The position numbers were made by a program, and so were the translations under genes. 34,589 bases of DNA, taken from assembly GCA_030612585.1 (NCBI GenBank), contig JAUWNP010000028.1, forward strand, positions 1 through 34,589. Reading direction: 5' to 3'. Below the pieces are notes generated by a model. That model was not told the DNA's origin. It saw nothing but the letters and a program-made list of their open reading frames with translations, and did not search any database. Position 1 is the stretch's first letter. Each line of letters opens with the position of its first letter. This stretch comes from Anaerolineae bacterium (lineage in GTDB: Bacteria > Chloroflexota > Anaerolineae > B4-G1). This document shows positions 1-34,589 of the stretch, piece by piece.

Positions 1-1202
1 CGCTCCAATCCCTCCCGCAGCGCGTAGGCCAGTCCTTCCAGGATAGCGCGGTAGACGTGGGCGCGGGTGTGCACGTCGCCGAAGCCGATGATGGCCCCCT
101 TGGCCTCCGGTCCCGGGAACTTGAGTCCCGGCGACCAGTAGGGCTGGAGCATCAGTCCCATTGAACCGGGCGGCGTCGCATCCACCAGTTCGTCGAACAA
201 TTCCTCCGGCACGCAGCCCTGCTCGCGGGCCAGTCGCTCCTCCCGCAGGCCAAACTCCTGGCGGAACCAACTGACCATCCAATAGCCCCGGTAGACCGAA
301 ATCTCCAGGTTGTAGGCTCCCGGGACGGCGCTGGGATAGGGCGGGATGAGCGGGACAACCTCGACGTAACGGCGGCTGGTGGTATTGACGGTGGCCGTAG
401 TGCCGTAGGAGAGACAGGCGACGTTTGGCTCCAGGCACCCCGCTCCCACCACCTCGCACGCCTTATCGGCGGCGGCGGCGATGAGGGGCAAGCCCGCCGG
501 GATGCCGGTCTCTTCGGCGGCCTGGGGAGTGATCTGACCCAGTATCTCGGTGGGTGGAGTCAAGTCGGGCAGCAGCCGCTCGTCCATCGGCAGCGCCTGC
601 CACTTCCAGTCTGACTTCTTCGCCCACGTCAGCCGCTTGTAGTCGAAGGGCAAGTACCCCACCTGGCAGCCCACGCTGTCCACGAAGCGGCCCACCAGCC
701 TGTAAGTCAGATAGCCGGAGAGGAACATGTACTTGTGCGTACGTTCCCAGACTTCCGGCTGGGAGGTGCGGACCCAATTCGCCTCTGCCTCCGCCTGGAG
801 GTAGGCGGCGGTCTCGGTCATCCCGCTCAGGCGGAAGGCCAGCCCCCACATCCCGCCCACCGGCGGCAGCCCCTCGGTGCGGCGCTGGTCCAGCCAGATG
901 ATGGCCGGGCGGAGCGGCTCGCCGCGCTCGCCCACGTTGACCACCGTCGCCCGCTGGGTGGTGAGGGCCACGCCCGCCAGCGCCTCTTTGGGAACAGGGC
1001 TCTCCTGCCAGAGTTGCTGGCAGGCAGCGCGGAGGTTCTCCCAGAAATAGGTGAGGTGCTGCTCGGCCCAGCCGGGCTTTTCGGAGAAGTAAGGTTCGAC
1101 CGGCACACGAACCTTGTGGACCAGGTTGCCGCGCAGGTCAAAAACGAGCGCGCGCACTGATTGAGTGCCGTAGTCAATGGCAAGAATATGATCTTTGGAC
1201 AT
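1..1202 (-). CDS. FGGY-family carbohydrate kinase (3' end outside window)
   Basis: ATP-dependent sugar kinase of the FGGY (xylulokinase/glycerol kinase) family, phosphorylating a pentose, hexose or polyol in the cytoplasm. The frame is open from the ATG at 1202 to the window edge (400 codons of roughly 500 expected). The N-terminus has the phosphate-1 motif [13 protein letters not shown]. The second half has a phosphate-2-type segment ([13 protein letters not shown]) and a stretch [20 protein letters not shown] resembling the second FGGY signature, so both halves of the actin-like ATPase fold are represented. The exact substrate cannot be read from the sequence. It lies upstream of nothing on its strand except a repeat-filled gap and mscL. 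The GH36 alpha-galactosidase nearby on the other strand makes a role in plant-sugar use plausible (inference). Only the last part of the C-terminal domain is missing. Confidence 0.9.
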
Positions 1203-1214
1203 GGTTCCTCCACT

Positions 1215-1430
1215 TGATTGGCTGACACATCCTATTCGGGCGCAGATTTCCGCAGATAAGAAAATCAGCGTGCCTCTGCGTTAATCTGCGTCCCAGATCT
1301 CAGAAGCCTGTAGGTCGGATTTGCTATCCGACCTATGGCGGTTAGCAAAACCGCCCTACAAGTGCATCTACATTTTCGTCCTTGGGGGTGTGCTAGCGCC
1401 CATGATAAACTGCGTCCTAGATCTCAGAAG
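1215..1430. repeat. Intergenic palindromic repeat flanked by a 21-bp direct repeat
   Basis: The gap between the FGGY kinase and mscL is filled with repetitive sequence. At 1309-1360 a compound palindrome begins TGTAGG and ends CCTACA. It holds two hairpins: TAGGTCGGA/TCCGACCTA (1311-1335) and GGCGGTT/AACCGCC (1337-1354). It is flanked by a 21-bp direct repeat with one mismatch at 1286-1306 and 1410-1430. The second copy contains the mscL stop codon. The stretch 1230-1290 is a run of CTGCG/CGCAG-type short inverted words. This looks like a REP/MITE-type dispersed element; no coding capacity is seen. Confidence 0.65.
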
Positions 1431-1851
1431 TGCATTGTGGGCAACGGGTCGCTTTGATTGGAATGGTAGACAGGCAGTATGGACACTCTTTGGTCGTGGG
1501 CTCGGCCGGCAGGGCTTCCGACTCACGCTTCAGGCGATTAACCTGGCGGATAAGCAGGAAGATCACAAAAGCCACGATGATAAAGTCCAGCACTGTGTTG
1601 AGGAACAGGCCGTAGTTGATCGTGGCTGCCCCAGCGGCTTGCGCCTCCTCCAGTGAACCGTAGGGCTGTCCAGACAGATTGATGAATAGATTAGTGAAAT
1701 CTACTCTGCCAAGCAGCAGCCCGATGGGGGGCATCAAGATGTCATTGACAAATGAGGTTATAATCTTGCCAAAGGCCGCACCAATGATGACCCCAATAGC
1801 CATATCGAGTACGTTTCCACGCATAGTGAACTCTTTGAACTCTTGCAACAT
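1417..1851 (-). CDS. mscL: Large-conductance mechanosensitive channel MscL with C-terminal zinc ribbon
   Basis: MscL forms a homopentameric channel in the cytoplasmic membrane that opens under membrane tension to release solutes during hypo-osmotic shock. The protein is 144 residues. The N-terminus ([20 protein letters not shown]) and following TM1 ([21 protein letters not shown]) are characteristic. TM2 is the stretch [19 protein letters not shown], followed by basic residues. Instead of ending with the usual helical bundle, the C-terminus carries two CxxC pairs (CPYC and CPQC), a zinc-ribbon tail known in MscL variants of several phyla. The start at 1851 is chosen over an upstream in-frame start because AAAGGAGG precedes it at good spacing and the family N-terminus begins there. 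The stop codon falls inside a 21-bp direct repeat. Confidence 0.95.
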
Positions 1852-1873
1852 TTTGGGTCCTCCTTTCATTTGT

Positions 1874-1903
1874 ATTCTACCACGAAATGCAATAGAATTG
1901 CAA
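1874..1903 (-). promoter_or_regulatory. Probable mscL promoter with palindrome in the spacer
   Basis: On the minus strand TTGCAA (1898-1903) and TAGAAT (1874-1879) are separated by 18 bp, just upstream of the mscL ribosome binding site. A perfect palindrome TGCAAT-AGA-ATTGCA covers 1888-1902 and could be an operator. Inferred from consensus match only. Confidence 0.5.
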
Positions 1904-1927
1904 ATCACGCGGCGAGCATCACAAAGC

Positions 1928-1957
1928 CAATGAACAATGAAACAATGAAGCAATGAG
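1928..1957 (+). repeat. Tandem CAATGAA(N) repeat in the GH36 leader
   Basis: Four copies of a 7-8 bp unit CAATGAA/CAATGAAA/CAATGAAG/CAATGAG lie in tandem directly upstream of the alpha-galactosidase gene. It is one of several short tandem arrays in this window placed just before a start region. Confidence 0.7.
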
Positions 1958-1988
1958 CATAACTTGGATGACAAAAGGATTACCAGCG

Positions 1989-4325
1989 ATGAAACTTGAA
2001 TTCACCTACGATAACGAGCGAGGCCGCTTGTGCCTGAAGGCAGCCGGTGTACGGCTGGAGGGGTTTGCCAGCGCCACCTGCGGCGTGGATGGACACTCAC
2101 TGACCGTGACCACGGCCGACCTACACCTGGCAACCTGGGGGACGGAAGCAGTCGAGAACGTACACGGGCGCGGAGAGCGGCTGCGAGCGATTTACGAGCC
2201 TGGATCTGCCGGCCTGGGTCTCACACTGCTGGCCGAAACGTACGACGACCACCCTTTCCTCCTGCTTCGGGTCATCCTCTCCAACCACGGCCCGCGCCCG
2301 GTCGCCATCGAACGACTGACCCCATTCCGGAGCAGCCCCGGCAACCTGCACCTGGGGCCAAGCCCACTCGTCTTCGTCAAGAACGGCTGGCAGTCGTGGT
2401 CCTACGCCGGCCTGCGCCGGGCGGACCAGCGCGACGTGCGTCCACACCCGCTCCTGCGCCCTTTCGCCGCGCCTATGCTCTACAACACTGCCACCCCCAT
2501 CTCTCGCAAGCCCGGCCACTTCTGGGGCGAATTGGTGGGGATGCTGGCCGACGTGGAGGCCAGGCGGGCGCTCGTCGCCGGCTTCGTCTCCACCGCCGAG
2601 CAGTTCGGCCTGGTCGAGGCATCCTGCACGCCAGGGCGGACGGCGGTCGCATTGCACGCCCAGTGCGATGGCATGGAGATTGCTCCCGGCGCGGAACTGG
2701 CCTCCGAGTGGGCGTACCTCCAATTCCTCCCCCTGCCCGCCTGCGACCCGCTGGCCGATTACGCCGAGGCAGCGGCACGGCAGATGCAGGCCCGAGTGGC
2801 ATCCCTCCCCCCACCCGGCTGGTCGAGTTGGTACTACTTCTACCAGAAGGTCACCGAGGCCGACGTGCTCTCCAATCTGGCCGCTATCCAGGCCCTCGAC
2901 GATACACTGCCCCTCGGCCTGGTGCAACTGGATCAGGGATACGAACCGGCGTGGGGCGATTGGCTCGACCGCAAGTCAGAGTTCCCCCACGACCTGGGCT
3001 GGCTGGCGGAGCAAATCTGCGCTGCGGGCCGCGTGCCTGGGCTGTGGCTCAGCCCGTTGTTGGTCTGGGAGGGCTGCCGCCTGGCCCGCGAACACCCCCA
3101 CTGGATATTGCGCGACCAGCGCGGGCGGCCTGTCTCCGGCGGCTTCGTCTGGAAGTTCATCGGGCGCGGGCTCGATCCCACCCACCCGGAGGTGCAGGAT
3201 TACCTGCGGGAACTGATCGGCATAGCGGTGCACCGCTGGGGCTACCGCTACCTCAAACTGGATTTCCTCTACGCGGGGGCGCTGTCCGGCGTGCGGCACG
3301 ATGCCACGAAGACCCGCGCCCAGGCGCTGCGGGGGGCGCTCGCCACCATCCGCGAGACCGCCGGTGACGACGTGTTCCTGCTGGGATGCGGCTGCCCGCT
3401 GGGGCCGGCCATCGGCCTGCTGGATGGTATGCGCATCGGCCCAGATACTGGCCCGCACTGGAATCCCAGGCTATTCGGCCTGGAACTGGGTGCCTTCCGT
3501 TCCGACCCCAGCATCCCGGCGCTGCGCAACTCCCTGCGCAACACACTCAACCGCAGTTGGATGCACCGACGCTGGTGGATCAACGACCCCGAGAACCTGA
3601 TGGTCCGTGACCAGGGCACCGCCCTCACCCACGACGAGGTGCAGGCCCAGGCTACTGTCATCGGGCTGAGCGGCGGGCAGTTGGTCATCTCCGACGACCT
3701 GCCGCGCCTGACCCCGGAGCAACGAGAGGTGGCTGCTGTGCTGACCCCCCTCAGTCCCCTCTCCAGGGGGGAGGGGCTGAGCAGTGCTCAGCCGCTTGAC
3801 ATGCTGGAACGGGAGATGCCGGAGTTGTACGTGTTGCGCGTGCGTAAGATGTGGGAGGAGTGGCTGGTGGTGGGCCTCTTCAACTGGTCGGATGAGCCCG
3901 CCGACCGTTTACTCGACCTGGCACGGCTGGGGCTTGACCCTGCCCGCCCCTACCACGTCCACGACTTCTGGCGGCGGCGCTACCACCGCATCGAGGACGG
4001 GCATCTGGCGCTGCGCCACGTCCCGCCCCATGGCGGCCATTGCCTGGCGGTGCGGCCGGTGCGCAGGGAGCCACACCTGGTCGCCACCACCTTTCACATC
4101 ACCCAGGGCGGCGAGGTGGTGGAATGGGTCCATAAGGACGGCTGGCTGCGCTTCACGCTGGAATTGGGGCGCATAACCGAAGGCGAGGTGCTGCTGTGGT
4201 TACCCATCGAGCCACAGCAGGCTATCTGCGATGGGGTAGAGGTTTGCCCGGCAGTTCGAGGGCCGGGGCTTTGGGCACTCCCGCTGCGGGTGGAGAAGAC
4301 AGCCCGTGTGGAAGTGAGGCAATGA
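1989..4325 (+). CDS. Alpha-galactosidase, glycoside hydrolase family 36
   Basis: Retaining alpha-galactosidase that removes terminal alpha-1,6-galactose from raffinose-type sugars or galactomannan side chains; 778 residues, near the usual ~700-750 of family 36. The N-terminal beta-sandwich is followed by a TIM barrel with the substrate-site motif [10 protein letters not shown]. The nucleophile is Asp in [10 protein letters not shown] (residue about 425) and the acid/base Asp is in RIGPDTG (about 486). No signal peptide is seen, so it is probably cytoplasmic. The start at 1989 is chosen because AAAGGA lies 9 nt upstream; two in-frame starts at 1953 and 1968 lack a ribosome binding site. Residues about 585-601 come from a palindromic repeat inserted in frame (see repeat at 3741). 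It stands alone between two repeat-filled gaps. Confidence 0.93.
3741..3791 (+). repeat. In-frame palindromic insertion inside the GH36 gene
   Basis: A near-perfect inverted repeat pairs 3750-3761 with 3771-3781. It overlaps a second perfect one, CTGAGCA (3777-3783) with TGCTCAG (3785-3791). Together they encode the low-complexity peptide [18 protein letters not shown] between ordinary family-36 sequence. The whole insert keeps the reading frame. It looks like a dispersed palindromic repeat that has become part of the protein. Confidence 0.7.
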
Positions 4326-4383
4326 GAATTACAATCTGACTGACAGATGGTACCACTGCTCCGTCAAGACTGTTGTGATGGCT

Positions 4384-4491
4384 GTCATTCTGAGGAGCGA
4401 AGCGACGAAGAATCTCGCTTCCGGTAAACAAGCGTTCTACTGGGCAGAGAACGAGATTCTTCGCCTCCGCTACGCTATGGCTCAGAATGAC
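4384..4491. repeat. MITE-like dispersed repeat with terminal inverted repeats
   Basis: A 108-bp element lies between the convergent alpha-galactosidase and histidine kinase genes. Its ends are an inverted repeat (GTCATTCTGAG at 4384-4394, CTCAGAATGAC at 4481-4491) with inner arms CGAAGAATCTCG / CGAGATTCTTCG (4406-4417 and 4452-4463). Sequences of this type (GTCATTCTGAG...) are common intergenic repeats in environmental bacterial genomes. Folded RNA from either strand could also act as a terminator for the two converging genes (inference). Confidence 0.8.
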
Positions 4492-4519
4492 GAGTCATCA
4501 ATTCACGGTTAACAGAACA

Positions 4520-5869
4520 CTACATCACGGGCAGGGAGAAACTGACCCGCAGTCCCCCTTCAGGAATATTTTCGGCCCACACGCGGCCACCGTGCGCCTC
4601 CACGATCTGCTGTGCGATAGCCAGTCCCAGGCCGCTGCCCCCCGTGCGCCGCGAGCGGGAGGAGTCGCCCCGCCAGAACCGCTCGAAGAGATGCGGGAGA
4701 TGCTCCGGCGGCACACCGGGGCCGCTATCAATGACCGAGACCACGAGCGTGTCGTTCTGACGCGCAACACTGACCGTCACGCGCTCACCCGCCGGGGTGT
4801 GGCGCAAACCATTATCCAACAGGTTGCCCAATACCTGGGCCAACCGGACCGGGTCCATCCTCACGCTGGGCAGACCGTCGGCAACATCCAGTTCCAGCGT
4901 GACCTCCCGCTCGGCGGCGACGGGCCGAAAGCCGGCTACGACTCCGGCCACCCAAACGCCTACGTCGGTGGGCACGGGGGCCAGCGCCAACCGCCCGGCG
5001 TCGGCCAGGCTGAGCGTGCGCAGGTCCTCCACCAGGCGGGCCAGCAACCGCGCCTGCTCCAGCACCGGGTCCAGGTGCTCAGGTTCGGCGGGGAAGATGC
5101 CGTCGGCGAGCGCCTCCAGGTGGCCCTGGATGACGGTCAGCGGTGTGCGCAGTTCGTGGGCGATGTCGGCCGTCTGCTGGCGACGGGCCTCCTCAGCGCG
5201 GGACAGGTCGGCGGTCATCTGATTGAAGGCAGCCGCCAGTTGCCCCACCTCGTCGTGCGAGCGGACGGAGACGCGGGCGCTCAGGTCACCCGCAGCGACA
5301 GCCCTGCTGGCGTCGGCGAGTTGCCGCAGCGGGCGGGTGATGGGCCGCACGAGCAGCGCGCCCAGCACCAGCGCGACCACCAGCGCCGCGCCGCCGGAGA
5401 TTATCAGGGTGTCCCTCATTCGATCGAGGAACGCCTCTTGTTCCACGGTCAGCCATTCGCCGCCGGACCTCAACAGCGTGCCGACCTGCCTGCCGTCCAC
5501 GAGGATGGGCAGGCCGGCCTCCAGTTCGCTGGCGCTGGCCATCTTGCCTTCGCCGGCCCCGGACTGGTCAGCGACGATGCGGCCATCTGCGTCGGCCAGG
5601 CGCAGCGGGGAGCCGCCACCCCCGGCACGTCCACGGCCGTACCCACGCCGGAGCAGCGTTTCGACGCCGTCCCAACCGGTGTGTGTCGCGTAGTAGCCGG
5701 CCAGGTCGGCGGCCGTCTCCTCCCAGCGGCCCGTGTCGTCGCTGCCACGGGTATAGCGCCGAAACTCAGCCTCCGTGGTGCGCCCGGCCAGCAACAGCGC
5801 CCCGCCGATGCCGACCAGGATGACCACCGCGAAGGCGGCCATCAGTTTCCAGAACAGGCTACCGCGCAT
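4520..5869 (-). CDS. Membrane sensor histidine kinase (HAMP-HisKA-HATPase)
   Basis: Two-component sensor kinase partner of the response regulator encoded just upstream. It has 449 residues: TM1 near the N-terminus (AAFAVVILVGIGGALLLAG), an extracytoplasmic domain of about 120 residues, and TM2 (IISGGAALVVALVLGALLV). A HAMP linker (RPITRPLRQLADASRAVAAG) follows, then HisKA with the phospho-acceptor His in DIAHELRTPL (about residue 238). The HATPase has an N box (LGNLLDNGLRHT), a G1 box (DSGPGVPPEHLP) and a G2 box (GGSGLGLAIA). The start is uncertain: ATG 5869 has AGGAGG only 3 nt upstream, whereas ATG 5881 has no Shine-Dalgarno. Either choice overlaps the regulator's stop, which indicates translational coupling. 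The signal sensed is unknown. Confidence 0.95.
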   Translation of the reverse strand: MRGSLFWKLMAAFAVVILVGIGGALLLAGRTTEAEFRRYTRGSDDTGRWEETAADLAGYYATHTGWDGVETLLRRGYGRGRAGGGGSPLRLADADGRIVADQSGAGEGKMASASELEAGLPILVDGRQVGTLLRSGGEWLTVEQEAFLDRMRDTLIISGGAALVVALVLGALLVRPITRPLRQLADASRAVAAGDLSARVSVRSHDEVGQLAAAFNQMTADLSRAEEARRQQTADIAHELRTPLTVIQGHLEALADGIFPAEPEHLDPVLEQARLLARLVEDLRTLSLADAGRLALAPVPTDVGVWVAGVVAGFRPVAAEREVTLELDVADGLPSVRMDPVRLAQVLGNLLDNGLRHTPAGERVTVSVARQNDTLVVSVIDSGPGVPPEHLPHLFERFWRGDSSRSRRTGGSGLGLAIAQQIVEAHGGRVWAENIPEGGLRVSFSLPVM

Positions 5870-6566
5870 CGGCCTCCTCATCAAATGTGTAGTCGAATTT
5901 GTATCCCACGCCACGCACGGTCACGACGTGACGCGGGCGGGCCGGGTCGGGCTCGATCTTACGGCGCAGGTTCTTGACGTGGGCGTCAATTGTGCGATCA
6001 AACACGTAAGCCTCGTCGCCCAGCACCCGGTCGAGCAGTTCGGCCCGCGTGAAGGCGCGCCCTGGTGTGATCATCAGCACTTCCAGCAGGTTGAACTCGG
6101 TGGGGGTCAGGCTCACCTCCCGCCCGCTGGCGATGACAGTGTGTGCCTCGCGGTCGAGCACAACGTCGCCGCCGCGCAGGATGGCCGGCGGTGCCAGCCC
6201 AGCCTGCACCCGGCGCAACACGGCGCGTACGCGGGCGACGAGCGCGCGAGGGCTGAAGGGTTTGGTGACGTAATCATCGGCCCCTAGTTCCAGCCCCAGC
6301 ACCTGGTCGGTCTCCTCGACGCGGGCCGTGAGCACGATGACCGGGGTATCGCGCTCCCGGCGATAGCGGCGGATGAAGTCCCAGCCATCCATTCCCGGCA
6401 TCATCAGGTCGAGGATGACCAGGTCGGGCTTCTCGTGGCGGGCGACGAAGAGTGCCTCCTGGCCATCGCTCGCGGTCACGACGCGGTAGCCCGCGTCCTC
6501 CAGGTAGGCCCGCACGAAGCGTACAATCTGGGGTTCGTCGTCAACAACCAAGATGGTTTGGGACAT
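5859..6566 (-). CDS. OmpR/PhoB-family response regulator
   Basis: DNA-binding response regulator of 235 residues. The receiver domain has the acidic pocket (VVDDEP), the phosphorylated Asp in ILDLMMPGMDG (residue 53), the Thr switch in VIVLTA and the conserved Lys in YVTKPFSPR (residue 102). The C-terminal half is a winged helix typical of OmpR/PhoB regulators (LTPTEFNLLEVL and AHVKNLRRKIE...RGVGYKF). AGGAGG sits 9 nt upstream of the ATG. The gene overlaps the following histidine kinase by about 11 bp, so the two are co-expressed. The target genes are unknown. Confidence 0.96.
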   Translation of the reverse strand: MSQTILVVDDEPQIVRFVRAYLEDAGYRVVTASDGQEALFVARHEKPDLVILDLMMPGMDGWDFIRRYRRERDTPVIVLTARVEETDQVLGLELGADDYVTKPFSPRALVARVRAVLRRVQAGLAPPAILRGGDVVLDREAHTVIASGREVSLTPTEFNLLEVLMITPGRAFTRAELLDRVLGDEAYVFDRTIDAHVKNLRRKIEPDPARPRHVVTVRGVGYKFDYTFDEEADAR

Positions 6567-6640
6567 TAATCTTCACCTCCTGGCTTCAGGGAGCGCTCTG
6601 CCCATTGATGTAGCCGCACTTGTACAGCGTGTGGGCCATC

Positions 6641-6703
6641 GCGCGGAACAGAATCCGCGCCTACATATCTGCAAAGTATACCTGGGATGAAGAAATTTGG
6701 GAA
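6641..6703 (-). promoter_or_regulatory. Possible promoter and leader hairpin of the two-component operon
   Basis: On the minus strand TATACT (6675-6680) is preceded, 17 bp upstream, by TTCCCA (6698-6703), a weak -35. Just inside the predicted transcript a perfect 7-bp hairpin, GCGCGGA/TCCGCGC (6641-6660), starts a leader of about 100 nt before the regulator gene. Promoter assignment is by consensus only. Confidence 0.35.
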
Positions 6704-6731
6704 GCAAGGGCGAGGAACCGTGCGGACAATC

Positions 6732-7148
6732 TCACCCCCCGGAGCCTGGCTCCGAAAGATCGCAGATGCCGTTCTCATTAGCATCCACATAGCGTCCACA
6801 AGTGCCTGGGTAGGGATCATTGACCTTTCCAAAGGGACATGCCACCGCCTCAGTCATTTCGGTGGTCACGGTGAGCGTGGTCGTCGCCGTGGGCGTGACC
6901 GCGTCCGGCGTCACCACCACCTCAGCGGCGGTGGGTGTGACTCGCGTTTCCCCTACCCGCTCTGATTCCGCCTCTGGGGTACCTGTGGGGACAGTGATTG
7001 ACTGCTGAACAGTGACAGTGGCACACGACTCCACACAGTCATCCCTGTTGCTCGCAGCGTCTGACCCAGCCTGGCAAGCCACGCCGATCAACAATATGGC
7101 ACTGAACAGTATGCCTATCACTAACCTGTTGCGCGTTTTATGTGTCAT
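6732..7148 (-). CDS. Lipoprotein with a conserved C-terminal CPFG...DPYPG...DLSE motif
   Basis: Short predicted lipoprotein of 138 residues. The N-terminus is basic, followed by a hydrophobic stretch ([17 protein letters not shown]) with Cys25 as the likely lipidated residue. A low-complexity Thr/Val/Pro-rich linker spans about residues 45-100. The C-terminal 35 residues form a compact motif with three cysteines ([18 protein letters not shown], then an acidic [12 protein letters not shown] segment), which resembles a small metal- or calcium-binding loop. I recall this motif as recurring in Chloroflexota exported proteins near Fe-S or haem membrane proteins, but no function is established. It follows the anchored repeat protein and DUF4405 genes on the same strand, separated by a terminator. 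Confidence 0.75.
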
Positions 7149-7207
7149 GGATCTATCTCCTTATATACTCGAGCGGAGGTGAACAGATTGCCGCCGTCTC
7201 CCACCCC

Positions 7208-7248
7208 AAAAAAGTGACCCGGAGACTCACCTGCAATCTCCGGGCCAC
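7208..7248 (-). terminator. Rho-independent terminator after the anchored repeat protein gene
   Basis: On the minus strand a 12-bp stem (7237-7248 with 7214-7225, one mismatch) with an 11-nt loop is followed by six T residues (7208-7213). It lies 16 nt beyond the stop codon at 7264. Confidence 0.88.
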
Positions 7249-7263
7249 GCTTACTTCAGTCCA

Positions 7264-7950
7264 TTACGACTGTCTTTGATTCTTGAGCTGCCCGCGTCCG
7301 GCCCACATCGGGCGCCCGGTTTCGTCGCGCAGGACAAGGGTTTCACCGGTGGTGAGGTTCTCGACGGTTCCCGCCTTGAACTCACCATCTTCGTGGAAGC
7401 CGGTCACCGACACCTCATCCCCGATCACCAGGGCAAAACCTTCCCGATACGAAGCCTGTCCCAGGCCGACCAGCACATCGCCCTCGGCAGTCTGGACGGT
7501 GATGTCGCCGTCCACGACAGTCACCTCTCCAGTCAGGGTTTCCCATTCGACGGTTCTCACCGTCTCATTCCGGCCCTGGCCTGTGCCGGAACTCTGTCCG
7601 CGCCCGTCGAAAGCGCCCTCGGTACCGAAGGCTCCATCTCCAAGCGCCCCGCGGCCCTGCGCCGTCTCACTGCGCTCATAAGCGTTCCGATTGAGCACTT
7701 CCGGCTCGCTGCCGCCAGACTCAACCGCGGCCCCACGGCCCTGCGCCATCTCACCGCGCCCATAAGCATTCCGATTGAGCACTTCCGGCTCGCTGACGCC
7801 AACCTCAACCGCGGCCCCGCGGCCCTGACCACCGGGGGAACCTTGCCCAGCCTCGACTTCCCCGGGGTTCAGCAGGATGTAGGCGCTCCCTGCCAGCAAC
7901 GCTACAGCCAGCAACCCGATTACACCGTAACTCAGAACTTTCTTCGTCAT
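7264..7950 (-). CDS. Membrane-anchored protein with 28-residue repeats and a C-terminal OB-like domain
   Basis: Hypothetical exported protein of 228 residues. An N-terminal hydrophobic segment (VIGLLAVALLAGSAYILL) is an uncleaved anchor or signal. Residues about 42-97 are two copies of a 28-residue unit containing QGRGAAVE and SEPEVLNRNAY, with a third, partial copy (QGRGAL) after them. The last 90 residues (starting near TLTGEVTVVDGDI, with GDEVSVTGFHEDGEFKAGTV and ETLVLRDETGRPMWAGRG) look like a small beta-barrel domain seen in Chloroflexota next to cytochrome-like membrane proteins. No enzyme motif is visible. AAGGAGG precedes the ATG. Upstream is the DUF4405 gene, and an octamer array fills its leader. 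A role in a membrane redox complex is inferred from context only. Confidence 0.78.
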   Translation of the reverse strand: MTKKVLSYGVIGLLAVALLAGSAYILLNPGEVEAGQGSPGGQGRGAAVEVGVSEPEVLNRNAYGRGEMAQGRGAAVESGGSEPEVLNRNAYERSETAQGRGALGDGAFGTEGAFDGRGQSSGTGQGRNETVRTVEWETLTGEVTVVDGDITVQTAEGDVLVGLGQASYREGFALVIGDEVSVTGFHEDGEFKAGTVENLTTGETLVLRDETGRPMWAGRGQLKNQRQS

Positions 7951-7966
7951 TTTTTGTACCTCCTTG

Positions 7967-8046
7967 GTTTAGTTTGTTAGTTTGTTGGTTTGTTAGTTTG
8001 TTGGTTTGTTGGTTAGTTGGTTTGTTGGTTAGTTGGTTTGTTTATT
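7967..8046 (-). repeat. Tandem octamer array (CAACAAAC-type) in the 5' leader
   Basis: About nine tandem copies of an 8-bp unit, (C/T)AAC(A/T)AAC on the minus strand, occupy almost the whole gap between the DUF4405 stop and the ribosome binding site of the next gene. The array ends directly at AAGGAGG. The tract is G-poor on the transcribed side, so its RNA would be unstructured. Confidence 0.85.
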
Positions 8047-8078
8047 TCTGATGAGATTTCTCTACTGTTTTGAACGAC

Positions 8079-8399
8079 TTACGCCACCACTTCGCATGCC
8101 TGCTCTTTGGTCCGGCGCGGCAGGGAAGGCATCATGTTCCTGGTCATGCAGACGATCCACTTCCAGTGGAACACAATGTGCACCGCGATACCAGCGATCA
8201 TCACCAGGCTAGCCCAGGTGTGTAGGTCGCTCCACGTCTCCCGGCTTAGGCCCAGCAGCGCCGTCGCGAAGCCCGGGTTGCGCCCGCCCTGGTAACCGCC
8301 GGAGCCCATTAGCAGAAAGGCTACGCCGGTCACACCGGAGAGCAGAAAGGCCAGGCCAATCACCGCGTCCAGCATATAGTTCAACTTTGCTTTGTTCAT
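8079..8399 (-). CDS. DUF4405 membrane protein
   Basis: Small integral membrane protein of 106 residues matching the DUF4405 family, related in layout to cytochrome b/ferric-reductase-like four-helix proteins. Helix 1 is around LNYMLDAVIGLAFLLSGVTG, and a second around DLHTWASLVMIAGIAVHIVF. Histidines in LHTWAS, VHIVFHWKW are placed as possible haem ligands. The start at 8399 has AAGGAGG 9 nt upstream; a longer open frame upstream has no family resemblance. It heads a minus-strand group with the anchored repeat protein and possibly the lipoprotein. A TATACT hexamer at 8431-8436 on the minus strand is a candidate -10, without a clear -35. Haem binding is inferred. Confidence 0.85.
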   Translation of the reverse strand: MNKAKLNYMLDAVIGLAFLLSGVTGVAFLLMGSGGYQGGRNPGFATALLGLSRETWSDLHTWASLVMIAGIAVHIVFHWKWIVCMTRNMMPSLPRRTKEQACEVVA

Positions 8400-8503
8400 C
8401 TCCAATACCTCCTTGGTTTGATTTGCACACAGTATAGCCGGTGTATGTGAAGATTTGATGAAGGAATGATGCGGAAATCGTGTAGGATGGGCCAAAACCA
8501 GAA

Positions 8504-8537
8504 GCCCCCGGCTTGGAGAAGACTCCAAGCCGGGGGC
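8504..8537 (-). terminator. Strong intrinsic terminator hairpin
   Basis: A perfect 15-bp GC-rich stem (8504-8518 with 8523-8537) closes on a 4-nt loop. On the minus strand it follows the DUF5667 gene by 37 bp, with a moderately T-rich tail (TTCTGGTTTT). It most likely terminates the ECF sigma/DUF5667 transcript and insulates the downstream DUF4405 gene. Confidence 0.8.
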
Positions 8538-8574
8538 CAAGGCCAGATGACGTTGACCAGATCCTGGTCACTGG

Positions 8575-9819
8575 CTAATTGCTGTCGCCACTCTGCCTGC
8601 CACCACCCTGTTCAACACCGCCGTGTTCACCACCATCTTGTCCGCCCCCGTCCTGTCCATCACCAGGCTGTTGGGGTTGTGGCGTCGGAGCGGGAGGTAT
8701 GGGAGTCCGCTGGGATCCCTGAGGCGTGGCCTGTGGTCCAGGAGTCGCCTGTGGGCCGTGGGGCGTAGCCTGTGGGCTGGGAGTTGCCTGCGGGCCGGGA
8801 GGCGTGGCCTGTGGCACGGAGGTTGCCTGCGGCCCGTGGGGTGCAGTATGTGGCGTACCAACAGGTGTACGGTCGCGCTCCTGGTCACGGTTCTGACCGG
8901 GCTCCTGGTCGTCCCCCGGGGTGGCAGTCACCTGCTCCGGCTCATTCGTCGGCTCCGGCGTCCCTTCGGCAGGCTCAGGGTAGACTCTGTGCTGATAACG
9001 ATAACGGTAGCGGAACATCTGGGGGTCATTTAACCCATCCTCCGCTGTCTCCGCTCCCCACCGGCAGACGGTCACAGCGCGCTCCAACCCAACCTGGGCT
9101 TGTCGTGAGGCCATCGCTTGTACCTGTTCCAGCACCTGCGCCTGGGTGCGCGTGCGTTCGGCAATACACGTCAGCAGGCCGGCCATCTCTTCATCATCAG
9201 AGGCCCGGGCTGCCTGGGCCAACGCGCGTTCAATGTGCTGTTCCATCCGCACGACAGTCTCGTCCGGCACTCGTCGCCCGGCCGCTACCAGCGCCTGGAC
9301 CTCCTCTGCACGCTCCTCAGTCAACCACAGCGCCAGGTCTACTTGATCCGCCGGTGCCGGGGCGAGCGCCAGGCGAACGTCCTCCGTCACCAGTTTGACC
9401 GGGTACAGCAAGTCACCGGGCAGGCTGTCGCCAGCGGCCCATACGACCCCGCCCCCAAGAGCAGCCGTGCCCACAACGACGGCCAGCAGAACAGTGACGA
9501 GCCTCGTCGCAAGGACAAGTTTCATTTTTCGTCCTTTTGTCCGCGTGGTTGTAGTTCCGGTCGCTGACGTCACTGAAACACCCCTCGCGCGCTGTTGCGC
9601 GGCCACAGCCAGCAATCGCTCCCGGCCAACCGCCAGTCCACCCGGCGCTTCCGGCACTGCTTCGTAGTGGCGACGGGTCGCCTGGGCCATTTCGAGCAAT
9701 GGGTGCAGCCGATCGGCGTACTGGGGATAGCGCCGCAGACTGGCCCCGATATCGCCCGTGCGCGCCATCTTCTGCAGACAACGTTCTAACAATTGGTCGA
9801 AAGAAACTTTTGCCATCAT
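8575..9819 (-). CDS. DUF5667 domain membrane protein, ECF sigma partner
   Basis: Single-pass membrane protein of about 414 residues. A cytoplasmic N-terminal region of about 100 residues includes a short helical segment (FDQLLERCLQKMARTGDIGA) of the type found in anti-sigma-like proteins. It is followed by one transmembrane helix (LVTVLLAVVVGTAALGGGVVWA) and an extracytoplasmic DUF5667 domain starting at SLPGDLLYPVKLVTEDVRLA. The C-terminal 130 residues are disordered, with repeated GPQATP units and Gly/Asp/Gln-rich ends. The start is placed at the double ATG 9819/9816, one base after the sigma factor's stop codon, so the pair is translationally coupled. By analogy with such pairs it probably controls the sigma factor (inference). 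A PELVEG-type repeat is embedded at 8962-8980. Confidence 0.85.
   Translation of the reverse strand: MMAKVSFDQLLERCLQKMARTGDIGASLRRYPQYADRLHPLLEMAQATRRHYEAVPEAPGGLAVGRERLLAVAAQQRARGVSVTSATGTTTTRTKGRKMKLVLATRLVTVLLAVVVGTAALGGGVVWAAGDSLPGDLLYPVKLVTEDVRLALAPAPADQVDLALWLTEERAEEVQALVAAGRRVPDETVVRMEQHIERALAQAARASDDEEMAGLLTCIAERTRTQAQVLEQVQAMASRQAQVGLERAVTVCRWGAETAEDGLNDPQMFRYRYRYQHRVYPEPAEGTPEPTNEPEQVTATPGDDQEPGQNRDQERDRTPVGTPHTAPHGPQATSVPQATPPGPQATPSPQATPHGPQATPGPQATPQGSQRTPIPPAPTPQPQQPGDGQDGGGQDGGEHGGVEQGGGRQSGDSN
8962..8980 (-). repeat. PELVEG-type dispersed repeat word in the DUF5667 gene
   Basis: On the minus strand CCCTGAGCCTGCCGAAGGG encodes PEPAEG inside the low-complexity tail. The same word, slightly varied, recurs at 13729-13771, 22065-22110 and 22873-22903. 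Confidence 0.6.
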
Positions 9820-9820
9820 T

Positions 9821-10366
9821 CTACTCTCTCTCCAAATCTCTCTCCAAAACGCGGCGCAGTGTGGCCAAAGCCCGGTGTTGGAGGGCTTCAATTGCGCCTG
9901 TGCTCTTGTTCATCACCTCGGCCGCCTCCCGGGCTTTCATTCCTTCGCCGAAGCGCAGGGCCAACACTTGTTGCTGGTCAGATGTGAGGCGGCTGATGGC
10001 AGCGCGAACGCTCCGGTGGGAGAGCCGCTCTGCCACGGCAGAAGCCGGGTCATCCTCGGCTGTCACCAACCGCTCATCCAGTTCCAACTCGGTCACCGGC
10101 GGCCGGCGGCGGTAGTAATCCACCACCAGGTTATGCGCAATACGATAGAGCCAGGCCTGGAACGAGGTATGCCAGAGACGCTCCGCCTGGACTGCCTGTA
10201 TCACCCGCACGAACACATCGCCGGTGAGATCCTCCGCCAGGTGGGCATCGCCCACCCGCCGGTAGATGTAAGCGTAGATGCGAGGGGCATACCGGTCATA
10301 GAGTTCCCCTAATGCCGCCTCGTCGTATTGCCTCGCTCGTTCTAGCAGGGTGCGCTCATTCGTCAC
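9821..10366 (-). CDS. ECF-type RNA polymerase sigma factor
   Basis: Extracytoplasmic-function sigma factor of about 181 residues with sigma-70 regions 2 and 4. Region 2 is ALGELYDRYAPRIYAYIYRR through GDVFVRVIQAV and FQAWLYRIAHNLVVDYYRR. Region 4 is AISRLTSDQQQVLALRFGEG through AREAAEVMNKSTGAIEALQH. The longest open frame begins at a TTG at 10540, but the first 58 codons do not resemble the family. I place the start at the GTG 10366, where the canonical N-terminus begins. A weak purine-rich ribosome site (GGGAG) is 12 nt upstream, so the start is uncertain. The stop is one base before the DUF5667 start. Confidence 0.9.
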   Translation of the reverse strand: MTNERTLLERARQYDEAALGELYDRYAPRIYAYIYRRVGDAHLAEDLTGDVFVRVIQAVQAERLWHTSFQAWLYRIAHNLVVDYYRRRPPVTELELDERLVTAEDDPASAVAERLSHRSVRAAISRLTSDQQQVLALRFGEGMKAREAAEVMNKSTGAIEALQHRALATLRRVLERDLERE

Positions 10367-10401
10367 GTGACGCTTGCTCTCCCACTCCTTATGACGTAAA
10401 A

Positions 10402-10440
10402 CGGCCCAAAACCTTACGGGGCCGCCTGAACCTGAGTATA
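10402..10440 (-). promoter_or_regulatory. Possible sigma-gene -10 element and leader hairpin
   Basis: On the minus strand TATACT (10435-10440) lies about 70 bp upstream of the proposed sigma start. Next comes a 6-bp hairpin CGGCCC/GGGCCG (10402-10424) followed by TTTT. The hairpin could attenuate the sigma gene or end transcripts of the upstream gene. No good -35 is seen. Confidence 0.3.
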
Positions 10441-10532
10441 CCACATTTTTGCCCAATCCCTCGTAGAGGTAAGCGTTCAGACCTCCGATATTTTGATGGT
10501 TGGGGGAGGCAGGTTGCGCTGGGGCAAGATCG

Positions 10533-12869
10533 TCACTCAATCGAGGAGTAGCGTTTGAGGTACGCCAGCGCCTCGTCCTGCTCGCTATCCATCACCAATT
10601 CCAGGTAACGGTTGCCTGCCAACGATGGAACGTCTATCACCTTGATGAAGGGAGCATACTGCGCATCGGCCGGAAGTAACTTTCCCAGCACGTTGACCGC
10701 TCCATCGAAGAAAGCGCGGTTGAAGGTCGTATCAGGTGCGTGCGGGTACAGCGGCAAGGGGTAGATATGCGCCTCCACCAGGTCCTGGAAGAAGTGGGTG
10801 CCGTATGAGACCTCCAGTGTGTCGTCGGTCCGGGACTGGGCGATCTCGATCAGAGCGCGGGTGTTGTAGATGTCGGCGTAGGTGACCTTTAGTCCCAGTT
10901 CGACGTTCGAAGTGCCCCAGCGCCCTGGTCCCATCAGGATGAAACATTCATTCTCCAGCCGCTTGTTGAGCCGGCCAATCACCCGCGCCAATTCGAATCG
11001 GGTCTCGTATTCAGGTACACGGGCGTACTGTGCCGGGTCAACGTAGACGACGTAGCGGATACGTCTGACCCGGCCGTGGGGTACCATCCGCCGCGCCAGG
11101 AAGACCACGTCCTCCGGTGGCACGTCGTCAGGGATGCGCAGGCTCTCGCCCCATTCCTGGCTGCTCAAGGGGCGGCATTGGAGCAGGTGCAGGATAAAGT
11201 GGTGGGGGCGATCTGCCGTGATCTCCACCGTAAACTCGACGTCCACCGGCCGGCCGTAATGCCGTTCCAGTTTCTTCAGGACGCTTCGCATCAACGTCAC
11301 GAACTCTTGGTTCTTCAGAAGTTCGCTGAAGGTCAGAACCAGCGGGGTCCGATCCAGAGCGCCTGGAGCATAGATGGGCTGCAGGTAGTCTCCCTTGTCC
11401 TGCGAGGCCAGAAGTGCGATGCCGGGATAGTCCGGTTGCAGCACGTCGGCTACGGGCAACATCCTGAAGGCGTTTGCTCGCAGGTCAACCAGATCCACAA
11501 AATGCTGAGAATACTTGCGGATTGGGTCCGCGCCCGCCTCTGGCCTCAGTTGCGGGTGACTGAGCGGTACCATACGCGGATAGTCGTTGGCCACCCGGTC
11601 CACGGCGCGAGTGCCCAATCCCCACACCAGCCGCAACAGGCCGTCCTGCGGACGAATCTTGCGGTTCCAGCGAAACGGATTGCGGCTGAACCCCACACCG
11701 GCCAGCGTGGGGAAGAAAAAGTCGCGGTAACGCTGGCCTTGCACCTTCTGGATCAATATCCCCATCCGCTCGTCGTAGTCCACGAGCCCTACCTGCTGGC
11801 GGTAGAGCAGCGCATCCGGGCCCAGGACGCTGGCGTACACACGCGCGATGGCGTTGGTCAGGGCAGCCAGGTTCTCCTCCAGAGTACCCTGGTTGGGGCA
11901 GAAGAAACTATCGTATTTGCCGGCGAAGGAGAACCCGAAGTTGTCCTCCAGAAGGCTGGAGGAGCGCACGATAAGTGGGGCGCTCCCCACCTTAGTCAGC
12001 AACTCCCGCAGTTCCCCCATCACCTTCTCTGGAAATCGCCCACCAGCGCAGGCTTCTTGGATGTGGGGATAATCGGCCTCAATCTCCTCCTGTGTCTTGT
12101 ACTTCTGGTTGATAAACTCCTCCAGCCCGTTGATAGCGTGAAAGTCGTAGAAAACGTCGGCGCCGATGAAGTAGGAATCAGGGATCGCCACACGCCCACG
12201 CAGGTCTATCTCGTCGGCCGGGTCCTCCCGTTGGAGGATTTTCCAGGCCAACATCATCCCCGCTGCCTTGCCACCGATTTTCCCCTCTCCGATGCGGCCC
12301 TGGCCGATCATCTCGAAATCTTCTGTATCAAGGAATTCTTTAGCCAACCTCACGAAAGCCATCTGGTCGCTGATCATGCTCTTGATCAATACGACTGTGA
12401 TCTCTTCCAGGTGATGGCCGACCCGCTTCCGTTGTTCAGGAGGAAGGGTCGTGTATTCTTTCGCCTGGGTTAGCAGGATGTGCCAGGGAGCCAGTTCTGG
12501 GTTGAAGGGGAGAGTGACCTCCTGGCCGGGCACTCGCTTGGCCAGGATGGCGCGCACGATTTCTTCGAAGAGCGTGTGCGGCAGATTGTAGGCGAAGTAA
12601 AAGTCGGTCATGTGATCTCGAATCTGTACCAACCGCTCCTGCCACACCTCCGCCGTCTCCTGGGCAAAAGGATCCGCAAGCCCCTCACGTCGCTGGGAGA
12701 GCACGGCTTTCTCTTTCACCTCCTGCTCGAATCGCTCCGGGGTGATGATACCGCGGGCGAAGAGTTCCTGGCGCATGCGCGCCCGAATGCGGTGGCCCAG
12801 GATCGGGTAGTGGGAAATCTGGAGGTAGAGTTCTAATACCTTCGGAATTCGCTCTAGAGGGGGGGGCAT
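10533..12869 (-). CDS. PEP/pyruvate-binding (PPDK N-terminal, ATP-grasp) protein
   Basis: Large cytoplasmic protein of 778 residues with the ATP-grasp domain of phosphoenolpyruvate synthase and pyruvate phosphate dikinase. The recognisable parts are GKIGGKAAGMMLAWKIL (near 200), IVRSSSLLEDNFGFSFAGKY (near 310), VGFSRNPF (near 405) and LLQCRPLSS (near 575). It lacks the swivelling phospho-histidine domain and the PEP-binding TIM barrel of true PEP synthase. Instead there are N-terminal (about 200 residues) and C-terminal (about 200 residues, including LMGPGRWGTSN) regions of unknown function. It may therefore phosphorylate a protein or other acceptor rather than pyruvate (inference). ATG 12869 has GGAGG 8 nt upstream; an upstream in-frame TTG is rejected for overlapping that site. 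Confidence 0.85.
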   Translation of the reverse strand: MPPPLERIPKVLELYLQISHYPILGHRIRARMRQELFARGIITPERFEQEVKEKAVLSQRREGLADPFAQETAEVWQERLVQIRDHMTDFYFAYNLPHTLFEEIVRAILAKRVPGQEVTLPFNPELAPWHILLTQAKEYTTLPPEQRKRVGHHLEEITVVLIKSMISDQMAFVRLAKEFLDTEDFEMIGQGRIGEGKIGGKAAGMMLAWKILQREDPADEIDLRGRVAIPDSYFIGADVFYDFHAINGLEEFINQKYKTQEEIEADYPHIQEACAGGRFPEKVMGELRELLTKVGSAPLIVRSSSLLEDNFGFSFAGKYDSFFCPNQGTLEENLAALTNAIARVYASVLGPDALLYRQQVGLVDYDERMGILIQKVQGQRYRDFFFPTLAGVGFSRNPFRWNRKIRPQDGLLRLVWGLGTRAVDRVANDYPRMVPLSHPQLRPEAGADPIRKYSQHFVDLVDLRANAFRMLPVADVLQPDYPGIALLASQDKGDYLQPIYAPGALDRTPLVLTFSELLKNQEFVTLMRSVLKKLERHYGRPVDVEFTVEITADRPHHFILHLLQCRPLSSQEWGESLRIPDDVPPEDVVFLARRMVPHGRVRRIRYVVYVDPAQYARVPEYETRFELARVIGRLNKRLENECFILMGPGRWGTSNVELGLKVTYADIYNTRALIEIAQSRTDDTLEVSYGTHFFQDLVEAHIYPLPLYPHAPDTTFNRAFFDGAVNVLGKLLPADAQYAPFIKVIDVPSLAGNRYLELVMDSEQDEALAYLKRYSSIE

Positions 12870-12909
12870 TGTCCGTTCCTCCAAACGACGCTGTGCTTCT
12901 GGTTCAACA

Positions 12910-12937
12910 AGTATACATTACATCGTCGCTTCGTCAA
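12910..12937 (-). promoter_or_regulatory. Promoter of the PEP/pyruvate-binding gene
   Basis: On the minus strand TTGACG (12932-12937), a 16-bp spacer and TATACT (12910-12915) lie about 40 bp upstream of the start codon. Confidence 0.7.
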
Positions 12938-13005
12938 CTTCGAGACGCCGGCGGTGGATTGAGAGGAATGAAGAATCCCTCCTTCATCTCTGTGCGATTC
13001 GTCTA

Positions 13006-13034
13006 TTGACATTTTGCACATAGCGTGGTATACT
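13006..13034 (+). promoter_or_regulatory. Promoter of the PadR/Fe-S cluster
   Basis: A consensus -35 TTGACA (13006-13011), an exact 17-bp spacer and TATACT (13029-13034) lie 34 bp upstream of the PadR start. It is divergent from the promoter at 12910. Confidence 0.85.
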
Positions 13035-13068
13035 ATTGACCGTATGAGAAAGAACTGGTGGAGACAAG

Positions 13069-13458
13069 ATGCGAGGACAAGGTAGGGGATGGCGGTGGCG
13101 GGGCTGTTCCCGCCGGGCGGTGCGGTTCCTGGAACCGACGCTACTGCTGCTCCTGCACCACAGCCCGGCCCACGGCTACACGCTCCTGGAGCGACTGACG
13201 GAATTCGGCCTGGAAGGTCTCAATCCCAGCGTCGTCTACCGGGCGCTGCGGGGTATGGAGGGCCGGGGGTGGATCAGTTCCACCTGGGACGAAGAGCAGA
13301 CGCAAGGGCCGCCCCGCCGGGTCTACCGCTTGACCGGTCTGGGTGACGAGGCGTTGGGCCTATGGACACAGGATCTGCAAGAGACGCGCGGGCTGATAGA
13401 TCGCCTCGTGGGTGCCTACAGCCGGCACATGGAGGAAGGCGAAGGTGAACACCATTGA
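13069..13458 (+). CDS. PadR-family transcriptional regulator
   Basis: Small winged-helix repressor of 129 residues. The PadR core reads LEPTLLLLLHHSPAHGYTLL, then LNPSVVYRALRGMEGRGWIS and PPRRVYRLTGLGDEALGLW, followed by a short C-terminal dimerisation helix. The N-terminus is rich in Arg/Gly/Trp and resembles GC-rich PadR leaders with short basic tails. It is the first gene behind a strong promoter and overlaps the next gene by 14 bp, so it likely autoregulates the downstream thiol/metal cluster (inference). The ligand is unknown. Confidence 0.92.
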   Translation: MRGQGRGWRWRGCSRRAVRFLEPTLLLLLHHSPAHGYTLLERLTEFGLEGLNPSVVYRALRGMEGRGWISSTWDEEQTQGPPRRVYRLTGLGDEALGLWTQDLQETRGLIDRLVGAYSRHMEEGEGEHH

Positions 13459-14233
13459 AACGCTGCTAGAGAGCCTGCAGACCGACGCGCCGGTGACCCA
13501 GGTATTAGTGGGGGCCTTCTGGACGGCGGTAGTGCTGGATACCGACCCGCCCCGCTGTGGCCTGGCTTCGACCTTGCGCCCAGCCACTCACCCCAGCGGC
13601 CCGCCGGTGCCCCAGGCCGGGCATCTGCTGGAACGCAGCGGGCGGGAACTGGCGGCGTGGCTTCACTCTTCCAGCACACTAGAGGCCAGCATCGGGATGG
13701 CGGCGTTCAACGCCCTCTTGAAGCCGTGTCCTGAGCTTGCCGAAGGAGCCTGCCCTGAGATTGCCGAAGGGATGAACGAGGCGGCCTGCACCGAGGTCAA
13801 CGCCGAGGAGATCATCCTGGAGCGGGGAACAGAGCGGCGGGTGGCTATCGTGGGCCACTTCCCATTCGTCGAGCGGGTGCGGCGGGCGGCAGCGACCTGC
13901 TGGGTGGTGGAACTTCACCCCCACCCTGGTGACCTCCCCGCTGAGCAGGCGACCGAGGTACTGCCCCAGGCAGACGTGGTCGCCCTGACCGGCACGTCGC
14001 TCATCAACCACACCTTCGACGCCCTGATTGGCCTCTGCCGGCCCGACGCCTTCGTCCTCCTCCTGGGAGCCAGCGCCCCGCTCTCGCCGGTACTCTTCAA
14101 GACGGGGGTAGACGCGGTGAGCGGCACCCTGGTCACCGACCCGGAGCGGGTGTTGCGGTCGGTCTCCCAGGGAGCGACCTTTCGACAGATCAAGCGCGCG
14201 GGCGGGCTGCGCCTGCTCACGCTGCAAGCATAA
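13445..14233 (+). CDS. DUF4213/DUF364 (Rossmann-like, putative heavy-metal chelation) protein
   Basis: Protein of 262 residues of the DUF4213 + DUF364 family, thought to bind metals or metal-related ligands; the biochemical role is not established. The N-terminal half has an enolase-N-like fold (up to about LEASIGMAAFNALL). The C-terminal half is Rossmann-like (ERRVAIVGHFPFVERVR, VVALTGTSLINHTFDALIGL, FVLLLGASAPLSPVLF). The start is the GTG at 13445 inside the PadR gene end, preceded by GGAAGG. Between residues about 96 and 109 an in-frame pair of PELVEG-type repeats (CPELAEG, CPEIAEG) has been inserted, adding two cysteines not expected in the family. Metal handling fits the neighbouring NifX-like and Mrp genes. 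Confidence 0.82.
   Translation: MNTIETLLESLQTDAPVTQVLVGAFWTAVVLDTDPPRCGLASTLRPATHPSGPPVPQAGHLLERSGRELAAWLHSSSTLEASIGMAAFNALLKPCPELAEGACPEIAEGMNEAACTEVNAEEIILERGTERRVAIVGHFPFVERVRRAAATCWVVELHPHPGDLPAEQATEVLPQADVVALTGTSLINHTFDALIGLCRPDAFVLLLGASAPLSPVLFKTGVDAVSGTLVTDPERVLRSVSQGATFRQIKRAGGLRLLTLQA
13729..13771 (+). repeat. Tandem PELVEG-type repeat inserted in frame
   Basis: Two 19-bp words at 13729-13747 and 13753-13771 (TCCTGAGCTTGCCGAAGGA and CCCTGAGATTGCCGAAGGG) stand 24 bp apart. They encode CPELAEGACPEIAEG in the middle of the DUF364 protein. Confidence 0.75.
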
Positions 14234-14254
14234 CAAATAACATTGAGGAGAAAC

Positions 14255-15331
14255 ATGGTTGACGAAGCACAAGTTTTGGAAGCCCTGAAAGGAGTAAATG
14301 ACCCCGAACTGGGCAAGAGTCTCGTTGAGTTAGGTATGGTGCACGATGTGACTCTGGAGGATGGTTGCGTGCGCTTCACGCTGGCATTGACCACACTGGC
14401 CTGCCCACTCAAAGAGCGCATCGTGGCCGATGCGCGCCAGGCGGTGCTGGCACTGGACGGCGTCCAAGAGGTCCAGGTTGACCTGCGGGAGATGAAAGCG
14501 GAGGAGAAGGAACGCATCTGGCCCAAGCAGCCGCAGCAGCGGGAGCCCGGGGCGGCGGCGCACCTCAACAACGTTGGGCGCGTGGTGGCGGTAATGAGCG
14601 GCAAGGGCGGCGTGGGCAAATCATCGGTGGCGGCGTTGCTGGCGGTGGCGCTGCGGCGGCAGGGGAAACGAGTCGGTGTGCTGGACGCCGACATCACTGG
14701 TCCCAGCATTCCCAAGATGTTCGGCCTTCACAAGCCACCGCCGATGGGACCGGTGGGTATCCTTCCGGCGGAGACAGGAACAGGCATCAGGGTGATGTCC
14801 ATCAATCTGCTGCTGCCCAGCGAGGACGAGGCGGTCATCTGGCGCGGTCCCCTCATCAGCGGAGCCATCAAGCAGTTCTGGGGGGACGTGCTCTGGGGTG
14901 ACCTGGACGTGTTGGTGATAGACCTGCCGCCGGGTACTTCCGACGCCTCGCTGACGGTGATGCAGTCCATCCCACTCAATGGCGTGGTGTTGGTGACCTC
15001 GCCGCAGAACCTGGCGGGGATGGTGGTACGCAAGGCGGCCCGCATGGCCCAGCACATGGGAGTATCTATCCTGGGACTGGTGGAGAACATGAGCCACGTC
15101 ATCTGCCCCAAGTGTGGGGAGCGGATCGAGGTCTTCGGTCCCAACCGGGCGATGCACACAGCGCTGCAACTGGGGGTGCCGCTCCTGGGACAACTCCCGC
15201 TTGATCCCGAGTTGGCCCGCCGCTGCGACGCGGGGGAGATCGAAGAGTATATAGCGGAAGCCTTCGAGCCTATCGCTGAGCAGGTGGCGGAACGGCTACC
15301 GGCGACGAAGAGCGTGCCGATCTTCCCGTAG
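14255..15331 (+). CDS. Mrp/NBP35-family P-loop ATPase, Fe-S cluster carrier
   Basis: Cytoplasmic ATPase of 358 residues that carries and delivers [4Fe-4S] clusters to apoproteins. Residues 1-85 are a MIP18/DUF59 domain (VNDPELGKSLVELGMVHDV). The P-loop with deviant Walker A is SGKGGVGKSS (115-124), followed by DADITGPSIPKMFG and the Walker-like DLPPGTSDASLT. The cluster-binding CxxC is ICPKCG (Cys284, Cys287). GAGGAG sits 4 nt before ATG 14255; an upstream in-frame TTG is rejected because it would overlap that site. It lies in a run of same-strand genes handling metals and thiols, consistent with Fe-S maturation. Confidence 0.94.
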   Translation: MVDEAQVLEALKGVNDPELGKSLVELGMVHDVTLEDGCVRFTLALTTLACPLKERIVADARQAVLALDGVQEVQVDLREMKAEEKERIWPKQPQQREPGAAAHLNNVGRVVAVMSGKGGVGKSSVAALLAVALRRQGKRVGVLDADITGPSIPKMFGLHKPPPMGPVGILPAETGTGIRVMSINLLLPSEDEAVIWRGPLISGAIKQFWGDVLWGDLDVLVIDLPPGTSDASLTVMQSIPLNGVVLVTSPQNLAGMVVRKAARMAQHMGVSILGLVENMSHVICPKCGERIEVFGPNRAMHTALQLGVPLLGQLPLDPELARRCDAGEIEEYIAEAFEPIAEQVAERLPATKSVPIFP

Positions 15332-15342
15332 ATGAACTGCAG

Positions 15343-16182
15343 ATGAAGACTTATCTGGACTGCTATCCGTGCTTCCTGCGCCAGGCGCTGGAGGCAGCGC
15401 GTATGGCCGGAGCCGGCGAACGGCAGCAAAAGGCAGTGCTTAACCGCGTGCTCGACGTGCTCGGGCAAATCGAGCCGTCTAGCACACCGCCAGAGATCGG
15501 CGACCAGGTTCACCGCATCGTGCGCCAGGAGGTGAGCAACAACGACCCATATCGAGCGGCCAAGGAGGCCAGCACTCGCCAGGCACTGGCCCTCTATCCC
15601 CGGTTAAGATCGCTGCTGGCGGGGGCGAACGACCCGCTAGAGATAGGCGTGCGGCTGAGCATCGCGGGCAACATCATTGACCTGGCTGTTTCCAGGGAGT
15701 ACGATCTTTGGGGTACGGTGGAGCGGGTATTGGCCCAGCCCTTCGCCATAAACGACGGAGTGGCTCTCCGGGAAGCGCTTTCCAGGGCCGGGCAGGTGCT
15801 CTACCTGGCCGATAATGCCGGCGAGACGGTCTTCGACCGGGTGCTGATCGAGGCGCTCGACATGCCGGTCATCTACGCGGTGAAGGGGGGACCAATCCTG
15901 AACGACGCGACGCGGGAGGATGCGCTGGCCGCCGGGGTGGATCGAGTGGCGGAGGTCACCAGCACGGGTTCGGATGCGCCGGGCACAATTCTGGATCGCT
16001 GCTCAGAGGAATTCCGGCGGCTGTACGACGAGGCCGAACTGATCATCGCCAAGGGACAGGCCAACTACGAGACGTTGAGCGAAGAGAGTACAAAGGTTTT
16101 CTTCCTGTTACAAATCAAGTGTCCGGTCATCGCCCGCGACGTGGGCGTGCCGGTGGGGAGCATCGTGCTCAAGCAGGGATAG
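15343..16182 (+). CDS. DUF89 / ARMT1-like protein (damage-control phosphatase family)
   Basis: Protein of 279 residues in the DUF89 family, metal-dependent phosphatases proposed to hydrolyse damaged or over-phosphorylated metabolites. The N-terminal CxxC (CYPC, Cys7 and Cys10) marks the prokaryotic subfamily. The metal-site signature appears in YLADNAGETVFDRVLIE, with KGGPILNDATREDA and AKGQANYETLSE further on, as expected for the family. The start follows the Mrp stop by 11 bp. The natural substrate is unknown. Position between Mrp and thiol-rich genes suggests co-regulation rather than a defined pathway. Confidence 0.88.
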   Translation: MKTYLDCYPCFLRQALEAARMAGAGERQQKAVLNRVLDVLGQIEPSSTPPEIGDQVHRIVRQEVSNNDPYRAAKEASTRQALALYPRLRSLLAGANDPLEIGVRLSIAGNIIDLAVSREYDLWGTVERVLAQPFAINDGVALREALSRAGQVLYLADNAGETVFDRVLIEALDMPVIYAVKGGPILNDATREDALAAGVDRVAEVTSTGSDAPGTILDRCSEEFRRLYDEAELIIAKGQANYETLSEESTKVFFLLQIKCPVIARDVGVPVGSIVLKQG

Positions 16183-16217
16183 ACATAGGTGCAAAAGCTG
16201 AAGGAGGTGTAATTCAC

Positions 16218-16655
16218 ATGAAGAAAGTCGGCATCATCATCTGCAATCGCTACCATACCTGTGCAGGCGGGAAGTGCCTGCGGGCTCTGCGAAATCGGGA
16301 GGGAGCGTTCGCCCTGTACGAGGGCGAAGAAGTAGAGTTGGTGGGCTATACCACTTGTGGAGGCTGCCCGGGCGGCAATGTCGAGTACGCTCCGGCGGAG
16401 ATGAAGAAGAACGGCGCAGAGGTCATCCACCTCGCTACGGGCCTGGTGGTCGGCTACCCGCCCTGCCCGCGTTTGCAAGCCTTCTGTGAGTTCATCCCGG
16501 CCAAGTACGGGCTGGAGGTGGTTATCGGCACCCATCCCATCCCGCAGAAATACTACCTGACCCACCAGCAACTGGGTACGTGGCAGTCAGCCAGGTGGCG
16601 AGAACGCATCCAGCACACTCTAGCAGACGAAGAGGCGCGCCTGGCATACGATTGA
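16218..16655 (+). CDS. CGGC-domain protein
   Basis: Small cysteine-rich protein of 145 residues of the CGGC family, predicted to bind metal or have a thiol redox role. Cysteines cluster in IICNRYHTCAGGKCLRA, the name-giving TTCGGCPGGN and GYPPCPRLQAFC. AAGGAGG is 10 nt before ATG 16218, which sets the start well downstream of a longer open frame. The gene sits between a DUF89 and two NifX-like genes. CGGC proteins are often found in such Fe-S and anaerobic redox neighbourhoods, but the function is unproven. Confidence 0.9.
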   Translation: MKKVGIIICNRYHTCAGGKCLRALRNREGAFALYEGEEVELVGYTTCGGCPGGNVEYAPAEMKKNGAEVIHLATGLVVGYPPCPRLQAFCEFIPAKYGLEVVIGTHPIPQKYYLTHQQLGTWQSARWRERIQHTLADEEARLAYD

Positions 16656-16758
16656 TGGCAGAAGATGAGTGAGACTAGACGCCATCAACCAGCGCATCGC
16701 GGAACTCGAGCAATAGGCGTAGCCTGTCAAATTATACCTTTCATCGGGAGGAATGTAA

Positions 16759-17247
16759 ATGAAGATTGTCGTCACAGCCAACGGCGCAGACCTTGACGCG
16801 CCGGTCAGCCCGGTCTTCGGGCGCTGTCCAACCTACGTCTTCGTGGACACGGAGACCATGCAGTTCGAGGCCGTGGAGAACCCGGCTGTCACCGCTGGCG
16901 GCGGGGCCGGCATCCAGGCGGCCCAGTACGTCATTGAGCGCGGGGCGCAGGCGGTGGTGACCGGCAACGCTGGTCCCAATGCCTTCAACGTCTTCCAGGC
17001 TGCCAATGTGCCCGTTCACCTCTTCGGGGGTAGAACGGTGCGAGAGGCGGTTGAAGCATATAAGGCGGGAAAACTCCAATCCGTCGCCGGAGCCAACGTC
17101 CAGGCTCACGCCGGTATGGGCATGGGTAGTGGGATGGTGATGGGCCGCGAAGAGGATATCGCGTCCCTAAAGGATATGACAGGCGAACTGCGCAAACAGT
17201 TGGCTAAGGTTATGGAGCGACTCGACCGGTTGGAAAAGGAGAATTAG
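16759..17247 (+). CDS. NifB/NifX-like dinitrogenase cofactor-binding domain protein
   Basis: Protein of 162 residues with a Nitro_FeMo-Co (NifX/NafY-type, ribonuclease H-like) domain in residues 1-105. Its landmarks are a start MKIVVTANGADLDAPVSPVF, then GRCPTYVFVDT, VVTGNAGPNAFNVFQAANV and an ending near AYKAGKL. Such domains bind metal or Fe-S clusters and occur widely outside nitrogen fixers. A Met/Gly-rich linker (AGMGMGSGMVMG) leads to a C-terminal coiled coil (residues about 132-162). GGGAGG precedes the ATG. It is followed after 3 bp by a second, similar gene, and the coiled coils may pair the two proteins (inference). Confidence 0.92.
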   Translation: MKIVVTANGADLDAPVSPVFGRCPTYVFVDTETMQFEAVENPAVTAGGGAGIQAAQYVIERGAQAVVTGNAGPNAFNVFQAANVPVHLFGGRTVREAVEAYKAGKLQSVAGANVQAHAGMGMGSGMVMGREEDIASLKDMTGELRKQLAKVMERLDRLEKEN

Positions 17248-17250
17248 GCA

Positions 17251-17742
17251 ATGCGTATCTCAGTTTCGGCAGATGATAACAATGGACTGGATAGCGTGGT
17301 GAGTCCCCATTTCGGGCGCTGCCCCTACTTCGTGCTGGTGGACGTGGAGGGGCGCGAGGCGAAGGCGGTTCACACTGTCCCCAACCCCTACTACGGCCAC
17401 CACCAACCGGGGCAAGTGCCTGGCTTCATCCACGACCAGGGGGCCAACGTGATGCTCACCGGTGGGATGGGCAGACGGGCCATCACTTTCTTCCAGCAGT
17501 ACGGCATCCAGGCGGTGACCGGGGCCTCCGGCACGGTGCAACACGCTCTGGAGCAGTACCTGGGCGGTGGGTTGCAGGGTGCCGCGCCATGCCGTGAGAG
17601 TATCGAGCACAGCCACGAGGAGATCCCTGCCGAGGGCGAGTATGAGGAAGACGAGGTGGGCCGCCTGCGAGAAGAGGCCGAGATGCTGCAGCAACAATTG
17701 GCCGAGGTGACGGAGCGTCTGGACAGATTGGCGGCAAGTTGA
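17251..17742 (+). CDS. Second NifB/NifX-like protein with C-terminal coiled coil
   Basis: Paralogue of the preceding gene with 163 residues. The domain is recognisable from VSPHFGRCPYFVLVDVEGRE, MLTGGMGRRAITFFQQYGIQ and TGASGTVQHALEQYLGG. A C-terminal acidic linker and a coiled coil (LREEAEMLQQQLAEVTERLD) repeat the architecture of its neighbour. It starts 3 bp after the neighbour's stop, so the two are co-translated. The histidine-rich patch YYGHHQPG may add metal affinity. Its end lies 50 bp before the candidate selenoprotein gene. Confidence 0.92.
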   Translation: MRISVSADDNNGLDSVVSPHFGRCPYFVLVDVEGREAKAVHTVPNPYYGHHQPGQVPGFIHDQGANVMLTGGMGRRAITFFQQYGIQAVTGASGTVQHALEQYLGGGLQGAAPCRESIEHSHEEIPAEGEYEEDEVGRLREEAEMLQQQLAEVTERLDRLAAS

Positions 17743-17792
17743 ATCTGCAGTCAACCAGCGTGCAGAGGATAGCGCGCGAAACGAGGAAGCGG

Positions 17793-18260
17793 GTGGTTGC
17801 TGAGGTACGTGCACAGGATGACGTGGCTGCCCGGGCCGGCGACCTGGTCCGGCAGGGCTATCACTGAGCCGAGGCGATGCTGCTCGCCGTGGGCGAGCAC
17901 GTGCTAGGCGACCTGGAGCCACGCAGTGCGCGGATGGCGACCGGGTTTGCAGGCGGCATGGGAAACACCCAGCAGGAGATGTGCGGGGCACTGAGCGGCG
18001 GGGTGCTGGTCATTGGTGGGCTGCTTGGACGGACAAGGCTGAGCGAGGACGACCGGCCGGCCCTCGACCTCGCCACTCGCTACCGTGCACGCTTCCTAGA
18101 GGAACTTGGGGTCACTCAGTGTGCTCGGCTGCGGGAGATGGTCCACGCGCCGGGAGGGTTGGGCTCCTGCGCATCGCTGGTCGAACGGGCAGCGACGATT
18201 CTCCTGGAGTTGCTCGCGGAGACTGTACGGACTCGCCAGGAGATAGGTCCTAACCCCTGA
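17793..18260 (+). CDS. C-GCAxxG-C-C family protein with in-frame TGA: candidate selenoprotein
   Basis: Putative redox protein of the C-GCAxxG-C-C family, which has four invariant cysteines. Read through the TGA at 17865-17867, the frame gives DLVRQGYH-U-AEAMLLAVGEH, where U replaces the family's first cysteine (usually G-Y/F-N-C-A). The other three are present: Cys64 in EMCGALSGG, Cys110 in VTQCARLRE and Cys126 in GSCASLVERAA, so only one position differs. The start is GTG 17793 with GAGGA 5 nt upstream, which makes the special codon number 25 of 155. A second in-frame GTG at 17760 has no ribosome site. Gene callers would start at ATG 17877 and lose the catalytic residue. A hairpin at 17881-17899 fits a bacterial SECIS. 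Some members of this family are annotated as selenoproteins. Alternative: a nonsense mutation. The gene overlaps the convergent homocysteine methyltransferase by 11 bp. Confidence 0.72.
17865..17899 (+). promoter_or_regulatory. Candidate bacterial SECIS element after the in-frame UGA
   Basis: The UGA is at 17865-17867. A perfect 8-bp stem TGCTCGCC (17881-17888) / GGCGAGCA (17892-17899) closes on the loop GUG (17889-17891). The loop is 21 nt after the UGA and begins with G-U, as in the classical bacterial SECIS apical loop. No bulged U like that of E. coli fdhF is evident. Assigned by geometry, not by a covariance model. Confidence 0.6.
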
Positions 18261-19149
18261 CCGCCCTGGCGATGGCAGCAATGTGAGCCGGGGTGGAACC
18301 GCAGCAGCCCCCCACCACCCGCGCCCCCAGCGCGACGAACCTGCGGGCGTACTCCGCCATATCCTCCGGCGTAGCGTCGTACACCACGTCTCGCCCCACC
18401 GTGCGCGGCTTGCCCGCGTTCGGTTTGGCGATGAGGGGGGTCTGGGGTGCGATCTCGTGCATCTTCGCCACCGCCCCCTCGGTCATCTCCAGCGTCGCGC
18501 CACAGTTAGCGCCGCAGGCAGCCACCCCCAGCGCCAGCAACGTCTCCGCCGCCTGTTCCGGCCGCACCCCCATGTTGGTGTACCCGTGAGTGTCGAAAGA
18601 GAGGGTAGCGAAAATGGGGATGCCAGACCCGGCCTGTCGTGAGCAATGTCGAACGGCCTCCCGCGCCCCCTCGACGGCTGCCTGCATCTCGTTCAGGTCG
18701 GACATGGTCTCGATGTAGAGCACGTCCACCCCGGCCTCCGCCAGCGCTGCGGCCTGCTCGGCGAAGATCTCCACTGCCTGTTCGTTGGTAATCTTGCCCA
18801 GGGGAGCCAGGAACTGCCCCAGCGGGCCAATATCGCCAGCCACGTAGGCCCTGTCCCCAGCGGCTTCACGGGCGATCTCGACCGCCCGCTGGCTGATTTC
18901 AGCCACGCGCTCCGAAAGCCCGGCCCGCTCCAGTCGCGTCCGCGTCCCGCCGAAGGTGCAGGTCAAGATCAGGTCAGCCCCGGCCTCGACATAGGCGCGG
19001 TGCACGCCGCGCACGGGATCGGGGTTCTCCAGCAGCCAACATTCGGGGGACATGCCGGTAGGCAACCCCGCCTCCTGAAGCATCGTGCCCATCGCGCCAT
19101 CGGCGACGATGACGGAGCCGCTCTTCAGCCTCGAAAGGATGTCCTCCAT
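18250..19149 (-). CDS. Homocysteine S-methyltransferase (stand-alone MetH N-terminal-like domain)
   Basis: Zinc-dependent homocysteine methyltransferase of 299 residues, a TIM barrel equivalent to the N-terminal module of cobalamin-dependent methionine synthase. The start region has VADGAMGTMLQEAGLP. The three zinc-ligand cysteines are in CGANCGATLE and GGCCGSTPAHI. It accepts a methyl group from a corrinoid protein and makes methionine. The start ATG 19149 is two bases after the stop of the corrinoid-protein gene, so the genes are coupled. MetH's folate and cobalamin modules are missing; the cobalamin part is supplied by the separate neighbour. The 3' end overlaps the convergent C-GCAxxG-C-C gene. 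Confidence 0.93.
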   Translation of the reverse strand: MEDILSRLKSGSVIVADGAMGTMLQEAGLPTGMSPECWLLENPDPVRGVHRAYVEAGADLILTCTFGGTRTRLERAGLSERVAEISQRAVEIAREAAGDRAYVAGDIGPLGQFLAPLGKITNEQAVEIFAEQAAALAEAGVDVLYIETMSDLNEMQAAVEGAREAVRHCSRQAGSGIPIFATLSFDTHGYTNMGVRPEQAAETLLALGVAACGANCGATLEMTEGAVAKMHEIAPQTPLIAKPNAGKPRTVGRDVVYDATPEDMAEYARRFVALGARVVGGCCGSTPAHIAAIARAVRG

Positions 19150-19151
19150 TG

Positions 19152-19796
19152 CTACACCCCCAGCAATTGCTTCACCACCCCCACTGCCTCGTTCGCATTC
19201 TCGGCATGGGCATCCGCGCCGATGGTCTGCGCCCATTCGGGGCCGGTTGGGGCACCGCCGATGACGACCAAGACCTGCTCGCGCAGGCCGGCTTCCTTCA
19301 GCGCCTCAATAACCACCTCCTGGTTGCGCATCGTCGTCGTGAGAAGCGCCGAGAGACCGACGACGTTCGCCCCGGTCTCCTGCACCCGCTCGACGAACTC
19401 GCTCGCGGGCACGTCCACTCCCAGGTCGTGCACCTGGAAACCTGCCGCGCTGAGCATCGTCGCGACCAGGCTCTTGCCGATCTCGTGGATGTCACCCTCG
19501 ACGGTGCCGATGACGACAGTGCCAAGCACCTGGCGTCGCTCCTGGCGCGCCCTCAGTGCCGGTTCGAAGACCGCCATCGCGCCCTTCATCGCCTCGGCAG
19601 CCATCATCAGGTCGGGGATAAAACACTCGCCGCACTCGAACCGGTCGCCGATGACCTGCATCCCAGGGTTCAGTGCCTCCTCAATGGCGGTCAACGGCAC
19701 AATGCCCACCTCCAACACCTGCGCGGCCAGTTCCCGCGCCTGATCGGGCTCGCCGAGGATGACGGCTTCTTGTAGTTGCTTCAGGATTTCTCTCAT
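19152..19796 (-). CDS. Corrinoid (cobalamin-binding) methyltransfer protein
   Basis: Methyl carrier protein of 214 residues of the MtbC/MttC type. The N-terminal helical cap is residues 1-90 (LNPGMQVIGDRFECGECFIPD). The B12 domain has the base-off signature GDIHEIG with axial ligand His104, then GLSALLTTTM and VVIGGAPTG. It shuttles the methyl group between the MttB-like enzyme encoded upstream and the homocysteine methyltransferase encoded downstream (inferred from operon order). AAGGAG lies 5 nt before the ATG, and directly before that stands a tandem octamer array. Confidence 0.95.
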   Translation of the reverse strand: MREILKQLQEAVILGEPDQARELAAQVLEVGIVPLTAIEEALNPGMQVIGDRFECGECFIPDLMMAAEAMKGAMAVFEPALRARQERRQVLGTVVIGTVEGDIHEIGKSLVATMLSAAGFQVHDLGVDVPASEFVERVQETGANVVGLSALLTTTMRNQEVVIEALKEAGLREQVLVVIGGAPTGPEWAQTIGADAHAENANEAVGVVKQLLGV

Positions 19797-19807
19797 TTTA
19801 GCTCCTT

Positions 19808-19838
19808 GAATCTACGAATATACGAATGTACGAATCTA
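19808..19838 (-). repeat. Tandem NATTCGTA octamers before the corrinoid gene
   Basis: Read on the minus strand, four tandem octamers of the form NATTCGTA (the last one partial) run from the stop codon of the MttB-like gene to the ribosome binding site of the corrinoid gene. The TAG stop (19836-19838) is part of the array. Confidence 0.75.
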
Positions 19839-21297
19839 CCACGCCGGTAACCGATCCATTTCGGCGGACTGTGCTGCTCGCAGTGTGATGGCCTCCAATT
19901 CGCGAGTTACTTCATCGGGCAGAGACTTGGGTTCATAGGCAGCGATTATTGCTTCGACGCGCCGATGGGCGCGCTCGGCGGCGTCCAGACTGCCCTTTGC
20001 CTCCCAGTTGCGGCGGAAGTCGCGGTCCACCACCGGACTGGGGATAAACAATTCCTCGCGGAACCAGCGGCGCGTGTGTGGTATGCTCAGGAAATGACCT
20101 GTGTGTCCCACCTGGCGGATGACCTCCAGCGCCAGCGGCGTCTCCCGCTCGACCATCCCGGCCACCAGTCTCTTGGCCATCCCCACGATCTCAGCGTCAA
20201 TCACCAGTTTCTCCAGGCTGAAGCAACTCTCGAAATCGAGCATACCGGGGCCGGAGATCATGTTGATGCCTGCCAGCGCCCCCAATACTGCGCCAATGCC
20301 CGATTCGAACCCGCATTGGGTTGTCCACCACCTTGGCATCGGACATCCCCAGGTAGGCGTGGGTGGGTAGACCGAGGTGCTTGCCCACCTCAGCGTAGGC
20401 ACAATCAATCATCATCGTCTCGACAGCGCCCATCGGGGGAGTGCCAGTGCGCATGTCGAAGGCAGCGGGCGAGCCGCCCCAGACGATAGGAGCGCCGGGG
20501 TTAACCAGTTGGTGAATGGTGACGCCGCTCAGGTTCTCGGCAGCGTGCTGGACAACCGCGCCCAGGAGGGTCGCCGGTCCGGTGGCGCCTGCCAATGGCA
20601 TGCTCACCAGTTCCGCCGGCACCCGGTACTGCGCGCAGTCCATCAGGTTCTCGCAGGTGATCTCGGACCACAGAAGTGGTGGGGAGGGGCAAGCGTCGAA
20701 AACGGCTATGGGCCTCTCCGCCAGCGCCTCCTCACTGCCGACCACCACCAACAACATGTCTTTCATCACCCCCCAGGTTTCGACAGCAAACGCGCCAGTG
20801 ACGACCGGCTTTCGGCTGTGGAGGAGAACCAGATAGAGGCGGTAGAGGTCAGCGATCTCTTGCGGGACGTCCCCGCAGACGAGGGAGGTGGCGACAGCAT
20901 CCAGCGCATCCAACCCATCGGCCAGTTTGACGAAGTGCATGAAGTCGGCGGTGACAGGGAAGCGCGAGCGTTTCGCGCCGTGGTCAAGAATCTCAATGGC
21001 AGCCGATCCAGGATCGAAGTGCACGTCGTCACCGCCATAGTGCACCGCCGGTTGGCCATCACCGTTGTAGAGATAGAACGACGAGGGGATAGTCTCAACC
21101 GCGCGGCTGATCAGGTCGGCTGGGATGCACGCCACCTGCGCCTCGAAGTCCACATCCGCACCGTGCCCGGCCAGGAGATGCAGCGCACGCTCGGAGTGGA
21201 TCTGCACGCCAGGGTCATTCAATAGGTCATAAGCCTCGTAGATGATGCGCTCAATAGTATCGCGGGACAAGAATTGCAGATTGGGTCGCATGGTCAC
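19836..21297 (-). pseudogene. MttB-family (trimethylamine/betaine-type) methyltransferase with a frameshift
   Basis: Corrinoid-dependent methyltransferase of the MttB superfamily, which demethylates quaternary or tertiary amines. The first part runs from GTG 21297 (AAGGAG 5 nt upstream) to the motif AYLGMSDAKVVDN, then leaves the family sequence. One frame over, the protein continues as QCGFESGIGAVLGALAGINM and ends normally at 19836. The switch is at the GGG run 20318-20320, consistent with one extra base. Removing it gives one 486-residue protein of normal family length. No in-frame amber codon (pyrrolysine) is present. Either a sequencing or assembly error, a recent mutation, or less likely a programmed shift. 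It is the first gene of the methyl-transfer operon. Confidence 0.85.
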
Positions 21298-21450
21298 GTT
21301 GACTCCTTATGCTGGATGCGGGGCTCCATCTAGCGGTTTGCCATTTGAAGAATGTCGGCATCTCTTTATTGCGGGCGTACAGTGCCCGTGGTTCTCGAAC
21401 GGCCTGTTCCTCGCTCATACGCGCCTTCCCCCTGGATGTCTTCATAACCA

Positions 21451-21480
21451 ATTATACACTGACCATCACCCGGAGGGCAA
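21451..21480 (-). promoter_or_regulatory. Promoter of the methyl-transfer operon
   Basis: On the minus strand TTGCCC (21475-21480), an 18-bp spacer and a perfect TATAAT (21451-21456) lie about 150 bp upstream of the MttB-like start. The 210-bp gap between this gene and the GH13 gene holds nothing else that I can support. Confidence 0.6.
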
Positions 21481-21507
21481 ATTGTAGTTCAACCTCCCAT
21501 CAGGCGA

Positions 21508-24500
21508 TCACCTCCTTGCGGCTTCCAGCAGTTTTTCTACCTGGTATCCCGATTCCTCTTCAGCCTGCTGCAACTTCCTCACGATGTCGTAAGCCGTGAC
21601 GATTTCCTGAGAGACCTCCGCTGCCGAACGCAGAGGATCGGCGCTGATCGTAACCACCGCCACCAGCAGCATCCACCACAGCAGTTGTTCAAATGCTTCC
21701 TTGTTGAACCACAAGACACCTCGGTAGCGATTCACCTGTAGGAATTGCTGCACCTCGTCGTCCTTCAGCCAAGACTCCAACACGCGATATGCCTGCTTCT
21801 TCTTAGGGGCCTCCGTTTCAAACCAGCGCTGGTGACTGGTGAGTATCTTGATCGTCGTAACCGCCTGCCAGGCCGCGCCTTCGTCCAGTCCCAGGTCTTG
21901 CAGCGCGCCGGCGATGATCTTGCCCAGCAGCCACTCGTCAATCCAACTGCGGCTGATCCGCGCAAAGGCTGCCTCGTCCACAACTTTCCCCAAAGCGTGC
22001 GTGAAGAGCCAACCCAGGAGCGTGGGCCAGGCCGCCGGATCGTCGCGCAGGCCTGCCCTGCCTGTCCCGAGCGCAGCCGAGGGAAGCGGAGCCGAAGGGC
22101 CTGCCCTGAGCCCCTCGCCCTCGCTCGTGGTAAACTCCGCTGGAGGGCCGGCCTGCAAGTATTCCGTGGCCCACTTGTACTTCCGTGAGCGGGGCAGAGG
22201 GAAGCGGCTTCTCAGAACGGGCAGGTGCAGTAGTGCCTCCAACTTCTGCCGGATCTCCTGAGCAATCGTTGTCTCATCCCCACTCCCTGCGGTGAGTTGT
22301 TTGATCTCACGGAGCAGTTGAGCCACTTTCTGTTCCACCTGGGGCGCAACTTCCGCATTGAGTTGTCCGTCAGGCTCAGTCACGCGGGAATCCACGAGCC
22401 AACGGAACGCGCCAGCATTGACCAATTCCCTGAACGGGTAATGGATGGGTCGCAGGAACACTTCTTTCAAGGTCTCTTCGATGTCTGGCACTCCCCGCCC
22501 GTTCAGATAGGCTGTGAGTTGCGCATACTGGTGGAACTCGTTATCCCGCACCTCGCGGAAGTCGAGAAAGACGTGACATTTGTACGCGCTCAGTTCCACG
22601 TACAACCCTTTTTCGCACAACTCCTTGCTGCTCCGAATGTACTCCAGGCCGGTGACGTAGTCTCGGAAGATCGTGAAGGTGTCTCCGTCGTCGTGCAGCG
22701 CCAGACCTTCGCCCAGGGATTTCTGCACCAGTAACTTCTCGTCGCCGTCCTCCCCGGTCTTCACCGCATAAGCGGCGGAGGTGCGAATCCATCCCCGGGT
22801 CTCGGCGTACTTGTTGTGGTAGACCACCAGTGCCCGTTCGTCGCCTGTCCTGCCACCGCGAGTACTCGTGGCGGTGAGCCTGTCGAAGGGCGCAGCCGAG
22901 GGACCAACGCGGTTCGAGTAAGCAAAGACATCCTCGTTGACGTAGCCTTCCGGGGTAAAGAGATCGTACAGCAGAAAGTTCGCCACCTCCGCAAACAGAT
23001 ATCGCCGGCGCAGCAACGGGAAGATCTCCCGCTCGTGCCGCTCGACCAAGTAGCCGTCCGGCTGTTCGTCCCAGTACGCCCGGCGGTATTCCATCCCGTA
23101 TTTCTCGGTAAACCCCTCGATTTGACCGTGCCCGAACATCGGCAGACCCGGCATCGTCGCCATCATAGTGCAGATGCCGAAGTATTTATCGCCTTTGCCA
23201 AACTGATCCACCGCCGTGCGTTCATCCGGGTTATTCATGAAGTTCACGTACCGCTTTAGAATTTGCGGATCGAACTCCAGTGTGTTCTTCACGACGCTGC
23301 GGTACTTTCCGTTGTCCTCGTCCCTGAGTATGTTCATGAACGCGCTGTTGTACACGCGGTGCATGCCGAGAGTGCGGACGAAGTACCCTTCCATCAACCA
23401 GAAGGCTTCGGCCAGCAACAGAGTATCCGGCACCTCCTGCGCCACGCGGTCCACCACCTCGCGCCAGAATTCGTTCGGTATGAGCGCATTAAACTGTGCT
23501 CGCGTCAGGCCATGTTCCGCCCGCGAGGGTATGTCCCCCCCGGCGCCTGGTTCCGGGAACCACAAGCGCTGGTAGTGCTTCTTGGCCAGGGTCATCGCAG
23601 CGTCAAAACGGATGATGGGGAATTGGCGAGCCACGCGCAGAATCATCTGGATCACGGCCTCCCGGACTTCAGGGTTGAGGTAGTTCAACTGGGCGGTGTC
23701 GTTCCAGGGCATACTGGTGCCGTCGTTGCCGTGGTAGATGTACTTCTCGCTGCCGGTCCAATGATCCACCCGCTTGAAGACTACCGCCGCATCGCTGCGG
23801 TCGTAGTAATGGTCTTCCAGATAGATACCCACGCGCTCATCCCGCGACAGGTTGGGGCCATTGAAGGTGTAGGAGGGGAAGGGGCTATAGTCCAACGAGA
23901 TGAACCAATCTGGGTGCTCGATGACCCATTTAGCGTCAATGCCCACGTGGTTGGGCACCATGTCGCTGGCCAGACGAATCCCTCGTCTCCACGCTCGCGC
24001 CCGCAAATCCTGGTATGCCTCGTCACCTCCCAAATCCGTCGCGATCTGGTAATCAAACAGCGAGTAGGCCGACGCGACAGCCTCGGGATTCCCGCACATT
24101 TTTTTGATCCTTCGCGATGCCGCGCTGCGCTCCCAGAGGCCGATCAGCCACAAGCCTGTAAAGCCCCGGCGAGCCATGGCGTCCAGTTCCTCGTCGGGAA
24201 TGTAATCCAGCCGCGTCATCGGGCGGTCATATTGCTTGGAGAGTTGGTCGAGCCACACGTAGACGTTCTTGGCGATCAACACCAGACTGGGCATCCACTC
24301 CATGTCGGGGCTGAAACGCTCGGCCTCCAGTTCCAACCCTGTGAACTCAACCACCCGGCTAGGGCCAGGCCCCAGGAAGATCGCTTTTTCTTCCTCTCTG
24401 ATCAGGTCCAGGCTGCTGAGCAGGCGGTACAAGTATCCCCCCAGCAAATACCCCCACTGTTCCCGAATGTACTCTAGTTGTCCAGGAAGTGAGTGGGGTA

Positions 24501-25176
24501 CAGCGATGGCGGGGCGGCGCAGCATATCCACCAGGTTCTGGTTCTCGGGGCCGAAGGGGGGTTGCGTCTCGAAGAACTCGTGCAGACCAGATATGACTTG
24601 CCGATAGGCTGTTTCCTTGTCCAGCGCGGTGTCGTCGAACAGTTCCAGAAATGGGGAGAAGGCCGGGTTGGCATTTGCCAGCCAAAGCATCAACATCTCT
24701 TCCAGCACGACTTGGCGATGGGGAACTCCAGCGGTTTCTCCCTCCAGGTAGTCTTCAAGCGCGACCTCTCGCCGGTAGACGGTCAGGGGGGGAAATTCGT
24801 CCGCAAATCGGTACAAGGCCGCGTCCACCGCTTCTTGACCCAGTTTTTCGTACAGCCAATCCAACGCCTCCTGCATGACTTCTGGTTTCTTCTGCTCGCG
24901 GTACAAGCCGACCACGTAGTGCATGATTTCGTCTATCAGCCCCATCGCGTTGATCTGCCCGGCTTTCACGGCTTGCTCCGGGAACCTGACCAGGTCTCGC
25001 TTTTCATTCATCCTCTGTGCGAACATCCGTGCGGCGTGAAAGTTGGCAAAGATAACGTTTCCGCTGAGGGAGAACAGGGATTGCTCAAACTGATATCGGT
25101 CTCGCGCTTTGCGGGAGAGGTGGAACTCCATCGTGATACGCGATGCGCGATGCGTGATGCGTGATGCGTGGCGCAT
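21508..25176 (-). CDS. Large GH13 alpha-amylase-family protein
   Basis: Alpha-glucan-active enzyme of 1222 residues with a GH13 barrel in the middle. Region I is SDMVPNHVG (Asp405). The nucleophile Asp is in IIRFDAAM (525), the acid/base Glu in LLLAEAFW (590) and the transition-state Asp in NNPDERTA (651). About 370 residues of helical sequence precede the barrel and about 450 follow it, with no domain I can name. It follows glgA and glgC on the same strand, so a role in glycogen or maltodextrin turnover is likely (inference). The start ATG 25176 has AGGAG 6 nt upstream. The first 15 residues are encoded by a heptamer repeat array, and family-like sequence starts at MEFHLSRK. Two in-frame repeat insertions are present near 22065 and 22873. 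Confidence 0.9.
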   Translation of the reverse strand: MRHASRITHRASRITMEFHLSRKARDRYQFEQSLFSLSGNVIFANFHAARMFAQRMNEKRDLVRFPEQAVKAGQINAMGLIDEIMHYVVGLYREQKKPEVMQEALDWLYEKLGQEAVDAALYRFADEFPPLTVYRREVALEDYLEGETAGVPHRQVVLEEMLMLWLANANPAFSPFLELFDDTALDKETAYRQVISGLHEFFETQPPFGPENQNLVDMLRRPAIAVPHSLPGQLEYIREQWGYLLGGYLYRLLSSLDLIREEEKAIFLGPGPSRVVEFTGLELEAERFSPDMEWMPSLVLIAKNVYVWLDQLSKQYDRPMTRLDYIPDEELDAMARRGFTGLWLIGLWERSAASRRIKKMCGNPEAVASAYSLFDYQIATDLGGDEAYQDLRARAWRRGIRLASDMVPNHVGIDAKWVIEHPDWFISLDYSPFPSYTFNGPNLSRDERVGIYLEDHYYDRSDAAVVFKRVDHWTGSEKYIYHGNDGTSMPWNDTAQLNYLNPEVREAVIQMILRVARQFPIIRFDAAMTLAKKHYQRLWFPEPGAGGDIPSRAEHGLTRAQFNALIPNEFWREVVDRVAQEVPDTLLLAEAFWLMEGYFVRTLGMHRVYNSAFMNILRDEDNGKYRSVVKNTLEFDPQILKRYVNFMNNPDERTAVDQFGKGDKYFGICTMMATMPGLPMFGHGQIEGFTEKYGMEYRRAYWDEQPDGYLVERHEREIFPLLRRRYLFAEVANFLLYDLFTPEGYVNEDVFAYSNRVGPSAAPFDRLTATSTRGGRTGDERALVVYHNKYAETRGWIRTSAAYAVKTGEDGDEKLLVQKSLGEGLALHDDGDTFTIFRDYVTGLEYIRSSKELCEKGLYVELSAYKCHVFLDFREVRDNEFHQYAQLTAYLNGRGVPDIEETLKEVFLRPIHYPFRELVNAGAFRWLVDSRVTEPDGQLNAEVAPQVEQKVAQLLREIKQLTAGSGDETTIAQEIRQKLEALLHLPVLRSRFPLPRSRKYKWATEYLQAGPPAEFTTSEGEGLRAGPSAPLPSAALGTGRAGLRDDPAAWPTLLGWLFTHALGKVVDEAAFARISRSWIDEWLLGKIIAGALQDLGLDEGAAWQAVTTIKILTSHQRWFETEAPKKKQAYRVLESWLKDDEVQQFLQVNRYRGVLWFNKEAFEQLLWWMLLVAVVTISADPLRSAAEVSQEIVTAYDIVRKLQQAEEESGYQVEKLLEAARR
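22065..22110 (-). repeat. PELVEG-type repeat cluster inside the GH13 gene
   Basis: Words of the CCGAG-cgcagCCGAGGGA and GCCGAAGGGC kind are clustered here on the plus strand. Translated on the minus strand they give the low-complexity LRAGPSAPLPSAALGTGRAG, in frame. Confidence 0.55.
22873..22903 (-). repeat. Second PELVEG-type insertion inside the GH13 gene
   Basis: Plus-strand GTGAGCCTGTCGAAGGG followed by CGCAGCCGAGGGA encodes PSAAPFDRLT on the minus strand, in frame, within the region after the GH13 barrel. Confidence 0.6.
25135..25169 (-). repeat. Tandem ACGCATC heptamers at the GH13 gene start
   Basis: On the minus strand five heptamers (three ACGCATC, then GCGCATC and GCGTATC) lie between the ribosome binding site/ATG at 25176 and the ancestral ATG at 25131. 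Three heptamers equal seven codons, so the array is translated as the repeating peptide HASRITHRASRIT without breaking the frame. Confidence 0.8.
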
Positions 25177-25279
25177 GTAAGACTCCTTTGGGGTTTGAGC
25201 GAGACGTTGATCAGATGGTGCACCGGTTTTGAGGTGTGACATTTGGCTGGCCTGCTGCCTATCTATTTCCAGAGAACTT

Positions 25280-26539
25280 CTACGAGCCTACACAACCGAC
25301 AGTCGTCCCGCTGGGGACCCAATCCGTCTCGAAGGCATCCTCGCTGAGATCGGCGGCGATGACGCAATTGCGACCGATGCGCGTATGGGCCGGGATCGGC
25401 GTGTTCTTGCCGACGACAGTGAGGCCGCTCTGCAGGCCAGCCGTGGCGTTGGGTATCCGGTCATCTCCCCAGCCGACGCAGGACCCCGCCCCGACCCGAA
25501 CACGCTTGTCCAGAATGGCGCGATCCACCACCGCGTTCTCCTCGATCACCGCGTCGGTCATCACGATAGAGTGGCGCACGATGGCTCCCTGCCGCACCAC
25601 TACCCCGGGTGAGAGCACCGAGTGCTCGACGGCGCCCTCAATGACGCAGCCGTCGGTGATGAGGGATTGCTCGACGACTGCGCCGCTGCGGATGTTGACC
25701 GGGGGACGTTCCTCGCTACGGGTGTGGATAACCCATTCCCGATCGAGCAGGCCCAGTCGGGGGTCGTCCACGAGCAGATCCATCTGGGCCTGCCAGTAGG
25801 CCTGGATGGTGCCCACATCCACCCAGTAGCCATGGTACGGGAAGACGTAAACGCGGTGGGTCTCCACCATCTGTGGGATGATGTCGCCGCCAAAGTCATG
25901 GCGCGATCCGGCTTGAACGTGGTCGGCCGTCAGAACACCGTGCAGCACGTCGGTGTTGAAGACGTAGATGCCCATGGAGCCCAGAGTGCCCCTGGGGTGT
26001 GCGGGTTTCTCCTCGAAACCGAGGACTTCGTATTCCTTGTTGGTCTCCAGGATGCCGAAGCGGGGGGCCTCCTCCGGCGCAACGCGCACCGTGGCGATGG
26101 TCAAGTCGGCGCCGTGATCCAAGTGGAAAGCGATCAGCACGTCGTAGTTCATCTTGTAGACGTGATCGCCAGCAAGGATCAGGACAACGTCGGGACGGTG
26201 GTGGTGGATAAAATCCAGGTTCTGGTAGATGGCGTCGGCGGTGCCCTGGTACCAATTAGAATCGCGGGGGCCCACGTAGGGCTGGAGCAGGGTAACGCCG
26301 CCGGTCACACGATCCAGGTCCCAGGGCCGGCCGGACTGGATGTGGTCGTTGAGCGAGCGGGGCCGGTACTGGGTGCAGATGCCAACGGTGAAGATGCCCG
26401 AGTTGGAGCAGTTGGAGAGCGTGAAGTCAATGATGCGGTATCTGCCAGCAAAGGGCACGGCGGGCTTGGTCCGCTTCTGTGTAAGCGCACTCAAGCGGCT
26501 GCCTGCACCGCCCGCCAGGATCATCGCCAGAGTGCGCAT
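25280..26539 (-). CDS. glgC: Glucose-1-phosphate adenylyltransferase
   Basis: Makes ADP-glucose from glucose-1-phosphate and ATP, the committed step of bacterial glycogen synthesis. It has 419 residues, the usual length. The N-terminal nucleotidyltransferase domain has LAGGAGSRLSALTQKRTKPA and PFAGRYRIIDFTLSN, then WYQGTADAIYQN and GDHVYKMNY. The C-terminal left-handed beta-helix has hexapeptide repeats (GAVVEQSLITDGCVIEGAVE onward). GGAG is close before the ATG. It lies 9 bp after glgA, so the two enzymes are co-expressed. Confidence 0.97.
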   Translation of the reverse strand: MRTLAMILAGGAGSRLSALTQKRTKPAVPFAGRYRIIDFTLSNCSNSGIFTVGICTQYRPRSLNDHIQSGRPWDLDRVTGGVTLLQPYVGPRDSNWYQGTADAIYQNLDFIHHHRPDVVLILAGDHVYKMNYDVLIAFHLDHGADLTIATVRVAPEEAPRFGILETNKEYEVLGFEEKPAHPRGTLGSMGIYVFNTDVLHGVLTADHVQAGSRHDFGGDIIPQMVETHRVYVFPYHGYWVDVGTIQAYWQAQMDLLVDDPRLGLLDREWVIHTRSEERPPVNIRSGAVVEQSLITDGCVIEGAVEHSVLSPGVVVRQGAIVRHSIVMTDAVIEENAVVDRAILDKRVRVGAGSCVGWGDDRIPNATAGLQSGLTVVGKNTPIPAHTRIGRNCVIAADLSEDAFETDWVPSGTTVGCVGS

Positions 26540-26548
26540 TCCTCTCTC

Positions 26549-28003
26549 CTATATTCCGTGCAATTCAATCGCCCGGCGGTAGAGTTTGACGTACTCTTGC
26601 GCCGACGCCGACCAGGAGAAGTCAACCGCCATTCCCCGCTGCTGCAACCTGCGCCACGCTTTCTTGTTGCGGTAGACCTTCAGCGCCCGCTCCAATGCAT
26701 CCTGGCAAGCCTCGGGGGTGTAGTCTGTGAAGGTGAACCCTGTGCCACGGCGCCGCTTGGTCGTATGATCGGTGACTGTATCGGCAAGGCCGCCGACCAT
26801 CCTCACGACAGGCACGCAGCCGTAGCGCATGGCGATCATCTGCCCCAGCCCGCATGGCTCGACGGCGCTGGGCATCAGGAACATGTCCGCGCCAGCGTAG
26901 ATGCGCCGCGCCAGCGCGGCATCGAACTTGAGGAAAGCACGCATCCTATCGGGGAAGCGGGCCTGGACGCGCTCGAACATTTCGTGGTATTGGGGCATCC
27001 CGGTACCGAGCAGGACGAACTGGGCCTCTCCTCCCAGAAGCCATTCCAGCACCGGCTCCATCAGGTCCATCCCCTTGACCTCGTCCAGCCGCGTGACCAT
27101 GCCGACCAGAGGCACGTCTGGTCGCACAGGAAGGCGCGCCTGTTGCTGCAAGGCGGTCTTATTGGCCGCCCGCCGGTTGAGCGTCTTGGTATCGAAGCGG
27201 TGAGGGATGTTAAGGTCTGTGGCCGGGTTCCACTGCTCGTAGTCAATCCCATTGAGCACGCCGAAGAGCCGGTCCTGTCGCTCGCGCAGCAGAGAGTCCA
27301 GTCCCATCCCCATCTCCGGTGTGAGGATTTCCCGCGCATATTGTTTGCTGACCGTGTTGACCAGATCGGCGTGGGCGATGCCCTGGGCCATCCAGTTCAC
27401 CGCCCCGGGCTGCTCGACAGGCAGATGCTTCACGTACTCCATCTGCGCGAAGGTCATAATCAGCCAGCCAGCGATGCCCTGGTAGGCCAGGTTGTGGACG
27501 GTGAAGAGGGTGGCGATATCGCGGAAAAACTTGTCCCTCCGACCAGCAGTGTCCAGCCATGTTGGCACAATACCCGTGTGCCAGTCGTTGGCGTGTATCA
27601 CGTCTGGTTTCCAGTCCAAGAAGTGGAGCGCGGCGAGGCATGCACGTCCGAAGACAGCGAAGCGCTGGGCGTCGTCCTCGAAGCCATAGACGCGGTCGCG
27701 AGAGGAGAAGTACGGGTCATTCCATGTAAGATAGACGGGGACCTCCCCATCAAGGGTGCTGCCAATCAGGTGGACACGTTCCTCCCCAGGCCCAACTGGA
27801 ATGGAGAAGGGCTCCCCGATCTTTTCAAAGTGGAACTGGTCGCTGCGGATGGCGCCATAGCGCGGCATCATCAGCCGCACGTCGTGGCCCAGCGCGCGAA
27901 TAGCCCTGGGCAACGAGCCGGCCACGTCAGCCAACCCACCCACCTTGGCGAAGGGAACCGCCTCGGCGGAGAGAAACAGGATATTGAGTGGTTTTCTGGT
28001 CAT
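26549..28003 (-). CDS. glgA: Glycogen synthase (ADP-glucose, GT5)
   Basis: Transfers glucose from ADP-glucose to the non-reducing end of alpha-1,4-glucan. It has 484 residues with the two Rossmann domains of GT-B enzymes. The ADP-glucose-binding KVGGLADVAGSLPRAI is at residues 20-35, the second-domain motif VGMVTRLDEVKGMDL in the middle, and the catalytic-site EPCGLGQMIAMRYG near 280-400. GAAGGAGG precedes the ATG. Upstream on the same strand are two short open frames and a promoter with a perfect -10; downstream are glgC and the GH13 protein. Confidence 0.97.
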   Translation of the reverse strand: MTRKPLNILFLSAEAVPFAKVGGLADVAGSLPRAIRALGHDVRLMMPRYGAIRSDQFHFEKIGEPFSIPVGPGEERVHLIGSTLDGEVPVYLTWNDPYFSSRDRVYGFEDDAQRFAVFGRACLAALHFLDWKPDVIHANDWHTGIVPTWLDTAGRRDKFFRDIATLFTVHNLAYQGIAGWLIMTFAQMEYVKHLPVEQPGAVNWMAQGIAHADLVNTVSKQYAREILTPEMGMGLDSLLRERQDRLFGVLNGIDYEQWNPATDLNIPHRFDTKTLNRRAANKTALQQQARLPVRPDVPLVGMVTRLDEVKGMDLMEPVLEWLLGGEAQFVLLGTGMPQYHEMFERVQARFPDRMRAFLKFDAALARRIYAGADMFLMPSAVEPCGLGQMIAMRYGCVPVVRMVGGLADTVTDHTTKRRRGTGFTFTDYTPEACQDALERALKVYRNKKAWRRLQQRGMAVDFSWSASAQEYVKLYRRAIELHGI

Positions 28004-28064
28004 AGCCTGCCTCCTTCAGGACAGATGCATATTTTCGAGTGACAAACGCCTACCTCCTCCGGCG

Positions 28065-28166
28065 TCAGGCCACCCACCAACGATAGTCCACATCGGGGAA
28101 GACCTTGTCCAACTCCCACGTGAAAAGTCGCCAGATACTCGGCGTGGGGGTCTTCATCTGATCCAT
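28065..28166 (-). CDS. Candidate 33-residue small protein upstream of glgA
   Basis: A short open frame from ATG 28166 to TGA 28065 has GGGGAG 8 nt upstream. The peptide starts MDQMKTPTPSIWRLFTWELD and ends with an aromatic acidic tail (VDYRWWVA). Four tryptophans in 33 residues is striking and suggests an amphipathic, membrane-associated peptide. No family is recognised. It lies 28 bp after a small membrane-protein frame and 61 bp before glgA on the same strand. It could also be a leader peptide or the remnant of a larger gene. Confidence 0.4.
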   Translation of the reverse strand: MDQMKTPTPSIWRLFTWELDKVFPDVDYRWWVA

Positions 28167-28194
28167 TGTATGATCTCCCCGTCTGTGTTAGTCG

Positions 28195-28374
28195 TCACGC
28201 AGGAGTGGGCGTTGGCGTGCGGGTTGGGAAAGGAGTGGAGGTGGGAACAGGGATAGGCGTGGGAGGACGTGGCGGGACGAGAGTCACCGTCAGGCTAAGC
28301 CCCATGCTGATGACGACCACCAGGCTGATAATCCAGATTATGATACGCGTTCGCCGGACTTTTGAGCGACGCAC
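28195..28374 (-). CDS. Small one-helix membrane protein with Pro/Thr-rich tail
   Basis: A 59-residue frame from GTG 28374 with AGGAGG 4 nt upstream. It has a basic N-terminus (MRRSKVRRTR), a single transmembrane helix (IIIWIISLVVVISMGLSLTV) and a tail of Pro/Thr (PPRPPTPIPVPTSTPFPTRT). The positive-inside rule puts the basic end in the cytoplasm and the tail outside. Proteins with this plan are common in Chloroflexota but uncharacterised. The promoter at 28410-28437 lies 29 nt upstream of the expected transcript start region. It heads the minus-strand group that continues to glgA. Confidence 0.65.
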   Translation of the reverse strand: MRRSKVRRTRIIIWIISLVVVISMGLSLTVTLVPPRPPTPIPVPTSTPFPTRTPTPTPA

Positions 28375-28409
28375 GCTGCCTCCTGTGAACGATTGCTATC
28401 TGGCGTTTC

Positions 28410-28437
28410 ATTATAACACAGCAATGAGGAGACACAA
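28410..28437 (-). promoter_or_regulatory. Promoter of the small membrane protein / glgA group
   Basis: On the minus strand TTGTGT (28432-28437), 16 bp and a perfect TATAAT (28410-28415) lie 36 bp upstream of the GTG at 28374. It is divergent from the TetR promoter. Confidence 0.6.
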
Positions 28438-28469
28438 GCACGGCATACCTTAAAATTGTCGCCAGCCTA

Positions 28470-28510
28470 TTGACAGTGCCGACTTTTCGTTGTATAATGA
28501 CTATAAGTCA
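28470..28510 (+). promoter_or_regulatory. Consensus promoter and operator of the TetR/beta-oxidation operon
   Basis: TTGACA (28470-28475), exactly 17 bp, and TATAAT (28493-28498) form a full-consensus promoter. A perfect palindrome TGACT-ATA-AGTCA (28498-28510) overlaps the transcription start region and is a likely operator for the encoded TetR repressor (inference). Confidence 0.85.
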
Positions 28511-28545
28511 GTTAATGACCGCGAGTTAGTACATAAGGTGTCTGT

Positions 28546-29190
28546 GTGACGACCAGAGCGCGTCGCGAACGGGAAAAGGAAAAGCGGCGGCAGTCTATCC
28601 TCCAGGCCGCCCATGACGTTTTTTTCGAGAACGGCTTCCACCGCGCCACGGTGGACAACGTAGCCGAGCGGGCGGAAGTCAGCAAAGGCACCGTATACCT
28701 GTATTTTGAGAGCAAGGAGACTATCCTTGCTCATTTGCTTTTGGAGGCACTGGATGAACTGATCGAGGAACTTGAGCAGGCTTACGCGGCGGCGGAGTCC
28801 CTCCCGGCAGACGAGCAACTGCGGCGGTTGGGCCGGGCCTACCTGCGTTTCTTCAATGAGGAGCCAGAGTGTTTCCGGCTGTTGATGGCGATGGACCGTG
28901 GCCGCTTCCAGGATTCGGTCACGCCGGAGATCTATCAGCAGGTACTGTCTGCCAGCCTGGAGGGATTGGGTTGGGTAATGAAGACGATTCAGCAGGGCAT
29001 TGATGAAGAGATGTTCCGCTGCTGCGACGTCCGCCTGGCCGCCAGCACCCTGTGGGCGATGCTGAATGGCGTGCTGGAGTTGATGAACCACCCGCTGAGG
29101 CGGGCGATGGTGGGAATGGAGCGCGAGGCGCTTTATCAGACGGCCTTGGAGACGGTTATCCAGGGTCTGAGGAGCGTCCCCCAACAGTAA
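28546..29190 (+). CDS. TetR/AcrR-family transcriptional regulator
   Basis: Repressor of 214 residues. The N-terminal helix-turn-helix is ATVDNVAERAEVSKGTVYLYFESKETILAH (residues about 34-63), followed by a helical ligand-binding domain. Translation starts at GTG 28546 with AAGG upstream. The gene is first in the beta-oxidation operon and 12 bp ahead of the thiolase. By analogy with TetR regulators next to fatty-acid degradation genes, acyl-CoA is a plausible inducer (inference). Its probable operator overlaps its own promoter, giving autoregulation. Confidence 0.93.
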   Translation: MTTRARREREKEKRRQSILQAAHDVFFENGFHRATVDNVAERAEVSKGTVYLYFESKETILAHLLLEALDELIEELEQAYAAAESLPADEQLRRLGRAYLRFFNEEPECFRLLMAMDRGRFQDSVTPEIYQQVLSASLEGLGWVMKTIQQGIDEEMFRCCDVRLAASTLWAMLNGVLELMNHPLRRAMVGMEREALYQTALETVIQGLRSVPQQ

Positions 29191-29202
29191 GGAGGTGCAT
29201 GA

Positions 29203-30414
29203 GTGAAGGAAGTCGTTATCGTAAGTCCGGTGCGCACGCCAGTAGGGGCTCACGGCGGTGCGCTGCGTAGCAAGCGGGCTCAAGACCTGGCCGAGATCGT
29301 CTTTCGGGCAGTGTTCGAGCGCACAGGGCTGGATCCGGCAGTGCTAGATGAGGTGATCCTGGGTTGCATTGGACAACCCTCCGACGCGGCCAACATTGGT
29401 CGGGTGGCGGCGCTGATGGCAGGAGTGCCCATCGAGGTGCCGGGTTTCACCGTCCAGCGCAACTGTGCCTCTGGCATACAATCCGTTACCTCGGCCTACC
29501 AGGCCATCCAGGCAGGCGATGGAGAGGTTTATCTCTGCGGCGGCACCGAGAGCATGAGCGGCATCCCCTACATTCTCAAAAAGGCCCGCTGGGGGTACAA
29601 ACTCCGCCACGCCGAACTGACCGACGCCCTATGGGAGGGGCTGACCGATCCCATCTGTGGGCTGATCATGGGCGGCACTGCCGAGAACCTGGCGGAGAAG
29701 TACGAACTCTCCCGCGAGGAGCAGGACAAGTACGCCGTCCAATCCCACAAGAAGGCGTTTATGGCCCAGCGGATGGGGAAGTTCGACGACGAGATCATCC
29801 CTGTCGAAATCATCAAGAAGGTGGCCGGGCGAGAGGTGGCGCGAGAGAAGATCATCCACGACGAGACGATCAACCCCGGCCTGACGGTGCAGAAGGCGGC
29901 GCTCTACCCGACCGTTTTCAAGAAGGGCGGCACAGTGACTCCGGCCAACGCCTGCCCCATCACCGACGGCGCTGCTGCGATGATCGTCTGCACAGCGGAG
30001 AAGGCGAAGGAGTTGGGTCTCAAGCCCACAGCCCGCATCGTCAGTTACGCCTACGCGGCGGTGGACCCAGCCTACATGGGCATCGGCCCAGCCTATGCCA
30101 TGCCCAAGGCGCTTAAGCGAGCGGGCCTCACCCTGGACGACATTGAACTGATCGAACTGAACGAGGCTTTCGCCGCGCAGGTACTGGCAGACGCCAAGGA
30201 GATGAAGGCCCAAGGACACAACTGGGACTGGGACAAGGTCAACGTCAACGGCGGCGCTATTGCCCTGGGGCACCCCGTGGGCTGCACTGCTGCCAAACTG
30301 GTCGCCACATTAACTCACGAGATGCAGCGGCGTGAGGTACGCTATGGCATGGACACGATGTGCGTAGGCGGTGGTCAGGGCGGGGCGCTGATTCTGGAAC
30401 GGATACCGCTATGA
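29203..30414 (+). CDS. Acetyl-CoA C-acyltransferase (thiolase)
   Basis: Thiolase of 403 residues catalysing the last, thiolytic step of beta-oxidation (3-ketoacyl-CoA + CoA to acyl-CoA + acetyl-CoA). The nucleophilic Cys88 is in [11 protein letters not shown]. The C-terminal motifs are [25 protein letters not shown] (His357) and [14 protein letters not shown] (Cys387), so the active site is complete. The start is a GTG with AAGGAGG 7 nt upstream. Its TGA stop is immediately followed by the left arm of the first octamer element. Confidence 0.96.
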
Positions 30415-30981
30415 GGTGGTAGATTGGGAAATTGGGAAATTGGGAAACTGGTAAATTGGGGAGAGGATAAAGGTATGGCGGAGCGGGGGCAGCGCGGGTT
30501 TGAGGATCTGGAGTGCTATCAACTGGCGTTGCAGGTTTTGCGCGAGGCGTATCGTGTTGCTAAACTGCTGCCACCGGAGGAGAGGTACAACCTGACCCAC
30601 CAGATGCGCAAGGCAGCGGTTAGTGTGGTACTGAATATTGCTGAGGGCTATGGGCGCTATCACTACCTGGACAGCCTGCGTTTCTATTACATCGCTCGTG
30701 GCTCTCTCGACGAAACCCTGAGTGGTTTTGTCATCTGCGACGAAGTGGGATACACCTCTGAGGAGTTGCCTCGTCAACGTGAACTTTGTCACAGTGCTCT
30801 GCGCTCGCTCAACGGCTACATTCGTTACATTCGCAAGCGACAACAGGGACATCAAGAGTACGGCGACCGGCTTCTTCACGAAGATAGCCCACCCTATACA
30901 GTCACGCCCGAATCACTGGTGGAGAAATAGCACACCAATATACCAACTTACCAATCTACCAATCTACCGATATACCAACAC
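30415..30981 (+). mobile_element. IVS-like element 1: four-helix-bundle gene between inverted octamer arms (intact)
   Basis: The left arm (30415-30460) is about five octamers of the AAATTGGG/AGATTGGG/AAACTGGT kind, starting right after the thiolase stop. The right arm (30934-30981) is six octamers ACCAATNT, the inverted form, ending a few bases before the AGGAGG of the next gene. The core encodes the four-helix-bundle protein. The transcript could fold the arms together over the core. The layout matches intervening sequences of bacterial 23S rRNA genes, but lies between protein genes. Confidence 0.7.
30475..30930 (+). CDS. Four-helix-bundle protein (S23/IVP family)
   Basis: Protein of 151 residues in the four-helix-bundle family that includes the protein encoded in 23S rRNA intervening sequences and is structurally related to the Avd protein of diversity-generating retroelements. 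Hallmarks are the opening FEDLECYQLALQVLREAYRV, then LTHQMRKAAVSVVLNIAEGY and YYIARGSLDETLSGFVICDE. Translation starts at ATG 30475 behind purine-rich sequence (GGAGAGG, AAAGG); the upstream in-frame start at 30424 lies in the repeat arm. The family's function is unknown; nucleic-acid binding is suspected. It has nothing metabolic in common with its neighbours, which supports insertion. The C-terminal 20 residues are variable. Confidence 0.93.
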   Translation: MAERGQRGFEDLECYQLALQVLREAYRVAKLLPPEERYNLTHQMRKAAVSVVLNIAEGYGRYHYLDSLRFYYIARGSLDETLSGFVICDEVGYTSEELPRQRELCHSALRSLNGYIRYIRKRQQGHQEYGDRLLHEDSPPYTVTPESLVEK

Positions 30982-30996
30982 GAGGAGGTAACAGAC

Positions 30997-32220
30997 ATGT
31001 ACATCTTCAAAGCAGGAGTGGTCGGCGCAGGGACAATGGGCGGCGAGATTGCCCAGGTCATCACCTACTCCGGCCTGCCGGTGGTGCTCAAAGATATTGA
31101 CCAGGAAATGCTGGATAAGGGGATGGAGAAGGCCCGTTCCATCTACCAGCGGCGGGTGGACAAGGGGAAGATGAGCGAGGGCGAGATGCAGTCCAAACTG
31201 GACCTGATCACGCCGACCCTCGCCTACGACGAATTCGAGGACGTGGACATTGTCATCGAGGCAGTGCCCGAGAAGATGGGGGTCAAGCGGGCCGTGTTCA
31301 AAGAACTGGAGAAAGTCTGCCCCGAGCAGACGATCTTCGCCAGCAATACCTCGGCGCTTTCGATCTCTGAGATGGGCGCGGCCACGGACAAGCCCCACAA
31401 GATGATCGGCATGCACTTCTTCAACCCCGCCAGCGTTATGAAACTGGTCGAGGTCATTCCCGGCCTCGACACCGGCCAGGAGACAGTGGACGACGTGGTG
31501 ATGTTCGCCGAGAGCCTGCGCAAGCTCCCAGTAGTGGTCCAGGAGTGCCCGGGCTTCCTGGTCAACCGGCTCCTGATGCCCTACCTCAACGAGGCGACCA
31601 AAGCGTTGGAGGAGGGAGCAGCGACGGCGACGGAGATTGACCAGGCGGTTGTCGCGTGGGGCATGCCGATGGGGCCTTTCACGCTGATGGATATGCTGGG
31701 CATTGACGTGTGCGGCCACGTGGGAGAGTACCTACACTCCGAGTACGGCGAGCGGATGAGCCCTGCCTCGCTCTTCTTCAAACTGGTCGAGGCCGGACGG
31801 CTGGGCGAGAAGTCCGGCGCAGGCTTCTATGACCACCCCGGTGGCGAGTCGGACGCGGTCAATGGGATGATCAAGGAACTTCAGGAGTCCGGGGCTGTGC
31901 CCGCCGGCACCAAGTTCTCCATCGAGCGGTTGATGTATCCCCTGATCAACGAAGCCGCCCTTTGCATCCAGGAGAACATCGCCAGCATCACCGACATTGA
32001 TATGTCAATGGTCGCCGGCACGGGGATGACCTACGGCGGCGAGCGAGTTGGCCCCCTGGTCATTGCCGACAAGATCGGCCTGGACACGGTGGTAGAGACG
32101 ATGGAGGCATTGGCGCAGGAACTGGGGCCCCGCTTCCGTCCCTCCCGCCCGCTCAAGTTGCGCGTCCGCGCCGGGCATCTAGGGGAGAAGACGGGCAAGG
32201 GATTCCACGAGTATGCATAG
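30997..32220 (+). CDS. 3-hydroxyacyl-CoA dehydrogenase
   Basis: NAD-dependent oxidation of 3-hydroxyacyl-CoA, third step of beta-oxidation; 407 residues. The Rossmann motif is GAGTMG (10-15), followed by VIEAVPE and ASNTSALSIS. The catalytic His140 is in MHFFNP with Glu152 in VEVIPG. Two C-terminal helical domains follow (PGFLVNRLLMPYLNEATKAL and FSIERLMYPLINEAALCIQE), as in the dehydrogenase half of FadB-like or bacterial HbdA-like enzymes of this length. GAGGAGG precedes the ATG. Its TAG stop is immediately followed by the left arm of element 2. Confidence 0.96.
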   Translation: MYIFKAGVVGAGTMGGEIAQVITYSGLPVVLKDIDQEMLDKGMEKARSIYQRRVDKGKMSEGEMQSKLDLITPTLAYDEFEDVDIVIEAVPEKMGVKRAVFKELEKVCPEQTIFASNTSALSISEMGAATDKPHKMIGMHFFNPASVMKLVEVIPGLDTGQETVDDVVMFAESLRKLPVVVQECPGFLVNRLLMPYLNEATKALEEGAATATEIDQAVVAWGMPMGPFTLMDMLGIDVCGHVGEYLHSEYGERMSPASLFFKLVEAGRLGEKSGAGFYDHPGGESDAVNGMIKELQESGAVPAGTKFSIERLMYPLINEAALCIQENIASITDIDMSMVAGTGMTYGGERVGPLVIADKIGLDTVVETMEALAQELGPRFRPSRPLKLRVRAGHLGEKTGKGFHEYA

Positions 32221-32531
32221 GTTGGGAGATTGGTAGACTGGGAAACTGGTAGATTGGTAGATTGGGGGGAGGGAAGGGAGTATAGCGGAACGGGGACAGC
32301 GCGGACTTGAGGGCCTGGAGTGCTACCAGTTGGCGTTGCAGGTCTTGCGGGAAGCGTACCGCGTTTTGTCGGGTGGCTGCCGCCGGAGGAGAGGTACAAT
32401 CTGGCACAGCCCTCCCTATGTTGCTACTCCTGAACCAGCCACAGAGGAATAGTACACCAACTCACCAATACTAATCTACCAATCTACCAACTACCAATAT
32501 ACCAATGTACCAATATACCAATATACCAACA
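32221..32531 (+). mobile_element. IVS-like element 2: decayed copy between octamer arms
   Basis: The left arm (32221-32270) has units GGTAGACT, GGGAAACT and GGTAGATT. The right arm (32455-32531) has about nine units CCAATNTA/CCAACTA, ending at the AAGGAG of the enoyl-CoA hydratase gene. The core is a broken copy of the four-helix-bundle gene of element 1. Boundaries repeat the pattern of element 1: directly after one stop codon and directly before the next ribosome site. Confidence 0.75.
32282..32452 (+). pseudogene. Remnant of a four-helix-bundle (S23/IVP-like) gene
   Basis: Aligned by eye with the intact gene at 30475. The start codon is ATA instead of ATG (32282-32284). The next part (AERGQRGLEGLECYQLALQV) is clearly homologous. 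Two extra bases near GTTTTGTCGGG shift the frame. The sequence then jumps from the RYNL segment (after about 40 codons) to the C-terminus, where VATPEPATEE and TAG correspond to VTPESLVEK and TAG. About 290 bp of the intact gene (roughly 30600-30886) are missing. It cannot make the four-helix protein. Confidence 0.88.
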
Positions 32532-32544
32532 TAAGGAGCGAATA

Positions 32545-33339
32545 ATGGGAGATTGGCAATACATCCGAACTGAAGTCGCAGACAAGATCGCGGTGCTGAC
32601 GATTGACCACCCGCCGGTCAACTCTTTCAACACGCAGGTGGTGACCGAGTTGGAGCAGGCACTGGACGAACTGCTGGCGGCCGACGAGGTCAAGGCCATC
32701 ATCATCACCGGTGGTGGCACCAATGCCTTCATCGCCGGGGCGGACATCCCCGAGATCAAAGCATTGTTTGAAAAGGCCGAGGACACCGCTGCCAGCGATT
32801 TTTTAGAGCGGGGGCATAGGACCTTCCTCAAGATCGAGAAAGCCACCAAGCCGATCATCGCCGCCATTAACGGCTTCTGCCTGGGCGGTGGCTTGGAGTT
32901 GGCGATGGCCTGCCATATGCGCATCTGCTCCGACCGAGCACGGCTGGGGCAACCGGAGATCAACTTAGGGATCATTCCTGGCTGGGGCGGCACACAGCGA
33001 CTGGCCCGCCTCACGAACAAAGGGAAGGCCATCGAGTTGATCCTCACCGGTGATATGATCACTGCCCAGGAGGCCTACCGGGTGGGGTTGGTGAACAAGG
33101 TAGTGCCGGCCGGGGCGGTGCTCAAGGAGGCGCAGGGTCTGGCTCGCAAGATCGTCTCCAAGTCCAAGTTCCCCGCTGCTGCCGCGCTGCGGGCCGTCTC
33201 CGAGGGACTACAAGTCTCCATTGAGGAGGGGCTCAAGATCGAGGCGGAGCAGTTCGTGATTCTGGCGGAAAAGGAAGATCCTCTCGAGGGGCTCAGCGCC
33301 TTCCTCGAAAAGCGGCAGCCGCAGTTCAAGGATCAGTAG
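32545..33339 (+). CDS. Enoyl-CoA hydratase
   Basis: Crotonase-family hydratase of 264 residues adding water to trans-2-enoyl-CoA, second step of beta-oxidation. The oxyanion-hole segments are AFIAGADIPEIK and NGFCLGGGLELAMAC. Both catalytic glutamates are present: Glu118 in GGGLELA and Glu138 in GQPEINLGIIPGWGGTQRL. AAGGAG lies 7 nt before the ATG and comes straight after the right octamer arm of element 2. The stop codon TAG is shared with the start of the third octamer array. Confidence 0.96.
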   Translation: MGDWQYIRTEVADKIAVLTIDHPPVNSFNTQVVTELEQALDELLAADEVKAIIITGGGTNAFIAGADIPEIKALFEKAEDTAASDFLERGHRTFLKIEKATKPIIAAINGFCLGGGLELAMACHMRICSDRARLGQPEINLGIIPGWGGTQRLARLTNKGKAIELILTGDMITAQEAYRVGLVNKVVPAGAVLKEAQGLARKIVSKSKFPAAAALRAVSEGLQVSIEEGLKIEAEQFVILAEKEDPLEGLSAFLEKRQPQFKDQ

Positions 33340-33454
33340 ACTGGTAGATTGGTAGATTGGGAAACTGGTAGACTGGTAGATTGGTAGAGCACCCAATGTA
33401 CCAATATACCAATCTACCAATATACCAATGTACCAATGTACCAATGTACCAGCC
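33337..33454 (+). repeat. IVS-like element 3: coreless octamer inverted repeat
   Basis: The left arm (33337-33390) is six octamers TAGA(C/T)TGG or GAAACTGG. The right arm (33391-33454) is eight octamers TACCAATN. With no core between them the arms form a hairpin of about 50 bp with a mismatch roughly once per octamer. The left arm starts on the TAG stop of the hydratase gene, and the right arm ends 1 bp before the AGGAGG of the next gene. Confidence 0.85.
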
Positions 33455-33468
33455 CAGGAGGACTGGCT

Positions 33469-34589
33469 ATGGACTTTACTCTTAGTGAAGAACAGCAGAT
33501 GTTCCGCGCCATGTTCCGTGACTTCTCCGCCAAGGAGGTCGCGCCCATAGCGGAGGAGATTGATCATGAGGAGAAACCCCCTCTGGATGTGCTCCGCAAG
33601 GCGGCCAATCAGGGTTTCCTGGGAGCAACGCTGCCAGAGGATTACTTCGGTGCGGAACTTGACGGGGTCAGTTATGCCCTGCTCATCGAGACGCTGGCCA
33701 AAGACTGCATGTCCACCGCCGTGACACTGGCGACGCACGTGAGCCTGGTGGCGATGAGCATCCTGGCCCACGGCACCGACGCCCAGAAGGAGGAATGGCT
33801 CCCGCCGATGGCTGCTGGCGAGATGATCGGCGGCTTCGCCCTCACCGAGCCAGACGCTGGAAGCGACGCAATGGCGCTCCAGACCCGCGCTACGCCAGAC
33901 GGCGACGACTGCCTGCTCGATGGCGTCAAGACCTGGGTCGCCAACGGTGAGATCGCCGGTCTCTTTCTGGTCTTTGCCCAAGGATCAGAGGAGGTCGAAC
34001 CATTCTTAGTCCCCAAGGACACCACCGGGCTGACGGTGGGCTACCGGGAGCCGACGCTGGGGCTGCGCAGCGTGACATTCAACACGCTTTACCTGGAAGG
34101 CTGCCGGGTGCCACAGGCCAACCGGCTTGGCGAGCCCGGCGAGGGGCAGACGGTAGCGCAGCAAGCGCAGGATCGAATGGCAATCGCGCTGGCAGCAGCC
34201 GGACTGGGAGTATCCGAGGAATCCGTGGACGTGGCGGCCCAGTTCGCCTCCGAACGGGTGCAGTTCGGCGTCCCTATTGCCAAGAAGCAGGCCATCCAAT
34301 CTTACGTGGCCCAGGCGCTGACCGAAGTGGAGGCACTGCGCTACCTGGTCTACCACGCTGCCTGGCTGGCCGATCAGGGTAGTGACTTTTCCTTCGACGC
34401 CTCGGTGGTCAAGGCCTTCAGCGCCCGCGTCGCCAGCAGCGTCACCAACCGTATGGTTCAGGTGATGGGCGGCTACGGCTACATGGAGGATTACCCGATG
34501 GCCCGCAAGTACCGTGATGCCCGCGCGCTGGGCATCATCGGTGGGCCGACAGAACTGCATGATGTCCGGATCGCTCAGCGGATCTTTGC
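33469..34589 (+). CDS. Acyl-CoA dehydrogenase (3' end outside window)
   Basis: FAD-dependent acyl-CoA dehydrogenase, first step of beta-oxidation; 373 codons before the window edge, nearly the whole protein. N-terminal helices (LSEEQQMFRAMFRDFSAKEV), the FAD/substrate segment GGFALTEPDAGSDA and the C-terminal QVMGGYGYMEDYPMARKYRD are all typical. Near the end the sequence reads ALGIIGGPTELHD, where many family members have Glu in YEGT as catalytic base. Here that position is Gly, as in isovaleryl- and long-chain types with the base on another helix. AGGAGG is 7 nt before ATG 33469. Confidence 0.95.
   Translation, partial: MDFTLSEEQQMFRAMFRDFSAKEVAPIAEEIDHEEKPPLDVLRKAANQGFLGATLPEDYFGAELDGVSYALLIETLAKDCMSTAVTLATHVSLVAMSILAHGTDAQKEEWLPPMAAGEMIGGFALTEPDAGSDAMALQTRATPDGDDCLLDGVKTWVANGEIAGLFLVFAQGSEEVEPFLVPKDTTGLTVGYREPTLGLRSVTFNTLYLEGCRVPQANRLGEPGEGQTVAQQAQDRMAIALAAAGLGVSEESVDVAAQFASERVQFGVPIAKKQAIQSYVAQALTEVEALRYLVYHAAWLADQGSDFSFDASVVKAFSARVASSVTNRMVQVMGGYGYMEDYPMARKYRDARALGIIGGPTELHDVRIAQRIF

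Follow-up and report, generated by a model that had tools for sequence, protein, structure and literature searches.

Inverted arrays of 7- or 8-nucleotide repeats flank S23/IVP genes and may form small mobile elements with them

The window, a 34,589-nt stretch of contig JAUWNP010000028.1, contains a beta-oxidation operon in the order thiolase, hydroxyacyl-CoA dehydrogenase, enoyl-CoA hydratase and acyl-CoA dehydrogenase, the last of which starts at 33469 and runs past the end of the window. Sequence reading combined with repeat tools places TAGATTGG-type octamers on the left and an inverse arm on the right of each of the three gaps between the thiolase and acyl-CoA dehydrogenase genes, all on the plus strand. 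In copy 1, the left arm (30415..30460), made of TAGATTGG/GAAATTGG octamers, directly follows the thiolase stop codon (30412-30414). It is followed by an intact PF05635 (23S_rRNA_IVP/S23) gene encoding a four-helix-bundle protein of 151 aa (30475..30930), hereafter IVP, and by a right arm of ACCAATNT octamers (30934..30979) that ends just 5' of the ribosome site (GAGGAGG) belonging to the hydroxyacyl-CoA dehydrogenase gene. Copy 2 has a left arm (32218..32266) that overlaps the TAG terminating the hydroxyacyl-CoA dehydrogenase gene, a decayed IVP gene (32280..32452) and a right arm (32468..32533) ending 5' of an AAGGAG ribosome site. The ATG of the decayed gene has become ATA and its middle is gone, with both ends recognisable; the first 86 nt of the remnant are 83 % identical to the copy 1 gene. 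Copy 3 lacks a core: its left arm (33336..33388), which overlaps the TAG that ends the enoyl-CoA hydratase gene, pairs with its right arm (33393..33453) in a 51-nt palindrome of 82 % complementarity (RNA fold of -55.3 kcal/mol, z -8.26).

The repeat arrays themselves span 30423-30460 and 30934-30979 in gap 1, 32218-32265 and 32468-32533 in gap 2, and 33336-33388 and 33393-33451 in gap 3. The three gaps together contain 25 strict octamers, whereas 500 dinucleotide shuffles gave 0.8 on average and never more than 5, and the strict left units stand before the right units in every gap (3/3). The recurrent copies with intact, decayed and absent core proposed by the sequence-only reading are thereby upheld, and we consider this layout confirmed as real. 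Its placement of the arms is likewise borne out: in every gap the left arm starts at the stop codon of the preceding gene or overlaps it, and the right arm stops just 5' of the following ribosome site. The further claim that every gap of the operon is occupied stands for the three downstream gaps and fails for the short gap 5' of the thiolase gene (29191-29202), where the element is absent. Three other arrays with a period of 7 or 8, each single, lie elsewhere in the window.

The S23/IVP identity of the core agrees with profile searches, the copy 1 protein matching PF05635 at 90.6 bits (cut-off 33.8) and TIGR02436 at 91.5 bits, and it matches 2gsc with an E value of 2e-16. The family is widespread, and no function is known for it. 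For the copy 1 gene against L041, a pair whose synonymous distance is near saturation, dN/dS is 0.053, and it lies between 0.05 and 0.17 in six IVP pairs. An argument from a basic protein surface was dropped, since the charge is not uniformly positive (-2 for the copy 1 IVP). Foldseek retrieves 8ub7 and 4dwl for the copy 1 protein (TM-score relative to the query of about 0.6, E 0.04-0.4), the same fold as Avd of diversity-generating retroelements, and homology between Avd and IVP has been noted (PMC10053308). Unlike Avd, the copy 1 IVP adjoins thiolase and hydroxyacyl-CoA dehydrogenase genes and no reverse transcriptase. Three weak IVP hits do lie next to a reverse transcriptase (L092, L199 and G003:C78), and the two that were scored, L092 and L199, showed no arms.

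To describe arms around IVP genes elsewhere, we compared the left flank with the reverse complement of the right flank and used an arm score of 34 as the threshold. Inverted tandem arrays with a period of 7 or 8 flank most of the sampled PF05635 genes across several phyla, and the unit differs between element lineages. A score of at least 34 was obtained for 48 of 73 IVP genes compared to 10 of 435 control genes from the same loci. The score exceeded all 40 shuffles for 54/73 genes, and for 49/73 the gene's own flank partner was among the best 5 % when ranked with 72 foreign ones. Later sets of IVP genes reached the threshold in 22/30, 21/28 and 13/30 cases. Among the high-scoring genes of the four sets the best period was 7 or 8 in 46/48, 22/22, 20/21 and 11/13. 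Low scorers count against a common element, with 25/73 genes below 34, 19/73 below 30 and, in the fourth set, 17/30 below 34. Many of the sources are metagenome bins, and the link between gene and arrays could in principle be an artefact of repeat-rich draft genomes. We give this explanation almost no weight, because same-locus control genes rarely show arms and complete plasmids show the same link, 10 of the 12 plasmid IVPs examined having an arm score of at least 36. On cyanobacterial plasmids, 9 of 11 IVPs have 7/8-mer arms.

Do gene and arms belong together? The 24 pairs of IVP proteins that are at least 55 % identical have a mean unit similarity of 0.46-0.64 and the same period in a fraction of 0.91-0.92, compared to 0.20-0.25 and 0.47-0.54 in the lower-identity bins; at least 7 of these 24 pairs have a neighbour gene in common. 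Unit similarity does not track IVP similarity at all depths (Mantel p of 0.14 over all pairs). Permuting the order of the units revealed a modest in-register excess (7/34 with p < 0.05, mean of 56.0 vs 47.9), part of which is selection bias because the arms had been pre-cut to their best alignment.

A simpler origin would be that slippage generates simple-sequence arrays between operon genes and that these serve as landing sites for IVP, arms and gene being separate. Polymerase slippage is indeed the published guess for bacterial heptamer arrays (PMC4692102), and array length varies freely. The placement of IVP varies as well: it can lie in the middle, within the left arm (L068, L075, L089) or next to a complete palindrome (L070). 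A neighbouring gene is missing for most arrays: in genome G001 an intact gene is found at 1 of 13 sites (C422), and at another site (C241) an IVP fragment lies about 900 nt off. Slippage alone, however, does not produce a matched inverted partner, and close IVP relatives have similar units and the same period at loci without matching neighbours (L120/L124, L070/L100, L068/L089). Genome G034 also speaks against landing sites: the unit TCRAGGRN has 24 matches there compared to none in nine other genomes, and it is present at all three IVP loci. We regard independent arrays as an unlikely explanation.

Several observations bear out the mobility suggested by the sequence-only reading. The loci L120 and L124 of one genome share gene and arms over 431 nt at 93.5 % identity, at different sites and with no neighbours matching. 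No target-site duplication was seen there by eye, and a close empty site for comparison is lacking. Arrays of TGGTANAY are scattered in the five genomes chosen for carrying this unit in the operon and number zero in five chosen for lacking it. Arms were found both with and without an IVP gene, and the contents of the operon gaps differ widely between relatives, so that neither outcome named by the sequence-only reading as refuting it was observed. Gains and losses could not be told apart on the dehydrogenase tree, which leaves 12 of its 18 inner branches open. Counting against a joint element, of the 5 genomes carrying the copy 1 unit only 3 have an IVP at least 76 % identical to that of copy 1. 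Palindromes lie in frame inside genes at L200 and apparently also at L209. At least one gene-less array is inserted in frame within a protein, in an HdrA-like gene whose orthologues lack the insert. Rickettsia palindromic elements likewise insert in frame inside genes; to our knowledge their sequence is unrelated to the IVP arms and they have no protein partner.

No enzyme for movement was found in the element, which encodes IVP only. Reverse transcriptase and Y1 transposase were both rejected as the common mobiliser, since neither was found in every carrier; G001 and G005, both draft genomes, gave no reverse transcriptase match. In another reading, a RAYT/IS200-type HUH transposase would mobilise the arrays as REPIN-like palindromes, and IVP would travel as a passenger. 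Like REPINs and their RAYT (PMC3116915), they comprise many small gene-less palindromes, dispersed with one unit per genome, and a rarer protein-coding partner in each lineage, and of the 11 genomes searched, the 5 with a Y1_Tnp match all carry one of the two units. That partner is an HUH transposase in REPIN/RAYT and a four-helix-bundle protein here, whose arms are tandem 7/8-mers with units that follow close IVP relatives. Moreover, Y1_Tnp gave no match in G002, the most array-rich of the ten genomes searched (309 matches), with the proviso that draft genomes may miss genes. We find a passenger role for IVP very improbable.

An S23/IVP core between terminal inverted repeats recalls the intervening sequences (IVS) of 23S rRNA. 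The IVS of Coxiella burnetii encodes the same protein family, ends in inverted repeats and has tandem GACAGAT heptamers beside the S23 ORF, where RNase III cuts; the heptamers vary in number between strains, and the ORF is regarded as not expressed and in decay (PMC4990558). By analogy, the operon copies could act as RNA, the arms pairing, RNase III cutting and the pieces tuning the operon mRNA, with movement incidental. The strong fold of gap 3 fits such a role, although the complete copy 1 transcript shows no folding advantage over shuffled sequences (z -0.45). Both neighbours lie on the IVP strand at 34 of 58 loci, an arrangement that fails at the other 24. We looked for selection on RNA structure among arm mismatches and did not find it: G.U mismatches (149) show no excess over C.A (158), which gives no hint that an RNA hairpin is under selection. 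Rfam at gathering score returned no rRNA match in 61 sources, namely the window and 60 IVP loci. Identity with rRNA intervening sequences is accordingly rejected, and the kinship to rRNA processing drawn by the sequence-only reading is not supported; an RNA-level role appears quite improbable to us. Beyond lying outside rRNA, the copies described here differ from IVS in their long lineage-specific 7/8-mer arrays and scattered gene-less copies.

We consider it likely that the IVP gene and its own inverted 7/8-mer arrays make up a single small mobile element that also gives rise to gene-less, MITE-like derivatives. Each of the three gaps would hold one copy of the same element, a PF05635 gene between inverted arrays of a degenerate, lineage-specific 7- or 8-mer, the gene and arms being inherited and moved jointly. 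Gene-less palindromes of an element's unit would be the offspring or leftovers. Most copies lie at places where little harm is expected, between a stop codon and the following ribosome site, and some occasionally in frame in a protein. We infer that IVP, through its homology to the accessory protein Avd of diversity-generating retroelements a presumed ring former, would act as an array-binding mobiliser. It would read the unit of its own lineage in the DNA of the arms and recruit a host polymerase, recombinase or reverse transcriptase, copying the array-bounded DNA to new sites. Slippage may afterwards lengthen and homogenise each arm.

Heptamer simple-sequence repeats have been described as GGGAATC in Xanthomonas and GGGGA(T/C)T in Nostoc, along with three Calothrix heptamers; the arrays are mostly intergenic and often form convergent inverted pairs, with 70 cases in X. 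campestris (PMC4692102). In the family of G415, provisionally placed in Xanthomonadaceae by its similarity to XCC0516, 11 of 30 IVP loci have at least two GGGANT before the gene and at least two ANTCCC after it. The published xanthomonad repeats, intergenic and often inverted like these arms, look like IVP arms. The cyanobacterial heptamer repeats, known as STRRs, probably resemble them too. The link of such arrays to IVP is the new part: the terms S23 and helix bundle do not occur in the text of PMC4692102, and in the accessible, mostly non-subscription literature, preprints excluded, we found no paper tying S23/IVP genes outside rRNA to tandem inverted arrays.

A broader hypothesis, which we put forward tentatively and hold somewhat short of even, is that IVP/S23 makes and moves miniature elements across phyla. 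Each lineage would read its own 7/8-mer, build inverted arrays and seed gene-less copies; the cyanobacterial and xanthomonad heptamers would be remains of such elements, and rRNA IVS the small number of copies inserted into rRNA. Tying IVP to the arrays provides a candidate target for the protein, its own array, and a candidate origin for the arrays, and makes the origin of the rRNA intervening sequences testable. The period, fixed at 7 or 8 and common to close IVP relatives, offers quantitative information on how the protein may read or copy DNA. An element of IVP and arms may account for families of heptamer and octamer repeats that previously had no explanation.

The beta-oxidation operon at the 3' end of the window comprises genes for a thiolase (29203-30414), a 3-hydroxyacyl-CoA dehydrogenase (30997-32220), an enoyl-CoA hydratase (32545-33339) and an acyl-CoA dehydrogenase (from 33469). 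The sequence-only reading had placed a similar element in each of the three gaps, with an IVP gene (PF05635/S23, four-helix bundle) intact in copy 1, reduced to a remnant in copy 2 and missing from copy 3. This layout was borne out: in every gap, octamers of the TAGATTGG type form the left arm and octamers of the reverse complement type form the right arm. Together the three gaps contain 25 strict units, compared to a mean of 0.8 and a maximum of 5 after shuffling.

We also observed period-8 arrays at 7961-8051 (GTTTGTTG), with no adjoining IVP gene seen, and at 19802-19842 (GAATCTAC/GAATATAC) between two ORFs, the latter perhaps a copy with a different unit that has decayed or has a single arm. 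A period-7 array (CGTGATG) at 25126-25182 lies near the 5' end of a large minus-strand ORF (21508-25242), and an 84-nt direct repeat (2.2 copies, 90 %) occupies 7646-7827 within ORF 7264-7950.

The 151-aa product of copy 1 matches PF05635 with 90.6 bits and TIGR02436 with 91.5 bits. Among relatives with a solved structure, XCC0516 is closest to it in sequence (2gsc, E 2e-16), and its AlphaFold2 model (pLDDT 86.5) matches 2gsc and the S23 protein 2rld, with a weaker match to Avd of diversity-generating retroelements (8ub7, 4dwl; E about 0.04-0.4). IVP evolves as if selected: dN/dS of the window gene is 0.053 against locus L041 and 0.146 against L003, both at nearly saturated synonymous distances; for the pair L120 and L124 it is 0.168. 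The range over six pairs, 0.05-0.17, fits purifying selection.

We detected PF05635 genes in the genomes of all 5 relatives first searched, in 9 of a further 10 relatives, in 19 of 26 genomes of the class and in 4 of 10 from other groups. From 80 open pieces in the first set we kept 73, leaving out five that duplicated a gene already included or continued a broken one, and two whose flanks were shorter than 60 nt. Each was scored by local alignment of its left flank with the reverse complement of its right flank. The arms fit their own partner, because the own-flank alignment exceeds all 40 shuffles for 54 of the 73 genes, and for 49 the own right flank is among the best 5 % when ranked with the 72 foreign ones. 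A score of at least 34 is reached by 48/73 IVP genes compared to 10/435 control ORFs. The controls were taken from these loci and are 150 aa or longer; their flanks were counted from the called start codon, those of IVP genes from the start of the domain. The controls ranking first, second and fourth adjoin the elements of L003 and the window. By group, as given in the record titles, this score is found in 40/61 on the Chloroflexota side, 5/8 Planctomycetota, 2/3 Deltaproteobacteria and 1/1 Nitrospirota.

The same threshold is reached by 22 of 30 genes in a second set, not wholly independent since L184 is the element of L006, by 21 of 28 in a Gammaproteobacteria set (the class of an Alteromonadaceae genome; four contig-edge loci left out) and by 13 of 30 in a fourth set from one family of that class, many of them at one shared site and not independent. 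Among 12 plasmid IVPs, fetched from 37 plasmid records found, ten score at least 36 with no foreign partner equally good, namely nine of the eleven from cyanobacteria and the one from Gemmatimonadota. Matched arms are missing in Pseudanabaena and in Oscillatoria; the Oscillatoria gene does have arrays on either side, but they are not inverted. No arms were found at L092 and L199, the two scored IVP-like genes adjoining a reverse transcriptase (24 each).

The arms mostly have a period of 7 or 8 nt. Of 48 elements compared at lags from 3 to 12, 29 have their best lag at 7 and 17 at 8, and mean identity at lags 7, 8, 14 and 16 is 0.51, 0.42, 0.48 and 0.41 compared to 0.23-0.31 at the remaining lags from 3 to 19. 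The best period is also 7 or 8 in the later sets (22/22, 20/21 and 11/13). G exceeds C in the arm 5' of the gene in 42/48 elements, which in a palindromic arrangement holds on both strands. Protein pairs at least 55 % identical (n = 24) have a mean unit similarity of 0.46-0.64 and a period agreement of 0.91-0.92, at least seven of them having a common neighbour gene and thus possibly representing the same insertion; for pairs below 55 % the values are 0.20-0.25 and 0.47-0.54. When all pairs are taken together, unit similarity does not follow protein similarity (Mantel p 0.14). On an IVP tree of 34 of the 48 elements, which omits short or less regular ones and in which near-copies inflate the signal, the period needs 7 changes, whereas randomised labels need 11.6 (values this low came up in 3 and in 1 of 500 shuffles).

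One explanation for the arms is that they are maintained as an RNA hairpin, and gap 3 alone does fold well (z -8.26). Whole copy 1, however, does not fold well as RNA (z -0.45), and a hairpin kept as RNA would be expected to favour G.U over C.A among arm mismatches, where we found no such excess (149 vs 158, p 0.65). Shuffling the unit order in one arm lowers mean complementarity from 56.0 to 47.9, with 7/34 elements at p < 0.05. The loss is only partial, so the greater share of the complementarity stems from the unit common to both arms. We infer that the unit is under constraint as a site recognised in DNA.

The same operon was compared in relatives. The dehydrogenase search gave 63 loci, the best 33 matches (L001-L033) carrying Chloroflexota names and so placing the window in that phylum, and gaps were compared from L001 to L042 only where both neighbour genes are present. 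A related IVP occupies gap 1 of L041 (607 nt) and L003 (709 nt), and gap 1 is nearly empty in L008 (12 nt), L013 (17 nt) and L012 (22 nt), the last containing TACCAACACAAGGAGG, which looks like the final scrap of a right arm. Many other relatives have gene-less arrays in gap 1 with quite different units. L002 has a decayed IVP in gap 2 (77.5 % over 40 residues), and L006 and L010 have a different IVP (38.7 % identity) 3' of the hydratase, with arms of GCAGGGA-type heptamers in L006. Whether the filled or the empty state is older is not readable from the dehydrogenase tree, which is poorly resolved. Another small reading frame seemingly lies between thiolase and dehydrogenase in L002, L017, L019, L024 and L027, perhaps an old operon member.

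The proposed mobility is upheld by L120 and L124, two sites in one genome that have 431 nt in common at 93.5 % identity, with both ends within the arms and no match between their neighbours; gene and arms have moved together in at least one genome. The related IVP pairs L070/L100 and L068/L089 (70-71 %) have similar units, and no matching neighbour was found for them. L023 carries a tandem IVP pair (5500-6474) with identical domain protein, separated by GGAAGCT/GGAAACT arm heptamers in direct orientation.

In the carriers, copies that have the unit but no gene are dispersed through the genome. The window octamer, searched for as TGGTANAYTGGTANAYTGG, has 32, 309, 111, 81 and 12 matches in five relatives and none in five others, with no match to the backward control in all ten genomes. 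Carriers were picked for the unit in the operon and non-carriers for its absence, so selection accounts for part of this contrast; the search additionally shows the unit to be dispersed within carriers and absent throughout the rest. In one carrier, G001, the 32 matches form 13 sites, with an intact gene at one (C422) and an IVP fragment about 900 nt from the array at another (C241). A window-type IVP is intact in two of the five carriers and a fragment in a third; the best IVP matches of the other two have about 40 % identity or less, which leaves the link between unit and IVP incomplete. The L120/L124 unit, TCRAGGRN, has 24 matches in genome G034 and none in nine others. Grouped by contig and position, the 24 matches make up 14 sites, and three of these lie at the three IVP loci of G034.

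Insertion sites were examined in twenty fetched stretches (12 of G001, 8 of genome G002), 17 of which have an array by stricter marking (L206, L207 and L210 do not). Twelve arrays lie at or between ORF ends and five inside a mechanically called ORF; those of L212, L215 and L217 may be over-long or spurious, and in L200 and L209 the reading frame is open across the array. Homologues of the L200 gene, which we take to encode an HdrA-like protein, align in eight genomes to residue 332-342 and resume at 371-374, and when L222 and L224, the only two of nine loci to give a comparable piece, are aligned with it, about 31 columns are gapped where the array lies. In L209, presumably an O-antigen-ligase-like gene, the in-frame array (986-1092) yields a repetitive STNLP-type peptide. 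Both neighbours lie on the IVP strand in 34 of the 58 IVP loci with an ORF called on each side, and in Picosynechococcus (L234) the element interrupts the gene order of a type III-B CRISPR operon, with annotated cmr2/cas10 on one side and cmr3 on the other.

Among 30 IVP loci with 50-70 % identity to XCC0516, from the family of genome G415 (probably Xanthomonadaceae), 11 have at least two GGGANT before and at least two ANTCCC after the gene. Nine of these eleven lie 5' of what is presumably accC, and two of the eleven (L295, L296) have GGGAGTG-like, not GGGAATC-like, units. We predict that xcc0516 itself is flanked by such arms. These arms resemble the 186 GGGAATC-type arrays, with 70 convergent inverted pairs, of Xanthomonas campestris (PMC4692102); that text has no mention of S23 or a helix bundle, and its 83 % figure from the comparison with axonopodis counts against frequent movement. 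According to two further reports, the Coxiella rRNA intervening sequence has GACAGAT heptamers just 5' of its S23 gene that vary among strains, and RNase III cleaves at the first of them, while the S23 protein is considered by the authors to be decaying and not made (PMC4990558); CPR bacteria have IVP ORFs also within 16S and 23S insertions (PMC11270868).

We hypothesize that IVP would bind the arms as DNA and recruit a host enzyme that copies array-bounded DNA, and that slippage may homogenise the arms. No match was found to a reverse transcriptase in draft genomes G001 and G005 or to a Y1 transposase in draft genome G002. These binding and mobilising steps are clearly less secure than the reading they would serve, which we consider probable: that the IVP gene and its arms form one small mobile element, with gene-less, MITE-like offspring.
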